This document shows positions 1-64,000 of a stretch of 64,000 nt of DNA, one piece after another. The stretch is from Acidobacteriaceae bacterium (GTDB lineage: Bacteria > Acidobacteriota > Terriglobia > Terriglobales > Acidobacteriaceae). Under the pieces are notes generated by a model that was not told the origin of the DNA, ran no database searches, and worked only from the letters and a program-made list of their open reading frames with translations. A program made the position numbers and the translations under genes. The first letter of the stretch is position 1; every line of letters starts with the position of its first letter. Location: assembly GCA_025355505.1 (NCBI GenBank), contig JANXZM010000017.1, positions 62,001 to 126,000 of the forward strand, given 5' to 3'.

Positions 1-901
1 GTACGCAGCCCACATTGTGGTGCGCAAGAATCTTTCGGTCCGCCTCGTCGACAAAGATGCAGTGTGCGGCAACGACGTCGGGGCCCAGCACTCCGATTCG
101 CTCCAGATATTGCACCGGCGATGCCCCGTTCTGATTCTCGCTGTCTTCCCACTCTTTTTTCATCTCAGCCACGTGAATTAGGATCGGCGCATGATATTTC
201 CGTGCCAGAGCGGACGCGTCCTGCAACGTCTTTTGTGAGCAGGTGTAAATCGAATGAGGCGCCGCTGCCGCGTGAATGAGCGGGTCGCCTTGCCACTTCT
301 TCAAAAACTTCTCGGTGTACTCAAGCATTGCGGCTTCGTTTTTATTATCGGGCGCGGGAAAATCGATAAGGGTTTCGCCCAGCACGCCGCGCATACCCGC
401 TGCTTTGGTTTCCTCCGCCACCGCGTCTTCGAAGTAGTACATGTCCGCGAAGGTGGTCACGCCCGAGCGGATCAGTTCGGCTGCTGCGAGCCGCGTTCCC
501 CATCGAACGAATTGCTCCGTAACGTTCTTTGCTTCTGCGGGGAAGATGTATTTGTGGAGCCAGTCAGTGAGGGTCACATCGTCGTGCAGGCCGCGGAACA
601 GGGTCATCGGGACGTGGGTATGCCCGTTGATGAATCCCGGGAGCACCAGCTTGTTTTTCGCGTCAATCGTCTGCCGGCCCTTGTACCTGGTTTCGAGTTC
701 GGCGCGGGGACCGGCTGCGACAATCGTATCCCCTGTTACGACGACTGCTCCGTCGTCGTATATGTGCCGTTGGCCGTCCATGGTGACGACTATGCCGGTG
801 ATGATCGTATCGGCACGCTCTTTTGTGGTTTGCCCGTAGAGACAAAGTGAAAAGCAAACGTGAAACCCGCAGAACAGCCAGCAAATGCTTCTATTTGTCA
901 T
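1..901 (-). CDS. exported amidohydrolase, MtaD/SAH-deaminase-like (3' end outside window)
   Basis: The reading frame starts at an ATG at 901 and runs off the left edge, so about 300 residues of a protein that is usually 430-480 long are visible. The N-terminus (MTNRSICWLFCG... to LYGQTT) looks like a signal peptide. The mature part shows the metal-binding NGHTHVPMTLFRG motif and later IHVAEMKKE and AAHCIFVDEAD, the HxH, H and H positions of the amidohydrolase superfamily. Closest recognisable relatives are the methylthioadenosine/S-adenosylhomocysteine deaminases and chlorohydrolases, which release ammonia from purine or triazine rings. An export signal is unusual for that group. The substrate cannot be told. 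It is separated by about 100 bases from the operon upstream, so it may be a separate transcript. Confidence 0.8.
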   Translation of the reverse strand, partial: MTNRSICWLFCGFHVCFSLCLYGQTTKERADTIITGIVVTMDGQRHIYDDGAVVVTGDTIVAAGPRAELETRYKGRQTIDAKNKLVLPGFINGHTHVPMTLFRGLHDDVTLTDWLHKYIFPAEAKNVTEQFVRWGTRLAAAELIRSGVTTFADMYYFEDAVAEETKAAGMRGVLGETLIDFPAPDNKNEAAMLEYTEKFLKKWQGDPLIHAAAAPHSIYTCSQKTLQDASALARKYHAPILIHVAEMKKEWEDSENQNGASPVQYLERIGVLGPDVVAAHCIFVDEADRKILAHHNVGCV

Positions 902-971
902 GCCTCGCCCTCACATGAAGTCCTGAGATAAACAATTGGCCCGCTTAAGGTTTGCACGACCCGAGAGATCC

Positions 972-1004
972 CCGTGCATTCCCCTGTGATCTCTGTGGTG
1001 GTGG
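972..1004. repeat. degenerate copy of the CACAGGGGACACAGGG-type repeat
   Basis: The stretch with CCCCTGTGATCTCTGTGGT resembles the better copies at 38020-38092, 57765-57840 and 37019-37080. It fills most of the gap between the amidohydrolase and the PF06684 gene. Confidence 0.35.
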
Positions 1005-1007
1005 TTT

Positions 1008-1604
1008 TTACCGCAGTCCATCTTCGCCCTTAATCTGGTCTTTAGACAGTCCACCGACGCGGGGCAGCGGACGTCCGCTGTCGGTGACCGCAATCGCAAC
1101 CATAATCTCGTTCGCGCGAGGAGCATCGCTGATTCGCACTTCCATGCCATCAAAATGGCTGCGAACAAATGCGGCATCCTTATGACCCAGCGGAATGTCG
1201 AGCACCACTCCCATGCCGCCGCGCTTCTTGGAAGACGGAATCAGCGCCGCCCCTTTTCCCAGCACGCGCCGCACCAGCGTGCCCAGCTTGGGATGCAGAA
1301 TCGCTGCGGCATGCTCCAGTTCACCATTCTCGCCAACCGCTGCAGCCTTGCCGTAACTTTCGGCGGACGGTCCCTCTATACCCAATGCCGCAACCGCGCG
1401 CTGCGTCAGCAACTCGCCGAGCTCTTCGCCAATCGTCATCAACTTTGAAAGATCCTCAACGTACTGTCCCGCATACGGATTCTCAATCACCGCAACCGCC
1501 GCCGCACGCCGCGTCGGGGGATCGACCTTGCGTCCCATCTCCGTAAAAGTCTCCTCGACAAACGTCACGATCTTCCGGATCTTTGCTTGGATATTGGCTT
1601 TCAT
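1008..1604 (-). CDS. PF06684 'amino acid synthesis' family protein, copy 1
   Basis: A 198-residue cytoplasmic protein of the family named amino acid synthesis protein (formerly DUF1185), known for a chorismate-mutase-like fold but without a firmly established reaction. Recognisable features are the N-terminal RKIVTFVEETFTEMG, the NPYAGQYVEDL segment, SYGKAAAVG and the C-terminal GGL...IKGEDGLR. Its ATG overlaps the TGA of the second copy by four bases, so the two are translationally coupled. The two copies keep the same motif order and nearly the same last residues, so they are probably an old tandem duplication that could form a hetero-oligomer. Place in the operon suggests a role in the same heterocycle pathway as the molybdenum hydroxylase. 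Confidence 0.8.
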   Translation of the reverse strand: MKANIQAKIRKIVTFVEETFTEMGRKVDPPTRRAAAVAVIENPYAGQYVEDLSKLMTIGEELGELLTQRAVAALGIEGPSAESYGKAAAVGENGELEHAAAILHPKLGTLVRRVLGKGAALIPSSKKRGGMGVVLDIPLGHKDAAFVRSHFDGMEVRISDAPRANEIMVAIAVTDSGRPLPRVGGLSKDQIKGEDGLR

Positions 1605-2185
1605 CGCAGCCCGTCCTCGTTCTTGATCTCCGACGCCTTCAACCCGCCGACGCGGGCATGCACCCGCGCCCCGGTCGTCATCACAAGCGCGAGCACAATC
1701 TCATCGGCGCGCGGAGCATCTGCAATCCCCACCTCCATCGCATCAAAATGACTGCGCACGTAGGAGGCGTTGATGTGGGTGATGGGAATGTCGAGGCGTG
1801 TTCCCGGGCCACCAACCTTCTTGGTTGACGCCACAATCGCCTTCGCGCCCCCGAGCACGTCGCGCATCGCGTATCCGCCAGGAACGTGCCAGAGCGCCCC
1901 GTGTTCGAGCTCTCCCGCTGAGCCCACAATCGCACCCTTGCCGTAGCTCTCCACCAGTTTCGGATCGCCGCCCAACGCAGCTACGAGCGACCGCGCCATC
2001 TCCAACCCAAGAGGTTTCAAGTCTTCCATAAAGTCTTCGATTTGTTCAACGTAGCGACCGGCATAAGGATTACGGATGACCACGAGAGCGGCCGCCCGGC
2101 GATTCGGCTTTTCCGCAACCGGCCCACCTTCGTGGAAAATCTCTTCGACCATGAGGAGTCGCTTCCGAATCTGGACCTCAGGCAT
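1601..2185 (-). CDS. PF06684 'amino acid synthesis' family protein, copy 2
   Basis: A 194-residue paralogue of the downstream gene, with the same landmarks: RKRLLMVEEIFHEGG, RNPYAGRYVEQIEDF, SYGKGAIVG, GTRLDIPITH and the terminal IKNEDGLR. I chose the ATG at 2185 because AGGAG lies eight bases upstream; a TTG at 2203 would extend it by six residues without a better site. The gene starts inside the last codons of the UPF0280 gene. In proteobacterial genomes this family is often found in pairs or next to UPF0280 and 6-hydroxynicotinate reductase-like genes, which matches this arrangement. The reaction is unknown. Confidence 0.8.
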   Translation of the reverse strand: MPEVQIRKRLLMVEEIFHEGGPVAEKPNRRAAALVVIRNPYAGRYVEQIEDFMEDLKPLGLEMARSLVAALGGDPKLVESYGKGAIVGSAGELEHGALWHVPGGYAMRDVLGGAKAIVASTKKVGGPGTRLDIPITHINASYVRSHFDAMEVGIADAPRADEIVLALVMTTGARVHARVGGLKASEIKNEDGLR

Positions 2186-3077
2186 GAATAAGGCTCCTGT
2201 CAAGCACGGGAATGTCTACCAACTGTGAACAACCTTCAGCACCGATCACTCGCGTTTCTCCCTGTAAGCTGAGGGCAGCCGCGCGAATCAGCCCCGAGCT
2301 ACAGAGCGATTCCGCAACCCGGACTCCCGCAACCAGCGCGTTGCGAACCTCGTTTGGTGCCAGTACACCCACCGATTGCGTGACCAATCGTTTGCCCAAA
2401 TCGCTGTCGGGCGCAAGTTCGCATGCTGGAATGCGCCCCACTCTCGGATGCCCCGGCAGATCCACTGCATTTGCCACCACCGTCGCGGCAGCGTCGGCCA
2501 TCGCAGCCGTGTCGGCCAGGACTGTGACGGCATCCGCAATACCCAGCGAAAAACTACGCCCGCGCCAGCCGCTCGTAGCGATCCCGCGCATAGGGTCGCC
2601 GAACTTAATCGTAGTCGTCCCAAACAGCGAGGCTCGATCCGGACGCTCCACCATTCCCACGACAAACATTTTGCGAGGCTGTAAGTGAAACGCAATATCA
2701 CCACCGTCGTTCACGTAAGCCCGCGAAAGTGATGTGGTTGAGATCATAGCCTCAAGAAGTTCCTCAGCCACCGCACCCGCGACCGCCGCCATGGGCGTAA
2801 TGAAGGTCTGCGAAGCGTAGGGCCTCACCGCCGCCAGCATCCGGCGCGCAATTGCACCTGATGGAATATGTCCATCTTCACAGGCAGGCCGTCGCAGAAA
2901 CTCAAGTTCCCCGCATAACTCATCTAGAACCTCGACGAACCGTGCGGCCACCGCGCGATAGGCAAGTGCTATTTCGCTCACCTCACCGAAAGCTTCCACG
3001 ATCACATCGATCGGGCCATCGTGCATGTGCAGGCGGCGTTTATCGGGAAGCATCCGAATTTGTGCTCGATAGTTCAT
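2178..3077 (-). CDS. UPF0280 family protein (ApbE-related fold)
   Basis: A 299-residue protein of the uncharacterised UPF0280 family, which is distantly related to the flavin transferase ApbE. It shows the conserved YVNDGGDIAFHL segment, the GIATSGWRGRSFSLGIADAVTVLA stretch (about residues 170-195) and alternating alanine-rich segments (MADAAATVVANAV). The start at 3077 (MNYRAQ) is preferred over in-frame upstream codons because those would reach back into the preceding gene and add an arginine-rich, non-conserved tail. It begins seven bases after the stop of the 6-hydroxynicotinate reductase-like gene. A flavin-attachment or cofactor-related role for a neighbouring enzyme is possible but is only inference. 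Confidence 0.8.
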   Translation of the reverse strand: MNYRAQIRMLPDKRRLHMHDGPIDVIVEAFGEVSEIALAYRAVAARFVEVLDELCGELEFLRRPACEDGHIPSGAIARRMLAAVRPYASQTFITPMAAVAGAVAEELLEAMISTTSLSRAYVNDGGDIAFHLQPRKMFVVGMVERPDRASLFGTTTIKFGDPMRGIATSGWRGRSFSLGIADAVTVLADTAAMADAAATVVANAVDLPGHPRVGRIPACELAPDSDLGKRLVTQSVGVLAPNEVRNALVAGVRVAESLCSSGLIRAAALSLQGETRVIGAEGCSQLVDIPVLDRSLIHA

Positions 3078-3084
3078 TTCTCGC

Positions 3085-4545
3085 TCATTTCTCGCTCTTC
3101 TCCGAAGCCAGCGGCCAGGGATTATCCGGCCGCGCCGCCAGACGCCGGCGGCCCTCCTCATCCCGATTGATCGAACTGAGGGGACGCACGTGGTCCATAT
3201 ATCCGCCAAGCGTCGCGTAATCCGACAGTTTCAGGGTGAACTCGATCGGCGCCACCAGCGCCGGCGTCGGAACGTATCCAAAAGCGTTTTCCGGCATGCG
3301 GCTCACGTCCGCCATGATCGTAATTCCACCGCCCGGCCAAACATAAACAGGCGCTCCTCCGCAAGTCACGCGCGTGAGTGCGTCGCGCACCGAATGTGTC
3401 AGCTTCACCGGATTCTCCGTCACCCCCGCGCGCAGCGATCCGCCCGCGCCACCCATGAACAGCGCCGTGCAAAGTGCGGGCTCGCAGTTCTCCCGAATGC
3501 GCGCCACCGATTCGCGCAGAGCAGCAGGCAATTCTTTTTCTACCGGATAAAGCGTGTCGTCCAGTTCAAAATACGCGTAGTGCTCGCCCGTCGTGCTGAC
3601 CATCAGCAAACGCAATCCGGGTCTGGCTACTTCGCGATCAAACGGACCGAGAATCGAAAGTGGATCTACAATGTTGGTTCCTCCCCAGGAGGTTCCCGGC
3701 TCGGCAACTCGGAAATACCGTCCCGGCGTGGATCGCCGTCCCTTCATAGCGATCCCGGACTCGGGCACGCCCAGCAGTTTTCCCGCCTGGTGTTCCGACA
3801 ACACACCGGTGATGTGGTCGTCCACCACCACGACCTCATCCACCTTCCCAAACCACTGTTTCGCAAACATTCCGATTGTCGCCGACCCGCAGCCCACGCG
3901 CATGCGCTCTTCCTGGACGCCATCCACAATCGGTGCCTTGTTCGCCTGCGCAATAATGGTGGCGCCGTTCTCAATTATCAACTCCACCGCTTTGCCATTA
4001 CACAGATTCAGCAGCGTATCGCAGGTAGCCGTGCCCTCGTGCCGGCTTCCGCCGGTAAGGTGTCGAACGCCGCCGAGTGATAGCATCTGCGATCCATATT
4101 CGTTCGTCGTGACGTGTCCGACGGCCTCGCCCTGCGCTCGTACCGTGCTGCACTCCGCTCCCAGGTGCCGATCGGTATCGATTTTCAGCTTCACGCCGCA
4201 GTAACTGAAAATCCCTTCGGTTACCACCGTGACCATATCTACGCCAGCGACTTCCGACGAAATGATAAAAGGCGCAGGCTTGTAATCGGGATACGTCGTA
4301 CCCGCGCCAATCGCGGTCACGAACGTTTCCTCGCCGCTCACGAGCGCGCCGTCCCACTCGCGGGACTTTTCTAGAAAGGCTACAACCGTGTCGCCACGCG
4401 ATACTGCGCGTTCCAGAACGACGTGCGGATCAATCCGCACCAGTTGCCCGTCTGCATTCGCATACCGGTCGCACGATCCCGTTCTTCCGGGCTTGATGTA
4501 GCACAGGACCGGACAGGCGTCGCAGCGAATCGCGTCGTCAGCCAC
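3085..4545 (-). CDS. 6-hydroxynicotinate reductase-like iron-sulfur protein
   Basis: A 486-residue protein resembling the 6-hydroxynicotinate reductase (Hnr) of Eubacterium barkeri, which reduces 6-hydroxynicotinate to the tetrahydro product in nicotinate fermentation. The N-terminus has an iron-sulfur signature, C8-x2-C11-P-x2-C15 and GSC25. Glycine-rich segments such as MGGAGGSLRAGVTENPVKL and YVWPGGGITIM follow. The start is a GTG with AAGGGGGAAG upstream, overlapping the end of the molybdenum hydroxylase gene by eight bases, so the two are coupled. In a presumably aerobic or facultative soil acidobacterium the substrate need not be 6-hydroxynicotinate; reduction of some hydroxylated N-heteroaromatic ring is the cautious reading. 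Confidence 0.75.
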   Translation of the reverse strand: MADDAIRCDACPVLCYIKPGRTGSCDRYANADGQLVRIDPHVVLERAVSRGDTVVAFLEKSREWDGALVSGEETFVTAIGAGTTYPDYKPAPFIISSEVAGVDMVTVVTEGIFSYCGVKLKIDTDRHLGAECSTVRAQGEAVGHVTTNEYGSQMLSLGGVRHLTGGSRHEGTATCDTLLNLCNGKAVELIIENGATIIAQANKAPIVDGVQEERMRVGCGSATIGMFAKQWFGKVDEVVVVDDHITGVLSEHQAGKLLGVPESGIAMKGRRSTPGRYFRVAEPGTSWGGTNIVDPLSILGPFDREVARPGLRLLMVSTTGEHYAYFELDDTLYPVEKELPAALRESVARIRENCEPALCTALFMGGAGGSLRAGVTENPVKLTHSVRDALTRVTCGGAPVYVWPGGGITIMADVSRMPENAFGYVPTPALVAPIEFTLKLSDYATLGGYMDHVRPLSSINRDEEGRRRLAARPDNPWPLASEKSEK

Positions 4546-7399
4546 GCGCTTCCCCCTTCTTCATTTCTGCCTTCTCTGCCGCCAGAATCGCAGCCCGCAC
4601 CCGGTTGGGAGTGGCAGGGATTTTCCGCAGACGGATCCCGACCGCATCGTGCAGCGCGTTCAGAATCGCCGGCGCCGTGGGAATCACTGCCTGCTCACCA
4701 ATCCCCTTCGCTCCAAACGGGCCAATCGGCGAAGGGTCTTCGATAAGAATTGACTCCACCGGAGGAATATCCCCAGCCGATGGGATCAAGTAATCGTGCA
4801 GGTTTTCGCCCTTGCCGGGAAAGAATTCCTCCATCAAAGCCATGCCAAGACCCTGCGCGACACCACCTTCGATCTGCCCTTCAATCAACGTCGGATTTAT
4901 GGCGCGTCCCACATCGTGCGCCGCCGTGACCTTCAACACGCGCACGGTGCCCAGTTCCGTGTCTACTTCGATCTCCGCCAGGTGTGCGCCGAACCCGAAC
5001 ACCGCATACGGAACGCCCTGCCCATTCTCGTCCAGCGGACTCGTCGGCGGATCAAATGTCGCTTCGCTCGTGATGACATATCCATGTTCATCAAGAGGAA
5101 AATCTCGGAGCGAAAGCACGAGGGACTTATCGCCGTCTCGCACGGTCAGGCCGCCATCGGAAAAATCGCGATCGTCAAAATGGATACTCGCACAGTCGCA
5201 CGCGCCCGCGAGTTTTAGAATCGCACTCCGCAGCTTCTCTCCCGCCAGCTGCGCAGCTTTCCCGGTCACCAGCGTCTGCCGCGAAGCCGAAGTCTTGCCG
5301 CAATCCGGCGTGATAGCAGTGTCACCGGAAAGCAAGTCGAAACGCTCAATCGGTGCGCCCAGCGCGTCGGCGCAGATCTGGGTCACGATCGTGTTCGATC
5401 CCTGTCCAATATCCACCGCGCCCTGGTGCAACGCGATCCGCCCGTCGCGCTTCAGTCCGATCCGAACTGTCGACGGATTGGGCAGGGAAGTGTTCCCGCA
5501 CCCGTACCACATTCCGGCGACTCCCACGCCGCGTCGCAGCGCGCCGCCCGCATTCAAATTGAATTCCGCAACCTCGCGCCGCGCCGCGCGCCATCTGGGC
5601 TGCAACGCCTCCAGGCAAGCGCGAATACCCACGCCTTCGCCAAGCACTTGCCCGGTGACTGTGGGCGTGTGATCTTCAAGCGCGTTCAGAATGCGGAACT
5701 CCAACCGATCCATCCCAACGCGATCCGCCAGTTCGTCATACAGTTGTTCTTGCGCAATCGCAGACTGAGGGACGCCGAAGCCGCGAAACGCCCCTGCCGG
5801 CACCAGGTTGGTGTGCACCGCCCGAGTTAACGCCCGGTAATGTGGCACATAATAAGGACCGGACGCATGCACCGGCACCCGAGCCGATACCGTTGGTCCC
5901 CACGACGAATATGCCCCAGTGTTAAAATCCGCGGAAAAATCGAGCGCCAACAGTTTGCCATCTTTGGTGCAGCCTCCGCGAAGCCGCATGTGCGCGGGAT
6001 GCCTCTTCGTCGTCGAAACAATCGATTCTGTCCGCGAATAAACCATGAACACGGGCTTCCCCAGATGCCACGCCGCTACCGCCAGAAACGGCTGCACCGA
6101 AAGATCGAGCTTCGTTCCAAATCCTCCGCCCACTGCCGTCGGGATGATGCGCACTCGTTCCGGCGCAATGCCAAGAATCGTGGCGATATCGCTTCGATCC
6201 ATATAAGGAGACTGTGTGCAGGCCTGAATCTCGATCTGGTCGCCCACGCGCCGTGCGAATCCCGCCTCGGGTTCAATGCAGGCGTGCTCCACGAATCCTG
6301 TGTCGTACTCGCCTTCCACTACGATGTCGGCCGCGTCCAATGCTTTGTCGACGTCGCCCCTCACCACTCGTCCTCGCACCAGAACATTCCCTGGGCGGTT
6401 CTCATGGATGAGCCGAGCCCCTGTCGCCAGCGCAGCGTCGAGATCCTTGAGTGACGGCAGCTCTTCCCAACTCACCGGAAAGTCCGCAACTTCCAACGCC
6501 TCCACCACAGCCGCTTCGCCAACTACCGCCGCAACAGCTTCTCCGCGATAGCGAGCCTCATCCTCCGCAAACACCGGCTGATCCGCGAACTTGCCAATCA
6601 CTCCGTAGCAATTTGTTCCTGGCACATCCTTCGCAGTAAAGAAGGCTTCAATTCCGGGATGATCTCGAACAAACGCCAGCAGATCGCCGAAGTGAAATCG
6701 TGCCCGATGATAGGGACTGCGAATTGCCCGCACCGCCAGCGCGCTCACTGGAGTCTCATCCGCGCCAAAAATCTCGGCGCCATCGATCTTCCGCTTTCCA
6801 TCCAGCCGGACCAATCTTCTTCCCACCGCAGCGCCCGCTCCGGGTGAAATTGCGGCCCCACTCGCCGGGACAATATTGTTCACCCCAGCATCCTTCGTCC
6901 CAACATCAAGAATCGCCGCGATGATCTTTCGATATCCCGTACACCGGCAAAGCACGCCCCCAATTGCGTCCATCGCGTCGTTCTCATGCGGCGCAGGGTT
7001 TTTCTCCAGCAAAGCCGTCGCCGCCACCAGCATTCCGGGAGTACAAGCTCCGCACTGGGCGGCGCCATGCTCAAGAAAGGCTTGCTGCAATCTTCCGCCA
7101 ACTGACGCGCCCTTAACTGTTCGACCCGCCAGCCCTTCCACCGTCGTGACTTCGCATCCCTCGACCTGCCCCGTCGCCAACAGGCACGCGCAAACTGGAT
7201 CTCCATCCAACAGGACCGTGCAAGCGCCGCAATCTCCCGCGTCGCATCCCACCTTGGTTCCGGTGAGACCGAGCTCCTCGCGCAACACGCGAGAAAGCCG
7301 CTGCAACGGCGAACTGGAAACAGTTACCGCGCGCCCGTTCACACGGAACGCAATGGACTGCTCGCCAGCCTCCACCCTCGACTCTCGGGTCAAAGCCAT
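4538..7399 (-). CDS. molybdenum hydroxylase, fused 2Fe-2S and molybdopterin-binding subunits (xanthine dehydrogenase family)
   Basis: A 953-residue protein that joins two parts usually encoded separately in this family. Residues 15-165 are the two [2Fe-2S] domains: C52, C57, C60 and C70/72 form the plant-type cluster, and C116-GAC119 with C151-R-C153 the second. Residues about 195-945 are the molybdopterin large subunit, with VGGGFGTK, AFRGFG, GAVDIGQGSNT and the catalytic-glutamate motif GAKGIGE (E902). The FAD subunit is the preceding gene, overlapping by one base (TGATG). The enzyme should hydroxylate a carbon next to nitrogen in a heteroaromatic ring with water as oxygen donor. No Tat signal is visible, so it is likely cytoplasmic. 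Confidence 0.88.
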   Translation of the reverse strand: MALTRESRVEAGEQSIAFRVNGRAVTVSSSPLQRLSRVLREELGLTGTKVGCDAGDCGACTVLLDGDPVCACLLATGQVEGCEVTTVEGLAGRTVKGASVGGRLQQAFLEHGAAQCGACTPGMLVAATALLEKNPAPHENDAMDAIGGVLCRCTGYRKIIAAILDVGTKDAGVNNIVPASGAAISPGAGAAVGRRLVRLDGKRKIDGAEIFGADETPVSALAVRAIRSPYHRARFHFGDLLAFVRDHPGIEAFFTAKDVPGTNCYGVIGKFADQPVFAEDEARYRGEAVAAVVGEAAVVEALEVADFPVSWEELPSLKDLDAALATGARLIHENRPGNVLVRGRVVRGDVDKALDAADIVVEGEYDTGFVEHACIEPEAGFARRVGDQIEIQACTQSPYMDRSDIATILGIAPERVRIIPTAVGGGFGTKLDLSVQPFLAVAAWHLGKPVFMVYSRTESIVSTTKRHPAHMRLRGGCTKDGKLLALDFSADFNTGAYSSWGPTVSARVPVHASGPYYVPHYRALTRAVHTNLVPAGAFRGFGVPQSAIAQEQLYDELADRVGMDRLEFRILNALEDHTPTVTGQVLGEGVGIRACLEALQPRWRAARREVAEFNLNAGGALRRGVGVAGMWYGCGNTSLPNPSTVRIGLKRDGRIALHQGAVDIGQGSNTIVTQICADALGAPIERFDLLSGDTAITPDCGKTSASRQTLVTGKAAQLAGEKLRSAILKLAGACDCASIHFDDRDFSDGGLTVRDGDKSLVLSLRDFPLDEHGYVITSEATFDPPTSPLDENGQGVPYAVFGFGAHLAEIEVDTELGTVRVLKVTAAHDVGRAINPTLIEGQIEGGVAQGLGMALMEEFFPGKGENLHDYLIPSAGDIPPVESILIEDPSPIGPFGAKGIGEQAVIPTAPAILNALHDAVGIRLRKIPATPNRVRAAILAAEKAEMKKGEARG

Positions 7400-8250
7400 C
7401 AGCCGTTCTCCGCGCAGGAGTTCAACGCCCGCTGCACTAGCCGCAGCGAAGCATCCATACGATATTCCGCGGTAGCCCGCACATCGTCAATCGGCGACAG
7501 CGGGGCCAGATGTTCCCGCCTCACCACCGCGCCCAGGCCCTCGCGCACTGAGGCGCCCACTAGCTCAGCCTCAAGTACGCGCAAGCGCTGAGCCACCGCC
7601 GAGCACGATCCCACTGCGACCCGCGCCTCCAGGACTTGCCGTTTGTCTTGCAGCAGCAGCACCACCGCGACCATCGAAATCGATATCACCAGATAACGCC
7701 GCGCACCCAGTTTCACAAACGTCGACGCCGCATCCTCCAGACCGCGTGGAACGAGCACTGCCGTTAAGATTTCATCCGGCTTCCGCTGCGTCTTCCGATT
7801 TCCCACAATAAAATCAGCCAGCGGTATCCTCCGCACGCCGCGCTGCGAAGCCAACTCCACCTCCGCATCCAGCGCCAGCAGGGGTGGGACGCCATCGGCT
7901 GCCGGCGATGCATTGCACAAATTTCCCGCCATTGTCCCTCGATTTTGTATCTGCACCGAACCGACCTCGCGCGCCGCGCTCTTTAACGCATCAAAGCAGC
8001 GGGGAAGTGGCGTTCGCATGATCTCGCTCCACGTCGTCAGGCCGCCAATGCGGATGTAGTCCGTTTCATTCGACACACCCCGCAGTTCGCCAAGGCCCGA
8101 AACATCCACGACCGCTTCGCGCACCACCCGATCGCCGAGCGCCGGATAAAAATCCGTGCCCCCCGACAGAATGCGAGCTTCCCCTGCGGCCAGCGTGGCC
8201 ACGGCTTCATCCAGTGTTCTGGGTTTGATATACGACGCTTTGATGGACAA
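7399..8250 (-). CDS. FAD-binding subunit of molybdenum hydroxylase (CoxM/XdhB type)
   Basis: A 283-residue protein with the two FAD-contacting segments of the CO dehydrogenase medium subunit family: ARILSGGTDFYPAL near residue 30 and the TMAGNLCNASPAADGVPPL stretch near residue 105. It would pass electrons from the iron-sulfur clusters of the fused subunit to NAD or another acceptor. It is the first gene of the operon; the candidate promoter and a pair of direct repeats lie about 50-90 bases upstream. The start codon has only a weak ribosome binding site. Confidence 0.88.
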   Translation of the reverse strand: MSIKASYIKPRTLDEAVATLAAGEARILSGGTDFYPALGDRVVREAVVDVSGLGELRGVSNETDYIRIGGLTTWSEIMRTPLPRCFDALKSAAREVGSVQIQNRGTMAGNLCNASPAADGVPPLLALDAEVELASQRGVRRIPLADFIVGNRKTQRKPDEILTAVLVPRGLEDAASTFVKLGARRYLVISISMVAVVLLLQDKRQVLEARVAVGSCSAVAQRLRVLEAELVGASVREGLGAVVRREHLAPLSPIDDVRATAEYRMDASLRLVQRALNSCAENG

Positions 8251-8305
8251 CGATTGAGTCCCCGGAGTGAGTTCCTTGCCCCGTTAGAGTGCAGGATGTT
8301 CGCTA

Positions 8306-8338
8306 TTTGTATAGCAATCGCCTCGTTTTGTACAGCAA
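8306..8338 (-). promoter_or_regulatory. candidate operator/promoter of the molybdenum hydroxylase operon
   Basis: Two 12-base direct repeats, TTTGTATAGCAA at 8306-8317 and TTTGTACAGCAA at 8327-8338 (plus-strand reading), differ by one base and start 21 bases apart, two helical turns. Read on the minus strand they contain a possible -35 (TTGCTG) and an extended -10 (TGC-TATACA at 8313-8308) with a rather long 19-base spacer. Each copy has TTG...CAA dyad ends, as GntR- and LysR-type sites often do. A regulator gene is not in the window. Confidence 0.45.
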
Positions 8339-8488
8339 CTTGCCGCCTGCGCTCAGAATAGCGGCCAACTAGCGGTGGGCGTCGCACCACCCCCGACAAC
8401 GCTCAGCCTACAATCGACATTGCTCCACAACTCGCGGCGTGTAATCCTGTTCAGCACAGCCAGATCAAACCGCACTGGTGGATCCCTT

Positions 8489-9025
8489 ATGCGAACTATA
8501 TCTGTTCTTCTTGTTTTGATCGCGTTTTCCTCACTCGCCCTCTGGGCCGCCGACAATATTGTGCCTCTCAACCTCAAGGAGGGTCTCTGGGAAGTGACGT
8601 CGACTCATTCCATCACCGGAATGCCAGGCATCCCGCCCGAGACTCTCGCCAAAATGCCCGCGGAGCAGCGCGCCCGCGTCGAAGCGGCAATGAAGCAGGG
8701 TGGCATGGGTGGGCCAAAGACCGAGGTCCGCAAAGATTGCGTCACCAAGGAGAAGCTGGAAAAACGGACTGCCTTTGATCAAAATCGGAAAGAATGCACC
8801 CGCACCATTGTGAATTCCACGGGTAGCAGATTGGAAATGAAGATTCACTGTGAAGGGAAGGAGCAACAGATGTCCATGGATGGAGATTTTATGGTGGAGG
8901 CTGTGGGTTCCGATAGCGCCAAGGGCTCGATGCACGCCGTCTCCAGCGGCAACGGTCGAACCATGAATATAGACTTCACCTTCAGCTCCAGATACCTCGG
9001 CCCAGCCTGCGGGGACGTTCAGTAG
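8489..9025 (+). CDS. DUF3617-like secreted protein
   Basis: A 178-residue protein with a cleavable signal peptide (MRTISVLLVLIAFSSLALWA). The mature part begins with LKEGLWEVTSTHSITGMPGIPPE, the typical opening of DUF3617 proteins, and contains two cysteines (KDCVTKEKL and RKECTRT) and a third (MKIHCEGK). The family is periplasmic and of unknown function. I took the ATG at 8489; a longer frame back to 8375 would put proline-rich sequence before the signal peptide. It is followed after 11 bases by the serine hydrolase gene, so the two are probably co-transcribed. Confidence 0.7.
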   Translation: MRTISVLLVLIAFSSLALWAADNIVPLNLKEGLWEVTSTHSITGMPGIPPETLAKMPAEQRARVEAAMKQGGMGGPKTEVRKDCVTKEKLEKRTAFDQNRKECTRTIVNSTGSRLEMKIHCEGKEQQMSMDGDFMVEAVGSDSAKGSMHAVSSGNGRTMNIDFTFSSRYLGPACGDVQ

Positions 9026-9036
9026 AATTTACGAGC

Positions 9037-10176
9037 ATGACTCGAACTCGTGGTAGACGGCTGGCAACTCTCGCGATCTTCCTGATCGCCAATTTTCTTG
9101 CGCCTACTTCCGCAGTCGCCCAGGCAGGCCGGCTCGCACCTGAAAAACGCGCCCAGCTCGAAACTGCGATTTCTCGCTTCATGGCGGCCAACAGTATTCC
9201 TGGAGTTTCCGTGGCCGTTGTCGAAAATAGCACTGTCGAATGGACGGCAGGCTTCGGCATTGCGGATCTCGAAAGCTCTGTGCCCGCAACTTCACACACG
9301 CTCTATCGGTTGGGGTCCATCTCGAAGTCCATCACCGCAACCGCGTCGCTGCTGCTCTGGCAGCAAGGCAAGCTCGATCTTGACGCTTTGGTTCAAAAAT
9401 ACTGCCCGGCGTTTCCTCAGAAGGATGCGCCCATCTCGACCCGCGAGCTTCTCGGCCACTTGGGTGGAATTCGCCACTACAAGTCCAATTCGCAGGACGA
9501 CCCCGAGATCGGCAGCACGAAACATTTCCCGAACCCAATCCAGGGCGGACTCGATTTCTTCAAGAACGATCCCCTCGTTGCCAAGCCCGGAGCTGAGTTC
9601 CATTATTCCACGCAAGGATTCACGCTGGTGGGTTGCGCCATCGAAGGCGCTTCCGGACAGAACTACGTGGATTATGTCCGCAAGAATGTACTGACGCCTG
9701 CGGGCATGACCCATACTGTAGTCGACGATCGATTCGCAATCGTCCCATTCCGTACCCGCTTCTACAGCAAAGACAGTTCTGCGGCTATAACCAACGCCGA
9801 TTTCCTCGACTCCAGCTACAAGATCCCCGGCGGCGGTTGGCTCTCCTCTGCCGATGACATGGCTCAGTTCGAAGTGGCCATGCTCAACGATCGCCTCGTC
9901 GCCCGTTCCACGCGCGACCTGATGTGGACTCCATTAAAACCCACCGATGGCAAGGAGGATGGCTATGCGCTTGGTTGGGACACCGGGAAAGGCCTCGGCT
10001 TATTGGACGTTGGCCACGACGGAGGACAGCAGGGAACCAGCACTTCCTTCATGATTGTCCCTGCGCGTCGCGCAGGAGTTGTTGTCCTGATCAATCTTGA
10101 CGGCGGCAATGCCTCCAACCTGGCAACCGAAATGATGAAAATCGTGCTCGACTCAGCACCGCCCGCCTCAAAGTAA
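9037..10176 (+). CDS. secreted serine hydrolase, beta-lactamase class C/PBP family
   Basis: A 379-residue exported protein (signal peptide to about residue 29). It carries the family's catalytic series: S94-I-S-K97 in LGSISKSITA (nucleophile and base), Y190-S-T as the YxN equivalent, and GHDGG near residue 335 as the KTG/HxG equivalent. Such enzymes hydrolyse esters, peptides or amides in the periplasm; substrate specificity cannot be read from the motifs and true beta-lactam resistance is not implied. A shared terminator-like hairpin lies 19 bases past the stop codon. Confidence 0.85.
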   Translation: MTRTRGRRLATLAIFLIANFLAPTSAVAQAGRLAPEKRAQLETAISRFMAANSIPGVSVAVVENSTVEWTAGFGIADLESSVPATSHTLYRLGSISKSITATASLLLWQQGKLDLDALVQKYCPAFPQKDAPISTRELLGHLGGIRHYKSNSQDDPEIGSTKHFPNPIQGGLDFFKNDPLVAKPGAEFHYSTQGFTLVGCAIEGASGQNYVDYVRKNVLTPAGMTHTVVDDRFAIVPFRTRFYSKDSSAAITNADFLDSSYKIPGGGWLSSADDMAQFEVAMLNDRLVARSTRDLMWTPLKPTDGKEDGYALGWDTGKGLGLLDVGHDGGQQGTSTSFMIVPARRAGVVVLINLDGGNASNLATEMMKIVLDSAPPASK

Positions 10177-10187
10177 CCCTCATTAAG

Positions 10188-10212
10188 AAAAAAAGCCCCG
10201 CCGAAGCGGGGC
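10188..10212 (-). terminator. Rho-independent terminator of the fasciclin gene
   Basis: Perfect stem GCCCCGC/GCGGGGC with a CGAA loop (10195-10212), followed on the minus strand by a run of seven T. It sits between convergent genes and may also slow transcription from the plus-strand serine hydrolase gene. Confidence 0.8.
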
Positions 10213-10261
10213 CAAAGTTGTTCGTAAGATGCGACACTTGGAGCCTGAGGGCTGCTCTTCC

Positions 10262-10816
10262 TTAATTAGGCATCACTACCGAATCAATTACGTGGATCAC
10301 TCCATTGGACTGAAACACATTCGCGATTGTGACCATCGCCATTCCGCCCTTCTCGTCCTTGAGTTCGATGTGCTTGCCGTCGTGCAGTGTGACCCACAGT
10401 TTGCCGCCTTCCACCGTGGTCAGCTCTGCCGTACCCTTGCCGTCCTTAATCTTTTCCAGCAGGTCATGCGAAGACAGTCGCCCGGCCACCACGTGATAGG
10501 TCAGCACCTTGGTGAGCATCGCCTTGTTCTCTGGCTTCAAGAGCGAGTCGACCGTCCCTGCCGGCAGTTTGCTGAACGCTTCGTTCGTCGGAGCGAACAC
10601 CGTGAATGGCCCCGGACCCTCCAAGGTCTCCACCAGCCCAGCTGCCTTTACGGCCGCGACTAGCGTAGTGTGGTCCGCCGAATTTGCCGCGTTCTCAACG
10701 ATGTTCTTCGTGGGATACATTTCCTGCCCGCCCACCATCGGATTCTTCATCCCCGCCATAGCTGACATAACTGCCAGCCCCATCAACGTCACGACGACCA
10801 CAATCTTGCGCTTCAT
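10262..10816 (-). CDS. secreted fasciclin (FAS1) domain protein
   Basis: A 184-residue protein: signal peptide (residues 1-21) and one FAS1 domain (about 40-183). Diagnostic segments are [17 protein letters not shown] (H1 region), [10 protein letters not shown] and [13 protein letters not shown] (H2 region). FAS1 proteins take part in surface adhesion or envelope organisation; single-domain secreted forms like this are common in soil and aquatic bacteria. AAAGGA lies upstream of the start. Transcribed alone, ending at the hairpin at 10188-10212. Confidence 0.88.
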
Positions 10817-11026
10817 ATTCTCGAAATCCTTTCAGATTGAATTTACGCCTTCGGATTAGGTACGCTTTTCCGCGCAATTCGGATTTCGCAATTGTTTGTG
10901 CAAAACGCACATCCGGGATCGCACCACAACTCGTACTGGCAAAATGCCACAAAACTTCCCACCCACGGAAACCGATGCGGTTGCCTAGGATAGGTGCCGG
11001 GTAGTCGGTGAAAACAGCAAGTCTGT

Positions 11027-12130
11027 TTATTTCAGGCCAACCCCGTACAAATAGTCATAAGTATTGCCCTGCGCCGCCGGAAGCATTCTAGTGAACGAGG
11101 AAAACAGCACTGCGTGATCCACGAACGTCACGAACACATCCTGCTGAGAATTGCCAGTAGTCACGCGGAAAGTGAACAGCCCAAAGCAGGGGTCGCCCAG
11201 TTCGCCTGCCCCGTACAAGTATGCGGCGTCGGCGACAGGTGTGAGCGTTGTTTGCACGATCGTGTTGCCCTGACTGTCCTGCACCGTAATCTGAGCATTC
11301 GAACCAACCACGATGGTGGCGTTCCCCATGCTCGGCGTGCCCGTCTCCACATTTCCCACGCCAGTGCTCGCGCCGATTTTCTGATAGTAGATCGCCTTAT
11401 AGGTTCCCGCCGTCGCAGGATCGAAAGTTTTGCTGGCTGCTTTCTTCAGTCCGATGATGGCGCCATTTGACGTGTCGACGGCAAACACTCCGTTGGGAGT
11501 TCCGAACACGTAGTCAAATCCCCCGTTGCCGTTTGGCATTGTCATAAACGCTCCCGAAGGGTCGGGCGTGAAGGTGCTTGCACTGAAAGTGCCTGTGTGG
11601 AACGACGCCTGCCCGCTCGATGCGCCGTAGGGCCAATAGGAGTCGTTATGCACGTTGCCCTGCGCATCCATAATCACCGAGCCAATTTCCATCCCACCCG
11701 AAGAAGTCCGGAATTGCATGTAGTTGAAGCTCTGGTTCGCCCAACTCGTAGTGGAAATGCTGCTGCCCTTGGCCACGGCGGTAATGAGAGCGGGCGTGTT
11801 GTGATTCGGTCCCGCCTTCGCTGCCTGCACCAGCAACCCAAAACTCGGAACCTCATAGGCTGCCACCAGGTTGCCCTGAGGATCCTGCAAGGTGTAAGTA
11901 CCGTCCGCATTCACCAAATAGGCAATGTTGACGCCCGTATCTCCATTGGACAAGTTGGTATAGGAAAACGTGCGCGCCGCAGGATCGAGCGTGATACTAA
12001 GAAAATCGCCCACCGATGCCGTCCCGCTGTAGGATCGTGCAGCGTTAGAGTTTGCAGGATTAGTTGAGGTGTTTGCACAACCCAAAGCAAATACAACCGA
12101 TAGCAGCAGACCAAAGGCGCGAGATTTCAT
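11027..12130 (-). CDS. putative outer-surface lipoprotein, function unknown
   Basis: A 367-residue protein with a lipoprotein signal (MKSRAFGLLLSVVFALGC) whose cysteine at residue 18 is the expected lipidation site, followed by a Ser/Asn/Thr-rich linker. The rest is rich in Gly, Thr, Ser and Asn with repeated short strands, compatible with a beta-sheet protein, and I do not recognise a family. The start at 12130 was chosen because AGGGGG lies at good distance upstream. It is separated from the fasciclin gene by 210 bases in which I see no gene. It is downstream of aroF but behind that gene's terminator. Confidence 0.7.
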   Translation of the reverse strand: MKSRAFGLLLSVVFALGCANTSTNPANSNAARSYSGTASVGDFLSITLDPAARTFSYTNLSNGDTGVNIAYLVNADGTYTLQDPQGNLVAAYEVPSFGLLVQAAKAGPNHNTPALITAVAKGSSISTTSWANQSFNYMQFRTSSGGMEIGSVIMDAQGNVHNDSYWPYGASSGQASFHTGTFSASTFTPDPSGAFMTMPNGNGGFDYVFGTPNGVFAVDTSNGAIIGLKKAASKTFDPATAGTYKAIYYQKIGASTGVGNVETGTPSMGNATIVVGSNAQITVQDSQGNTIVQTTLTPVADAAYLYGAGELGDPCFGLFTFRVTTGNSQQDVFVTFVDHAVLFSSFTRMLPAAQGNTYDYLYGVGLK

Positions 12131-12236
12131 CGAGGTTCCCCCTTTTGCCAGCATCGGCAATTTCAGGAAAAACTCTAGTTATGGCGATACGCGAAGGTCA
12201 TCTCGGCGAGGTAAGCAAGGGTCAACCGTTGGAGCG

Positions 12237-12266
12237 AAAAAAAATAGCGCAGCCGACAGGCTGCGC
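12237..12266 (-). terminator. Rho-independent terminator downstream of aroF
   Basis: Perfect eight-base stem GCGCAGCC/GGCTGCGC with a four-base loop (12247-12266), followed on the minus strand by TA and a run of eight T. It lies about 65 bases past the DAHP synthase stop. Confidence 0.8.
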
Positions 12267-12331
12267 GCAGGAAAGGACGCTTTGAGGGGTATCGACCGGC
12301 AGCCATGGCCATCACTTGTGGCTGTGTCTGT

Positions 12332-13354
12332 TTAGGCGCGGACGGAACCAAGCACAGGACGCAAAGGCTCGCTCAATCCCCGCATCACGCGCTCGAACTG
12401 CGGGATGTCAAGCGACTGCGGCCCGTCGGAAAGTGCGCGCTCCGGACAGGGATGCACCTCGATGATGATGGCGTCGGCTCCGACCGCAATCGCAGCACGC
12501 GAAACCGCGCCGATCAGGCTCTGCTTGCCGGTGCCATGGGACGGATCGGCCACTACCGGCAGGTGCGAGAGTTCTTTGGCGAGGGCGACGGCGGCAAGGT
12601 CAAATGTGTTGCGAGTGCCGGTTTCGAACGTTTTGATTCCGCGCTCACAAAGGGCCACCTGTTCGTTCCCGCCGGAAAGCAGGTATTCCGCTGCCAGCAG
12701 CCACTCTCTCACCGTGGCCGAGGGGCCACGCTTGAGCAGAATCGGTTTCTTTACGGTCGCCAGCCTCCGTAGCAACGCAAAGTTCTGCATGTTGCGCGCG
12801 CCCACCTGGAGCATATCGGCGTACTCGCAGATCAGGTCCACGTCTTCCGTGCTCATGACCTCGGTGACGACCGGGAGGCCAGTGAGTTCGCGAGCTTCGC
12901 GCAGAATCTTCAGTGCCTCAATTCCCAGGCCTTGGAACTCGTAAGGCGAGGTTCGCGGTTTGTAGGCTCCGCCGCGCAGCATGGTAGCGCCGGCGCGTTT
13001 CACCCCTTGCGCGGTCTCCAGCAATTGCTCGCGCGACTCCACCGAGCAGGGACCGGCAATCACAACCACTTCGGGGCCGCCGATCTTTACGCCCCGAACG
13101 TCAACCACCGTCGGCTGCGGCCGCGTCTGACGGCTGACGAGCTTAAAGGGTTGGGCGATCGCGACCACGTTATCCACCCCGGGCGCAACCGAAAGCGCCT
13201 CGATTTCATGGCGACGCCCACCGCTGCCGACCGCCGCAACGATGGTGCGCTCGGTGCCGCGGGTGACGTGAGGCTGGAATCCGGCTTCACGGATGCGTTG
13301 AACGATGTGGTCAATCTCTTGTTCGGTAGCGCTGTCAGACATGTTGACAATCAT
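12332..13354 (-). CDS. aroF: 3-deoxy-7-phosphoheptulonate (DAHP) synthase, type I-beta with N-terminal regulatory domain
   Basis: A 340-residue enzyme that condenses phosphoenolpyruvate and erythrose 4-phosphate, the first step of the shikimate pathway. Residues 1-70 form a ferredoxin-like domain of the kind that mediates tyrosine/phenylalanine feedback in the Thermotoga enzyme. The barrel shows [48 protein letters not shown] and [12 protein letters not shown], covering the metal- and substrate-binding residues. I chose the ATG at 13354 (AAAGG upstream); an upstream in-frame codon at 13387 overlaps the attenuator hairpin. Its leader holds an aromatic-rich peptide and a terminator, so expression is probably controlled by attenuation. 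Confidence 0.9.
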
Positions 13355-13380
13355 GGCGATGACCTTTCTATTTGCCGCCA

Positions 13381-13409
13381 AAAACAAAAGCCGCGATTTT
13401 ATCGCGGCT
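13381..13409 (-). terminator. terminator hairpin in the aroF leader (candidate attenuator)
   Basis: Perfect nine-base stem AGCCGCGAT/ATCGCGGCT with a three-base loop (13389-13409), followed on the minus strand by TTTGTTTTT. It ends only about 25 bases before the aroF start and lies just after the leader peptide ORF. It could also be the terminator of the pilin gene at 13587-13754; the two ideas are compatible. Confidence 0.75.
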
Positions 13410-13432
13410 TTGGCGGAATCCTTGAGCTGTCT

Positions 13433-13525
13433 CTATTGCCTGGGCGACTGGCTCTGATTCTGCACCTCCGCCGGGAATGGAAACCAATAGCGGCCGAACT
13501 GGCGGAAGCTGCAAAATCGTGTCAT
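13433..13525 (-). CDS. putative aromatic leader peptide of aroF
   Basis: A 30-codon ORF (ATG at 13525, TAG at 13433-13435) upstream of the DAHP synthase gene. Its first 18 residues, MTRFCSFRQFGRYWFPFP, contain five Phe, one Tyr and one Trp. A terminator hairpin begins 23 bases after its stop. Codon-rich leader peptides followed by a terminator are the hallmark of ribosome-mediated attenuation (pheL, trpL). CTTCCGCC inside the aromatic codons (13501-13508) and TTCCGCC before the hairpin (13412-13418) can both pair with GGCGGAGG (13465-13472). The ribosome binding site is weak, which lowers confidence. Confidence 0.6.
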   Translation of the reverse strand: MTRFCSFRQFGRYWFPFPAEVQNQSQSPRQ

Positions 13526-13586
13526 AGAGATGTTGAGCCCGTAACCGTTAAAATTTCGACGCCTTCTAAAACTGGTGAAACAGAAA

Positions 13587-13754
13587 TTACTGCGCCATGC
13601 TACTGGCAACACCGGAGAACACGTTGTTGGCGTTGCCCCCGATCAGACGCACAGTGCCGATCACCAATACCAAAATGACAGCGAGCATGACAGCATATTC
13701 AGCAATATCCTGTCCTTGTTCGTCCGTCCAAACATTGCGGAAAAAGTGAACCAT
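13587..13754 (-). CDS. Flp-family type IVb pilin
   Basis: A 55-residue prepilin. It has the Flp cleavage pattern: a short leader ending at G14, then QDIAE-Y with glutamate at +5 and tyrosine at +6, followed by a hydrophobic helix (AVMLAVILVLVIGTVRLIGG). GGAGGATCT precedes the ATG. Flp pilins are processed by a TadV/TadA-system peptidase and polymerise into adhesive fibres. No tad assembly genes are in the window, so this is an orphan copy here. A good promoter lies 50-80 bases upstream and the next terminator is the hairpin in the aroF leader, so transcripts may run into that leader. Confidence 0.85.
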   Translation of the reverse strand: MVHFFRNVWTDEQGQDIAEYAVMLAVILVLVIGTVRLIGGNANNVFSGVASSMAQ

Positions 13755-13802
13755 AGATCCTCCTGCCCCACGAATAACTTTGCGGGCGAAACTCGGTAGC
13801 TA

Positions 13803-13831
13803 ATAATGCCGACTTACGCGCCGATTGTCAA
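13803..13831 (-). promoter_or_regulatory. candidate sigma-70 promoter of the Flp pilin gene
   Basis: On the minus strand TTGACA (13831-13826), a 17-base spacer and CATTAT (13808-13803). The -35 is a perfect consensus match and the -10 matches four of six positions. Transcription would start about 40 bases before the pilin ATG. Confidence 0.5.
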
Positions 13832-13919
13832 TTGCAGCCAGAAATGTTGTTCCACTGCCGACGCTCACGGCTGAAGTTACAACCTAAGCCATAGGCAAGG
13901 CTTCCGAGGCGGTCACGAA

Positions 13920-15467
13920 TTATGGGGCTGACGATGCCGGCGGCGCCGCTGTATCGGTCACAAGTTGCCGGGCGGATTGGCCGGTGTAATCGAGTACGCG
14001 TCCCGGCAGCACTCCGAAATAAAAAGTAAGTAGCACGCAAACTGCAATGGCGAGCGCTGCCGCGGTCGGCACACGAGGAACAGGAACCTCGCCCCGGGGC
14101 TCACGCATGTACATCATGACGATAATACGCAGGTAATAGTAGGCACCCACGGCGCTATTCAGCACCAGGATGATCGCCAATCCAACCAGATCCGACTTCA
14201 GCGCGGCAGTCAATACGTAGAACTTCGCGAAGAAGCCGCCCGTGATCGGAATACCGATCAAAGACATTAGAAAAAATGCAAAGGTCGCGGCCAGCACGGG
14301 GGACCGCCTGCCGAGGCCCGCGTAATCGTCAAGGGTGACATACTTTTCGCCTGCGTTTGCGAAGTGGCTGACGACGGCAAACGCCCCTACGTTCATGGCT
14401 GCATAGGCGGCGGTATAGAACATCGCCGCGGACGTGCCCAGTTCCGGCTGTGCCGCAAACGCGACCAGCAGATATCCGGCGTGGGCGATCGAAGAATACG
14501 CGAGCAGGCGCTTCACGTTGTCCTGCACCAAGGCTCCCAGATTTCCCAGCGTCATGGAAAGCGCGGCTGAGACCCAGATCAGCCAGAAGCGTCCGGGTGC
14601 GTTCGCTTCGAACATGACGCGCAGTAAAACCGCGAATGCCGCCGCCTTGGGGCCGGTAGACATCAAGCCGACGATCGGCGCCGGGGCTCCTTCGTAAACG
14701 TCAGGAGCCCATACATGGAAGGGCGCAGATGAGACCTTGAAGCCCAGGCCCACAAACATGAGCGCCGTTGCAACATACGCCAGAACCGGTACGTTTCCTG
14801 AGCGCAGCACCTGGCTGATGGCGTCGCTATTGGTGGAACCGGTCGCGCCGAACATGAGCGCGACGCCATAGAGGAAGAACGCCGTGGCAAACGATCCCAG
14901 GAGAAAGTACTTCAGCGACGCTTCACTGCTCGAGGCGTCGCGCCGCCTGAAGCCTGCCAGCACGTAGGTCGAGATCGACGAGATTTCCAGGGCAATAAAA
15001 ATAAGTACGAGTTCGATGGCGGACGACATCAGGCACATGCCCACCGTGCCCAACAGGATTAGCGCGTAGTACTCCCCGGCGCGGATGCGCTGCACCTTCA
15101 AATATTCAAAAGAACTGAGAATGGCCACCGCCGCAATCGCGATGACGAGGAAGTGAAAAAAGACGCTGAAGCCCTCGACCCGAACCATGTTGTAGAAAGC
15201 GGTGCCGGGATAGTGGGCCATGCAGAACGTTGCCGCCAGCGCGGTAAAAGTACCGATCAGCGCGATCGTGCCGAGCGACTGGTGGCTGCTGTCTTCGTCG
15301 AGCAGCGGGTCGACGACCATGATCAGCATGCCGAAGACAGAGAGCACCAGTTCCGGCAGGATGCGCATGTAGTCGGCAAGTTGCGGCGGCTGGAAAGTCT
15401 GCGCCTGGGCCAGCAAACCGGGCAACAAATGTGAGAACGCCGTCACCGTCGTCATTGGCAGCATCAC
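13920..15467 (-). CDS. nuoN: NADH-quinone oxidoreductase subunit N
   Basis: A 515-residue antiporter-like membrane subunit of complex I with about 14 transmembrane helices. Family landmarks include LIFIALEISSISTYVLAGF with the helix-5 glutamate and the VKRLLAYSSIAHAGYLLVAF segment typical of NuoN. It is one of the three large proton-pumping modules, in the distal part of the membrane arm near NuoM. Its ATG overlaps the nuoM stop by four bases (ATGA). It is the last gene of the operon; no clear terminator is visible in the following 165 bases before the pilin gene. Confidence 0.95.
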   Translation of the reverse strand: MMLPMTTVTAFSHLLPGLLAQAQTFQPPQLADYMRILPELVLSVFGMLIMVVDPLLDEDSSHQSLGTIALIGTFTALAATFCMAHYPGTAFYNMVRVEGFSVFFHFLVIAIAAVAILSSFEYLKVQRIRAGEYYALILLGTVGMCLMSSAIELVLIFIALEISSISTYVLAGFRRRDASSSEASLKYFLLGSFATAFFLYGVALMFGATGSTNSDAISQVLRSGNVPVLAYVATALMFVGLGFKVSSAPFHVWAPDVYEGAPAPIVGLMSTGPKAAAFAVLLRVMFEANAPGRFWLIWVSAALSMTLGNLGALVQDNVKRLLAYSSIAHAGYLLVAFAAQPELGTSAAMFYTAAYAAMNVGAFAVVSHFANAGEKYVTLDDYAGLGRRSPVLAATFAFFLMSLIGIPITGGFFAKFYVLTAALKSDLVGLAIILVLNSAVGAYYYLRIIVMMYMREPRGEVPVPRVPTAAALAIAVCVLLTFYFGVLPGRVLDYTGQSARQLVTDTAAPPASSAP

Positions 15468-16996
15468 TGGCCCACCACCTTGCTGGCCAATTGTGTGAAG
15501 GGGGCGAGAGCCGCTTGCACCGCCGGATCAATTGCGCTGAGCCATATCATGGGCGCAACGCCCATCACCAGAGCGGCAATCGCAATCGGGTAAAGTGCTG
15601 CCTTCTCAAGCAGGTTGAGGTCAAGCAGCGCGTTGTTGACTTCGTGCGTCACCTTGCCGAAAAAAACGCGCTGATACATCCAGAGCAGGTAGCCCGCACT
15701 CCAGATCACGCCGGTGGCGGCCAGGATTCCATAAATCGGCCGCGCCTGGAATGCACCACTCAGCACTAGGAACTCGCCGATGAAACCGTTCAGCAGCGGC
15801 AGTCCGACTGAGGCCAGCACAGTGACCAGAAAGAAGGTGGCGTACTTGGGCATGGGTGTCGCTAGTCCGCCAAACTCAGAGATCTCGTAAGTGTGGCGGC
15901 GTCCGTAGAGAATGCCACACAGCATGAAGAGGCCGCCGGTGGCCACCCCGTGTGCCAGCATAATGAAGACAGCTCCATTCAGTCCGGCAGTGGTGAAACT
16001 AAAAATTCCGAGGACGACAAATCCGAGGTGACTGACCGAAGAGTAGGCGATCAGCTTTTTCATATTCGGCTGCACCAGCGAGACCAGCGCGCCGTAGATG
16101 ATGCCGATCAGCGCCAGCACCATGATCCATGGCGCATTGCGGTGCGCCTGCTCGGGAAACAGGCCAACATCAAAGCGCAAGAGGCCGTAGGTGCCCATCT
16201 TCAGCAGCACCCCGGCCAGCAGCACCGATCCAGCAGTGGGCGCCTCCACGTGCGCATCAGGCAGCCAGGTGTGAAGAGGGAAGAGTGGAACCTTCACCGC
16301 AAACGCGATGAAGAAGCCGAGGAAGAGCCACAGCGAGGCGTTTTCGAAACCGGGCACGCTACCGCTGCGAATCGCATGCTGAATCACGACAAAATCGAAG
16401 CTGCCCGTCTTGGCGTAGAGCCACAGAATCGCCGCCAGCATGAACATCGAGCCGATGATCGTGAACAGAAAATACTTCACCGCGGCGTAGACCCGGCGTC
16501 CGTGGCCGTACATGCCAATCAGCAGAGCCATCGGGATCAGCGTCGCTTCCCAGAAGAAGTAGAACAGGAACAAGTCGAGCGAGGTGAAAACGCCGATCAG
16601 AGCCGTCTCCAGGATCAGCAGCAGGATGAAAAATTCCTTTACTCTCTCGTGAATCGAAGCCCACGAAATCAGCACGCACAGAGGCGTGAGGAACGTAGTC
16701 AGCACAACCAGCCAGACGGAAATTCCGTCAATGCCCATGTGGTAATGAATGTTGGGGCTCGTGATCCACACTTTATCGATCTCGAAGCCGAATGGGCCAA
16801 GTTCGCGATGCAGGTGCACCGGCAAATGCAGCGAGGCCACAAATGCCAGTATGGAGATGACGAAGGCAAAAAGCTTGATGTCACGATCGCGCCGCGGGAT
16901 GAGCAGAATCAGCAACCCACCCGCGGCAGGAATGAAGGTGACCAGCGAAAGAATGATGGGGCTGAGGCTTTCCATGTTTACAGAACCCATATTCAT
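15464..16996 (-). CDS. nuoM: NADH-quinone oxidoreductase subunit M
   Basis: A 510-residue antiporter-like complex I subunit. It shows ILETALIGVFTSLDLFLFYFFWE (the helix-5 glutamate), LPDAHVEAPTAGSVLLAG and MKKLIAYSSVSHLGFVVLG, the standard NuoM signatures with the discontinuous-helix lysine and histidine region. The start at 16996 overlaps the nuoL stop as ATGA; a longer frame from 17053 would lie inside nuoL. Coupled at both ends, which fits stoichiometric synthesis of the membrane arm. Confidence 0.95.
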   Translation of the reverse strand: MNMGSVNMESLSPIILSLVTFIPAAGGLLILLIPRRDRDIKLFAFVISILAFVASLHLPVHLHRELGPFGFEIDKVWITSPNIHYHMGIDGISVWLVVLTTFLTPLCVLISWASIHERVKEFFILLLILETALIGVFTSLDLFLFYFFWEATLIPMALLIGMYGHGRRVYAAVKYFLFTIIGSMFMLAAILWLYAKTGSFDFVVIQHAIRSGSVPGFENASLWLFLGFFIAFAVKVPLFPLHTWLPDAHVEAPTAGSVLLAGVLLKMGTYGLLRFDVGLFPEQAHRNAPWIMVLALIGIIYGALVSLVQPNMKKLIAYSSVSHLGFVVLGIFSFTTAGLNGAVFIMLAHGVATGGLFMLCGILYGRRHTYEISEFGGLATPMPKYATFFLVTVLASVGLPLLNGFIGEFLVLSGAFQARPIYGILAATGVIWSAGYLLWMYQRVFFGKVTHEVNNALLDLNLLEKAALYPIAIAALVMGVAPMIWLSAIDPAVQAALAPFTQLASKVVGQ

Positions 16997-18960
16997 CGCA
17001 CTCCCATCCAGACCATGTAGGCGATCACGACAGCCCCTCCGGCTGCCACCCATCCGGCGTAGGACCGGAGATTTCCCGACTGCATATGCCGCACGGTGTC
17101 AGACACCTCTCGCGCAGCCGTGGCCGAGTTGTTCACCGTGGCGTCGATCACCCCCTGGTCGATGCCGTGCCAGAGAATCGTGGTCGAGCCGTCGATCACC
17201 GGCTTAATAAACAGGACCGCATAAAGTTCGTCCATGTAGTACTTGTGTACGACCGCTTGATAAAGGCCGCCGAGGCTGGCCGCAATGCGAGCAGGCAGTT
17301 GCGGGCGGCGGCTGTAGAGGAAATAAGCCAGCAGCCATCCGAGCCCAGCCACGCTGATGGAAATACCCATTAGCAGATATTCGATCATGCCGCCCCCGGC
17401 TTCGTGGGAGGTTTCTTGCGCGACTTCGGTCACACTCTGAAAGACCGGCGCCAGGAAATGTTCGAACCGATTACCATAGCCGACAAATCCGCCAACGCCG
17501 GACAGCACGGCAAGGATCACCAGCGGACCGAGCATCACCCAAGGGCTCTCATGCGGCTCTCCGTGCCCATGGCCGTGATCGTCGTGACCATGCGCATCAT
17601 GACCGTGCGCTTCTTGCGCCGCGGCACCGCGGTACTCGCCGCCGAATGTCATGTACATCAGCCGGAACATATAGAACGAAGTGATGAACGCGGTAACCAC
17701 GCCGATCAGCCAATACACTGGGCTTGCGCCATAGGCTTTCCAAAGTATCTCGTCTTTGGACCAGAAGCCGGCGAACGGCGGAATGCCCGCGATGGCAAGC
17801 GTCGCAATCCCCATCGTCGCGAACGTCCAGGGCATATACGCCCGCAGCCCGCCCATTTTTCGCATGTCCTGCTCGCCGCTGACGCCGTGAATTACCGAAC
17901 CTGCCGCCAGGAACAACAGCCCCTTGAAGAACGCGTGCGTCATCAGGTGGAAAATGCCTGCTGAGAATGCTCCCACGCCACAGGCCATGAACATATAGCC
18001 AAGCTGCGAGACGGTGGAATAAGCCAAGACTTTCTTGATGTCAGTCTGCGCAATGCCGATGGTCGCCGCAAATAGAGCGGTGAGCGTTCCAATGATCGCG
18101 ACCGCCGTCATCGCCATCGGTGCGCGCTCGAAGATCACAGACGACCGCGCCACCATATAAACGCCCGCCGTTACCATGGTCGCCGCATGGATCAACGCGG
18201 AAACTGGAGTGGGGCCTTCCATGGCGTCCGGCAACCAGACATAAAGAGGAATCTGCGCCGACTTGCCGGCCGCACCGACCATCAACAGCAAACCGATCGC
18301 CGTGAGCAGTCCAGCTCCCGTAGTCTCCGGCGACAGCGGCCGCACCGCCGCAAAGACTTGCGTAAAGTCCAGCGATCCAAAATGTTTGATGAGCAGGAAA
18401 AGGGCGATCAGGAATCCAAAGTCACCGATTCGGTTGACGATAAACGCTTTCTTGCCGGCCGCCGCCGCCGAGTCTTTTGTGAACCAGAAACCAATCAGCA
18501 GGTACGACGCCAGGCCCACGCCCTCCCAGCCGATGAACATGATCAGATAGTTCTTCGCCAGCACCAGCGTCAGCATGAAGAACATGAACAGGTTCATGTA
18601 TGACATGAAGCGGTAGTACCCGTCGTCGTTCCACATGTAGCCGACCGAGTAGATATGAATGAGGAAGCCGACGCCGGTGACCACCAGCAGCATGACCAGC
18701 GACAACTGATCGAGATAGAAACTGAAGTCAACTTGAAAGCTTCCGGAGCGAATCCAGTGTGCGAGGTCGCAATAATAAGGAGCCGACGCCGAAGAAAAGC
18801 CCGCAGCCAAGCCCAACGCCATGGCAAAGGCGGAGCCACAGAAGACGAGTGCGATCGCCGATATTACATACTTCGACGACCGTCGGCCAAAGCAACCGTT
18901 AATCGCCGCCCCGGCGAGCGGAAGCAGCGGGACGAGCCAGAGATAAGGATGTGGCGTCAT
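16993..18960 (-). CDS. nuoL: NADH-quinone oxidoreductase subunit L
   Basis: A 655-residue, most distal antiporter-like subunit of the complex I membrane arm, with the long C-terminal lateral helix. Recognisable segments: [35 protein letters not shown] and [20 protein letters not shown] histidine-rich loop ([20 protein letters not shown], about residues 468-487) in the C-terminal half is unusual compared with enterobacterial NuoL and could bind metal, though such His-rich insertions occur in many bacteria. Overlaps nuoK by four bases. Confidence 0.96.
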
Positions 18961-19259
18961 AGCTTGAGCAGGTTCACCTGGTCCACATTCAAAGTTTCAC
19001 GCGTGCGATACACGGCAATGATGATCGCCAGGCCGACCGCAGCCTCGGCGGCGGCCACTACCATCACGAAGAAGACGAAGACCTGACCGCTGAGCGCGTG
19101 CCAGTGCGCAGCGAAGGCGACGAACGAAAGGTTCACGCCGTTGAGCATCAACTCGATCGACATGAAAATCGTGATGATGTTGCGCTTGATCAGGAATCCG
19201 AGCACGCCACACACAAACAGGATTCCGCTCAACACCAGATAGTAGGAGAGAGGGACCAT
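18957..19259 (-). CDS. nuoK: NADH-quinone oxidoreductase subunit K
   Basis: A 100-residue, three-helix complex I subunit with the conserved membrane glutamates in [13 protein letters not shown] and [11 protein letters not shown], which line the proton channel. The ATG at 19259 shares one base with the nuoJ stop (TGATG); a GTG one codon earlier is the only alternative. Overlaps nuoL at its 3' end. Confidence 0.95.
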
Positions 19260-19786
19260 CACGCGTCCTTTCTCGGGCCACGGGCCACGGCTTCGGGCTT
19301 GCTTGCGAGCACCACCGCGCCCATGATGGCGATCAGGATCAGCACCGACGTGATTTCAAAGGGCAGCAGAAAATCGTGGAACAGAAGCCGGGCAATATCC
19401 TTGGGAGCGCCCCATAGCGCACCGATCGACACCGACCGCGTTGTGGACGACCGTCCAAGCAGGGTCCAGGCGACGAGCACCGCGCCGATCGTTACTCCGG
19501 GAACGCCGAGCAGAGTCGCCACTCGGCTGCCTTTGGTGCGCTCTTCTTTGCCGGCGTTCAGCAGCATAATGGTAATCAGGAACAGCACCATGATCGCGCC
19601 CGCGTAGACGATCACTTGCACCGCGGCGACAAATTCCGCGCCTAACAGCAGATACTCAGCGGCGAGCGAGGCCATCACCACCACCAGCGACAGCGCGCTG
19701 TTGATGGGATGGCTCTGCACCAGCAGGTTCACTGCCCCCGCCACGCAGATTGCTCCGAAAAATAAAAATAAAATCAGATGAAGCAT
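19259..19786 (-). CDS. nuoJ: NADH-quinone oxidoreductase subunit J
   Basis: A 175-residue, five-helix membrane subunit of complex I. The segment [30 protein letters not shown] contains the pi-bulge helix 3 with the Tyr typical of NuoJ. It begins 24 bases after the nuoH stop. In most 14-gene operons nuoI lies between nuoH and nuoJ; here there is no room for it. Confidence 0.95.
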
Positions 19787-19810
19787 TTTTGCGTTAGTTC
19801 CCGGTAAAGC

Positions 19811-20866
19811 TCAAAATGTACCTGGGTACTGAGCTCTGAGCGCTACAGCCAGCGCCGTAACCACAATGTTCGCAATCGCCAGGGGCAGCAGGAACTTCCA
19901 CCCAAATGCCATGAGCTGATCATAGCGAAAGCGGGGCAAGGTCCAGCGCACCCAGACGTACAGAAACATAAAAAAGAAAACTTTCAGGCAGAACCAGAAC
20001 ACCGGCATCACCGCTTGCAGGATGGGCGGACCAAAGATTGGCCCGTGCCATCCGCCCAGAAACAGCAGCGTGGCCAGGCAGGCGACCGTCACCATGTTGG
20101 CGTACTCGGCCATAAAAAACATCGCGAATTTCATCGCGCTGTACTCAGTGTGATACCCGGCCACCAATTCCGACTCAGCTTCCGGCAGATCGAAAGGCGT
20201 GCGATTCGTCTCCGCATATGCGGAAATCATGTAGATGAAAAATGCCAGCGTCTGCCCGTGAAAAATATTCCAGCGCGGAATGAAATGCCAAAACACTCCA
20301 CCCTGCGCATCCACAATGTCGCGCAGGCTGAGGCTTCCCGCCATGATCACCACTCCCACCAGAGACAGGCCAAGCGAAACTTCATAGCTGATCATCTGGG
20401 CGCTGGCGCGTAGTCCGCCGAGCAGCGAGTACTTGCTGTTCGACGACCATCCGGCAAGCGCCACGCCGTACACGCCCATCGAAGTAATGCCGAGGACAAC
20501 CAGCAGCCCGATGTTTAAGTCCGTAATTTGGAGGTACGTGCCCCAGTGGCCGACGTTAACCCAGGTGCCAAACGGGATCACGGAAATCGATGTAATGGCG
20601 AAAACCACGGCAATGATTGGCGCCGCGATGTAGAGCGGTTTGTAGACATGCGGCTGGGTCAAATCTTCTTTGAAGATGAACTTGACGCCGTCGGCGAGCG
20701 GTTGCAGCAGGCCGAAAGGTCCGACCCGCGTGGGGCCCCAGCGGTTCTGGATGCGCGCCGACACCTTGCGCTCCAGCCAGACGCTGTACGCCACCGCCGT
20801 CAGCAGAATACCGACGACGGCAACCGACTTAATGATCGAAATGATGACGAACGTCGTTATGCTCAA
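19811..20866 (-). CDS. nuoH: NADH-quinone oxidoreductase subunit H
   Basis: A 351-residue, eight-helix subunit at the junction of the two arms of complex I, forming much of the quinone chamber. Motifs: LERKVSARIQNRWGPTRVGP, the RTPFDLPEAESELVAGYHTEYSAMKFA loop with charged residues near the quinone site (about 210-236) and the YVWVRWTLPRFRYDQLMAFGWK C-terminal signature. It stands 79 bases after nuoG, one of the few sizeable gaps in the operon; that gap holds a short repeat. Confidence 0.96.
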   Translation of the reverse strand: MSITTFVIISIIKSVAVVGILLTAVAYSVWLERKVSARIQNRWGPTRVGPFGLLQPLADGVKFIFKEDLTQPHVYKPLYIAAPIIAVVFAITSISVIPFGTWVNVGHWGTYLQITDLNIGLLVVLGITSMGVYGVALAGWSSNSKYSLLGGLRASAQMISYEVSLGLSLVGVVIMAGSLSLRDIVDAQGGVFWHFIPRWNIFHGQTLAFFIYMISAYAETNRTPFDLPEAESELVAGYHTEYSAMKFAMFFMAEYANMVTVACLATLLFLGGWHGPIFGPPILQAVMPVFWFCLKVFFFMFLYVWVRWTLPRFRYDQLMAFGWKFLLPLAIANIVVTALAVALRAQYPGTF

Positions 20867-20874
20867 GTGTTATC

Positions 20875-20900
20875 GTGTGGCGCGGACACTCTTGTGCGCG
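20875..20900. repeat. GTGTGGCGCGGACACT-type intergenic repeat, copy 1
   Basis: The core GTGTGGCGCGGACACTC with a following TGTGCGCG recurs almost identically at 36969-36994. It lies in the nuoG-nuoH gap, inside the operon, just before the nuoH ATG. Confidence 0.6.
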
Positions 20901-20945
20901 TGCTTTTGATCTTTAGCTGTTGACCGCCCTGGTTGCTGCTTTGCA

Positions 20946-23312
20946 TCAGTCCGCCGCCACTTCCGGCACTGCGGATTTATTTTCGTAAACCGAATTCAAA
21001 GTCTTGGAATATCTCCCGAGCGTTCCCGAGCTAAAGAGGTTATCGTTCGCCGGAACGATCAACACCGGGTCCTGAAACGAACTCGCGCCGCTCGCGGCAA
21101 TCTCAAGATGCTGATCGTTGCCAGCCAGCAGATTGACCCGCGAAACATCGTATCCGGCAACCAGGCGCTGAATTTCGTCGAGAATCGCCATAGGGTCGAA
21201 TGGCGTCATCTTCGGTTCCAGATTGTGCGCTTCGAGCCACACCGCATGACGATCCGCCTCGCCCGATTGCGCGCCGCGTGTCTGGCCCATGTCGGAGTGC
21301 GTCCCACTCCCAAAGGGCACCAAGCCGCTCACGTCGCTGCCCATGGCGTCCGCGATGCGAACGATCATCTCGAAGTCCGGCTTGGTGTTCGAGACTTCGC
21401 CCGCTTTCTTCACCAGTTGCAGATCGCCGCAGGTGTTCGTATAAGTACCCGTTTTTTCGTATGCATTCGCTGCGGGCAACACCACGTCGGCGATGTTCGC
21501 GGTCTCGGTCAGGAACATGTCCTGCACCACAACGAAACTCTTTGACAGCACAAAGGGATCAATGCCGAGACGGCCGACTGGATTGGAGCCGACAACGTAA
21601 AGCGCTTTCAGTGTGCCAGCCTTCGCTGCGTCCATCATCTCCAGCAGGCTAAGGCCCTTTTCGGTCGGCAGATTGCCCCATTCTTTTTGGAACTTGTCTG
21701 CGGGGGTGACCGGCTCATATCCCGGCAAAAGATCGGGATAGATTCCCATCTCGCTGGCTCCACGCGAATTTGAGTAATCGCCGAGACAGATGAGCTTCGC
21801 TCCGGTCAAAGTTGAAGCAAAGCCCGCCAACTTTTCGATGTCCTGTGCGCGCAATTCAGAACCAAAGGCGATAACCATGTTCTGTTCGGCGCGGATGGTC
21901 TCGCGCAGTGCGATCCAGGCATCGCGCGTCAGACCGTCGGCAATTTTGGAATCGGCAAGCGAATCGAGCAGGGAATCGTCGCCGGCGAGAAATGCGACCG
22001 CTTTCGCTTCCGCCCCCGCCGGTACCAGCCCGAATCCCGCCGCCTGCCGCCGCAACTTAATGGGCGCGGAGTTGATCACATAGAGCTTGGCCCGGCGCAA
22101 GCGGACATTCGTCCGGATCTGCCATGCCAGCAGCGGATGCTGATTGGTTGGATCGTTGCCGATCAGCAGAATTGCGGGCGCGGTCAACACATCGCGCATG
22201 GAAGCCGTCTTTCCGGGCTTGCCGTGGAGCGCCGCCGCCAAAGCAGGGTAGTCCGCCGTGCGGTGATGATCGACGTTATTAGTCTTGAGTACGACGCGCG
22301 CAAATTTCGAAAGAAGATAATTTTCTTCGTTGGTCGTGCGATTCGATCCGATGACGCCGATCGCGCCCCCGCCATCCTGATCGCGAACTTCGCGAAACCG
22401 TTTGCCGATCCGTTCAAAAGCTTCTTCCCAGGTCGCAGGCGTCAGCTTGCCGTTCTTGCGGATCAGTGGCTGCGTCAGACGCTCTTTGTGGTACGCAAAA
22501 TCGAAAGCGTATCGGCCTTTGATGCAAAGGAAATCGTTATTGATCCCGCTCTTGTCGCGATTGTCGCCGCGCACAATCTCTGTGCCCGTGTCGCACTGGC
22601 GAACGCCCAGCGTCGTTTTGCACCCGTCTCCGCAGTGGGTGCAGATCGTGCTCACGTGGTTCATCTCCCATGGCCGCGTCTTATAACGATAAGCCCCGGA
22701 GGTGAGCGCACCGACCGGGCAGATGTCGATACACATGCCGCATTCTTCGCAATCAAGATGATCTTCCTGGTTGGGCGCGATGATCGAACTCACGCCGCGG
22801 TTCTGCACGCCCAGCGCCCAAACGTCCATGCCTTCGCCGCAAACACGCACGCAGCGGTAGCACAGGATGCAGCGCGGACGGTCGAAATAAACCACCGGAG
22901 ACCACTGCTGTTCTTCCTTATGATTCTTGGCCTCCATGAACTTCGATTCGGCGGCGCCATAAGAGAACGCCATGTCCTGCAATTCGCATTCGCCGCCGGC
23001 GTCGCACACCGGGCAATCCAGCGGATGGTTGCCAAGCAGCAACTCGACCATCGCCTTGCGGGCCTGACGCACCTCATCGCTGTCAGTTGCAACGATCATG
23101 CCCTCGGTCACCGTCGTCGTACAGGCGGTCTGAAGCTTGGGCATCTTCTCGACCTTAACAACGCACATGCGGCAAGCGCCCTGCAACGAAAGCCCCGGGT
23201 AGTAGCAAAAAGAGGGTACTTCAATGCCCACGTTCTTGCAGGCTTCGATCAGCAGCGCCCCAGCGGGCGCCGTGATCTTTTTTCCATCGACAATGAGATT
23301 TACGTCAGCCAT
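20946..23312 (-). CDS. nuoG: NADH-quinone oxidoreductase subunit G
   Basis: A 788-residue peripheral-arm subunit carrying most of the electron wire. The N-terminal 2Fe-2S domain has C36, the GACRMC pair and C64 region; next come HPLDCPVCDAGGECELQD, with ligands of the N5-type cluster, and RCILCYRCVRVC with CEECGMCIDICPVGAL for two further 4Fe-4S clusters. TICTHCGDGCKT opens the molybdopterin-oxidoreductase-like part, as in NuoG forms with the extra N7-like site. The C-terminal half is degenerate relative to formate dehydrogenases. It begins 14 bases after nuoF. Confidence 0.95.
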   Translation of the reverse strand: MADVNLIVDGKKITAPAGALLIEACKNVGIEVPSFCYYPGLSLQGACRMCVVKVEKMPKLQTACTTTVTEGMIVATDSDEVRQARKAMVELLLGNHPLDCPVCDAGGECELQDMAFSYGAAESKFMEAKNHKEEQQWSPVVYFDRPRCILCYRCVRVCGEGMDVWALGVQNRGVSSIIAPNQEDHLDCEECGMCIDICPVGALTSGAYRYKTRPWEMNHVSTICTHCGDGCKTTLGVRQCDTGTEIVRGDNRDKSGINNDFLCIKGRYAFDFAYHKERLTQPLIRKNGKLTPATWEEAFERIGKRFREVRDQDGGGAIGVIGSNRTTNEENYLLSKFARVVLKTNNVDHHRTADYPALAAALHGKPGKTASMRDVLTAPAILLIGNDPTNQHPLLAWQIRTNVRLRRAKLYVINSAPIKLRRQAAGFGLVPAGAEAKAVAFLAGDDSLLDSLADSKIADGLTRDAWIALRETIRAEQNMVIAFGSELRAQDIEKLAGFASTLTGAKLICLGDYSNSRGASEMGIYPDLLPGYEPVTPADKFQKEWGNLPTEKGLSLLEMMDAAKAGTLKALYVVGSNPVGRLGIDPFVLSKSFVVVQDMFLTETANIADVVLPAANAYEKTGTYTNTCGDLQLVKKAGEVSNTKPDFEMIVRIADAMGSDVSGLVPFGSGTHSDMGQTRGAQSGEADRHAVWLEAHNLEPKMTPFDPMAILDEIQRLVAGYDVSRVNLLAGNDQHLEIAASGASSFQDPVLIVPANDNLFSSGTLGRYSKTLNSVYENKSAVPEVAAD

Positions 23313-23326
23313 GATTTCGATTCTGT

Positions 23327-24640
23327 CTACGCCATCACCGGTTCGACCACACCCGCTTTTTCAAACGGGCATGGCTTGCCATCCAAGTGATCTTCAAATT
23401 CTTTTCTAAACTTCTTCACAAACGCCATGGTGGGCATTGCCGCCGCATCTCCAAGCGGACAGAAAGTTTTGCCCAACATGTTTTCCGCAAGGTAATAAAT
23501 GTTGTCGATATCTTTCTTCAGCCCTGCGCCGGCGTGGAAGCGCGTCAGCGTTTTCTTCAGCCAGTCGGTACCTTCCCGGCACGGGATGCACCAGCCGCAG
23601 CTTTCATGCTGATAGAACTTGATGGTGCGCAGCGCAAACTTCACAATGCAGGTCGTATCGTCAAGCACCACCACGCCGCCGGATCCAAGCATCGAACCCG
23701 CTTTGGCCACCGAGTCAAAATCCATCGCAACGTCAATCTCTTCGGGCAACAGCACTGGCGTTGACGATCCGCCCGGAACCACAGCCTTCAAACTGCGTCC
23801 GTTGGGAATGCCGCCGCCGACCTCATAGATCATCTTCTTGAGGTTATAGCCCATCGGAAGTTCGTAAACGCCCGGCTTGTTGAGATGTCCAGCCAGGCAG
23901 AACAGGCGCGTTCCGCCATTCTTCGGCGTGCCCAGTTTCGCGTACCAATCCGCACCGCCCAAAATGATGTGTGGCACCGCAGCGAGCGTCTCCGCATTGT
24001 TAATGACCGTCGGCCCACCCCACAGGCCCACCACCGCAGGGAAGGGTGGACGGATGCGCGGAATGCCGCGCTTGCCTTCGAGCGACTCCATCAGCGCCGA
24101 TTCTTCGCCGACTTCGTAAGCGCCCGCTCCGCCATGCCAATAAATATCGAGATCGTATCCGCTGCCAAAGATGTTCTTGCCGAGAAAGCCCTTGGCATAG
24201 GCATCTTTAATCGCCTTCTGCATGATCACCAACAGGTAGCGATACTCGCCTCGGATGTAGATGTACCCGGTATGAGAACCGACCGCGAGCGCGGCGATCA
24301 TGGCACCTTCAATCACCGAGTGCGGATCGTGTTCAAAAATCAGGCGATCTTTGCAAGTGCCGGGCTCGCTCTCATCCCCGTTGCAGAGCACGTACTTTGG
24401 CTTGGCCGACTGCTTCGGGACAAACGACCACTTCATCCCCGTACTGAATCCGGCGCCGCCACGTCCGCGCAAGCCGGAGTTCTTCACCTCGTTGATCAGC
24501 GCGTCCGCGCCCATGCCCAAAGCCTTTTGCACGGCTTTATAGCCGTCCAGTTGGAGATAGCGATCGATATCCGTCGCACCCTGTCCAAAGCGCTTCGAGA
24601 TAACGCGGACCTCGTCGGGATGGGAAACTAGAGATGCCAT
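23327..24640 (-). CDS. nuoF: NADH-quinone oxidoreductase subunit F
   Basis: A 437-residue NADH dehydrogenase subunit binding FMN and cluster N3. Features: GLRGRGGAGFSTGMKWSF (FMN/NADH-binding glycine-rich loop), CNGDESEPGTCKDR, GAGAYEVGEESALMESLEGKRG, and the 4Fe-4S ligands in ESCGWCIPCREGT with the later TFCPLGDAA cysteine. It is the entry point for electrons from NADH. It stands 68 bases after nuoE, a gap filled by an inverted repeat. Confidence 0.96.
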   Translation of the reverse strand: MASLVSHPDEVRVISKRFGQGATDIDRYLQLDGYKAVQKALGMGADALINEVKNSGLRGRGGAGFSTGMKWSFVPKQSAKPKYVLCNGDESEPGTCKDRLIFEHDPHSVIEGAMIAALAVGSHTGYIYIRGEYRYLLVIMQKAIKDAYAKGFLGKNIFGSGYDLDIYWHGGAGAYEVGEESALMESLEGKRGIPRIRPPFPAVVGLWGGPTVINNAETLAAVPHIILGGADWYAKLGTPKNGGTRLFCLAGHLNKPGVYELPMGYNLKKMIYEVGGGIPNGRSLKAVVPGGSSTPVLLPEEIDVAMDFDSVAKAGSMLGSGGVVVLDDTTCIVKFALRTIKFYQHESCGWCIPCREGTDWLKKTLTRFHAGAGLKKDIDNIYYLAENMLGKTFCPLGDAAAMPTMAFVKKFRKEFEDHLDGKPCPFEKAGVVEPVMA

Positions 24641-24652
24641 TTTGTGATTTAG

Positions 24653-24690
24653 TCATTGAGTCATTGCCGAATAATTCAATGACTCAATGA
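24653..24690. repeat. inverted repeat TCATTGAGTCATTG/CAATGACTCAATGA
   Basis: Perfect 14-base arms at 24653-24666 and 24677-24690, 10-base loop. It lies between nuoE and nuoF inside the operon. It can form a hairpin in the mRNA but has no T-run, so it is not a typical terminator. Confidence 0.8.
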
Positions 24691-24708
24691 ATCAGTGGTT
24701 CAATTTCC

Positions 24709-25191
24709 TTACTGTGTTCCCTTCTTCTTATAGTTGTCCAGAATCTGATCCATCTTCGTGTTCGTCAGGTTCTCATGGAAATCATAATTCACCTGCGCTG
24801 CTGGAGCCCAACTACACGCGCCGATACATTCGACCTCTTCCAGAGAGAACAAGCCGTCTTGTGTCGTGCCCTGGTGGCCGATGCCCAACTTCTTCTTGCA
24901 GTGGTCAAGCAACTCTTCGCCACCGCGGAGCATGCACGCGATATTGGTGCACACCTGCACGTTGTACTTTCCACGCGGCTTGGTCGTCAGCATCGAGTAG
25001 TAACTGATCACGTTGCGGACTTCGAGCTCGGTCAGTTCCAGACGCTGCGCCAGTTCCTGGATCACCTCATCGCTCAGACTGCCGATCTCGTCCTGGGCAT
25101 AGAGCAGCGTAGGTACCAGCGCCGAACGCTTGGTCGGATAGTGCGTCAGCATATCCGCGAACCGTGTCTCGAATTCTTCGGAGAAACGCAT
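24709..25191 (-). CDS. nuoE: NADH-quinone oxidoreductase subunit E
   Basis: A 160-residue thioredoxin-like 2Fe-2S subunit. The ligands are in VQVCTNIACML and EVECIGACSWAP, the CX4C...CX3C pattern of cluster N1a. The ATG shares one base with the nuoD stop (TAATG). Confidence 0.95.
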   Translation of the reverse strand: MRFSEEFETRFADMLTHYPTKRSALVPTLLYAQDEIGSLSDEVIQELAQRLELTELEVRNVISYYSMLTTKPRGKYNVQVCTNIACMLRGGEELLDHCKKKLGIGHQGTTQDGLFSLEEVECIGACSWAPAAQVNYDFHENLTNTKMDQILDNYKKKGTQ

Positions 25192-26408
25192 TACCGGTCT
25201 ATATCTCCAACCACCACATCAATGCTTCCAATCGCCGCCACCACATCCGCAAGCAGTTGCCCCTCGCATATTTTGGCCAGGGTTTGCAGATTCGCGTAGG
25301 ACGGTCCGCGCATGTGCACGCGATACGGCTTGGCCGTTCCGTCGCTGACGATGTAGTATCCCATCTCGCCGCGCGGCGATTCTATCGCCTGGTAAACCTC
25401 CCCCGCCGGGACCGTGAAGCCCTCGGTGATGATCTTGAAATGGTAGATAAGGGCTTCCATCTGGGTCTTCATTTTTTCGCGGTCGGGCAGCACCACCTTG
25501 GGCGCGTCGGCTTTCACTGGTCCTTCCGGCATTCCCGCCAGAGCCTGCTGCACCATGCCAATCGATTCCCGCAACTCCTGCACGCGGCACAGATATCGCG
25601 CGAATACGTCCCCTTCCGTGCGGACCGGCACGTTGAACTTGAAGTTTTCGTAGCCCGTGTAAGGAGCATCGCGGCGCAGGTCAATGTCGACACCGCTGCC
25701 GCGCAACGTAGGACCGCATGCGCCCAGAGCAATCGCGTCTGCCGCGCTCAGGTGGGCGACGCCCTTGGTTCGCATCACGAAAATCGGATTCCCGGTCAGC
25801 AAGCCTTCATATTCATCCACGTTTCCGGGAAAACGGTCGGCAAACTTCTTGACCTTCTCGAAGAATCCCAGCGGTGGCTCCAGCGCCAACCCGCCAATGC
25901 GGAAATAAGAAGTCATCATCCGCTGCCCACTGACCATCTCGAAAAAACGCAAAACGTCTTCGCGCTCCCGGAAGCAATAAAGAAAGACGGTCATCGCGCC
26001 CAGGTCCATGGCATGCGTTCCCAGCCAGACCAGGTGCGAATTGATGCGAGTCAACTCATTCATCAGAACCCGCGTCCACTGCGCTTTCGGTGGAATCTCC
26101 AGCCCCAGCAACTTCTCTACTGCCAGGCAGTAGGCGAGATTGTTCGTCATGGGGCAGAGGTAGTCGATGCGATCCGTCAGCGGCACAACTTGCTGGTAGA
26201 ACTTGGCTTCGCAAGTTTTCTCGATGCCCGTGTGCAGATAGCCGATCTCCGGCTTTAGGCGCACCACTGTCTCCCCATCAATTTCGAGCACCAACCGCAG
26301 CACCCCGTGCGTCGATGGGTGTTGCGGCCCCATGTTCAGGACCATGGTCCGGTCATCCGACGTCCGGTCCTGGCCGGGTGCAGCGACAGTTGCGGGAAAT
26401 TGCGCCAT
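25191..26408 (-). CDS. nuoD: NADH-quinone oxidoreductase subunit D
   Basis: A 405-residue subunit related to the large subunit of NiFe hydrogenases, forming the quinone-binding pocket. NMGPQHPSTHGVLRLVLEIDGE carries the quinone-contacting histidine loop, YLHTGIEK and RLLGL-like segments follow, and the C-terminus ends in VVGDIDR. It starts three bases after the nuoC stop. The subunit normally pairs with NuoB, whose gene is absent from this operon. Confidence 0.96.
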   Translation of the reverse strand: MAQFPATVAAPGQDRTSDDRTMVLNMGPQHPSTHGVLRLVLEIDGETVVRLKPEIGYLHTGIEKTCEAKFYQQVVPLTDRIDYLCPMTNNLAYCLAVEKLLGLEIPPKAQWTRVLMNELTRINSHLVWLGTHAMDLGAMTVFLYCFREREDVLRFFEMVSGQRMMTSYFRIGGLALEPPLGFFEKVKKFADRFPGNVDEYEGLLTGNPIFVMRTKGVAHLSAADAIALGACGPTLRGSGVDIDLRRDAPYTGYENFKFNVPVRTEGDVFARYLCRVQELRESIGMVQQALAGMPEGPVKADAPKVVLPDREKMKTQMEALIYHFKIITEGFTVPAGEVYQAIESPRGEMGYYIVSDGTAKPYRVHMRGPSYANLQTLAKICEGQLLADVVAAIGSIDVVVGDIDR

Positions 26409-26411
26409 GGC

Positions 26412-26909
26412 CTACCGGTAACCTTCCACCGGGTAGTCCTTCCGCAATGGATGGCCTTCCCAGTCATCGGGCATCATGATGCGTTGCAGGTTGGGATGTC
26501 CGGTGAAGCGCACGCCAAACAGATCGAACACCTCTCGCTCATAGTGGTTGGCCGCGGGCCAAACCGACGTGACCGATTCAATCGCCGGACTGGACCCGTC
26601 AAGGCGGACTTTTAAACGCACCCGCTCTTTTTTCGGAATCGAAAGCAAATGGTAAACCACCTCAAACCGCGGCTCCGATGGATGCCAATCCACGCAGGTG
26701 AGGTCGCATAAATAATTGAATGGGCAATCTGCCGAGTCGCGCAAAATGGCGCAAGTTTCGCGGATCGCGTCCTTCTCGATCCAGATCGTAAGCTCGTCGC
26801 GATCGAACTTCACCGCCTGCACCACGGAGGCGTTCCACTCCACCAGGCGACCCAACGCGGGATGCGACTTTAACTGCTCGATATCGGTGATTGGGGGAGC
26901 CAGCGGCAT
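26412..26909 (-). CDS. nuoC: NADH-quinone oxidoreductase subunit C
   Basis: A 165-residue peripheral-arm subunit with the diagnostic YLCDLTCVDWHPSEPRFEVVYHL and ERE(V)FDLFGVRFTGHPNLQRI signatures and the C-terminal HPLRKDYPVEGYR. The ATG at 26909 shares a base with the nuoA stop (TGATG), leaving no space for nuoB, which separates nuoA and nuoC in most operons. Confidence 0.95.
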   Translation of the reverse strand: MPLAPPITDIEQLKSHPALGRLVEWNASVVQAVKFDRDELTIWIEKDAIRETCAILRDSADCPFNYLCDLTCVDWHPSEPRFEVVYHLLSIPKKERVRLKVRLDGSSPAIESVTSVWPAANHYEREVFDLFGVRFTGHPNLQRIMMPDDWEGHPLRKDYPVEGYR

Positions 26910-27304
26910 CAGACATTGCCCCGCTTGGCGGCTGTCAGGCCCCAGTCGAGCACGCCTTTTTTCCATACATAAAAAAGACCGACCAGCACGATCGCGATGT
27001 ACACCATCATCTCCCAGAAACCAAACATCTTCAGTTCGCGCAGGATAACCGCCCAGGGGTAAAGGAAAACGGCCTCCACGTCAAATAAAATAAAGAGCAT
27101 GGCCACCAGGTAGAACTTGACGGAGAATCGTCCCTGAGCATCGCCGATAGGCTGGACTCCGCACTCATAAGGCGACAACTTAGCCCGCCCCGGTTTATGC
27201 TGGCCAACCAGCTGGGAAAGGATCACAATTACGCTCGCAAGGGCGGTGGCGATGCCGAAATGCATCAGGAGGGGCAGGTAGCGAGCGAAATAATTGTCCG
27301 GCAT
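26909..27304 (-). CDS. nuoA: NADH-quinone oxidoreductase subunit A
   Basis: A 131-residue, three-helix complex I subunit with the conserved loop PYECGVQPIGDAQGRFSVKFYLVAMLFILFDVEAVFLYPWA (about 43-83). I use the ATG at 27304. A longer frame from 27346 exists, but the likely transcription start at about 27343 would exclude it, and the extra residues are not family-like. First gene of the operon. Confidence 0.93.
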   Translation of the reverse strand: MPDNYFARYLPLLMHFGIATALASVIVILSQLVGQHKPGRAKLSPYECGVQPIGDAQGRFSVKFYLVAMLFILFDVEAVFLYPWAVILRELKMFGFWEMMVYIAIVLVGLFYVWKKGVLDWGLTAAKRGNV

Positions 27305-27349
27305 AGGAGAAGCTATATATAATTTGCGCGAAGCAACAGGAAACATTCT

Positions 27350-27378
27350 AGATTAGTTTTGACTGACTGAAGTGTCAA
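27350..27378 (-). promoter_or_regulatory. candidate sigma-70 promoter of the nuo operon
   Basis: On the minus strand TTGACA (27378-27373), a 17-base spacer and TAATCT (27355-27350). The -35 is perfect and the -10 keeps the two first and the last consensus bases. The leader to nuoA would be about 40 bases. Confidence 0.5.
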
Positions 27379-27463
27379 GCTAAGTGCGCATTTTAACAGT
27401 AGTTTCATCTGGCGGAAACTGGCTTGACAGGACTTTGACAGGACCGGGGAAATCCTAAACCGC

Positions 27464-28075
27464 ATGATCTTTGGCTTTAATACCGACATTCGACACGAAG
27501 ATACCGTCTACCACGTGCAGAGCGAAGCCCGCGAAGGCGAGCAGTTGTTGCAGACTCAGGTCTTCGTTCAGGGACGCTGCATCGGAAAGCGCGCGGTTTC
27601 CTATAACTCCAGCGGGGCCGAAGGCAAGATCGGCGCTCCGACTAGCTCTTTAACCGACGACCAGGATAAAGAGAAGCGGCTGCGCGAACTGCATCGCGAG
27701 GTGCTCGATGCCATCCGCGATGGCAAGCTTGATTCCATCTTCGATAAGCGGGAAACACCGGAAACGCTGGCGGCGGTGAAGAAGCTTGACATCGAGTGGA
27801 TCAATTCCAGCTCCGTGCATTCGAGCGGCGCTTTGACGATGCGCATCCGAGTCACCGACGGAGGCGCCACGGTCGAAGGCGCTCGCCTCACGCTCCGCTT
27901 CGCCCGGCCAGACGCCGCGCCCTACTATGCGCAGGTTCTCACAGATGCCACGGGCAATGCCGAGATGAGCGTTCAGGTGGATGAAAAGTCGCTCTCGGAT
28001 TCCTCCGTAGTCGTGCAAGCGAGTTTCACCGGACGAACTGCCACCCGTAAGTTCCAACTTCGCGCCGCCCTGTAG
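27464..28075 (+). CDS. hypothetical protein with beta-sandwich-like C-terminal half
   Basis: A 203-residue protein that I do not recognise by name. The first 50 residues (FGFNTDIRHEDTVYHVQSEA) form a compact, mostly beta region; residues 60-105 are a charged helical stretch (KEKRLRELHREVLDAIRDGK); residues 120-203 alternate short strands (GALTMRIRVTDGG...VEGARLTLRF) like an immunoglobulin-type or carboxypeptidase-regulatory domain. No signal peptide. It is transcribed divergently from nuoA. Its TAG stop lies within the first bases of a repeat. Confidence 0.7.
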   Translation: MIFGFNTDIRHEDTVYHVQSEAREGEQLLQTQVFVQGRCIGKRAVSYNSSGAEGKIGAPTSSLTDDQDKEKRLRELHREVLDAIRDGKLDSIFDKRETPETLAAVKKLDIEWINSSSVHSSGALTMRIRVTDGGATVEGARLTLRFARPDAAPYYAQVLTDATGNAEMSVQVDEKSLSDSSVVVQASFTGRTATRKFQLRAAL

Positions 28076-28147
28076 AGACGGCGCTTGCCCCGTCTCGGCC
28101 CGCGCGATAATCCCAGCCCCCGGGGAGACGCGGCAAGCCACATCTCT
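28072..28147. repeat. GTAGAGACG-type repeat, copy 1
   Basis: GTAGAGACGGCGCTTGCCCC plus a partner segment GGGGAGACGCGGCAAGCC about 40 bases later, the same two-part layout as at 45855-45920 and 52866-52931. The first bases provide the TAG stop of the upstream gene. Confidence 0.65.
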
Positions 28148-28191
28148 TCGGCAGAGTTCGCTACTGCTTTTTGAATGCGAGAATTGTTCCG

Positions 28192-28395
28192 ATGAACCTC
28201 ACGATCAATGGCGAGAACCAGGCTTTTTCAGCCGATACTCTGGGCGCGCTCGTCGAGCAACTCGGCATGAAGGCCGAACGTGTGGCGATCGAACTCAACC
28301 GCGAGATCGTCCCCCGCGATCAATGGCCGCAGACCCCATTGCACGACGGAGATCGGCTGGAGATCGTCCACTTCGTCGGCGGCGGATCGAGATAA
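28192..28395 (+). CDS. thiS: ThiS-like sulfur carrier protein
   Basis: A 67-residue beta-grasp protein ([20 protein letters not shown]) of the ThiS family, which as a C-terminal thiocarboxylate donates sulfur for the thiazole of thiamine. The expected terminal diglycine is present in HFVGGG but is followed by two more residues, Ser-Arg, before the stop. The ATG at 28192 was preferred over one seven codons upstream because it matches the family start. No other thiamine genes are nearby; tRNA-Arg follows after 52 bases. Confidence 0.82.
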
Positions 28396-28447
28396 TATAC
28401 AGCAAATTTGGCAACCCGTTTCGCAACCTGCTAACCTGATTTCGCAG

Positions 28448-28522
28448 GGCCCCGTCGTTCAACGGATAGGACTTCAGTTTCCTAAACTGACTATGCAGGT
28501 TCGATTCCTGCCGGGGCCACCA
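28448..28522 (+). tRNA. tRNA-Arg (anticodon CCU)
   Basis: Full cloverleaf of 75 bases: acceptor GGCCCCG/CGGGGCC, anticodon stem TCAGT/ACTGA with loop TTCCTAA (anticodon CCT), T-arm GCAGG-TTCGATT-CCTGC, and an encoded CCA end at 28520-28522. It reads AGG codons, rare in high-GC genomes. Confidence 0.95.
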
Positions 28523-28662
28523 GCCCCTTCGCGCCCGTACCTAAGGTCCCGCTCATCGAACGAAAACGGCTGGGTTGCTGAATTGTCTCTGAAGTAAGAA
28601 TCTAGCTTCGCTCCTTCCTCCAAACAACTTTACGCGGAACAATTTTCTCCCGACCGGTCATC

Positions 28663-28677
28663 TTTGCACTGTGCAAA
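28663..28677. promoter_or_regulatory. 15-base palindrome, possible operator
   Basis: TTTGCAC-T-GTGCAAA is a perfect dyad around one central base, about 120 bases before the next gene, in a 277-base gap after the tRNA. No matching regulator can be named. A second, imperfect hairpin (GCACTCCGTT...AACGGAAGTGC) lies nearer to the gene. Confidence 0.3.
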
Positions 28678-28799
28678 CTCTCTCAGTCCGCCTGAGGTGG
28701 GTGTTATATCAACAACTTAAGGCTGCTGCACTCCGTTGGCAACGGAAGTGCATCTCCAAGAAGTAGTAGATACAAATCCCTCCCCCTAAGGAGACTGCG

Positions 28800-29168
28800 A
28801 TGAAGAAAATACAATTCGTTTTGTCAACCATGTTGCTGGTGATGGCGCTGACTGTCGCCTTGTCTTTCGCAAGCCAGCCGACGCTCGCGCAGAGTGCTTC
28901 CGATTCTTCGCGCAACCCGATAGTTCAACAACCGCCGATGCAACCGGACGATCAGAACGTGGCTAACGCGGCTTCGGAGAAGACGTTCAGCGGAAAGATT
29001 GTGAAATCCGGAAACAAACTTGTCCTTACGGCCGCCGACAACAAGACCACCTATCAGCTCGACGACCAGCAAAAGGCTCAGGACTTTCTCAACAAAACCG
29101 TAAAGGTAACCGGAGTGCTGGACGCATCCACCGGAACGATTCGCGTCAGTGCGATCGAGCCAGCCTGA
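28800..29168 (+). CDS. small secreted protein, DUF5818-like
   Basis: A 122-residue protein with a signal peptide (residues 1-31, ending LAQS). After a Pro/Gln-rich linker, residues 60-120 form a small beta domain: KTFSGKIVKSGNKLVLTAAD, TYQLDDQQKAQDFLNKTVKVTGVLD. This matches small exported proteins abundant in Acidobacteria (DUF5818-type, from memory). Role unknown. AAGGAG precedes the start and a strong terminator follows, so it is a single-gene transcript. Confidence 0.75.
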   Translation: MKKIQFVLSTMLLVMALTVALSFASQPTLAQSASDSSRNPIVQQPPMQPDDQNVANAASEKTFSGKIVKSGNKLVLTAADNKTTYQLDDQQKAQDFLNKTVKVTGVLDASTGTIRVSAIEPA

Positions 29169-29218
29169 TCTCCCCAAAGAAAAAGACGGGTGCCTATGAA
29201 CATGGTGCCTGTGGCGAA

Positions 29219-29246
29219 GGGGCGGTGCATATCCGCCCCCTTTTTT
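29219..29246 (+). terminator. Rho-independent terminator after the small secreted protein
   Basis: Stem GGGGCGG/CCGCCCC with a seven-base loop (29219-29239) followed by C and six T. Confidence 0.85.
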
Positions 29247-29372
29247 CTTCCCTATTGTTTCGAACTACTATTCACTCGAACTGACGTTTAAACTTAACGC
29301 ACGATCCGTCTGAGCGCCGCCGCTTCGTCCCGACCGGGGCTCCACGTCAAGTTCCAGGCAGGAGGAATTTGC

Positions 29373-31679
29373 ATGCGATTGTTGAGTGCTCGCCTCATTG
29401 TTTCACTTATCCTCGGCATTACGCTGGTTTCGTCTGGTTTTTCCTACTACGAAGTGCTGGAAGAAAAGCGCGCCTTGCGCAGTGATCTGGAGCGTCGCGC
29501 CGAGATGCTTGGTGAAAGTCTCGTCGGCAACGTGGAACGGTCGTGGAATACCGGCTCGGACATAGAACGTTCGGAGAAGGAACTGCAGCGGCTTGTGCAG
29601 CGCTTCGGAAACCGGGAGCACCTGCTCGGCGTCGTCATCTACGACCGTCAGGGCACGCTGGTGGCCACGACTCCGGAGCTCGCGAAAACCCTTACCGTGA
29701 GTCCGCCTTCCGTAACGCAGGCCATCGCGCAGGGGCACAAAGAAAGTTCGTTTGTCCGGCTGGGAAGCATGCCGGTTCACATTCTCGCGTTGCCGATTCG
29801 CCGTCAGGATGAAGTGGTAGGCGGCTTGGCTGTCGTGCACGATGTGAGCTACATCCGTGCGCAGAGCCTTCTCGTCTGGCGCCAAACATTTTTCACGGTG
29901 CTGGCTCAAGTGTTTCTCATCGTTCTGATTACGTTGCTGATTGTCCGCTGGAGCATCACCGGCCCGATTGCGCGGGCAGCGCTATGGATGCGCGCGCTCC
30001 GCACGGGAAAGGTTTCTTTCCGCCAGGAAGTGCCGGACCTCGCCATGTTCCGGCCGCTGGCGCGCGAAGTTGCCACCATGGCCGAGAGTCTCAACCATGC
30101 TCGCAACGCGGCCGAAAACGAGGCCCGCCTGCGCGAGGCTGGGGAATCCATGTGGACGGCCGATCGTCTCTCGGTGCAGCTTCGCTCCCGTTTAGGCGAT
30201 AGCCACCTGTTCGTCGTCTCGAATCGTGAGCCTTACATGCATCAGCGAAACGGGAAGGAGGTTGACGTGGTTGTTCCGCCGAGCGGCCTGGTCACCGCGC
30301 TCGAACCCGTGCTCAACGCCTGCGATGGCACCTGGATCGCGCACGGCAGCGGCAATGCCGACGCCGAAGTCGTGGACGCTCACGACCGGCTGCGCGTTCC
30401 TCCCGAGGACCCCCGCTACAGCTTGCGCCGCGTGTGGTTGACCAAAGAGGAAGAGGAAGGTTACTACTACGGCTTTGCCAACGAGGGGCTCTGGCCGCTT
30501 TGCCACATCGCGCACACACGCCCGCTTTTTCGGGCTGCCGACTGGCAGTACTACCAGGAGGTCAACCGCAAATTCACGGACGCCGTGCTCGAGGAAATCA
30601 AGAATGTCGCCAACCCTGTCGTCCTCGTCCAGGACTATCACTTCGCGTTACTGCCTCGACTGATCAAGGAAAAGCGGCCGGATGCGCGCGTCGCAATTTT
30701 CTGGCATATTCCGTGGCCCAATCCGGAAGCGTTTGGCATCTGCCCCTGGCAGCGCCAGTTGGTGGATGGGTTACTCGGCGCCGACCTGATCGGATTTCAC
30801 ATTCAGTCGCACTGCAACAACTTTCTGCAGACCGTCGACCGCGTCGTCGAGTCGCGCGTGGACTGGGAACACTTTTCCGTGCTCCGCCAGGACCACCGCA
30901 CCATGGTGCGGCCTTTTCCCATCAGTGTCGCCTTCACCGACGACGCTGCCTCCGAAAACAACAATCATGGCTTCAACTACCTCGATCGTTCCGCTCTGTT
31001 GCGGAGTCTGGGCGTGGAGGCAGCCTTCATGGGGATTGGTGTCGATCGCGTCGACTACACCAAGGGAATTCTGGAGCGCTTCCTGGCCATCGAACGCTTC
31101 CTCGATAAATATCCAAGCTATCAGGGGAAATTCACGTTCGTGCAGATTGGAGCCCCCAGCCGCACCCACATCAAGCGCTATCACGAATTTTTCGCCGAAG
31201 TGGAAGCTGAGGCGGAACGCATCAATTGGCGATTCCAGGGCGGAAAGTGGAAGCCCATCGTGTTCCTCAAACGCCAGCACAGCCATCAGGAGATCGAGCC
31301 CTATTACCGCGCCGCCGATCTCTGCATGGTGACTTCTTTGCACGATGGAATGAATCTCGTAGCCAAGGAATTTCTTGCCGCACGCAGCGACGAACAGGGC
31401 GTGCTCATTCTCAGCCAGTTCACTGGCGCGGCACGGGAATTGCGCGACGCCCTGCTGGTCAATCCTTACGACATCGATCAGACCGCCGAAGCGATCCGCG
31501 CCGCTTTAGAGATGGAGCCGGAAGACAAGCAGTTGCGCGTGCAGCGCATGCGCAAGATCATCAAGGAGCACAACATATACCGCTGGGCTGGGAACCTCAT
31601 CACCGAACTTTGTGAGGTCCGCCTGGATGCGCCCGAGGACGTGCGGGAGAAATCTCGTGCCAACGTGTCCGTTGCGTGA
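29373..31679 (+). CDS. otsA: membrane sensor/HAMP-fused trehalose-6-phosphate synthase (GT20)
   Basis: A 768-residue protein; E. coli OtsA has about 474. Residues 6-26 and 172-192 are transmembrane helices enclosing about 145 extracytoplasmic residues, 193-245 look like a HAMP domain and 246-275 a helical linker. Residues 278-755 are a complete GT20 domain: [53 protein letters not shown]559 and K564 in [11 protein letters not shown]658 and E666 in [12 protein letters not shown]. These are the UDP-glucose/glucose-6-phosphate contacts of OtsA, so it should be active. The layout resembles a chemoreceptor or histidine kinase whose output is trehalose-6-phosphate synthesis. GGAGG stands upstream of the ATG. 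The phosphatase gene follows. Confidence 0.92.
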
Positions 31680-31720
31680 TGCCGCTGTTTACTAGCGGTC
31701 AAGAAAAAGAAAGGAGCACC

Positions 31721-32551
31721 GTGTTGAAGCCAGAAGTGAAATCCCAGCTCCTGCCGTTTCTGCAAACTGTCGCCCGGGCACCCCAGGCGGTACTGCTGCT
31801 GGATTACGACGGAACGCTGGCGCCATTCCAGGCCCAGCGCGACCAGGCGTACCCGTATGCCGGAGTTGCGCTCATCCTGCAAGAGATCGTGCGTAATGGC
31901 CGGACGCGAGTCGTCGTCATCTCCGGGCGAGATGCGTCCGACGTCTTCCCGCTTCTCAATATTCACCCACGTCCCGAAGTTTGGGGAATCCATGGGCTGC
32001 AGCGCATGAAGACAGACGGGAGTATGGAGATGCCGCGCCTCGATGAGCGAACGCTCAATGCCTTGTCAGATGCCGACCGCTGGCTCGACTACCAGCAACT
32101 GCGCCATACTGCGGAGTTCAAGGCCGGAAGTATTGCCGTCCACTGGCGCGGGCTGAGCGAAAGCGACACGGAGAATCTTCGGTCCCGCGTCTTGCTCGGC
32201 TGGCGGCCCATTGCGGAACACAGCGGGCTCAACCTGCTGGAATTCGACGGTGGGGTGGAAATTCGCGCGTGCGAGGCCGACAAGGGTGATGCGGTTCGTA
32301 CCTTTCTCGCCGAAATCAGTCCAGAGGCGCCGGTGGCTTATCTGGGCGACGACAACACCGACGAATCCGCTTTCCGGGCCATGCAGGGCCGCGGCATCAG
32401 CGTGCTGGTGCGTCCCAAGTGGCGGCAGACTGCGGCGCAATTATGGCTGAAGCCACCCGACGAACTTCTCGACTTCCTCGGACTATGGCTGAAGACCTGT
32501 ATCGGACACGATGCCTTTGGCAGCGGCGCGGCCGCTGCGGTCAACGGATGA
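31721..32551 (+). CDS. otsB: trehalose-6-phosphate phosphatase
   Basis: A 276-residue HAD-superfamily phosphatase that would convert trehalose-6-phosphate to trehalose. Motif I is LLLDYDGTLAPF, motif II lies in VVISGRD, and motif IV is LGDDNTDESAF. I chose the GTG at 31721 because AAAGGAG lies four to five bases before it; TTG three bases later is equally possible, and an ATG overlapping the otsA stop at 31679 has no ribosome site. Coupled to the next gene by an ATGA overlap. Confidence 0.9.
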   Translation: MLKPEVKSQLLPFLQTVARAPQAVLLLDYDGTLAPFQAQRDQAYPYAGVALILQEIVRNGRTRVVVISGRDASDVFPLLNIHPRPEVWGIHGLQRMKTDGSMEMPRLDERTLNALSDADRWLDYQQLRHTAEFKAGSIAVHWRGLSESDTENLRSRVLLGWRPIAEHSGLNLLEFDGGVEIRACEADKGDAVRTFLAEISPEAPVAYLGDDNTDESAFRAMQGRGISVLVRPKWRQTAAQLWLKPPDELLDFLGLWLKTCIGHDAFGSGAAAAVNG

Positions 32552-33228
32552 CAACCACAGCCCAGTTCACTCTTCCGCGAACGCCGGTGAAGCCCTTCTA
32601 CTTCAATACGTCGGGACATCTCTTACGCATCACCACCCAGAAAGCGAATACACTCGCGGAACTTCTGGTTGCCTTGCGCGCCTGTCCGGACGAATCCATC
32701 TTTCAACACACTTTCCGCACTCTGCAGGAACACCACTTTATTCGCGAGGGATATTCCAATGACTTCGCGCACTGGGCGCTCACTGCCTGTAACGAGCCCG
32801 GTCTGGCTGAACAGTTAGCGAGCGTGGACGTGCGTGAGTTCACCTCCCTCGGCCAGTTGCGCGAGCGATTCATCCAGATTGTGGAGAAACATCTTCAACT
32901 CAATCCCTCGGACGGCCCGCGGCTGGCCGAAGAAACGTTTTATTTTTGCGCGTCTGAAATCGAAATTATGCCAACCAACTTTGTAGCTGAGACGATGCCG
33001 GACTTTGCCAAGGGCTTGCGAGAGGTCAGCGTACATTCCATCCACCATCATTTTATTGAGGCGCGCCTGCGGCTCCAGCTTATGTCCAACGATTTTTCAC
33101 AATGGCTGCACCAGGACGTGGGACTGACCGACGCAGCCCGCGCACTCAACCGGATCGATATCTATACGGCAACGCTCGAGGATGTGCGCCAGCAAATGGT
33201 GCGCATCTTGGAACGGGCGTTGCTGTAA
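32548..33228 (+). CDS. DUF5752-like protein in trehalose cluster
   Basis: A 226-residue soluble, largely helical protein. PVKPFYFNTSGHLLRITTQKANTLAELLVAL opens it (residues 11-41), followed by SIFQHTFRTLQEHHFIREGYSNDFAHWAL and VSVHSIHHHFIEARLRL. I associate it with DUF5752, a family of unknown function found near GT4/GT20 trehalose genes; this is from memory. Histidines recur in helices (QHTF, EHHF, HSIHHHF), which might bind a metal. Start overlaps otsB (ATGA) and TreT follows after 48 bases, so it probably serves trehalose metabolism, for example as a regulator or partner. Confidence 0.65.
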   Translation: MTTTAQFTLPRTPVKPFYFNTSGHLLRITTQKANTLAELLVALRACPDESIFQHTFRTLQEHHFIREGYSNDFAHWALTACNEPGLAEQLASVDVREFTSLGQLRERFIQIVEKHLQLNPSDGPRLAEETFYFCASEIEIMPTNFVAETMPDFAKGLREVSVHSIHHHFIEARLRLQLMSNDFSQWLHQDVGLTDAARALNRIDIYTATLEDVRQQMVRILERALL

Positions 33229-33276
33229 CAGCGTTGACTTAAGCGATAAACGGAACCTGGGTGACGGCACAAAAAA

Positions 33277-34620
33277 ATGAAACTCTTGAAGCCGCAAACT
33301 GCAACCGACGAACACGACGAACCAGCGCTCTCCGCTCAGCCCCTGCCCCCTCTTCCGGAGCGGCGCAGGGCTCCGCGAACGTGGGAGACGCCTCCAGCCC
33401 CCGCGCCACCACCGCACCTCGACGACTACCAAACAATCGTCGGCGCGGCCGAGATCGACGAACTGCGCTTTCTCGCCCGCGAACTCAAGGGGAAGACGGT
33501 GAAGATGGTCAACTCCACCGCCGTCGGTGGAGGCGTGGCCGAAATGCTGAATCGTCTTGTTCCCCTGCTGGGAGAACTCGAAGTCACCACCCACTGGGAT
33601 GTCATTACAGGAGGGAACGACTTCTTCGAGGTAACCAAGGCTTTTCATAACGCCCTGCACGGCGCCGAATACCACCTGACTCGGGCGGCGCAGGAAATTT
33701 TCCTGGCCTACAACGAACAAAACCGCCAGCGCATGCAGTTTCCAGAGGATATGGTCGTCATCCATGATCCGCAACCCGCCGCCCTCATTGGCTCGCGCAA
33801 GCAATCGCACGCACGCTGGGTGTGGCGCTGCCACATCGACTTATCGACTCCGAATCAGCAAGTTTGGGGATTTTTGCGCCCGTTCATCGAACAATACGAT
33901 GCGGCAATTTTTTCTTCGCAGTCCTTTGCCCGGCAGTTGCCCATCCCCCAGTATCTGTTTTACCCGTGCATCGACCCGCTGTCGGAGAAAAACAAAGATC
34001 TCGACGAAAGCTTCGTGCAAAAAGTGTGCGACGAATTCGGCGTTGATCGCTCTCGCCCGATTGTGACCCAAGTATCCCGTTTCGACCGATTGAAGGATCC
34101 CGTGGGCGTGGTGCAGGCTTTCAAGCTGGCCAGAAAATACGTCGATTGCCAGTTGGTGCTGGCGGGCGGCGGTGCGAGCGATGATCCCGAAGGCGCCGTC
34201 GTGCTCAAAGAGGTTAAGGAGGCCGTCGGCGACGATCCCGACGTTATCATCCTGGACTTGCCGCCCTGGTGTGCGCTTGAGATCAACGCACTGCAGCGCG
34301 CCTCGACCATCGTGGTCCAGAAATCGATCAAGGAAGGTTTTGGCCTCACCGTTACCGAGGCGCTATGGAAAGGGAAGCCCACCATTGCCGGCGCGGTTGG
34401 CGGCATTCCCAACCAGATCATTCACAAACTAACCGGCATGCTGGTTCATTCCGTCGAGGGATGTGCTTATCAGATCCGCTACCTCCTCACTCATCCCGAG
34501 TTCGCCGCACAACTGGGTCGCAACGGTCACGAACACGTCAAAGAAAATTTCCTGATGACCACCAACGTGCGGCGCTGGCTGTTACTGCTTCGGGTTCTGA
34601 TGCGCGACCGGACTGCCTGA
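33277..34620 (+). CDS. treT: trehalose synthase, TreT-like (GT4)
   Basis: A 447-residue GT4 glycosyltransferase resembling trehalose glycosyltransferring synthase TreT, which makes trehalose directly from a nucleoside-diphosphate glucose and glucose. After a Pro-rich, variable N-terminus (1-50) come VNSTAVGGGVAEMLNRLVPL, WDVITGGNDFFEVTKAFHNAL, FPEDMVVIHDPQPAALI, VWRCHID, VSRFDRLKDP and the donor-site EGFGLTVTEALWKGKP with the E-x7-E pair. The cluster thus encodes two independent routes to trehalose (two-step OtsA/OtsB, one-step TreT). TreT is reversible in archaea, so catabolic use is also possible. Confidence 0.88.
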   Translation: MKLLKPQTATDEHDEPALSAQPLPPLPERRRAPRTWETPPAPAPPPHLDDYQTIVGAAEIDELRFLARELKGKTVKMVNSTAVGGGVAEMLNRLVPLLGELEVTTHWDVITGGNDFFEVTKAFHNALHGAEYHLTRAAQEIFLAYNEQNRQRMQFPEDMVVIHDPQPAALIGSRKQSHARWVWRCHIDLSTPNQQVWGFLRPFIEQYDAAIFSSQSFARQLPIPQYLFYPCIDPLSEKNKDLDESFVQKVCDEFGVDRSRPIVTQVSRFDRLKDPVGVVQAFKLARKYVDCQLVLAGGGASDDPEGAVVLKEVKEAVGDDPDVIILDLPPWCALEINALQRASTIVVQKSIKEGFGLTVTEALWKGKPTIAGAVGGIPNQIIHKLTGMLVHSVEGCAYQIRYLLTHPEFAAQLGRNGHEHVKENFLMTTNVRRWLLLLRVLMRDRTA

Positions 34621-34693
34621 AGGCACCGTCGAAGGCATTCCCCGCCGAAGTCTTGCCCCACGGAAGGTACTTCGGCGACGGCCCCGGCTGCCG

Positions 34694-34699
34694 TATAAT
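34694..34699 (+). promoter_or_regulatory. TATAAT -10 element directly before the GT2 gene
   Basis: A perfect TATAAT ends nine bases before the GTG start, and no ribosome binding site is present. Transcription from it would begin within about three bases of the start codon, giving a leaderless or nearly leaderless mRNA. Confidence 0.45.
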
Positions 34700-34708
34700 T
34701 AAACCACT

Positions 34709-35686
34709 GTGCTCAAGTATTCAATCGTAGTTCCTCTCCACAACGAGCAGGAAAATGTCACCGACTTGTACGCGCGACTGAAGTCCGTGATGGAAGCGAG
34801 CGGTGAGACCTTCGAGATGGTGCTGGTCGATGACGGATCGACCGACGGCACGTTCGCTTCGCTGCGTGAGATTGCCGCCGTAGACAGCCGCGTCACCGTG
34901 GTCAAGTTGCGCCGCAATTTTGGACAGACCGCCGGCCTCGCCGCTGGATTCGACCATGCTCGAGGCGAATACATCATCGCCATGGACGGCGACTTGCAGC
35001 ACGATCCTGCTGACATCCCTTTGTTCCTCGAAAAAATTGCCGAGGGCTACGACATTGTCAGCGGCTGGCGCAAAAATCGCGTCGACAATTTCTGGTTGCG
35101 CCGCTTTCCTTCGCGGTGCGCCAACTGGTTCATGGCCAAGTTGAGCGGCGTCGACATCCACGACTTCGGTACGACGTTTAAAGCTTACCGGCGCGAGATT
35201 CTGGGGCAGGTTCCACTTTATGGGGAGCTGCACCGCTTCATCCCGGCGCTGGCGTCATGGTACGGTGCATCGATCGTCGAAGTTCCGATCAAGAACATCA
35301 ACCGCGAACGCGGTGCTTCGCATTACGGAATCTCGCGCACCTTCCGCGTATTCTTCGACCTCATCACCATCCGCTTCCTGCTCAAATATCTTTCCCGCCC
35401 CTTACACTTTTTCGGCACGGTGGGGATGTTCAGCATTTTTGCGGGCAGCGCCGTTTCCTTCTGGCTTATCCTGCAAAAGATCTTGCACCACACCGACATC
35501 ATGTACCAGCACGGCCCGATGATGATGTTTTCCGCTGTCCTGTTGCTGGCGGGCCTGAACATGCTCGCGGTCGGCTTGCTCGGAGAAATGCAGGTGCGCC
35601 ATTATCACGAGCCTGCCCAGCGCGCCCCCTACTCCGTCGATCGCATCCTGCGAGCGCAAAGCGAAGAGAGCACCATCTCGAAATAG
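34709..35686 (+). CDS. GT2 polyprenyl-phosphate glycosyltransferase (DPM/GtrB-like)
   Basis: A 325-residue protein: an N-terminal GT-A domain (YSIVVPLHNEQENV, LVDDGSTDGT, RRNFGQTAGLAAGFDHARG, MDGDLQHDP) and two C-terminal transmembrane helices (about 240-262 and 275-298). This is the layout of dolichyl/undecaprenyl-phosphate sugar transferases that load glucose, mannose or similar onto a lipid carrier at the inner membrane. GTG start. It is separated by 88 bases from treT and has its own -10, so it need not belong to trehalose metabolism. Confidence 0.88.
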   Translation: MLKYSIVVPLHNEQENVTDLYARLKSVMEASGETFEMVLVDDGSTDGTFASLREIAAVDSRVTVVKLRRNFGQTAGLAAGFDHARGEYIIAMDGDLQHDPADIPLFLEKIAEGYDIVSGWRKNRVDNFWLRRFPSRCANWFMAKLSGVDIHDFGTTFKAYRREILGQVPLYGELHRFIPALASWYGASIVEVPIKNINRERGASHYGISRTFRVFFDLITIRFLLKYLSRPLHFFGTVGMFSIFAGSAVSFWLILQKILHHTDIMYQHGPMMMFSAVLLLAGLNMLAVGLLGEMQVRHYHEPAQRAPYSVDRILRAQSEESTISK

Positions 35687-35755
35687 TTTCTGTTCTTCCT
35701 TCGTGGGTAAGGCCTGTTTGAATTAACGAGACAGCCAAGCCAGCCACCAACGCGC

Positions 35756-35761
35756 TATAAT
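35756..35761 (+). promoter_or_regulatory. TATAAT -10 element before the aminotransferase gene
   Basis: A perfect TATAAT ends 12 bases before the ATG, again without a Shine-Dalgarno sequence; the leader would be only about six bases. Confidence 0.4.
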
Positions 35762-35773
35762 TCTCCCGCCGCC

Positions 35774-36964
35774 ATGCCAACCACAACTCAACTCGAATTG
35801 CGTCTAGCCAGCCGGATGTCGCGGCTCGGCACCGAAACCGCCTTTGAAGTCCTGAACCGCGCCCGCCAGCTCGAAAAACAGGGTAAAGAAATCATTCACC
35901 TAGAAATTGGAGAGCCCGACTTCGACACGCCTGCCAATGTCGTCGAGGCCGGTGTTGACGCGCTTCACAAGGGATGGACCCACTACGGCCCCGCCGCCGG
36001 TCTGCCTGACCTGCGCCAGACGATTGCCGATTATGTCAGCCGCACCCGCAACGTCCCGGTTTCGAGTGAGGAAGTAGTTGTCGTCCCAGGCGGCAAGCCA
36101 ATTATTTTCTTTACCATGCTGGCATTAGTTGATGAGGAAGACGAAGTCATCTACCCCAATCCCGGCTTCCCCATCTACGAGTCCATGATCAACTATGTCG
36201 GAGGACGAGCGATTCCCATTCCGCTGCGCGAAGCACGCGACTTTTCCGTCGACGTCAAAGAACTGGCCTCGCTGATTACCGACCGCACCAGGTTGATTAT
36301 CCTGAACTCGCCGCACAACCCAACCGGCGGCGTGCTCACCAAGAGAGATATTTTAGAAATCGCCGAGGCCATCGGCGACCGCAACATCCTCATTTTGTCG
36401 GACGAAATCTACAGTCGCCTTATCTACGAAGGCGACCACTTCTCCATCATGAGCGTGCCCGGCTTCAAAGAGCGCACCATTCTGCTCGACGGCTTCTCCA
36501 AGACCTACGCCATGACCGGATGGCGCCTGGGTTACGGCGTAATGCGGCCCGACTTGGCCACGCACATCGCTCGCCTGATGACCAACTCGAACTCCTGTAC
36601 CGCCAGCTTCACGCAGGTCGCAGGAATCGAAGCGCTGCGCGGCGACCAGTCCTCAGTCCACAAAATGAACACTGAGTTTAAGCGCCGCCGAGACGTCTTC
36701 GTCGCCGGTCTGAACAAAATCAAAGGCTTCTCCTGCCGCGTGCCCAAAGGCGCGTTCTACGCCTTCCCCAACATTACCAAGACCGGATGGCCTTCGAAGA
36801 AACTGGCCGACGCGCTGCTCGAACAAGCCGGCGTCGCCTGCCTCTCCGGCACCGCCTTCGGCGAATACGGAGAAGGCTATCTCCGCTTCAGCGTCGCCAA
36901 TTCGCTGGAAAACCTGAGCAATGCCCTGGCGAGGATTGAAGATTGGGCAGGGAAGAACCTCTGA
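35774..36964 (+). CDS. PLP-dependent aminotransferase, class I
   Basis: A 396-residue fold-type I aminotransferase of the aspartate/alanine group. Visible are GLPDLRQTIADY, NSPHNPTGGV (substrate/cofactor asparagine), LSDEIYSRLIYEG (Asp pairing the pyridine nitrogen), and DGFSKTYAMTGWRLGYGV with the Schiff-base lysine; the arginine in GYLRFSVANS binds the substrate carboxylate. It would transfer amino groups between an amino acid and 2-oxoglutarate or pyruvate. The exact substrate is open; aspartate or branched/aromatic acids are all possible. Confidence 0.9.
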   Translation: MPTTTQLELRLASRMSRLGTETAFEVLNRARQLEKQGKEIIHLEIGEPDFDTPANVVEAGVDALHKGWTHYGPAAGLPDLRQTIADYVSRTRNVPVSSEEVVVVPGGKPIIFFTMLALVDEEDEVIYPNPGFPIYESMINYVGGRAIPIPLREARDFSVDVKELASLITDRTRLIILNSPHNPTGGVLTKRDILEIAEAIGDRNILILSDEIYSRLIYEGDHFSIMSVPGFKERTILLDGFSKTYAMTGWRLGYGVMRPDLATHIARLMTNSNSCTASFTQVAGIEALRGDQSSVHKMNTEFKRRRDVFVAGLNKIKGFSCRVPKGAFYAFPNITKTGWPSKKLADALLEQAGVACLSGTAFGEYGEGYLRFSVANSLENLSNALARIEDWAGKNL

Positions 36965-36968
36965 TCCA

Positions 36969-36994
36969 GTGTGGCGCGGACACTCCTGTCCGCG
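36969..36994. repeat. GTGTGGCGCGGACACT-type repeat, copy 2
   Basis: Differs from copy 1 (20875-20900) at few positions; here CCTGTCCGCG makes a clearer GCGGACA/TGTCCGC inverted repeat, able to form a hairpin just after the aminotransferase stop. Confidence 0.65.
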
Positions 36995-37018
36995 CTGCAT
37001 CCATCGTCACAACCCTGG

Positions 37019-37080
37019 AACCGCTGAGGACGCACAGGAAGACTCAAAGTAAGCCTCTGTGTCCTCTGTGGTTAAACTTG
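37019..37080. repeat. CACAGGGGACACAGGG-type repeat, partial copy
   Basis: Contains GAGGACGCACAGGAAGACTC and TCTGTGTCCTCTGTGGTTAA, variants of the arms seen at 38020-38092. The rest of the 239-base gap shows no gene. Confidence 0.5.
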
Positions 37081-37188
37081 TCCCTCTCCAATTTGGTCAA
37101 GCGTCCGGCGAAGCAATTAAATTTCAATACCACGCTCTCTTTGCTTCAAGCTTCATCTCCTGTTAACACCTGCCGGCCAGATTTGGTG

Positions 37189-37194
37189 TAAACT
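37189..37194 (+). promoter_or_regulatory. TAAACT -10-like element before the VOC gene
   Basis: GTGTAAACT ends nine bases before the ATG and there is no ribosome binding site, as for the GT2 gene. Confidence 0.3.
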
Positions 37195-37203
37195 TTTGCC
37201 GCT

Positions 37204-37986
37204 ATGGTAAACATCGATAAGCACCCCGCCGGCTCCTTCTGCTGGATCGAACTCCACACCACCGACCAGAACGCCGCCAAGGGCTTTTACGACTCGCTTT
37301 TCGGCTGGGACTCCAAGGACGAGCCCATGGGTCCCAACGATTTCTACACCATGTTCAAGCTCCAGGGCCGCGAAGTCGGAGCCGGATGCACGCTGCGTGC
37401 CGATGAGCGCTCGCAGGGCGTTCCTCCCCACTGGATGATTTACATCACCGTCGACAACGCCGACGCGGCCGCCGCCAAGGCGCTGCAACTCGGAGGCAAA
37501 GTTCTTGCCCCAGCTTTCGACGTCATGGATGCCGGACGTATGGCCGTGATCTTAGACCCCACTGGCGCAGCTTTCTGCGTCTGGCAGGCCAACAAGAGTA
37601 ACGGAATCGGAATCGCCCAAGTTGCCGGCACGCTCTGCTGGGCCGATCTGAGCACGCCCGACGCGAAACGCGCCTCCGACTTTTACTCCAGCCTTTTCGG
37701 ATGGCAGATCACCGCCGACCCCAAAGATCCTTCCGGCTATCTGCATATCAAGAACAGTGAGCATTTTATCGGAGGCGTTCCCCCCGCAGCCCATCGCCAG
37801 CCCGGAGTGCCGCCGCATTGGCTGGCTTATTTTCAAGTGGATGACGTAGATGCCGTCGCGTCCAAGGCCAAACAGATGGGCGCCAATCTCTATCTCGAGC
37901 CCATGACGATGGAAGGAGTCGGCCGCATGTCGGTGATCGCCGACCCGCAAGGCGCGGTGTTCGCGATCTTCAAATCGGCGCGCTGA
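37204..37986 (+). CDS. two-domain VOC (glyoxalase/bleomycin resistance fold) protein
   Basis: A 260-residue protein made of two similar halves. Each opens with a 'CW(I/A)(E/D)L.T.D...A..FY.SLFGW' pattern (residues about 14-33 and 139-158) and ends with a 'GRM(A/S)V(I)..DP(Q/T)GA.F' strand (about 105-125 and 240-258). This is the internal duplication of vicinal-oxygen-chelate proteins. Metal ligands are partly replaced, so function could be a hydrolase, dioxygenase-like or binding protein; not assignable. Confidence 0.85.
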   Translation: MVNIDKHPAGSFCWIELHTTDQNAAKGFYDSLFGWDSKDEPMGPNDFYTMFKLQGREVGAGCTLRADERSQGVPPHWMIYITVDNADAAAAKALQLGGKVLAPAFDVMDAGRMAVILDPTGAAFCVWQANKSNGIGIAQVAGTLCWADLSTPDAKRASDFYSSLFGWQITADPKDPSGYLHIKNSEHFIGGVPPAAHRQPGVPPHWLAYFQVDDVDAVASKAKQMGANLYLEPMTMEGVGRMSVIADPQGAVFAIFKSAR

Positions 37987-38019
37987 CAGAAATCATCTCC
38001 ATTGGCGGAAGATCTTTCC

Positions 38020-38092
38020 CCGTGGACCCCTGTGTTCTCTGTGATTAAGCTCTAATGCCGATCACCACAGGGGACACAGGGTTCCACAGAGC
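38020..38092. repeat. CACAGGGGACACAGGG-type repeat, paired copy
   Basis: The arms GGACCCCTGTGTTCTCTGTG and CACAGGGGACACAGGGTTCC are inverse complements with a few mismatches, separated by about 24 bases, giving a long imperfect hairpin. It abuts a toxin-gene fragment. Confidence 0.65.
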
Positions 38093-38274
38093 TGGCTTTC
38101 TCGGCGTTCTCCGCCCTGCCCATCACTGTTGACCAGGCAGAAGGTGCCGTTTTAGTCGATCGGTTGAAGAGCATGGATTGGGTCGGCCACAAAGCAAAAT
38201 TCCACTCCAAGGCTGAGCCTGCGTTAGTCAACAGAGTGCGGCAGTATGTCGCGGTTTTGCTCGCTCTTTGGTGA
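38089..38274 (+). pseudogene. fragment of a MazF/PemK-family toxin gene
   Basis: An open frame of about 60 codons with no start codon ends at TGA 38272-38274. Its translation contains EGAVLVDRLKSMDWVGHKAK followed by FHSKAEPALVNRVRQYVAVL. The pattern D-(Q/R)-x-K-S-x-D-W-x4-A-x-F-x-x-K-A is the C-terminal part of PemK/MazF mRNA interferases. The catalytic N-terminal half is missing: upstream the frame runs directly into the repeat at 38020-38092 and a stop. No antitoxin is nearby. I read it as the dead remnant of a toxin-antitoxin locus. Confidence 0.6.
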
Positions 38275-38383
38275 CATACGGCGAGATTTCCGCGGAACAC
38301 TTTTGGGGCCAAGGCGGTTGAGCCTCCGCCCCGTTTGCCTCACCCCCGCAGCGGATGGTACAAACCTTCCGAGGCTGCCGCTC

Positions 38384-41206
38384 GTGAAAAATATCGCCGT
38401 TGTCTTTCTCCTCGCTCTTTCCTCGCTGCTTGTCGTATTCGGGTTCGCACGCGCCGCTGACCGCTCGCGCCGCATCAATCTTCCGACCGGCAAGACTCTG
38501 ACCCTCCCCGTTCCCGGCTACATCGTCCGCACCAACAGTTTTCCCGCGACCATCGCCCTCAGTCCCGACGGCCATTACGCCGCGCTGCTCAACCAGGGCT
38601 ACGGCACACAGGAAACCGGTGCCCGCCAGTCCATCGCCATTCTCGATCTCCTCAACAATCAGTTGCACGATTTTCCCGACGACCGCCTTAGCGACGACTA
38701 TTCCACGCGCCAAAGCTATTTCATCGGACTCGCGTTTTCGAGCGACGGCAAGCATCTCTATGCGTCGATGGGCTCGATCACCGACCCCACCGGCGAAAAG
38801 CCGAAGAGCTGCGGCAACGGCATCGCGGTGTACAAATTCGCGGCTGGCCAGGTAACGGCAGAACGCTTCATCAAGATCGCGCCCCAGCCCATCGCCGAAG
38901 GCAAGGAAGTTGCATTCGGCGTCCGCAAAACTTCCGCCGGCTCCGCACTCCCATACCCCGCGGGACTTGCCGTTCTTCCAGGCCCCAGGGGCGACCGCCT
39001 GCTCATTGCCAATAATCTTTCCGACAACGCCGTCGTCCTCGACACCATCTCCGACAAAATCCTGCAGTCGTTCGATCTAAGCCGCAACCGCTTCATTCCC
39101 AGCGCATACCCATATACCGTCGTTGCCAACCGCAAGGGTACAAGAGCGTGGGTCAGTCTCTGGAACTCCTCCGCCGTAGCAGAGTTGAATCTTGAGACAG
39201 GCAAGGTCGCGCGCTGGATCGAATGTGCGAAAGCCGTCGACCCTGTAGCGCCCAGTTCGCATCCCACCGTGATGTTGCTGAGCTTGGATGAAGAAATTCT
39301 CTATGTCGCGTTGAGTAATTCCGACGATGTCGCAGCGATCGATCTGGATCGCGCTCAGATTTTCCAGCTCTACCGCGCGATTGCCCCGACCGAGGGCGGC
39401 ACTGTCTTTGGAACCGCTCCGCTGGCCATTGTGCTTTCGCCCGATGGAGGGCGTCTGTACGCAGCCTATGGCTCGCTCGACGCCGTTGCCGTCTTCGATC
39501 TAAGCGCTGAACGCAAAGCGCTGGCGCACGAACGCAAGAGTCCTTCTCGACTGACTCCCCCAGACTTCACTCCGGCCACACTCGGCTTCATTCCCACCGA
39601 GTGGTATCCCAGTGCGCTGGCGATTGCGGGCACTGACTTGCTCATTGCGACCGCCAAGGGCCAGGGTAGCGGTCCCAACAACATGCAAGGCAAGTTGAAA
39701 GGCGAGCGGAAGAGGAAAGAGCATCCGTATATTCCGACCCTGATCGGCGGCTCCCTCTCGCGTCTCAGTCTTGCCGACGCGGACAAGAATCTTGTCGCCT
39801 ATACGCACCAGGTCGAAGAAGACAATCTCCTCCGCTCCAGCGGTGGAGATTTGACATTCGCCGGCGGCGGCAATCCTATCCGCCACGTGATCTACGTGCT
39901 GAAAGAAAATCGCACCTACGATCAGATCCTCGGCGACCTGCCCGCAGGCGACGGCGACGCATCGCTGACCATGTATGGCGCTGACATCACGCCCAACCAG
40001 CACAAACTGGCCCTGCAGTTCGGTGTGCTCGACAATTTCTACGACAGCGGCGAAGTCTCCGGCGATGGCCACATTTGGTCAACCGCTTCCACCACTTCCG
40101 ACTACAACGAGAAAATCTGGCCCATCGGCTATCGCAGCAAAGAACGTACCTACGACGCTGACGGCACCGTGGCCGACGAACTGCCGCTGGAACAAGGAAT
40201 CCCCGATGTCGATGACCCCGCTACCGGCTTCCTCTGGGACAACCTGGCGAAACGCGGTCTGACTTATCGCATCTACGGAGAATTCATTCACGCCGTGTGG
40301 TGCAAAAAAGAAAAGGTAAGTTCTCCGAAGCAGGGAACCCCTTCGTCCGCCTCGGCCTACTGCCCCGTGAGCGAAATCAAAAAAGGTGAAGCTCTACCGG
40401 AGAACGTCGGCAACCCGCGCGGTGGCCCGAGCCCGTGGCCATGGGCGATTCCGCAGATGAAGCGCATGCGCCCCACCAAAGCTGCCCTGCGCGATCACTA
40501 TGATCCGCTCTTTCCAGATTTCGAGACCGATTATCCCGACCAACTCCGCGCCGACGAATTCCTCCGTGAATTCGGCGAGTTTGTGAAAGTGAAGGGAACT
40601 GCCAAAGAACTTTCACAGTTCACGCTGCTCTACCTGCCCGACGACCACACCGGAGGTACGCGCGCGGGCAAGCCAACTCCGCGGGCCTCGGTGGCCGATA
40701 ACGATCTAGCCGTGGGTCGCGTAGTCGATGCCGTTTCGCACAGCCCCTACTGGGACGACACCGCCATCTTCGTGCTCGAAGACGACGCGCAAGACGGCGC
40801 CGACCACGTCGACGCCCATCGCTCCATCGCGTTCGTCATCAGTAAGTATGCGCCGCATACGCCGCAACCGTTTGTCGAGCACAACTTCTACACGACCGTC
40901 AGCATGATCCACACTATGGAATCTCTGCTCCACCTTGCGCCGATGAATCTGTTCGACGCGCACGCGCCGGTGATGGCGTCGCTGTTCGCCGGCACCGGAA
41001 CGCAGCCGCCCTATCATGCCGACGACAAGAATCTGCGCAGTGGCCTCATCTATCAGGTGAACGAAAAGAAAGCCGCGGGAGCGAAAGAATCTGCGCAGAT
41101 GAATTTCTCGCGCCCCGATGCCGCCGATGCGAAAAAGTTAAATGCGATCCTCTGGCAGGATGCAAAAGGCAACGTCCCAATGCCCGCCACTGAGCCTCGC
41201 CACTGA
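38384..41206 (+). CDS. exported YncE-like beta-propeller fused to an alkaline-phosphatase-superfamily phosphoesterase
   Basis: About 940 residues. A signal peptide (VKNIAVVFLLALSSLLVVFG) follows the GTG at 38384; a longer frame from 38246 would bury it behind 46 basic residues. Residues about 30-500 are a seven-bladed-type propeller with repeated 'LSPDG..LYA' strands, as in YncE. Residues about 500-900 are phosphoesterase-like: HVIYVLKENRTYDQILGDLP, SGEVSGDGHIWSTAST (candidate nucleophile region) and FVLEDDAQDGADHVDAHRS (metal ligands). Probably periplasmic; phospholipid, phosphate ester or other substrates are possible. Such bifunctional proteins are common in Acidobacteria and Planctomycetes. 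Confidence 0.85.
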   Translation: MKNIAVVFLLALSSLLVVFGFARAADRSRRINLPTGKTLTLPVPGYIVRTNSFPATIALSPDGHYAALLNQGYGTQETGARQSIAILDLLNNQLHDFPDDRLSDDYSTRQSYFIGLAFSSDGKHLYASMGSITDPTGEKPKSCGNGIAVYKFAAGQVTAERFIKIAPQPIAEGKEVAFGVRKTSAGSALPYPAGLAVLPGPRGDRLLIANNLSDNAVVLDTISDKILQSFDLSRNRFIPSAYPYTVVANRKGTRAWVSLWNSSAVAELNLETGKVARWIECAKAVDPVAPSSHPTVMLLSLDEEILYVALSNSDDVAAIDLDRAQIFQLYRAIAPTEGGTVFGTAPLAIVLSPDGGRLYAAYGSLDAVAVFDLSAERKALAHERKSPSRLTPPDFTPATLGFIPTEWYPSALAIAGTDLLIATAKGQGSGPNNMQGKLKGERKRKEHPYIPTLIGGSLSRLSLADADKNLVAYTHQVEEDNLLRSSGGDLTFAGGGNPIRHVIYVLKENRTYDQILGDLPAGDGDASLTMYGADITPNQHKLALQFGVLDNFYDSGEVSGDGHIWSTASTTSDYNEKIWPIGYRSKERTYDADGTVADELPLEQGIPDVDDPATGFLWDNLAKRGLTYRIYGEFIHAVWCKKEKVSSPKQGTPSSASAYCPVSEIKKGEALPENVGNPRGGPSPWPWAIPQMKRMRPTKAALRDHYDPLFPDFETDYPDQLRADEFLREFGEFVKVKGTAKELSQFTLLYLPDDHTGGTRAGKPTPRASVADNDLAVGRVVDAVSHSPYWDDTAIFVLEDDAQDGADHVDAHRSIAFVISKYAPHTPQPFVEHNFYTTVSMIHTMESLLHLAPMNLFDAHAPVMASLFAGTGTQPPYHADDKNLRSGLIYQVNEKKAAGAKESAQMNFSRPDAADAKKLNAILWQDAKGNVPMPATEPRH

Positions 41207-41681
41207 TCTCTCAGCCGGGTGCTCCATTCATTCGCGTTTTTTGCGAATGAGTGGGCCTGTCGGGTGATGAGGATCATCGGTGCACCCTTTATACGAAAGC
41301 ACTGAGGGAGTTAGCGAGAAATCGCACGCGGTAGACGACCGTGGAATCCCACCCTTCAAAAAAAACGAAGGGCGGGGCACCCGGCTGATAATACAGCGCT
41401 GAAGCCCTGCTCCATTCAAAACCGAAAACACGAAGTTAGACGCGAAAGAAACCCGGCAAAGGATTGAATCTTTCGTGTGCCTTTGTACCCTTGGTGGTTG
41501 ATGAATTTGGGATACTATCCGCACCGACGGCTGCGGAAAGAATCTCAGCCGCCGCTTCCTGAAAAAAGCGGGTAACTTTCCGGCTCGGGCCTGCGTCCAA
41601 CTAGGTGGGGAACTCCGGTCATCCGACTTGCTATCGGGGTTATAATCGTTGGAGCCGACCGGGTTTCCACGGGGTGTCCAA
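41207..41681. other. 475-base intergenic region with two hairpin repeats
   Basis: I see no gene here. Two hairpins of one type stand out: TCATTCGC/GCGAATGA with a GTTTTTT loop (41225-41253, including wobble pairs) and CCCTTC/GAAGGG with an A-rich loop (41348-41377), each flanked by GGGTGC or GGGGCACCC and by CCAC/GTGG sequences. A weak copy of the CCTTTGTACCC-type repeat is near 41478-41500. A TATAAT at 41641-41646 is a possible -10 for the M48 gene. Confidence 0.5.
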
Positions 41682-42914
41682 ATGTTGTTTCGTAAATCGC
41701 TGATTGCCTTGAGTTTACTGGTACTGATGGCGTTGCCGGCGCTGGCGCAGGGTCAAACTTCCCAGACGCCAAACGCGCCCCAGGCTTCGCATCCGCAAAC
41801 ACCAAAAGATCAGAGTACCCAGCCTTCTAGCACCCAACCGCCGACTGGCTCCTTGCCAGCGCCACCGCAGGACCCGGCTGCGACTCCGCCCGCGGACCCT
41901 TCTTCTAATAGCAGCGCAGGCAGCGATTCGGCCCCTGGTGGGCCGCCTCCCATCCAGGAGCCAGACGACAGCAGGGTCAAGCACGACGGCAGTAAGAGCG
42001 ATGTGGACGCCATCGGCAACCGCAAGGTTGGAGGGCGCGGCATGGGTAACTGGTACTCGCTCGAATCCGAAATCAGGATGGGCAAGCAATACTCGATGCA
42101 GGTCGAGAATGGCGTGAAGCTGGTTCAGGACCCCGTGGTTACCGAGTACGTCAACCGCATCGGCCAGAATCTGGTCCGCAATTCCGACGCGCAGGTGCCG
42201 TTTACTATCAAGGTGATCGACTCCGACGAAGTGAATGCGTTCGCGCTTCCCGGTGGATTTTTCTACGTGAACTCCGGCCTCATTTTGGCGGCGGATGAAG
42301 AGGCGGAACTGGCCGGCGTGATGGCGCATGAGATCGCGCACGTTGCCGCCCGCCACGGGACTCGTCAGATGACGCGTGCGCAGTGGGCGAACATCGGCAC
42401 CATTCCTCTGATCTTCATTGGGGGTGGCATTGGCTACGGAATCTACGAAGCAGCCGGCTTAGGCTTGCCGCTCACGTTCATGAAGTTCCAGCGTAATTTC
42501 GAAGCGGAAGCGGATTACCTCGGCCTGCAATATATGTATAAGACCGGATACGATCCGCAGGCTTTCATCAGCTTCTTTGAAAAAATTCAGGCGAAAGAAA
42601 AGAAGAAGCCGGGCACGCTCGCCAAGGCCTTCGCTTCGCACCCGCAAACGCCCGACCGCATTGAGAAGTCGCAACAGGAGATCGCGACCATTCTTCCGGC
42701 GCGCGCGCAATATGTGGTTTCCACGTCGGAGTTTGACGACGTGAAATCGCGGCTCGCCACCATCGAGAACCGGCACAAGGTCATCGAAGAGAAGGATGGG
42801 AGCCGTCCCAGCCTGCGCCGCACTTCAACCACTGACAAGTCCACCGGCACCGACAAGACCGACGACGATCGCCCGACGCTGAAGCGCCGCGACGATAAAC
42901 CGGACCAGAATTAA
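41682..42914 (+). CDS. exported M48-family metallopeptidase
   Basis: A 410-residue protein: signal peptide (1-22, ending ALAQG), a Pro/Ser/Gln-rich spacer (about 25-100), then an M48 catalytic domain. The zinc site is H216-E-x2-H220 in GVMAHEIAHVAARH, with the third ligand in NFEAEADYLGLQY. LPGGFFYVNSGLI precedes it, as in BepA/LoiP-type periplasmic proteases. The C-terminus (350-410) is charged and probably disordered. Likely outer-membrane protein quality control. The ATG at 41682 was preferred to a TTG at 41649 because the signal peptide starts there. Confidence 0.9.
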   Translation: MLFRKSLIALSLLVLMALPALAQGQTSQTPNAPQASHPQTPKDQSTQPSSTQPPTGSLPAPPQDPAATPPADPSSNSSAGSDSAPGGPPPIQEPDDSRVKHDGSKSDVDAIGNRKVGGRGMGNWYSLESEIRMGKQYSMQVENGVKLVQDPVVTEYVNRIGQNLVRNSDAQVPFTIKVIDSDEVNAFALPGGFFYVNSGLILAADEEAELAGVMAHEIAHVAARHGTRQMTRAQWANIGTIPLIFIGGGIGYGIYEAAGLGLPLTFMKFQRNFEAEADYLGLQYMYKTGYDPQAFISFFEKIQAKEKKKPGTLAKAFASHPQTPDRIEKSQQEIATILPARAQYVVSTSEFDDVKSRLATIENRHKVIEEKDGSRPSLRRTSTTDKSTGTDKTDDDRPTLKRRDDKPDQN

Positions 42915-42931
42915 CCGCAGCTTGCGGACAG

Positions 42932-42968
42932 AACAAGAAACCGGCGGGTAGCCCGCCGGTTTCTTGTT
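42932..42968. terminator. bidirectional terminator between convergent genes
   Basis: Perfect 17-base arms (AACAAGAAACCGGCGGG at 42932-42948 and its complement at 42952-42968) around a three-base loop. The A/T-rich outer stem gives T-rich 3' ends on both strands. It serves the M48 gene and the small secreted protein on the other strand. Confidence 0.85.
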
Positions 42969-42993
42969 GAAGTTGTCATGCTGCCGCCCGCTG

Positions 42994-43344
42994 TCACGAT
43001 CCTGCGGCCACCGACTTTACCGTGATCGTCGTGCCATCCACGTCTCCGGTCACCTTTGCCTTCGCTCCCGCCAGATCGTTCAGCTTATCGAGCGCGGCCT
43101 TATCCGAAGTCTCGATCGTGTAGACTTTATCTCCGACCACGAGGGCGTACTTTGATCCATGCTTCATGCACGCCCGCGTGCATTCCGCCGGCTTGCCGGG
43201 CATCTCATGTTTCACCCCGCACATGGCGTCGCTCACTTCGCCGGTCAAGGTCTGGCTCTTACCAGCTGCCAGCGCCGGAACCGCCGCGAGCCCCACCAGC
43301 ATCTGCACTCCAAGCACCGCTGCCGCAATTCGATTAACTTTCAT
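42994..43344 (-). CDS. small secreted cysteine-containing protein
   Basis: A 116-residue protein with a signal peptide (to about residue 26, VPALAAG). The mature part has three cysteines in DAMCGVKHEMPGKPAECTRA and ACMKHGSKYALVVGDKVYTI, then a small beta domain ending TITVKSVAAG. The same short pattern occurs in many acidobacterial exported proteins of unknown role. Two cysteines probably form a disulfide; a metal or haem role cannot be excluded. AGGAGA lies upstream of the ATG at 43344. Confidence 0.75.
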   Translation of the reverse strand: MKVNRIAAAVLGVQMLVGLAAVPALAAGKSQTLTGEVSDAMCGVKHEMPGKPAECTRACMKHGSKYALVVGDKVYTIETSDKAALDKLNDLAGAKAKVTGDVDGTTITVKSVAAGS

Positions 43345-43502
43345 TCTGCTTTCGTCTCCTGTGAAATGGGATGATAGTTCAAAATCGGCCATTACATGAT
43401 GTGAATATCGTGATGTCACTACCATGCTCTCAATATAAAGATTCCCACGCAAGCGGAAGGTTACAAAAATATTTTGGCGTTTGCCCAGCCCAGCTTTCAG
43501 CG

Positions 43503-44843
43503 CTACTGCTGCTTGAAACGGATCTCCACGTCGACAGTCTTGTCCTTCGCGTCCAGCGTCGCATGAGTGCCGATGTCCCACCGCACGCCACGCGGAAGGA
43601 GCGGTCCGATATCGTTCCGGAATTTATCGAGGTAATCGGCGTTGTAGGGCTGACCCTCGCGCAGAGTCCATGCTTCCTCCATCCGAGCTTTGGCCTGCGT
43701 GTCTAGCCCTAAGATCTCCAACTCTCCCATCTTGTAGAGGTCGCCTTCGAGGACGGTCAGGACGTAGTGGACGGTGCTTTTCTCGTCGTTGAGCTCGGCG
43801 TCGGGCTTGATCTGAACCATCATGTAGCCACGGCTGCGGTAAAGTTTGCTCACGTTGCCGATGTCGCGAAGAAGGCGCACGGCGTCGGCGGGCTCACCGG
43901 ACGGCAGGTGGATAAGAGGCACGACTTCGGCGGCTGTGATGGCGGAGTCGCCCTTCCAGTCGACGCTGGAGGTTGAATAGATTTCTCCCGGCTGCACAGG
44001 CTGGATCGCATCCACCTGAATTATGGCGGAACCTTCCGCATCCGGCGCAGGAGAAGGTAGGAGCGCCACCCGCGCATTGGACGGCCCAAACGCCGCCTTC
44101 AAATATCCGCGCTGTAAGTACACCGGCAGCAGGTCGAACTTGGCGGCCGCGGCTAGAGCAGCGCGTCCGTATTCTGCGCCCGTGAGGCGGTGCGCTGCAA
44201 TCGTGAGCAGAGCCACCTGCTCCGGCGAAGCTCCGGGAAATTCGACGCCGCGAATCCGGATGCTAACTTCCTCGACGCGGTATGCGATGGCGATCAAGGG
44301 TCCGCCAGATTCATCCTGGCCCTCGCGCAGATAATTTACACGCCCTGGAAATTGCTTCTCGGTGAGGATAGCTTGCAGCGCCTCGGAAACTTGGTCCGGA
44401 AGGCTGCCTGCCATTGGCAGCACATGCTTGAACAGCGGGACGCGGTGCTGTAACGCGGCATGTAGTTCATCGTCGGTGAACCAGACGAAGTTTTCGAAAT
44501 GTGTGGGAACCAGCTTGCTCTTGTCGGCATCGGCGAGCTGCAGTTCGAGTCTTACGCCTGCACTGGAAGAGGAATACGAATAGACCACGTCGCGGAACAA
44601 CCCGGAATCCCCGAGGCGTTGCGCCGCCTCTTTGAAATCGCCGTCGGCGGCGTTCTGGCCCATCCTCAGGCCGCTCGCGGCAAGAATTTCTTTGTCGCTG
44701 TAGCGCGCCGTTCCCGTGGCTTTCACCGAGATGAGCTTGTAGGCGGCGACTGAAAAAGCTTTGCCGCTGTTGTGCTGCTTCTGGGCTGCGGTAGATGAAG
44801 CGAGCAAGGACAAGAAGAGCACCAAAGAGATGACCTTGCTCAT
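43503..44843 (-). CDS. exported POTRA-domain protein without Omp85 barrel
   Basis: A 446-residue protein: signal peptide (1-20), then repeated POTRA-like units. Clues are the 'RYSDKEILAASGLRMGQ', 'FTDDELHAALQHRVPLF' and 'GDLYKMGELEILGLDTQAKA' type segments, each a strand-turn followed by a helix, as in BamA and TamA. The C-terminal unit (about 360-446) is the best match: 'GLD....ARMEEAWTLREGQPYNADYLDKFRNDI'. There is no 16-stranded barrel; the protein ends where it would start. Possible role as a periplasmic accessory to outer-membrane assembly. It overlaps the LysR gene upstream by four bases. Confidence 0.75.
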   Translation of the reverse strand: MSKVISLVLFLSLLASSTAAQKQHNSGKAFSVAAYKLISVKATGTARYSDKEILAASGLRMGQNAADGDFKEAAQRLGDSGLFRDVVYSYSSSSAGVRLELQLADADKSKLVPTHFENFVWFTDDELHAALQHRVPLFKHVLPMAGSLPDQVSEALQAILTEKQFPGRVNYLREGQDESGGPLIAIAYRVEEVSIRIRGVEFPGASPEQVALLTIAAHRLTGAEYGRAALAAAAKFDLLPVYLQRGYLKAAFGPSNARVALLPSPAPDAEGSAIIQVDAIQPVQPGEIYSTSSVDWKGDSAITAAEVVPLIHLPSGEPADAVRLLRDIGNVSKLYRSRGYMMVQIKPDAELNDEKSTVHYVLTVLEGDLYKMGELEILGLDTQAKARMEEAWTLREGQPYNADYLDKFRNDIGPLLPRGVRWDIGTHATLDAKDKTVDVEIRFKQQ

Positions 44844-45754
44844 TTCAATCGCTTCCCCGCCAAGGCCGTGGAAAAGTTCTTTTGCTTGACCGCAATGTCC
44901 ATGAAGGCTTTAGCGGCGCGGCTGAGCGACTTGTCTTTGCGAAACACGATCGCGAGGTCGCGCCGGATCTTCGCGTCGGCGAACGTAATCGCAACCAGCG
45001 CCTTGGCTCGGATGTCCTCCTCGATATTGGAGCGCGCGATAAATCCGACACCGACATCGGCGGCCACAAAGCGCTTCAGTAGTTCGCTCGAATCGAGTTC
45101 CATGGCGAACTTAGGCTTCAAGTGGTGGTCATAGAACAGGGCATCGAGTGCGTCGCGGGTGTGTCCCAGCTTGGGAACGACGAGCGGATAGGTTGAGACC
45201 TCGGCCACGGTGACGCTCTTCTTCGCCGCAAGCGCATGACTCGGAGCCGTGATCACGACGAGTTCGTCGCGGTGAATCATCTGCGCCTCGAGCCGGTTGT
45301 CGGTCACGGGCAGCGAGACCACGCCAAAGTCCACCACATTCTCGATGATCGACTCCAGAATCTTGGCGTAGTCGGAGCGCTTGATGCTCACGGCGACGTT
45401 CGGGTAGTCGCGTTTGAATTGCGCGAACACCTCAGGCAAGATGTGCAGACAGGTGCCTTCATTTGCTCCCACAACAATTTCGCCGCGGGGCACGCGCTCG
45501 GTTTCGGCAATCTCGGTGAGGATCGTCTTGCGCTGTTCCAGCGTCTCTTCGGAATATTTGAAAAACAATTTTCCGGATGCGGTGAGCGAAACGCGGCCTC
45601 CGGACCGGTCGAGCAGACGAGCGCCGACTTCTTCTTCAAGCGCTCGAATCTGGGAGGAGATGGCGGGCTGGGTGCGGAAACGCTTCTCCGCCGCGCGGGA
45701 GAAGCTGGAGAGGCGCGCCACTTCCAGGAAAATTTCGAGCTGATCGAAGTCCAT
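44840..45754 (-). CDS. LysR-family transcriptional regulator (CysL/CbbR type)
   Basis: A 304-residue regulator: winged helix-turn-helix at residues 1-60 (MDFDQLEIFLEVARLSSFSR, RTQPAISSQIRALEEEVG), then a two-lobed effector domain starting near residue 92. Targets and effector are unknown. Unusually it is the first gene of a two-gene unit with the POTRA protein, whose start codon overlaps its stop, rather than divergent from its target. Confidence 0.9.
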   Translation of the reverse strand: MDFDQLEIFLEVARLSSFSRAAEKRFRTQPAISSQIRALEEEVGARLLDRSGGRVSLTASGKLFFKYSEETLEQRKTILTEIAETERVPRGEIVVGANEGTCLHILPEVFAQFKRDYPNVAVSIKRSDYAKILESIIENVVDFGVVSLPVTDNRLEAQMIHRDELVVITAPSHALAAKKSVTVAEVSTYPLVVPKLGHTRDALDALFYDHHLKPKFAMELDSSELLKRFVAADVGVGFIARSNIEEDIRAKALVAITFADAKIRRDLAIVFRKDKSLSRAAKAFMDIAVKQKNFSTALAGKRLK

Positions 45755-45854
45755 CGTGTAATGGCCTCAGACACTATAGCGAGCGTGGAGCGATCACGGA
45801 AGGGAAATCAGGGCGCGGGCAGGGCCCAAGCCCAAAAGGCCCGCATGAATTCTT

Positions 45855-45920
45855 GTAGAGACGCGGCTTGCCGCGTCTCTTGCCGCGTCCAGGGAGACGG
45901 GGCAAACCCCATCTCCACAG
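45855..45920. repeat. GTAGAGACG-type repeat, copy 2
   Basis: GTAGAGACGCGGCTTGCCGC starts it and the self-complementary GAGACGCGGC...GCCGCGTCTC forms a hairpin; a partner segment GGGAGACGGGGCAA follows. It lies just downstream of the mdh stop. Confidence 0.75.
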
Positions 45921-45930
45921 ATGGTTTCAC

Positions 45931-46857
45931 CTAAACGTTGATCACCGCGATCAGTTCCATCACGGCGGCGGCGCTCTTGTCGAGGGCCGTTTTTTCTTCC
46001 GGGGTGAGTTTAATCTCGATGATCTGCTCGATCCCCTTGGCTCCGAGTTTTACCGGGACGCCGACAAAGAGCCCGTGTATCCCGTACTCTCCGTTGAGGT
46101 AGGCGGCGCACGGGAGAATCTTTTTCTTGTCTTTGAGGATGGCTTCGACCATCTCTGTGGCGGCGGCCGACGGGGCGTAGTAAGCCGACCCGGTCTTGAG
46201 ATGTTTAACGATCTCGGCGCCGCCGTCGCGGGTGCGTTGGACGATGCGTTCGACGGTGGCTTGGTCCATGAGTTCGGTGATGGGAATGCCGGCGACGGTG
46301 GAATAGCGGGGAAGCGGGACCATGGTGTCGCCGTGTCCGCCGAGGACGAAGGCGGTCACGTTCTCGACGCTGACTTTGAGTTCCTGCGCGATAAAAGTAC
46401 GGAAGCGGGCGGAGTCGAGCACGCCGGCCATGCCGATGACTCGTTCGCGCGGAAAGCCGCTCATCTTGTAGGCAGCCTGCGCCATGGCATCGAGGGGATT
46501 GGAGACGATGATGAGGATGCAGTTGGGCGAGTGATGAACGATCTTACCGACTACATCGTTCATGATTTTGTGGTTGGTGTTCAGGAGGTCATCGCGGCTC
46601 ATGCCGGGCTTGCGTGGAATTCCGGCGGTGATGACAACAATGTCGGAGTTCGCTGTGTCGGCATAGTCGTTCGTACCCAGGATTGCGGAATCGCGCTTCT
46701 CGATCGGCATGGCCTCGAGCAGGTCGAGACCTTTTCCCTGGGGAACACCCTCCACGATGTCGATAAGGACGACATCGGCTAGTTCTTTCGAGGCGATCCA
46801 GTGCGCGGCGGTGGCGCCTACGTTTCCGGAACCTACTATCGTTACTTTATGGCGCAT
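45931..46857 (-). CDS. mdh: malate dehydrogenase
   Basis: A 308-residue, LDH-like malate dehydrogenase oxidising malate to oxaloacetate with [13 protein letters not shown] is the nucleotide loop, the aspartate at the end of VVLIDI favours [18 protein letters not shown] carries the substrate arginine loop, [10 protein letters not shown] and [12 protein letters not shown] follow, and [10 protein letters not shown] contains the catalytic histidine. AAAGGA precedes the ATG. It is transcribed in the same direction as icd, 130 bases apart with a repeat between. Confidence 0.95.
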
Positions 46858-46898
46858 AAAGTTTCCTTTCTAGATGCAACTAATCTCCCAATGTTAAC

Positions 46899-46963
46899 GG
46901 AGCGACGGGCGTCCTCGCCCGTCCGGAGGGCGCGTCGGGACGGGCGAGGACGCCCGTCGCTCC
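46899..46963. repeat. GGAGCGACGGGCGTCC-type repeat with perfect 26-base inverted arms
   Basis: Arms at 46899-46924 and 46938-46963 are exact inverse complements (starting GGAGCGACGGGCGTCCTCGC), with a 13-base loop. Located between icd and mdh. Single-arm and variant copies are at 48470-48523, 49913-49942 and 51241-51265. Confidence 0.85.
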
Positions 46964-46986
46964 ACATCTAATCCTCGCCTCTATGC

Positions 46987-48405
46987 TCAGTCAGCCGCCA
47001 CGGCCACTCTCATGTTTTCGATCATGCACGTCGCGAACTCGCTGGTCTTCACTTTGGTGGCGCCTTCCATCAGGCGCTCGAAATCGTAAGTTACTTTTTT
47101 CTGTTCGATGGTGCGTTCCAGGCTCAGCTCGATCAGATCGGCGGCTTCGGTCCATCCCAGGAAGCGGAACATCATGACGCCCGAGAGAATGACGGAGCCG
47201 GGATTGATGACGTCTTTGTCGGCATACTTGGGGGCGGTGCCGTGGGTGGCTTCGAAGATGGCGTAGCCGTCGCCGATGTTCGCTCCGGGAGCGATGCCGA
47301 GGCCGCCGACCTGCGCGGCGCACGCATCGGAGATGTAGTCGCCGTTCAGGTTGGGCGTGGCCAGAATGCTGTATTCGTCGGCCCGGGTCACAACCTGCTG
47401 GAAGATAGAGTCGGCGATGCGATCGTTGATCATCAACTTTTTCTTCCATGCGCCCTTGCCGTGCGTGGCGTAGATGGAATCGAGGCAGCCTTTTACTTCT
47501 TTGTAGAGAGCCTGGCGGAAATCGTCGGTGGCGAACTCGAGGCCGGGCTCGATGAGGTTCGCGTTCTGCTCGACGGTGAGACTGGGGTTCTTGTCTTTAT
47601 TGTCGAGGATCCAGCTCTCGCGCTCGGTGACGACCTGCGTCCGGAATTCCTCGGTGGCGATTTCGTATCCCCACTTTCGGAACGCGCCTTCCGTGAACTT
47701 CTGGATGTTGCCTTTGTGGACGAGCGTGACTGATTTATTTTTGTGCTCGAGCCCGTGCTGGATAGCCATGCGCACCAGACGTTTGGTGCCGGTCACGGAC
47801 ATGGGTTTGATGCCGATGCCGGAATCAAGGCGGATTTGCTTTTTGCCGCCTTTCAACATGTCTTTGTTGAGGAATTCAATCAGGCGGGCGGCGTCGGGCG
47901 TGCCTTCTTCCCATTCGATGCCGGCGTAAACGTCTTCTGTGTTTTCGCGGAAGATGACGATGTTCATGCGCTCGGGATGCTTCACGGGCGACGGCACACC
48001 GGCGTAATACTTCACCGGGCGCACGCAGCAGTAGAGATCGAGGATCTGGCGCAGAGCGACGTTGAGGGAACGGATGCCGCCTCCGACAGGCGTGGTGAGC
48101 GGACCTTTGATGGCAACGCGAAACTCGCGGATGGCAGCGATGGTGTCGTCGGGGAGCCAGTTCTGGAAACGAGACATGGCTTTCTCGCCGGCAAAGACTT
48201 CGTACCAGGCCACGGATCGCTTACCCTGATACGCCTTTTCGACAGCGGCGTCGAAGACGCGGACGGAGGCTTTCCAGATATCGCGACCGATGCCGTCCCC
48301 TTCAATGAAAGGGACGATCGGGTGATCGGGAACATTGTACTTGCCGTTGCCGTACTCGATCTTCTGCCCGTTGGGCGGGACGGGGACTCCATTGAACGAC
48401 GCCAT
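46987..48405 (-). CDS. icd: isocitrate dehydrogenase (NADP-type)
   Basis: A 472-residue enzyme of the TCA cycle, decarboxylating isocitrate to 2-oxoglutarate. [11 protein letters not shown] opens it, [20 protein letters not shown] contains the substrate serine and the regulatory loop, [15 protein letters not shown] the next arginine/glutamate region, and [25 protein letters not shown] plus [18 protein letters not shown] the metal and cofactor sites. Resembles the E. coli enzyme. ATG at 48405 chosen for its GGAGG; a frame from 48438 adds an unconserved stretch. Confidence 0.95.
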
Positions 48406-48469
48406 GATGCTTGCCTCCAGAGGCGGGGAAGGAACCAATCATTATAAAGAATATTGAGAGCTTGCTGGT

Positions 48470-48523
48470 GGAGAGCCGGGCGTCCCCGCCCGGCGGGACG
48501 GGCGAGGACGCCCGTCGTTCGAC
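48470..48523. repeat. GGAGCGACGGGCGTCC-type repeat, imperfect copy
   Basis: GAGCCGGGCGTCCCCGCCCG and CGGGCGAGGACGCCCGTCG form an imperfect hairpin between the cyclophilin and icd genes. Confidence 0.7.
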
Positions 48524-48532
48524 TGTATTGCA

Positions 48533-49057
48533 CTAACGTTCGATTTTTACCGATACTACTGCTACGTCTTTGTTGGGACGGTCCTGACGGTTCTTGGCGA
48601 CTTTCGAGATTTTTTCCACGATTTCGTAGCCTTCGACTACCTCGCCGAAAATTGTGTGTTTGCCGGTGAGCCAGTCGGTGTTGCCGACGGTGATAAAAAA
48701 CTGCGATCCGTTGGTGTTGGGGCCGGAGTTCGCCATGGCCAGCTTTCCTGCCTTGTCGAAACTATGCGGCGAACCTTTAGTCTCGTCTTCGAACTGGTAG
48801 CCGGGGCCGCCGAAACCCGTGCCCATCGGGTCGCCGCCCTGGATCATGAAGTTAGGAATTACGCGATGGAAAATGGTTCCGTGGTAAAGGGGGTCGGTGG
48901 TCTTTTTGCGGGTGGTGGGATGCGTCCACTCGCGTTTGCCTTCAGTGAGCTCGACAAAATTAGCGACAGTTTTCGGGGCGTCCTTCTCAAACAGCTGGCA
49001 AACGATGGTGCCCTCGCTGGTTTCAAACACGGCATAGGTTCCGGGTGTACGGGTCAT
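48533..49057 (-). CDS. peptidyl-prolyl cis-trans isomerase, cyclophilin type (cytoplasmic)
   Basis: A 174-residue cyclophilin without signal peptide. FHRVIPNFMIQGGDPMGTGF carries the catalytic arginine and active-site phenylalanine; GKLAMANSGPNTNGSQFFIT is the second signature. It catalyses proline isomerisation in folding proteins. A related but exported copy follows on the upstream side. Confidence 0.95.
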   Translation of the reverse strand: MTRTPGTYAVFETSEGTIVCQLFEKDAPKTVANFVELTEGKREWTHPTTRKKTTDPLYHGTIFHRVIPNFMIQGGDPMGTGFGGPGYQFEDETKGSPHSFDKAGKLAMANSGPNTNGSQFFITVGNTDWLTGKHTIFGEVVEGYEIVEKISKVAKNRQDRPNKDVAVVSVKIER

Positions 49058-49095
49058 AGTCTCCTTCGAATTCTAAAATCAATCTTTCTTTTGAT

Positions 49096-49118
49096 GTAGA
49101 GACGAGGCTCGTCTCTAC
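49096..49118. repeat. GTAGAGACG-type repeat, short copy
   Basis: GTAGAGACGAGGCTCGTCTC is a near-perfect palindrome. Its end overlaps the last codons and the TAG stop (49115-49117) of the exported cyclophilin gene. Confidence 0.7.
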
Positions 49119-49837
49119 GACATGGGTTTCTTCACGCCCGCAGATGGCTTGGGCGCGCCGGGCCTGCTGCCGGATACTGCACCGGCGCGATGAGTGTCGA
49201 TGTGCGTGATCTTGATGGGACGCAGCGGGCGTTCACCATCGGTGGCCATGCGTGCGATTTTCTTAACCAGTTCCACCGCGGCGTCGTCACATTGGCCGAA
49301 GATGGTATAGCCGCCACTCAAGTGTTTGCTGTGGGCAACATCCTCAGTGATGAAAAACTGCGAACCGTTGGTGTCGGGCCCGGAGTTGGCGTAGGCAAGG
49401 CGCCCGGGGCGATCGAAGGTGACGGCGGGAGAAGTTTCATTTTTGAACTTGTATCCGGGATCGCCCATTCCGCTGCCAGCGGGGTCTCCACCCTGAATCA
49501 TGAATTCCGGAATCACGCGATGGAAGATAGTGCCGTCATAAAGTGGAACGCCGTGCTTCTTGGCGTGAGAGACGGGGTTGGTCCAATCTTTGGTGCCGTT
49601 AGCGAGGCCGATGAAATTCTCGACGCCGATCGGGGCTACCTTTTGAAACAACGCGCAATGCAGGTCGCCAGCCGTAGTGTGGATGGTCGCGGTGGGCTCG
49701 GTGCTAGCCGCGGCTGCGGGACTGGCAGCTTTGCGGACGGCCGGCTTTGTCGCCGGCTGCAAAGTTGAGGCCGCCTGTGCGGCGCCGAGCAGCGACGTGG
49801 AGATTATCAGGACAAGCGTATGCAGTAGAGTGCGCAT
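49115..49837 (-). CDS. peptidyl-prolyl cis-trans isomerase, cyclophilin type (exported)
   Basis: A 240-residue cyclophilin with a signal peptide (MRTLLHTLVLIISTSLLGAA) and an Ala/Pro/Thr-rich linker to about residue 50. FHRVIPEFMIQGGDPAGSGM and GRLAYANSGPDTNGSQFFIT show an intact active site. It should act in the periplasm on exported proteins. The C-terminal extension (SGSRPGAPKPSAGVKKPMS) is not part of the fold. ATG at 49837 chosen because AGGAG lies just upstream. Confidence 0.93.
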   Translation of the reverse strand: MRTLLHTLVLIISTSLLGAAQAASTLQPATKPAVRKAASPAAAASTEPTATIHTTAGDLHCALFQKVAPIGVENFIGLANGTKDWTNPVSHAKKHGVPLYDGTIFHRVIPEFMIQGGDPAGSGMGDPGYKFKNETSPAVTFDRPGRLAYANSGPDTNGSQFFITEDVAHSKHLSGGYTIFGQCDDAAVELVKKIARMATDGERPLRPIKITHIDTHRAGAVSGSRPGAPKPSAGVKKPMS

Positions 49838-49912
49838 GGATGCTCCTGTAGGTGTTTTTTGCAACCTTCAATTGTACGACAAATTATAAGCCAGTCGATT
49901 TTGACCTGCCGG

Positions 49913-49942
49913 TGAAGCCGGGCGCCCCGCCCGTCGCTCCAC
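49913..49942. repeat. GGAGCGACGGGCGTCC-type repeat, half copy
   Basis: GCCCCGCCCGTCGCTCCAC matches one arm of the element at 46899-46963, next to the stop of the dipeptidase gene. Confidence 0.55.
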
Positions 49943-49944
49943 CC

Positions 49945-51177
49945 TTATTTGCTAACTTGCATTTCGCGACTGACTCGTTCGGCTTCGCGGAAGACGCGGA
50001 GCAGGTTGCCGCCCAGAATCTTGCGGATATCGTCGGCGCTGTAGCCGCGGTCGAGCAGGGCTTGCGTTATTTTTGGCAAATCGGCGGCGGAGTCGATGCC
50101 TTCGGGGGTTGCGCCGCTTACGCCGTCAAAATCCGAACCCAGGCCGACGTGATCGCCGCCGGCGATTTTGGCGATATGGTCGATGTGATCGATCAGCGCT
50201 TTCAAGGGAGGACGCGGAATTTTGGCGGCCCACTCACGCTCCATGCGGTCCTTGTCGAGGTAGGTGACGGTTTTTCCGGCGGCCTTGAGTTTGTCGGTAT
50301 AAGCCTTGACCGCATCGTCGCGGTCTTTGGATTGGGCTTCGGCGACCCTGCGATAGTTCTCGTCGATGAAGGCGTTGTAGAAATTTACCTGGACGACTCC
50401 ACCGTTTTTGGCAACCGCGCGAAGCATGTCGTCGGTCATGTTGCGGGGATGATTGGTGAGGGCGCGGGCGCAAGAGTGCGAGGCGATGACCGGCGCTTTG
50501 GTGACGGCGATGGTGTCGTAGAACGTTTTGTCCGCAACGTGCGAGATATCGACCAGCATGCCAAGACGGTTCATCTCGAGGACGATCTGCTTGCCACCAT
50601 CGGTCAGGCCGTTGTGGTGCTCGATTTTCGAATTGTCGATGTCGCCGGAGGAGTCGGCCCACTCGTTGGTGTTCGACCAGCTCAGCGTCATGTAGCGCAC
50701 GCCGAGGCGGTAGAAATCGCGGAGCAGGCGGACATCGTTTTCGATGGAGTGGCCGCCTTCAATGCCGAGTAGCGCGGCGAGCTTGTGCTCGCGGTGGGCG
50801 CGTTCGATGTCGTCGACGCTGAAGGCCATCGTCATGCGGTCGGGATGGCGGGCAGCCTGTTCGTAGACGGAATCGATGAGATCGAGCGTGTGGCGGGCGA
50901 AGTGGCCCTGGTTGCTTTCCGGCTCCACCCAAATCGAAAAAAACTCGGCGGCGAGATTGCCGGTCTTGGCCTTGTCGAGACTGATGTGGCCCGTGTCTTT
51001 GGGATCGGTCGATCCGATGTCGTAATTTCCGTCGAGAAAGCGCTGCGGGGTATCAGCGTGTGTGTCGATGACGATGGCCGAGTTGTGAATCTCGCGGGCC
51101 TTGGCGCTGACGGTTTGCGCGTGGACGGGGCCGATACAGGCGAGCGCTATTGCAACGGCGAATGTGGGCTTGTTCAT
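49945..51177 (-). CDS. exported membrane dipeptidase (peptidase M19)
   Basis: A 410-residue, zinc-dependent dipeptidase of the renal dipeptidase family, with a signal peptide (1-20). The VIDTHADTP segment is the H-x-D metal motif, GIEGGHSI supplies the bridging glutamate, VDISHVADKTF and VIASHSCARAL the further histidines. It cleaves dipeptides, including those with D-residues, in the periplasm. AGGAG precedes the ATG. Single gene. Confidence 0.93.
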   Translation of the reverse strand: MNKPTFAVAIALACIGPVHAQTVSAKAREIHNSAIVIDTHADTPQRFLDGNYDIGSTDPKDTGHISLDKAKTGNLAAEFFSIWVEPESNQGHFARHTLDLIDSVYEQAARHPDRMTMAFSVDDIERAHREHKLAALLGIEGGHSIENDVRLLRDFYRLGVRYMTLSWSNTNEWADSSGDIDNSKIEHHNGLTDGGKQIVLEMNRLGMLVDISHVADKTFYDTIAVTKAPVIASHSCARALTNHPRNMTDDMLRAVAKNGGVVQVNFYNAFIDENYRRVAEAQSKDRDDAVKAYTDKLKAAGKTVTYLDKDRMEREWAAKIPRPPLKALIDHIDHIAKIAGGDHVGLGSDFDGVSGATPEGIDSAADLPKITQALLDRGYSADDIRKILGGNLLRVFREAERVSREMQVSK

Positions 51178-51240
51178 ACGATCTCCTGCTTATGTTAATT
51201 AAGGAGTCTATACGATGTGAGAGAACCAGCCACCTACAAG

Positions 51241-51265
51241 CAGCGAGCGGACGCCCGTCGCTCCA
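51241..51265. repeat. GGAGCGACGGGCGTCC-type repeat, half copy
   Basis: CGGACGCCCGTCGCTCCA matches one arm of the element at 46899-46963; it lies just downstream of the kinase gene. Confidence 0.5.
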
Positions 51266-51274
51266 TCGAATCGC

Positions 51275-51793
51275 TCATCCTGCGTTCACGATGGCGAGTG
51301 CCTGTTGCAGACACTGCTTAACCGGTTGGTCAGTCGAGATCGTAGTTCTGGGATAGGCGATGGGTTCGAAGCGGGCTTGCACTTCGATGTAGAGCGCAAA
51401 CGTCCGGTTGTGAGCGGGGTGCGCGGAATCCGGTTCAGGTTCGAGACGCCGGCGAGCGGATTCATCGGAACAGGTGCACTCGAGGATTGCCCAGGGCTGA
51501 GCCAGTTCGCGGGCAAACGTGAGAACGCGGTCGATCTGGTAGCGGCGGGAGAAGGTGCGGCCGTCAATGAAGATTTTACGAGCGGGAGCAATGTGCAGTA
51601 AATAGCGGGTAGCTTCGAGCATCACCTCCATCACGAAGTCGTCTTGCTTGGCGGAGTATTCGACATCTACTGGTGCGAACAGGGCGGCACGAATCTCGTC
51701 TTTGCTGAGTAGCGCGCCTTGAGTGAGTTGGGCCAGTTCGCGGGCCAGCGTGGTTTTGCCGGTTCCCGGGAGACCCGCCATAAGAACGATCAT
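51275..51793 (-). CDS. P-loop kinase-like ATPase (AAA_33/zeta-toxin-like)
   Basis: A 172-residue protein with a Walker A motif GLPGTGKTTLA at its start, a following LSKDEIRAALF segment and IFIDGRTF as the Walker B region. The size and motif order match small polynucleotide/shikimate-type kinases of the AAA_33 group, whose substrates vary. The ARRRLEPEPD region would be the lid arginines. No toxin-antitoxin partner is adjacent, so toxin activity is not suggested. Confidence 0.8.
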   Translation of the reverse strand: MIVLMAGLPGTGKTTLARELAQLTQGALLSKDEIRAALFAPVDVEYSAKQDDFVMEVMLEATRYLLHIAPARKIFIDGRTFSRRYQIDRVLTFARELAQPWAILECTCSDESARRRLEPEPDSAHPAHNRTFALYIEVQARFEPIAYPRTTISTDQPVKQCLQQALAIVNAG

Positions 51794-51840
51794 AGCTTTG
51801 GAGAGTTTAATTGCTTTGGAGAGTTTAGCGGAGGCAGGCT

Positions 51841-52587
51841 CTAGTTGGAGGCGCTCATGGCGCTGACAGCTTCGTCGGCCGGCAGACGCGGAAAAATAGT
51901 CTGGGTCTGGCGCCAGTCACTGTAGCGGTCGGAAACCATCACGTGGAAACACCAGTGGCGGCGCTCTTCTTCGGGCTCGACCAGACCGAGTGCGTTCAGA
52001 TAGAACAAGTAGCGTTCGACGAAGCGGATCTCTTCTTTCGTCATACCGCGGCGCTGCAGGTCGAGCGTGACTCCGGCGAGATGCGACGACGCCGTGTCGC
52101 CTTCGGCGGGAGCAGCATTGCGGTTGTGGCGGCGAAGCTTCTTCTGCACCTTAACTGTGCGGACGGCGGAGTTTACCTGGATTTGAGCGTGGAACTGACG
52201 GTAATAAGTTTCGGAGAGGTCGGCCACGAAATCGCGGGTCCAGGGTCGGCAGAAGCGGCGCGAAGGTTCGAGCTGGTGTTCAATCTTCAGAGCATCGCTC
52301 TCCTCGATCGGCACCAGTGCGCCCGAGGCCTTGAGAGCTTCCAGTTCGGCATCGTCCTGAATACGTGGTAGATCGAGACGGTCGATCTCTTCGTTCTGGC
52401 GGATCAGGGAATCGTGCGACGGGCGGAACAGCGGGTTCCAGAGGATGCCACGGAAGTGACGCAGTATCCGGTGGCGGCGGTTGACGCGGTGCAGGGCGAA
52501 AGCGGTTCGTGGCGATGCGCCCAGAACAAAGATCGCCAACATAAGCGCAATTAGTAGATTTCCCGACGGTTTGGAGTTTCGCGTCAT
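51841..52587 (-). CDS. DUF5715-like exported peptidase-like protein (M15/VanY-type motif)
   Basis: A 248-residue protein with an N-terminal signal or anchor (about 10-31). The central segment VNSAVRTVKVQKKL...GDTASSHLAGVTLDL resembles the SxHxxGxAxD zinc motif of D-Ala-D-Ala carboxypeptidases (H and D ligands), and WCFHVMVSDRY could carry the third histidine. A catalytic glutamate upstream of it is plausible (EEERRHW). It may trim peptidoglycan peptides; the assignment is by motif only. Confidence 0.65.
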   Translation of the reverse strand: MTRNSKPSGNLLIALMLAIFVLGASPRTAFALHRVNRRHRILRHFRGILWNPLFRPSHDSLIRQNEEIDRLDLPRIQDDAELEALKASGALVPIEESDALKIEHQLEPSRRFCRPWTRDFVADLSETYYRQFHAQIQVNSAVRTVKVQKKLRRHNRNAAPAEGDTASSHLAGVTLDLQRRGMTKEEIRFVERYLFYLNALGLVEPEEERRHWCFHVMVSDRYSDWRQTQTIFPRLPADEAVSAMSASN

Positions 52588-52936
52588 TGCAAGTTCGTCA
52601 GCTTTGAAAACATCTCCAAGAATGGACGGAAAACGCCCGATTCCCAGGAAGATGCGTAATTGTAAACCACAGATGAACCAATTTGTGTACCAATTCGAGC
52701 TAACCCCCCTTACTTAAGGGAGTTATCGGTGGTTACCGAAGGACAATTTGCAGATTTCAGGGGCCAATCGTAAAAAAAGTGCGGCTTGGGGAATCGCAAC
52801 TTTGGGCTCAAGCAGGCTGCGCGGAAAGTCGGACCCCCGATGCTCAGCCCCTGATCGTTCGTCCCGTAAAGACGCGGCTTGCCGCGTTTCCGGGAGGCAA
52901 TCCCGCGTCGGGGGAGACGGGGGAAGCCACGAAAAA
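52588..52936. other. 349-base gap upstream of the DUF5715-like gene
   Basis: No gene is convincing here. It holds a GTAGAGACG-type repeat (52866-52931), and an inverted motif CCCCTTACTTAAGGG at 52706-52720. A minus-strand frame that continues from inside sdhB across the gap has no start site of its own and reads through the repeat, so I do not call it. Confidence 0.45.
52866..52931. repeat. GTAGAGACG-type repeat, copy 4
   Basis: GTAAAGACGCGGCTTGCCGC followed by the partner GGGGGAGACGGGGGAAGCC, matching 45855-45920 in layout. It stands directly after the sdhB stop. Confidence 0.7.
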
Positions 52937-53689
52937 TCATTTCCGCAGCAGGTCGCCGAGCGCTTGCTTCATGACTTGGCCACCAACGTCCGCAATCGAC
53001 GTGGTCAGAGGGATTTCCTTCGGACAAATCTCAACGCAGTTTTGGGCATAGCCGCATTCCTGGATGCCGCCGTCGCCCATGAGTGCGGACAGACGCTCGC
53101 GCTTCAGGGCCTGGCCGGTGGGATGCGCGTTGAACAGGCGCACTTGCGAGATGGCGGCCGCGCCGACGAATCCTGTGTCCTCGTTGAACTGCGGGCAGGC
53201 TTCCATGCAGCAGCAACACGAGATGCAGCTCGATAGCGGATAAGATTGTTCCTGCGCCTCCATGGTGATACGCGGCCCCGGGCCGAGGTCGTAGCTGCCA
53301 TCGACTGGCACCCAGGCTTTCACCTTCTTCAGGTTCTCGAAGAGCACGCTGCGATCGACGGCGAGGTCGCGCACCACGGGAAATTTTGAGAACGGCTCAA
53401 GCTTGATCGGTTGATCCAGATGGTCGAGCAGGGCGGAGCAGGCCATGCGGGCGCGTCCATTGATCAGCATGGCGCAGGAGCCGCAGATCTCTTCCAGACA
53501 ATTCGAGTCGTAGGTGATGGGCGTGGTCTGCTTGCCGTCCCGCGTGACGGGGTTGGCCGCGATCTCCATCAGCGCCGAAGTGACGTTCATGTTCGGCTTG
53601 TAAGGAATCTCGAACTCTTCCCACGACGGCTTGGCGTCGGGAGTGAGTTGGCGTTTGATCTTGATGATTACGGGTTTATTGTTTGCCAT
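52937..53689 (-). CDS. sdhB: succinate dehydrogenase iron-sulfur subunit
   Basis: A 250-residue subunit linking the flavoprotein to the quinone site. The 2Fe-2S ligands are in SNCLEEICGSCAMLINGRARMAC; CISCCCCMEACPQF supplies the 4Fe-4S ligands and ECGYAQNCVEICPKEIPL the 3Fe-4S cysteines. It belongs to the Bacillus-type SdhB/FrdB branch. It is the last gene of the sdh operon here. Confidence 0.95.
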   Translation of the reverse strand: MANNKPVIIKIKRQLTPDAKPSWEEFEIPYKPNMNVTSALMEIAANPVTRDGKQTTPITYDSNCLEEICGSCAMLINGRARMACSALLDHLDQPIKLEPFSKFPVVRDLAVDRSVLFENLKKVKAWVPVDGSYDLGPGPRITMEAQEQSYPLSSCISCCCCMEACPQFNEDTGFVGAAAISQVRLFNAHPTGQALKRERLSALMGDGGIQECGYAQNCVEICPKEIPLTTSIADVGGQVMKQALGDLLRK

Positions 53690-53767
53690 TCGACTTTACT
53701 TTTTACCCTTCAAATCTCCCTCGAGATCTTGCTTGCCGCCAGCCCGTGGCAGCGCACAGTTGTCGCC

Positions 53768-53938
53768 TCAACCGGGAGCAAGAAAGCCATACGCCGCGAC
53801 TACGGCTCCCAAAATTCCGGTCAGCCATTGGTGTTCCAATATTCCTTTGCCAATCAGCAGAATGCCGAATGCTGCCATAACAAAGCGGCGAACTCCACGA
53901 AACGTCAGGTCGCGCACATTGAACTTACTTGATTGCAT
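53768..53938 (-). CDS. 56-residue putative membrane protein in the sdh operon
   Basis: A short ORF between sdhA and sdhB, same strand, with GAGGG eight bases before its ATG. After a basic N-terminus (VRDLTFRGVRRF) come two hydrophobic segments, FVMAAFGILLIGKGIL and WLTGILGAVVAAYGFLAP, so it is likely a two-helix hairpin in the inner membrane with the N-terminus inside. I do not recognise a family. Its place between two subunit genes suggests an accessory or anchor role for succinate dehydrogenase, or simply a gene caught in the operon. Confidence 0.6.
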   Translation of the reverse strand: MQSSKFNVRDLTFRGVRRFVMAAFGILLIGKGILEHQWLTGILGAVVAAYGFLAPG

Positions 53939-53963
53939 CAATATTCCCTCGGTCTCAATCCCT

Positions 53964-54047
53964 TGTCATCCTGAGCGAAGCGAAAGACCTATGCATCCTC
54001 TTGGCACGGACAAAATCCATAGTTCCTTCGCTTCGCTCAGGATGACA
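53964..54047. repeat. TGTCATCCTGAGCGAAGCG inverted repeat
   Basis: Perfect 19-base arms at 53964-53982 and 54029-54047, with a 46-base loop. This sequence is a widely dispersed intergenic repeat in soil bacteria. It lies between sdhA and the small membrane ORF and could form a hairpin in the operon mRNA. Confidence 0.85.
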
Positions 54048-54082
54048 GGCAGTTAAAGTCGTAAAACATTTATCTCGCCGCA

Positions 54083-55852
54083 TCAGTATTTCCTCGGCCG
54101 CGGAGGAATCAGCGATGCATCCACCGCTTCGAACTCGAACTTCGGCTCGTCCAAATCGGCCGCGAACGTTGCCTTGGTGGTCTTCATCCAGTTTGCATCG
54201 TCGCGGTCGGGAAAGTCCGGCTTGTAGTGCGAGCCGCGAGACTCGTCGCGCATGGCCGCTCCCTGCGCGATTACCCGCGACAGCTGCAACATGTTGTAAA
54301 GCTGGCGCGCGAAGGCGATGGTCGTATTCGCCCACTGCGAGCGATCGCTCATGTTGATCTTCTGGAAGCGATTGAGCAGGTCCACTACTTTGGTGTCCGC
54401 TGCCTCGCACTTTTTGTTGTAACGGATCACCGTGCAGTTTTCGGTCATCAGTGCGCCCAGTTCGCGCCAGAGCAGAAACGGATTCTCACTGCCGTCAGCT
54501 TTCATCAGCCCGGCATTGATTTCCTGCTGCCGCTTGCGCTCGGCGTCGAAATGGCCGTTGCCAGGTGCGGCTGGCAGACTTTTTGCGTACTGCATCGCAT
54601 TCGGGCCGGAGACAAAACCTCCAAAGATGCACGATACCAGCGAGTTTGCCCCCAGGCGATTTGCGCCATGGTATTGGTATTCCGCTTCGCCCGCCGCGAA
54701 GATGCCGGGGATATTCGTGGACTGTTTGTAATCGACCCAGAGGCCGCCCATGGTGTAGTGCACGCCCGGGAAAATCTTCATGGGTACGTCGCGCGGATCG
54801 TCGCCAACAAACTTCTCGTAAATTTCCAGGATGCCTTCGAGCTTGCGGTCAAGAGTCTTTCGGTCGATGTGCGTGAGGTCAAGATAAACCATCGGCTTGC
54901 CGTCGATGCCGAGGTTGTGCTCGTACACAACTTTGAAAATTGCACGCGTCGCAACATCCCGCGGCACCAGGTTGCCGTATTTCGGATACCACTCTTCAAG
55001 GAAGTACCAGCGGTCGCTTTCCGGGATGCTCTTGGGATCGCGTTTGTCCCCTAACGTTTTCGGAACCCAGACGCGCCCACCTTCTCCGCGCGCCGATTCC
55101 GACATGAGGCGCAGCTTGTCTTCGCCAGGAATACAGGTGGGATGCACCTGAATAAACTCGCCGTTCGCGTAATAACAGCCCTGCTGATAGAGCGCCGACT
55201 GCGCCGATCCCGTGCACACCACCGAATTGGTGGACTTGCCGAAGATCGCCCCACATCCGCCGGTCGCAACGATGATGGCGTCGGCAGGGAAGGTCCGCAC
55301 TTCCATGGTCCGCAAATCCATCGCGCAGATGCCGCGGCAGACGCGGTTTCCGTCCAGTACGGCGGAGAGAAATTCCCAGTGCTCGTACTTCTTCACCTTG
55401 CCTTCGGACTCGTAGCGGCGCACCTGCTCGTCAAGCGCGTAAAGTAGTTGTTGGCCGGTCGTGGCTCCGGCGAACGCGGTGCGGTTGTAGAGCGTGCCAC
55501 CAAAACGGCGGAAATCGAGCAGACCTTCGGGAGTACGATTGAACGGAACGCCCATGCGGTCGAGCAGATCGATGATGCCCGGAGCGGCCTCACACATGGC
55601 CTTGACCGGCGGCTGGTTGGCGAGGAAGTCGCCGCCGTAAATCGTGTCGTCGAAGTGTTGCCAGGTGGAATCGCCTTCGCCCTTCAGGTTCTTGGCCGCG
55701 TTGATGCCGCCCTGCGCACAAACAGAGTGCGAGCGTTTTACGGGAACGATGGAAAACAGATCAACCTCACCGCCCATCTCGGCGATCTTGATGACGGCGG
55801 CGAGGCCTGCCAGACCCCCGCCCACTACGATGATTCTCGGAGTTGCTGCCAT
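54083..55852 (-). CDS. sdhA: succinate dehydrogenase flavoprotein subunit
   Basis: A 589-residue subunit oxidising succinate to fumarate. IIVVGGGLAGLAAVIKIAE is the FAD-binding site; the histidine in KRSHSVCAQGGINAAKN is the expected covalent FAD attachment; YHGANRLGANSL and GGLWVDYKQSTNIPGIFAAG are later signatures. The ATG at 55852 fits the family start; a frame from 55900 adds 16 residues. The preceding 61 bases to the sdhC stop contain no gene. Confidence 0.95.
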   Translation of the reverse strand: MAATPRIIVVGGGLAGLAAVIKIAEMGGEVDLFSIVPVKRSHSVCAQGGINAAKNLKGEGDSTWQHFDDTIYGGDFLANQPPVKAMCEAAPGIIDLLDRMGVPFNRTPEGLLDFRRFGGTLYNRTAFAGATTGQQLLYALDEQVRRYESEGKVKKYEHWEFLSAVLDGNRVCRGICAMDLRTMEVRTFPADAIIVATGGCGAIFGKSTNSVVCTGSAQSALYQQGCYYANGEFIQVHPTCIPGEDKLRLMSESARGEGGRVWVPKTLGDKRDPKSIPESDRWYFLEEWYPKYGNLVPRDVATRAIFKVVYEHNLGIDGKPMVYLDLTHIDRKTLDRKLEGILEIYEKFVGDDPRDVPMKIFPGVHYTMGGLWVDYKQSTNIPGIFAAGEAEYQYHGANRLGANSLVSCIFGGFVSGPNAMQYAKSLPAAPGNGHFDAERKRQQEINAGLMKADGSENPFLLWRELGALMTENCTVIRYNKKCEAADTKVVDLLNRFQKINMSDRSQWANTTIAFARQLYNMLQLSRVIAQGAAMRDESRGSHYKPDFPDRDDANWMKTTKATFAADLDEPKFEFEAVDASLIPPRPRKY

Positions 55853-55913
55853 GCTGTATGAATCCGATCTGCCGGGCGCGGCCCGGGCCTTCTCGCACAA
55901 TCTCGCACAATCT

Positions 55914-56654
55914 CTATCGCATTACGATGTTTTCCGCAGCATTCGAATCCGAAGGCTGGTACGGCACCCGCAGGAATCCGTACATGCTGGCCGCTCCGAT
56001 TGAAACCAGGCCGAGAGCGAGCGCCAGGCAGACATAGCCAAAGCGGCGGCGCGCCCTTTCGCCGGTTGTAATCCCCCACTTCGCGGCAAACAGCCACAGG
56101 CCGTAGCTGAAATGCCAGGAAGCGGCGATGATGCCCACCGCGTAGAAGGCGATCATCCATGGATTCTGTAATTCTGCCTGGACTTTCGCGAACGACTGCA
56201 TGGGATGCGTCGGCAGGTGCACGCCCGTGAAGCGCAGGGAGTAAGTGTGTTGCACCATGTAGATGAGCGCGACAATGCCGGTCCAGCGCTGCGAGGTGTA
56301 GAGCCAGTTACCAGTCCACGGGTAATCGGCGACGTTGGTTTCGCCTTGATACCAAATATAAATGCCGTAGAGGCCGTGGTAGAGGATAGGAATCCAGATG
56401 AAGAACAGCTCCAACAGAAAAACGAAGGGCAGGCTGTTCAAAAACTCGACTTGCTTTCCATAGGCCAGTGGGCCTTTGAAAGCTTCGGCGTTCGAGATGA
56501 AGTGTTCGAGGAGGAAGGCTCCAATGGGTACAACGCCACTCAGGGAATGCAGACGGCGCAGCAGAAACGAGATGCCCTCGCCGGCGCGCAGTGGAGCGAC
56601 ACCCGATTTGATCTTTGGAGCGGAAGCGACGGGACTGCCAGTTGACGCTACGAT
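55914..56654 (-). CDS. sdhC: succinate dehydrogenase cytochrome b subunit, apparent non-standard start codon
   Basis: A membrane anchor of the Bacillus b558 type, 246 residues from ATC 56654. The frame has no ATG, GTG or TTG between its upstream stop and a TTG at 56441, yet conserved SdhC sequence lies in between: FLLRRLHSLSGVVPIGAFLL (first haem/quinone-site helix) and EHFISNAEAFKGPLAYGKQ. An AGGAG stands five bases before the ATC, so initiation there is plausible. Later helices contain YHGLYGIYIWYQG, YMVQHTYSLRF and SWHFSYGLWLFA with haem-ligand histidines. First gene of the operon. Alternatively a single-base error or mutation turned ATG into ATC. Confidence 0.85.
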   Translation of the reverse strand: MVASTGSPVASAPKIKSGVAPLRAGEGISFLLRRLHSLSGVVPIGAFLLEHFISNAEAFKGPLAYGKQVEFLNSLPFVFLLELFFIWIPILYHGLYGIYIWYQGETNVADYPWTGNWLYTSQRWTGIVALIYMVQHTYSLRFTGVHLPTHPMQSFAKVQAELQNPWMIAFYAVGIIAASWHFSYGLWLFAAKWGITTGERARRRFGYVCLALALGLVSIGAASMYGFLRVPYQPSDSNAAENIVMR

Positions 56655-56888
56655 GACGGCTCCTTACGTGGTCCGATGTGCAAACTGGTTATTATCGTTT
56701 TGCGCGGGAAGGGAAGTCAAGGGAGAGATCAAGGAACGGGCTTTAGTTCCGGAGAAGCTCGAAACTAAAACTGCGAATGATACGTTTCTCAATCTGAAAA
56801 CACTATCCTCTCGACAGCATACGACCCTTTAAATCGCCCCGCGCAACAACGGTAGTCCGATGCTGAATGCTGAACTAAGGAACTTCCG

Positions 56889-57131
56889 ATGAACGGGCAA
56901 AATCATGTCTCGACCGCACCTGCACCTGCACCGGCACCGTTGACAGAATTTCAAGCCAACGGATTAGCCGCCTTTTCACACCTCGTCTACCGTGGCAACG
57001 GGACCGTCATCATTGCAGGAGCTCGCTTTCGGCAAGTATACGTATTTTCGCCGAAAGAGCCTGAACAATGGGTGGAGGCGGAAGATGTAGACGGGCTCTT
57101 GAGGACGGGGCTTTTTCTGATAAGGCGCTAG
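56889..57131 (+). CDS. small hypothetical protein
   Basis: An 80-residue protein with an Ala/Pro-repeat near the start (APAPAPAP) and a folded-looking remainder (NGTVIIAGARFRQVYVFSPK, VEDGLLRTGLF-like end). AAGGA lies 7-8 bases before the ATG. It is convergent with rdgB and their ends overlap by four bases. No family recognised; codon use looks ordinary for the region. Confidence 0.5.
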   Translation: MNGQNHVSTAPAPAPAPLTEFQANGLAAFSHLVYRGNGTVIIAGARFRQVYVFSPKEPEQWVEAEDVDGLLRTGLFLIRR

Positions 57132-57745
57132 GTTGTCCGAAACCACGCCAGGAATGAGCGAAAGGCTGCGCCACGATGGCTGTACTGTGCTTTCTCTTCC
57201 GCGCTCAATTCGGCAAAGCTTTTGCCAATCTGTGGAAAATAGAAAAGAGGATCGTAGCCGAATCCGTTCTTGCCCTTCGGCGTATCCAGAATGACGCCTT
57301 CCGCGGCGCCGCGGAAGGTGTGAACAGTCTGGCCGTCGCGGGCCACGGCCAGCACGCAGATGAAACGCGCGGTGCGCTTTTGTTCTAAAACGCTTTTTAG
57401 TTCGCGCAATACCCGCGCATTGTTGGCTTCGTCATCCGTGTTGCCCTCTGCCGTGTGCGGTTCGTCGGCGGCATAGCGCGCGGAATAAACGCCGGGTGCT
57501 CCACCGAGCGCGTCAATTTCCAGGCCGGAGTCGTCGGCGAGAACCAGTTCGCCGGAAACGGCCAGACTGTAGGACTCTGCTTTCTTGCGCGCGTTCTCCT
57601 CGAATGTAGCCCCATCTTCGACAACCTGGGGCAGAGAAGAAAAGTTTGGGATGCTCGCGATGGTGATGCCGAAGGGCGCGGCGGCGCCGGTGAAATCGCG
57701 AAGTTTTCCGGCGTTCGAGGTTGCCAGCAGGATTTGAAAGTGCAT
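57128..57745 (-). CDS. rdgB: XTP/dITP diphosphatase (HAM1/RdgB family)
   Basis: A 205-residue housecleaning enzyme that hydrolyses non-canonical purine triphosphates (ITP, XTP) to monophosphates. LLATSNAGKLRDF opens it, FEENARKKAESY and LADDSGLEIDALGGAPGVYSARYA carry the metal and active-site residues, and GKNGFGYDPLFYFPQIGKSFAEL the substrate signature. The usual length is about 197-205. Confidence 0.95.
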   Translation of the reverse strand: MHFQILLATSNAGKLRDFTGAAAPFGITIASIPNFSSLPQVVEDGATFEENARKKAESYSLAVSGELVLADDSGLEIDALGGAPGVYSARYAADEPHTAEGNTDDEANNARVLRELKSVLEQKRTARFICVLAVARDGQTVHTFRGAAEGVILDTPKGKNGFGYDPLFYFPQIGKSFAELSAEEKAQYSHRGAAFRSFLAWFRTT

Positions 57746-57764
57746 TTTTTCGACGCGTCTTTCT

Positions 57765-57840
57765 GTTGTCCTCTGGGTTCCCCTGGTTTAAACAAAAGAC
57801 CATCCCCACGGGGGACGCAGGGGTTCACAGGGATACACGG
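57765..57840. repeat. CACAGGGGACACAGGG-type repeat, paired copy
   Basis: Arms CTCTGGGTTCCCCTGG and GACGCAGGGGTTCACAGGG face each other across about 25 bases, in the gap between rdgB and the polytopic membrane gene. Confidence 0.6.
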
Positions 57841-57843
57841 AAA

Positions 57844-59607
57844 TTACGGATTGTGCCCTGGCTTGGTTTTGGGTTTTGTCACGATCCATGCCACGATCAG
57901 CAGACTGAAGCTTAGCAGTGAGACGATGTTTCCCACGAAGCGATCCGTCGTCCGGCGCAAGTGGATGCGCACATCGTTGTCTCCAACGGCAACCGGAATG
58001 ACCATCAGGCCGGTGACTTCCGTTGTCTGCGTTGCGGTGGACTTGCCATTTACGATGACGCCCCACGCCGGGTAGTTGAAAAGGCGCACGGTTAGATTCC
58101 GCGGTGCGGCAGCCTGAACCGTAAAGCGTTTTTCCGCCTGTGCCCACTCCAGCATCTTGCTTGCAACCGGCGCTCCCGCATCGTCGCTGACGCGCGGCAG
58201 ATTTTTGTTCAACTCGTAGGCGTCGGCTCCGGCTGGCACGTATTCGTCGGTACCCTCGTAGCCGGTGCCGTCAGCGACGGCGGCGCTCATCTCGCGAATG
58301 TCGCTCGCCGTGTCCCACCAAGGTGGCTGGATGCGGTAGCCGGCAAGGATAACCGTCGCCAGCAGCACGGCAGACGCCAGCAAGCGCGGGGTCCAGCGTT
58401 TGGCGGCCAGCGTCAAAAGCATGGCCAAAGCGGCGTTCATGCACAGCAGCCAGCGGAAGGGAAGTTGGACGAAGCGGAACTTGGGCAAGTGTTGCCAGAG
58501 CAAATTACTCACGGGAAGCATGAGGAGCGCACTGACGGCGCCCCACGCGGAGAGTGGCATCCATGGGCTGTGGTAAGCCGCCACTCCAGTCGCGCTGGGC
58601 GCGACCGGACAGCCGAGGGCGGCTGTCGCTACGCGCCTCTTCCGCCAGTGGCGCGAAAACCAGATCGCGAATGCGAGGACGCCAATTTCCGCCAGTGCTA
58701 CGGTCGACACCAGAAGATTGAAGCGGTTGTGATCGGGATCGGCAATGGTGGTCAAAAGGAAATTTTCCTGCGGACGGACTCCCGGCGAGAGCACTTCGCT
58801 GAGGTTGATCCATCCCTGTTCGTAGATTGCCGGGAGCAGATAAAACGAGGCGAGGCCGGCTCCCATAAGCATCGCCAGCGCCGTCCGGACCAGCGGCCGC
58901 CAGATGTGCGGACCCCAGGATCGTTCACGCACGGCCCCAATTCCGGCGAAGACCAACGTCAGCCCAGCCGCTGAGTAGTGGATCATCACCGCCGCCGGTG
59001 CGTTTGTCAGCCAGCCTGCGGCCAGCGTGAGACTCAACCACAACGTCGGGCGAACGCCAGACCCGCAAGTTTCTTCGAGGTCTGCGGAATTAGGCGGGCC
59101 AGAAGCCGTCTGGTTGAGCCGCAGCAGACAAAGCAGCAGGAGGGGCAGCAGTGCCGCGGCCAGCAATTCTGCGTATGCGCTCCGCCAATAAACGATCAAC
59201 AAGTGGTAGGGATTCAGCGCATAGAACACGGCCGCAAACAACGCGTCCGGGGCCGGGAGCCACTCGCGGGCGAGTCGGTACATGGCCGCTCCGGCAAGCG
59301 TGAGCACAATCCAGCAATACGCACCCGGCACCATCTTCCAGGGCAGAGCCGCTCCGAGAGTGGCGCCCAGAACCCAGGAAGCGGGCGGATAAAACAGGAA
59401 GCGAGCCTCGCCATATCCCCAGTGCGCCAGCGCCGCCCAGCGCGGATATGCGATGCCGTGCTTCCATTGGCCGAAAACTTCCATCCACGAAAACATGTGA
59501 AACTCGAAATCATGCCCGGAGGGGCTGCCCCAGCAAAAAAATGGAGTGATGGCCAGCAGGCAGATGCCAGCTAGCAGCAACCCACGCGAGATCGGGCTTC
59601 TGAGCAA
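57844..59607 (-). CDS. polytopic membrane protein, GT-C-like/PTPS-related domain
   Basis: A 587-residue protein with a dozen or so hydrophobic helices and a soluble C-terminal region (about 450-560). GHDFEFHMFSWMEVFGQWKH (residues 31-50) is a loop typical of the bacterial family named '6-pyruvoyl-tetrahydropterin synthase-related', thought to be membrane glycosyltransferases with an Asp/Glu-rich first loop. The hydrophobic spacing supports that. Substrate and lipid carrier unknown. Repeat elements flank it on both sides, and it is probably a single-gene unit. Confidence 0.7.
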   Translation of the reverse strand: MLRSPISRGLLLAGICLLAITPFFCWGSPSGHDFEFHMFSWMEVFGQWKHGIAYPRWAALAHWGYGEARFLFYPPASWVLGATLGAALPWKMVPGAYCWIVLTLAGAAMYRLAREWLPAPDALFAAVFYALNPYHLLIVYWRSAYAELLAAALLPLLLLCLLRLNQTASGPPNSADLEETCGSGVRPTLWLSLTLAAGWLTNAPAAVMIHYSAAGLTLVFAGIGAVRERSWGPHIWRPLVRTALAMLMGAGLASFYLLPAIYEQGWINLSEVLSPGVRPQENFLLTTIADPDHNRFNLLVSTVALAEIGVLAFAIWFSRHWRKRRVATAALGCPVAPSATGVAAYHSPWMPLSAWGAVSALLMLPVSNLLWQHLPKFRFVQLPFRWLLCMNAALAMLLTLAAKRWTPRLLASAVLLATVILAGYRIQPPWWDTASDIREMSAAVADGTGYEGTDEYVPAGADAYELNKNLPRVSDDAGAPVASKMLEWAQAEKRFTVQAAAPRNLTVRLFNYPAWGVIVNGKSTATQTTEVTGLMVIPVAVGDNDVRIHLRRTTDRFVGNIVSLLSFSLLIVAWIVTKPKTKPGHNP

Positions 59608-59910
59608 TTTGCGCTTTCCTTGATTTCCCGTAGAGACGCGGCTTGCCCCGTCTCTACAGGAAGAGCAATTCTATTGCATCGGGAAATTCTCGGAAAATTA
59701 ACCGCGGCGAAATTATTTTGGAGGAGGTGTTGAGGTACTCTGCCATCAACGAGTTGGAACCGACCACCGGGGACTGGGCCGACACTAAAGACGGGGTGTC
59801 GATCTGGTCCCCGGTTGTTTGCGGAAATTGTTTTTGCCGGGATCAGTGCGGTATTGGGCGAACCCCGATTGCCTGGCTTCTATTGGCGGAAGTTTACTGG
59901 CTGGCTTTTA
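59608..59910. other. 303-base gap before the REC-PilZ gene
   Basis: Contains one GTAGAGACG-type repeat. A plus-strand frame (about 59643-59918) has a GGAGGAGG inside it and a Cys motif (GNCFCRDQCG), but no convincing start, no family and an end overlapping the PilZ gene; I do not call it. Confidence 0.4.
59630..59658. repeat. GTAGAGACG-type repeat, short copy
   Basis: The segment from GTAGAGACGCGGCTTGCC to GTCTCTAC is a near-palindrome with GTAGAGAC/GTCTCTAC ends, just upstream of the polytopic membrane gene start. Confidence 0.75.
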
Positions 59911-61044
59911 TTAGCTGACGCTCGCCGGAGTGCGCTGGCGGTGCAGTTCGGCGAGAAACGCTTCTTCGTCCAGCGCCTTTCCCGTTCGCAGCAATTCCAG
60001 CAGTGGATCCTCCGCCTCGGTCCCGGCACCGCTGCTCTGGCTTAGGTCAACCGCGTTAGCGACAAGAGAACGAGGAAAAGTTTCCAGTTGCGGAGTAGCG
60101 CCGGGTTGGCCGGTGAGAAACTCAATGAACTCGCCAACGCTTTTGCGCTGATCTTCTGTGCGGGCTGGGAATTCTATGCCCATGCCACGTCCGGGATGCA
60201 TGACCCGGACCAATCCTTCGGTGTGAATCTCCATCCCAGCAGCACGCAGGCACAGGTCGACCGCTGAGGACTGAGGGAATGGAGATTCAGTCTGCACATA
60301 GCAGCCGCCCAGGCTAAGGTCCGTCAGTTTACATTGGCTGCCCCCGTCGGCTTCTTCGGGCAAAGCATCGTCCGAACGGGCTGCTAGCCACTCGCCCAGT
60401 TCTTCGCGCATCTTGGCGTCCATATCGAGAAAGCGCAGGCCAGTTTGGCCGTTGGCGGTACTCCAGGCAACTGCCGCCTCACCTTCAATGCCACCTCCGC
60501 CGTCGGGAAGCTCAAAGGAGACTTGAACCATGGCTGCGGATGGAAGTGGCTTGGATGCCAGCACATCCATGCCGCCCGTACTCAGGTCGAGCAGGATGCC
60601 TTCCACATTGCTCTCGTCCAGGCGGATCGAAACCGCCGCCTGCACAGCCACACGCAACGATTGCCGCCTTTCACGTTTCAGCAGTGCCGTGGCGGCGCGC
60701 AGCGTGTTTTGAGCCTGCTCGTGTGTGATGGGCTTGGTCAGGATGAAATGAGCTCCCGCGCCAAGGATCGAGCGGATCTGCGAGACATCGTGTAGCAAGG
60801 CAACGGTGACGGGCGGATTACGGTCGGAGCCGGCGGGGCGCCGACAAGCTTCCAGCAGCAGAGACGCCGTTTCGGGATCATCGAAATCCACGATGACCAG
60901 ATCGAAGCGCTCCTCCGCCAGTCGCGTCACGGCGACATCGGCTGCGTTCGTCCGATCAACCGCAACCCCAAACTGCGCCAGCACCTGAATCAGTGTTTCC
61001 GCAGTCAGGTCATCCTTTGACACTAGCAATGCCTGCAATATCAT
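59911..61044 (-). CDS. response-regulator receiver protein with two PilZ domains
   Basis: A 377-residue protein: REC-like domain (1-120; LVIVDF holds the probable phospho-acceptor Asp and LTKPI the lysine), a first PilZ (about 128-225; RRQSLRVAV as the RxxxR-type arm and DLSTGGMDV), and a second PilZ-like domain (about 235-325; TDLSLGGCYVQ). PilZ domains bind cyclic di-GMP. The second lacks a clear RxxxR arm, so it may not bind. The C-terminal 50 residues are acidic and unstructured-looking. Likely couples c-di-GMP to motility or pili. Confidence 0.85.
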   Translation of the reverse strand: MILQALLVSKDDLTAETLIQVLAQFGVAVDRTNAADVAVTRLAEERFDLVIVDFDDPETASLLLEACRRPAGSDRNPPVTVALLHDVSQIRSILGAGAHFILTKPITHEQAQNTLRAATALLKRERRQSLRVAVQAAVSIRLDESNVEGILLDLSTGGMDVLASKPLPSAAMVQVSFELPDGGGGIEGEAAVAWSTANGQTGLRFLDMDAKMREELGEWLAARSDDALPEEADGGSQCKLTDLSLGGCYVQTESPFPQSSAVDLCLRAAGMEIHTEGLVRVMHPGRGMGIEFPARTEDQRKSVGEFIEFLTGQPGATPQLETFPRSLVANAVDLSQSSGAGTEAEDPLLELLRTGKALDEEAFLAELHRQRTPASVS

Positions 61045-61091
61045 GGAACCGAGGCCCTCCCGCCTCGCGCTTTGCCTCCACGGTCCGGCTT

Positions 61092-61346
61092 CTACGGCCA
61101 GCGCGGAGTTACGCTACGTCCTGGCTTGGACGCCGACGATTGAGCGCTGGCCTTGGCAGCCATCGCATTGGAGTTTTCGTCGTCCACTTCCGCCAGTACT
61201 ACGCTATCGTCCTCGTTGTCATTTTCGGCAAGCAAGGGCGCGACTTCGCGCAGTTTCTCGGCAGCCCCCTGCAACAGCTCGATCTGCTTGCCAAGCTGTG
61301 CGTACTGCCCCTGCTTACGGCGCAAAACCTCATGGATATCCTTCAT
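61092..61346 (-). CDS. small coiled-coil protein
   Basis: An 84-residue, charged protein: residues 1-42 (MKDIHEVLRRKQGQYAQLGK onward) are strongly helical with heptad-like leucines, the rest is acidic and Ser/Ala-rich. Similar short proteins starting MKDIHEVLRRKE are frequent in Acidobacteria. It lies 47 bases upstream of the REC-PilZ gene, so the two are probably co-transcribed and may be functionally linked. Confidence 0.65.
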   Translation of the reverse strand: MKDIHEVLRRKQGQYAQLGKQIELLQGAAEKLREVAPLLAENDNEDDSVVLAEVDDENSNAMAAKASAQSSASKPGRSVTPRWP

Positions 61347-61560
61347 ACATCCCCCTGCGCCTGACTGTAAGTTTGGACAAGGGTAAGGTCAACCGCAAAG
61401 GCATCGTGGGTCGTTACCGCAGTAACCGACGGAAATTCCACCCCATCGGATTCAATGTGGTGGGTCGCGTCAAGGCAAAGCCAAGTACTCCAAGCAGTGC
61501 ACACTGTCCTGAGGAGGGTCCGGTGATGGCCATCAAGCCGATTGGATAGCCTTTGCTCAA

Positions 61561-61596
61561 AATCAAAAGCCCCGCCTTTCGGCGAGGCTTTTGATT
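61561..61596. terminator. terminator hairpin downstream of the PEP-CTERM gene
   Basis: Arms AATCAAAAGCC-x-CGCC and GGCG-x-GGCTTTTGATT around a TTTC loop. The outer A/T-rich stem makes T-runs on both strands. Confidence 0.75.
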
Positions 61597-61622
61597 GTTC
61601 TGGGCAAACCAATAAATCTAAG

Positions 61623-62231
61623 TTATGCCCCGATCAGCTTCCGACGGAACATCCCAGCGATACCCACAAGTCCTGTTCCGAGAAGGCCCAAAGTTCCGGG
61701 TTCCGGGACGGTAAGGTTCGTGTTACCGATACGGATGTGCCCGATACCCCCGGTAATCTGGGAGGTAGTAGTGAATATGGTCTGGCTAGTCGTTCCACTT
61801 ACGATACGACCGTCAGACAGCGTGCCTTGAATGGTTCCGCTCAGAGTGTAGATCCTGCTGCCGCCCTGGCCCACGCTGTCGAGAGTCCAAAGAACCGGAC
61901 CCACGAAGCTGCCGGCGAAGATCACTGTGTGGTGTCCCTGTGCCCAGTTGCCAATGCCGGTCACGACAAACGACGAGCCCGTGGCCGAAAACGTCCCGCC
62001 GTTCAAGATCGAGCCGCTGGTCAGAGCGCCGGTCGAAAAGCTCACCGACCCCAAAGAGTGTCCCGCAAGAGCTGTTATGCCGTTAAAACTCTTCAGTTGC
62101 GATTGCACCGAAGTGATGCCCGCATTCGAAATCGAAATCGAGCCATACTGATTGGTGAGATCAATTCCGTTCGCCCAGGCGGCAATCGGCAACGCCAATG
62201 CCAGCAACGTTAAAAATACCACTCGCCTCAT
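61623..62231 (-). CDS. PEP-CTERM sorting domain protein
   Basis: A 202-residue protein with a signal peptide (1-20, AWANG) and a C-terminal PEP-CTERM signal: VPEPGTLGLLGTGLVGIAGM with basic RRK end, recognised by an exosortase. The middle (21-175) is Gly/Ser/Thr-rich and probably beta-structured. Such proteins are processed at the outer surface, often as extracellular-matrix components. No exosortase gene is in this window. Confidence 0.85.
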   Translation of the reverse strand: MRRVVFLTLLALALPIAAWANGIDLTNQYGSISISNAGITSVQSQLKSFNGITALAGHSLGSVSFSTGALTSGSILNGGTFSATGSSFVVTGIGNWAQGHHTVIFAGSFVGPVLWTLDSVGQGGSRIYTLSGTIQGTLSDGRIVSGTTSQTIFTTTSQITGGIGHIRIGNTNLTVPEPGTLGLLGTGLVGIAGMFRRKLIGA

Positions 62232-62861
62232 TTTAATTCCCTCCCGTTTTTTTATTCCAAAAATTCACCTTGAACTTTACGTCCAAGGTATAGGTCGCCT
62301 GCTGCTCTTAGTGCACTTGTCGTTCCAAAACCACTGAAGGCTGGTTGTTGTTGTTTATCAACAGCTTGCAGTCATTTCCCGTGCTTGTTTCCGGTCTTGA
62401 TACTACAAATTGCTGCACACTAGAGACATTCATCTTCTCTAGTTCGTCCACAGCATCAGCCCCGCGTTCGATCAGGCCGATTATGAAGTGGAACGACCAT
62501 AGGTTCGGAGACGGCAGGGGAAATCTCGCCCGAAAACCTTAACCTGGGCGACCGCTTCCGGAACCTGGGTGCGACTGGAAAGTAACCAGTCGTAAGGTGA
62601 CTCATGTTACCACGGACCCACCCCTTGGCAACTGGCCCGTTGGTGCCATCCAGTCGCTCAATAGTGGGTTTCTGCGCCCGTGCCGGTTGCCTTATCTTTA
62701 GGGGTGAGCAGTTCTGGGGGAGGGCTGTTCGGGCGTCCCGTGATCCTTTGGATCCGGGGCGCTTCTTAATTTGGGGGCTTTCCCAGCAAGCCCCAAGTTT
62801 CCACAGGCTTGCTTGCCGGTGCTTACTACGAATTACCTGTCAGGATCGCCTGAGAGCCTCG
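62232..62861. other. 630-base gap between the PEP-CTERM and Gfo/Idh genes
   Basis: No gene or recognised RNA. Minor structure: an imperfect direct repeat AACCTGGGYG at 62541 and 62562 (21-base period) and a hairpin CGACTGG/CCAGTCG (62572-62592). A plus-strand frame crossing into the Gfo/Idh gene is a shadow. Confidence 0.4.
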
Positions 62862-63860
62862 TTACCACTTCGGCACCTCTTCACTTTTTCCCGAAAACAG
62901 GCTGCGGTAGGCAGCGTCCAGAATGAGCTGGTTCTGCCAGCATTGCTGGCCAGCCACTGGAAACACTTCCCGCCCTTCAACCGCCGCAGCGAAGCTGTCT
63001 ACCTGCCTCGCGTAGGCAAGCTCGTTGGAAACGGTTTCTTCGGCGACCCGTTGTCCATCGCGCCACAGCTCCAGCTTCACTGGCCGTTCCACATTCAGCG
63101 CATCCTCGGCCCGGAGCACGCCGGCGTCACCCACAATCTCCAACGGCGTGCGATAGTGCGCACGAGTTGAAACCACCACCGTGGCCAGCGTCCCCCGCTG
63201 AAACTTCAAAGTCACCACGGCCGCCGCTTCAACGTCTCCCGATTTCTCGTCTGGGCCACCAACCGCGCACACCAGCCGCGGCTCATCCTGCAAGATGTAC
63301 CGCAAGGCATCGATGCAGTGGACGCCCACGTCGGCAATGGGGCCACCTCCCGATATCGATCGGTTGTACAACCATGTTCGGTGGTGGCCTGTCCCGGGAA
63401 ACGAGAACTCAGCTCGCGCAAAGATCGGGCGGCCGATATCGCCCGCCGCGATACGATCGCGAAATCTTGCCGTGCTTTCTTCAAAGCGAAAGACTTGGGC
63501 GACGCCGAGGAGAACGCCTGCACTGCGCGCCGCTTCGACCATCTGGCGGCATTCGTTCGCGTCCATGCCCATCGGCTTCTCGCACAGCACCGGCTTGCCG
63601 GCAGCAACCGCGGTGAGAACATCCCGCAGGTGGCAGGCGTTGGGAGTGGTGACCAGCACGGCATCGACTTCGGGGCAGCGGCTGAGTTCTTCGGTGGAAG
63701 CGAAGATATGCGGGATCGCGTACTGCGCAGCGGCCTCGCGCGCTTTATTGGAGTCCCGGCGCGATAGAGCCACCACTTTGCAATTCCGGGCAAGCGCGAA
63801 ACCCGGCATCAGCCGCCGCACCGCGTGCAGTCCGAAACCTGCGATTCCAAAGCGAATCAT
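62862..63860 (-). CDS. Gfo/Idh/MocA-family oxidoreductase
   Basis: A 332-residue protein with an N-terminal Rossmann domain (FGIAGFGLHAVRRLMPGFA, GIAGFG dinucleotide loop) and the CEKPMGMD motif whose lysine is the catalytic residue. ADVGVHCIDALRYIL and the beta-sheet C-terminal half (250-330) are family-typical. Probably NAD(P)-dependent sugar or inositol dehydrogenase; substrate unknown. The ATG at 63860 was chosen by homology; a GTG at 63884 adds eight residues. Confidence 0.88.
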   Translation of the reverse strand: MIRFGIAGFGLHAVRRLMPGFALARNCKVVALSRRDSNKAREAAAQYAIPHIFASTEELSRCPEVDAVLVTTPNACHLRDVLTAVAAGKPVLCEKPMGMDANECRQMVEAARSAGVLLGVAQVFRFEESTARFRDRIAAGDIGRPIFARAEFSFPGTGHHRTWLYNRSISGGGPIADVGVHCIDALRYILQDEPRLVCAVGGPDEKSGDVEAAAVVTLKFQRGTLATVVVSTRAHYRTPLEIVGDAGVLRAEDALNVERPVKLELWRDGQRVAEETVSNELAYARQVDSFAAAVEGREVFPVAGQQCWQNQLILDAAYRSLFSGKSEEVPKW

Positions 63861-63900
63861 CTGAATTTTACCGGCCTCTCTCACCCGCCTTTTCTAAACT

Positions 63901-64000
63901 CTAGCTGTATGGGTAAAAGACGAAAAACAGCAGCGACAAACCGGTCAACGCCCACAGCGCTGGGCGAACTTCGCTCAAGCGTCCCGAAACCAGCTTGCAA
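63901..64000 (-). CDS. C-terminal end of a membrane protein (5' part outside window)
   Basis: A frame running in from the right edge to a TAG at 63901-63903 gives CKLVSGRLSEVRPALWALTG and LSLLFFVFYPYS, a basic loop followed by one hydrophobic helix at the very end. The layout resembles the C-terminus of polytopic glycosyltransferases or similar; too little is visible to name it. It lies 40 bases upstream of the Gfo/Idh start. Confidence 0.5.
   Translation of the reverse strand, partial: CKLVSGRLSEVRPALWALTGLSLLFFVFYPYS

Follow-up and report, generated by a model that had tools for sequence, protein, structure and literature searches.

Transcription attenuators such as trpL and pheL of Escherichia coli contain four leader RNA segments: the control codons lie in segment 1, segments 3 and 4 form the terminator, and segments 2 and 3 form the antiterminator. 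The element described here shares this four-segment logic. It lies in Acidobacteria, upstream of a gene for 3-deoxy-7-phosphoheptulonate (DAHP) synthase. Unlike trpL and pheL, a single homologous acidobacterial element serves aroF, aroK, trpBA and chorismate mutase/pheA, and at most family loci outside the window genus and genus g7 the start codon is near the predicted transcript start. The window is the whole 64-kb stretch of DNA that was analysed, and the window genus is the genus of its organism.

Leader-peptide control has been described for a DAHP synthase gene of Corynebacterium glutamicum. The leader peptide AroR, with its Phe-Tyr-Phe sequence, precedes the DAHP synthase gene aroF (PMC11802643, PMC4046766). 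The first of these, which also names the E. coli trpL and pheL attenuators, reports, on the basis of Neshat et al. (2014), that transcription of the operon is increased under Phe limitation and that Tyr supply is irrelevant (PMC11802643). AroR resembles the acidobacterial element in that a leader peptide containing aromatic codons comes ahead of a DAHP synthase gene (PMC11802643), but C. glutamicum belongs to another phylum and the peptide is different; the likeness is of logic only. The uORFC-13-1 motif of Acholeplasma is similar as well, consisting of a predicted upstream ORF with one or more Phe codons and a terminator stem with aroF downstream. It differs in that, according to its source, it comes from Acholeplasma and environmental sequences only, with 24 representatives that are found exclusively before aroF (PMC8632094). 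From the same phylum as our element, a catalogue of predicted premature terminators that resemble attenuators has been published, almost none of them with an associated function; in its main text the terms aroF, aroG, aroK, trpB, pheA and shikimate are absent (PMC2965389).

The original prediction on this DNA had proposed a candidate attenuator and knew of none described for aroF in Acidobacteria. Our literature search agrees with the latter statement, as no attenuator of aromatic genes in Acidobacteria was found among the matches listed, which covered open-licence papers. A 2010 study by Lopatovskaya et al., cited in PMC4833913, may contain predictions. On the basis of the comparisons below, we consider it very likely that the element acts as a ribosome-mediated transcription attenuator, sensing charged tRNA-Phe, tRNA-Tyr and tRNA-Trp and gating transcription into the DAHP synthase gene.

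An aromatic-rich leader ORF and an intrinsic terminator precede aroF

The order on the minus strand is pilin gene, leader ORF, hairpin and DAHP synthase gene (Table 1). Profile matches (NF006421, 476 bits; TIGR01361, 388 bits; PF00793; PF18152) identify the product of the last gene as a DAHP synthase, as had been proposed, and show a ferredoxin-like domain at its N terminus. Direct reading confirmed a 30-codon ORF whose peptide begins with MTRFCSFRQFGRYWFPF and carries five Phe, one Tyr and one Trp within 14 residues (FCSFRQFGRYWFPF). The expected terminator hairpin was also present with its 11 pairs, but it begins 21 bases past the leader stop codon rather than 23. The end of its T-rich tail is 25 bases from the aroF ATG, in line with the original estimate, and the hairpin itself is 32 bases from this ATG. 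The leader ORF is short and rich in codons for the product amino acids, an intrinsic terminator lies between it and the structural gene, and this gene serves the synthesis of the amino acids that would be sensed.

Table 1. Coordinates of the aroF leader region within the window
Feature	Position	Strand	Details
Predicted sigma-70-type promoter before the pilin gene	13803..13831	minus	TTGACA (13831-13826), 17 nt, CATTAT (13808-13803)
Small Flp/Fap-like pilin gene	13587..13754	minus	55 aa; PF04964, E 0.0015, below the Pfam cut-off
Leader peptide ORF	13433..13525	minus	30 codons plus stop; ATG 13525-13523, TAG 13435-13433; direct reading MTRFCSFRQFGRYWFPFPAEVQNQSQSPRQ
Aromatic control codons of the leader ORF			F4 F7 F10 Y13 W14 F15 F17
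Segment 1	13490..13518	minus	GATTTTGCAGCTTCCGCC (13518-13501) plus inner GCCGC (13494-13490); within the control-codon region
Segment 2	13445..13474	minus	CCGGCGGAGGTGCAGAATCAGAGCCAGTCG; partner of segment 1 or segment 3
Segment 3	13401..13432	minus	AGACAGCTCAAGGATTCCGCC (13432-13412) plus terminator 5' arm (13411-13401); antiterminator partner
Intrinsic terminator hairpin (3:4)	13387..13411	minus	11 pairs; AAAGCCGCGAT-AAA-ATCGCGGCTTT (arm-loop-arm); T-rich tail to 13380
aroF-type gene, DAHP synthase	12332..13354	minus	340 aa; profile matches

The window was scanned for chance occurrences of such ORFs. Among 2394 start-to-stop readings of 10-50 codons, with nested starts counted, two ORFs contained at least seven aromatic residues in 14, and only the aroF leader was followed by a terminator within 70 nt. 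The other short ORF is at 29369 on the plus strand, and no terminator was found near it.

On the 3' side of aroF, at 12270-12240 on the minus strand, inspection by eye revealed a GC-rich inverted repeat and, next to it, a T run. aroF is therefore probably the last gene of its transcription unit. No leader of this kind was seen at two further DAHP synthase genes of the window's genome, one of which is preceded by only 60 nt before the contig end.

The leader is conserved in related genomes

A search with the leader DNA returned a whole or partial match in 19 of the 23 other genomes of the window genus, whereas none of the 37 genomes from outside the genus gave a match. Orthologues of the DAHP synthase (E <=1e-130) were present in 39 of the 150 family genomes searched. 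According to our tally, the leader was upstream of the DAHP synthase gene on the same contig in 30 of these 39 genomes, and in six others it headed a chorismate mutase or pheA operon upstream of that gene. The remaining three comprised two genomes in which the locus was cut by contig ends (G088 and G132) and one without the leader (G083, L056). A second family, f7, also carries the leader.

Subsequent comparisons were carried out with 51 leaders from these two families, in which the ORF, its aromatic codons and the terminator are kept, as the original prediction required of related genomes. The set consists of 18 close genus rows, one divergent genus row (L024), 26 other family leaders and six from f7. 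Left out were L012, whose leader is partly masked, loci that duplicate others of the same genome, three loci cut by contig ends (L068, L071 and L074), and loci at which the DAHP synthase gene has no adjacent leader (L056, L061, L065-L067, L070, L072 and L083). In several genomes of these leaderless or excluded loci, the element sits at the head of a longer operon.

Aromatic residues make up 32.5% of the first 20 codons of the 51 leaders in frame, compared to 4.9% and 10% in the other two frames. Phe was present in all 51 leaders, Tyr in 45 and Trp in 41. Our codon table of the genus contains 17 rows, L020 being omitted; Phe4, Phe10 and Phe15 are invariant, Tyr13 is present in 13 rows and Trp14 in 14, and positions 5, 6, 8, 9 and 16 drift. 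Variability at the three codon positions was 0.179, 0.250 and 0.228 for codons 2-17, and 0.131, 0.297 and 0.220 for codons 2-10. As an excess at the third position is not clear from these values, the case for coding constraint is built on the aromatic positions that are conserved and on the contrast between frames.

Several leaders have unusual features. The leader of L063 is truncated by a TGA at the position of its relatives' Trp codon (MHTKRFSSAFEYRY), with the hairpins kept; this is either an assembly error or a natural variant. L041 and L055 contain about 130 and 290 nt, respectively, of extra and partly repeat-like sequence between the terminator and aroF.

Leader RNA is predicted to form mutually exclusive structures

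The four classical segments were identified in the leader RNA: covariation is seen in helices 1:2 and 3:4, and the leaders retain a long 2:3 antiterminator. The control codons overlap with segment 1, whose pairing partner is segment 2, and the 2:3 antiterminator makes use of the 5' arm of the terminator. The original prediction had noted three copies of a pairing motif, at 13501-13508, 13465-13472 and 13412-13418, and had suggested that they allow alternative structures. All three are at these positions and the pairings are real, as CTTCCGCC:GGCGGAGG is part of helix 1:2, and GGCGGAG and TTCCGCC fall in stretches that pair as helix 2:3.

The window leader folds with a z-score of -3.45, and none of 200 shuffled sequences was equally stable. 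RNAalifold analysis of the 18 genus leaders yielded helices 1:2 and 3:4 with little covariation because these rows are similar. In the 33 leaders other than these 18 rows, helices 1:2 and 3:4 contained 45 cells with two-sided changes compared to a mean of 19.1 after shuffling (0 of 500 shuffles reached 45); plain shuffles ignore relatedness, and slid controls, which keep it, gave 4 to 17 such cells. Pairing was found in 88.5% of the cells of these helices, compared to 36-52% when the helices were slid. One example of two-sided change is CCGCTACT/AGTAGCGG versus CCGCTTCCC/GGGAAGCGG.

The antiterminator was examined in the same way. Its core GCGG:CCGC pairs are kept in 33, 33, 33 and 32 of the 33 rows, and ten two-sided cells, in its outer pairs, were counted in these rows compared to 4.2 after shuffling (0/500). 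Counted by pairs, two 2:3 pairs showed two-sided change versus 1.2 after shuffling (152/500), and one tested pair forms in just 16 of the 33 rows. Within the 18 genus rows, 89.1% of the cells of the long 2:3 helix are formed, compared to 23-45% when slid; covariation inside the genus is weak (four two-sided cells versus 2.7 after shuffling, 126/500; score 59/500).

Energy tests were performed with 48 leaders, as the terminators of L075, L076 and L078 were not recognised by our script. The mean energy of the cognate 2:3 duplex was -30.7 kcal/mol, compared to -23.6 kcal/mol for non-cognate duplexes (18 rows against the rest). When the part of segment 3 ahead of the terminator arm was shuffled, at most 5% of the shuffles did as well as the natural duplex in 38 of the 48 leaders (1% for the window leader), and more than 5% did so in the other ten.

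The window's own species has a weakened antiterminator core, in which CCGGC replaces GCGGC. For RNA extending from segment 2 to the terminator end, the antiterminator of the window leader has an energy of -24.8 kcal/mol versus -33.9 kcal/mol for the best fold. Over the 48 leaders this gap ranges from 0 to 13.8 kcal/mol, a quantity that is never negative by construction. Window leader RNA that was folded freely from nt 52 retains the terminator; the presence of the terminator in the best fold was examined for this leader alone. Given the weaker antiterminator, the switch in the window species, if functional, would depend on which helices form first while the RNA is being transcribed.

A pilin gene and its predicted promoter lie upstream of the leader in the window genus

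The small pilin gene is upstream of the leader at 18 of 18 genus loci and at all four loci of genus g7, and the TTGACA-17-CATTAT promoter precedes it at 18 of 18 genus loci. This promoter probably drives a transcription unit that contains the pilin gene, the leader and aroF. No pilin homologue was detected upstream at 25 of the 51 loci, although the upstream sequence is short at some of these (for example L046, L064 and L069).

Sequences upstream of the leader were scored against a sigma-70-like consensus only (shuffle background mean 5.8, 95% 8.0, 99% 9.0). Outside the 18 genus rows and g7, a TTGACA/TATAAT-like pair with a score of at least 8.5 is present within 45 nt upstream of 27 of 29 leaders, L024 and L050 being the exceptions. 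The -10 box of this pair ends 29-43 nt before the leader ATG in f7 and 8-22 nt before it in family loci, indicating that the predicted transcripts of the latter start close to the start codon. None of the four g7 loci reaches a score of 8. At L042-L045 both the pilin gene and the leader promoter are present, as expected of an intermediate. Inspection of the 18 genus rows by eye revealed no Shine-Dalgarno-like sequence before the leader ATG. We infer that the leader promoter was lost after the pilin gene had arrived upstream, and that the leader of the window genus is probably without a promoter of its own.

An unlikely, though by no means negligible, alternative is that attenuation operates as proposed while the leader of the window genus has its own weak or unusual promoter and is not co-transcribed with the pilin gene. 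The 32-74 nt between the pilin stop codon and the leader ATG (18 genus rows) could accommodate such a promoter, our scoring was limited to the sigma-70-like consensus, and one genus locus (L013) does score 8.5. However, this gap is unconserved, with a mean identity of 0.26 over the 18 genus rows compared to 0.73 for the leader and 0.52 for the 5' flank of the pilin gene. Moreover, the other 17 genus loci score below 8, near the shuffle background, whereas the pilin promoter is kept at all 18 and nearly all leaders outside the genus rows and g7 have a high-scoring promoter.

Homologous elements precede several kinds of aromatic genes

A covariance model, R1, was built from the same 33 DAHP synthase leaders, none of which belongs to the 18 genus rows. 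R1 recovered the window leader at E 2.7e-11. At E <=0.001 it matched 67 of the 150 family genomes, with no match under strict filters in the other 83, and at E <=1e-5 it matched 87 of the 299 genomes searched from the class, the matches falling in families f1, f5, f7 and f12.

Downstream genes were read at 40 family loci, which include no model members and were chosen mostly from matches outside known aroF leaders, and at 22 loci of the class search, six of which are model members. Strong matches outside this reading include G098:C153, G088:C6 and many second-search ones of g47 and g50. Gene names were assigned by tblastn against one reference each. Fifty-three of the 56 non-model matches precede aroF, aroK, trpBA or chorismate mutase/pheA genes. 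The 40 family loci comprise 37 with aromatic genes: trpB, mostly with trpA (10), aroK (11), aroF (6), chorismate mutase-pheA or pheA (6), and chorismate mutase with or without aroF (4). Two weak matches, L230 (E 6.6e-5) and L262 (E 1.4e-4), have no aromatic gene downstream, and at L261 (E 8.4e-7) the contig ends 125 nt on, before any aromatic gene is reached. All 16 non-model loci of the class search precede aromatic genes (L280 as judged by eye), and the six model members precede aroF. Taken from these comparisons, the homologous copies ahead of aroK, trpBA and chorismate mutase/pheA would form an aromatic attenuation regulon in related genomes.

The codon content of the leaders follows the branch of the pathway. 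Trp codons are present in 29 of 29 leaders of trpBA, aroK or aroF, compared to 3 of 24 leaders of chorismate mutase/pheA. By gene, Trp occurs in the first 24 residues of 10/10 trpBA, 13/13 aroK and 6/6 aroF leaders, versus 2/15 chorismate mutase-pheA or pheA leaders and 1/9 chorismate mutase leaders; Phe and Tyr are present in 53/53 of these non-model leaders. Fisher's test gave a p of 6e-12, which overstates the certainty as the rows are related. The peptide used for each locus was the most aromatic short ORF according to our script, a choice that favours aromatic content in general. Since chorismate mutase and PheA serve the synthesis of Phe and Tyr but not Trp, the near-absence of Trp codons before their genes is as tRNA sensing predicts.

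The window's own genome was also searched with R1. Six matches were obtained up to E 5, of which only the window leader is strong; the next (E 0.016) corresponds to the hairpin of this leader on the opposite strand. No leader was seen in this genome upstream of trpE (by eye), pheA or trpB. A short ORF ending in FVRYFY is present before trpA, with no terminator nearby on that strand.

Proposed mechanism

From folding and sequence comparison, we propose that in an untranslated leader segments 1 and 2 would pair, the 3:4 terminator would form and transcription would halt. A ribosome stalled at the aromatic codons, from F4 to W14, would mask segment 1. Segment 2 would then be free to pair with segment 3, including the 5' arm of the terminator, and transcription would read through into aroF. 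When aromatic tRNAs are charged, the ribosome would reach the stop codon at 13433 and cover part of segment 2, and the terminator would form. Conservation of the pilin promoter suggests that in the window genus the element is an internal gate of a pilin-leader-aroF unit transcribed from that promoter; in aromatic plenty the transcript would presumably end as pilin mRNA.

Our broader interpretation, which we favour with some confidence, is that the dispersed homologous attenuators constitute an aromatic regulon in at least four families of one class of Acidobacteriota, with codons fitting the branch, and that the window-genus copy has lost its promoter and gates a pilin-aroF unit, such that transcripts starting at the pilin promoter and reading through the gate would supply the first step of aromatic synthesis. 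The candidate attenuator of the original prediction is thus upheld as to the element and, on comparative grounds, its likely mechanism; what it had missed was the pilin gene, the probable promoter loss and the wider set to which the element belongs.

Other means of controlling the terminator were considered. TnaC exemplifies arrest peptides, in which the nascent chain together with a free amino acid stalls the ribosome. It is very unlikely that the aroF leader responds in this manner to a free aromatic amino acid instead of uncharged tRNA. The motif F-T-Y-R-[YF] does recur in many leaders, but its Arg codon is part of segment 1, and its conservation can thus be accounted for by RNA pairing. 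In addition, the peptides differ strongly between genera, flanking residues drift, and a response in which excess induces biosynthetic genes would run in the wrong direction.

Control of the terminator by a metabolite- or tRNA-binding RNA (a riboswitch or T-box) or by an RNA-binding protein, with the ORF being incidental, is exceedingly improbable. Alternative helices alone would suit an RNA-binding ligand too. Against this, a search of the window and ten loci with this or similar leaders, one of them from the window's own genome, identified no T-box or other curated Rfam family at gathering score except tRNAs. The confinement of aromatic residues to one frame and the tracking of Trp codons with the branch of the regulated genes likewise argue against an incidental ORF.

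It is scarcely credible that the hairpin does no more than terminate pilin transcription, with a chance ORF and an aroF gene that has its own promoter. The pilin gene is directly upstream in the genus, and the hairpin would end its transcript. However, the hairpin is just 32 bases from the aroF ATG, and leader and terminator persist at the 25 of 51 loci without a detected pilin homologue (some with short upstream sequence). Conservation also extends to the aromatic codons and the alternative helix, and copies of the element stand before other aromatic genes.

Ribosome-mediated attenuation remains our preferred reading of the aroF leader. Counting against it are the lack of a visible Shine-Dalgarno-like sequence in the window genus, the weakened antiterminator core of the window species, the weak 2:3 covariation, the two leaderless DAHP synthase genes of the window's genome and the family genomes without an R1 match. 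Attenuators of this kind are already known. What is new is the phylum, and the set of homologous copies found ahead of different kinds of aromatic genes, with codon content to match. The apparent pilin gate of the window genus, as read from the sequence, is also new. For predicted attenuators of Acidobacteria, almost none of which are stated to have an associated function (PMC2965389), the element offers a concrete one, together with an RNA model that can be used in searches and natural variants whose codon content matches the branch. Leader-peptide control of DAHP synthase would thereby extend to a phylum that is abundant in soil. The element is also an example of a regulatory gate that has apparently been placed under the control of a neighbouring, unrelated gene's promoter.

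Candidate leaders before DAHP synthase genes in other bacteria

A simple script, used with no background control, found a short aromatic-rich ORF and a terminator before the DAHP synthase gene at 12 of the 80 listed named-genome loci (L134, L139, L140, L145, L149, L154, L159, L167, L168, L172, L176 and L193). The record titles of these loci name Desulfuromusa, Syntrophaceae, Deltaproteobacteria, Chloroflexi, Verrucomicrobia, Sulfopaludibacter, Rokuibacteriota, Calditrichota, Gemmatimonadetes and Nocardiopsis. Leader control of DAHP synthase may be common in bacteria. Few close relatives were among the named-genome matches listed; Candidatus Acidiferrum typicum (L117) has the leader, though it was missed by this script.

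In other families of the class, aromatic-rich short ORFs and terminator-like hairpins were seen before more distant DAHP synthases (L085, L086, L087, L093 and L113), and their sequences look different from the R1 element. At L112 (G033), a leader-like ORF with Trp-Trp (MTVKPTQRQWWCPDKHSGPCA) is located 141 nt before the gene for a DAHP synthase paralogue, flanked by a promoter-like sequence on its 5' side and a terminator-like hairpin on its 3' side, as judged by eye. Its sequence points to a possible attenuator of a Trp-specific DAHP synthase.
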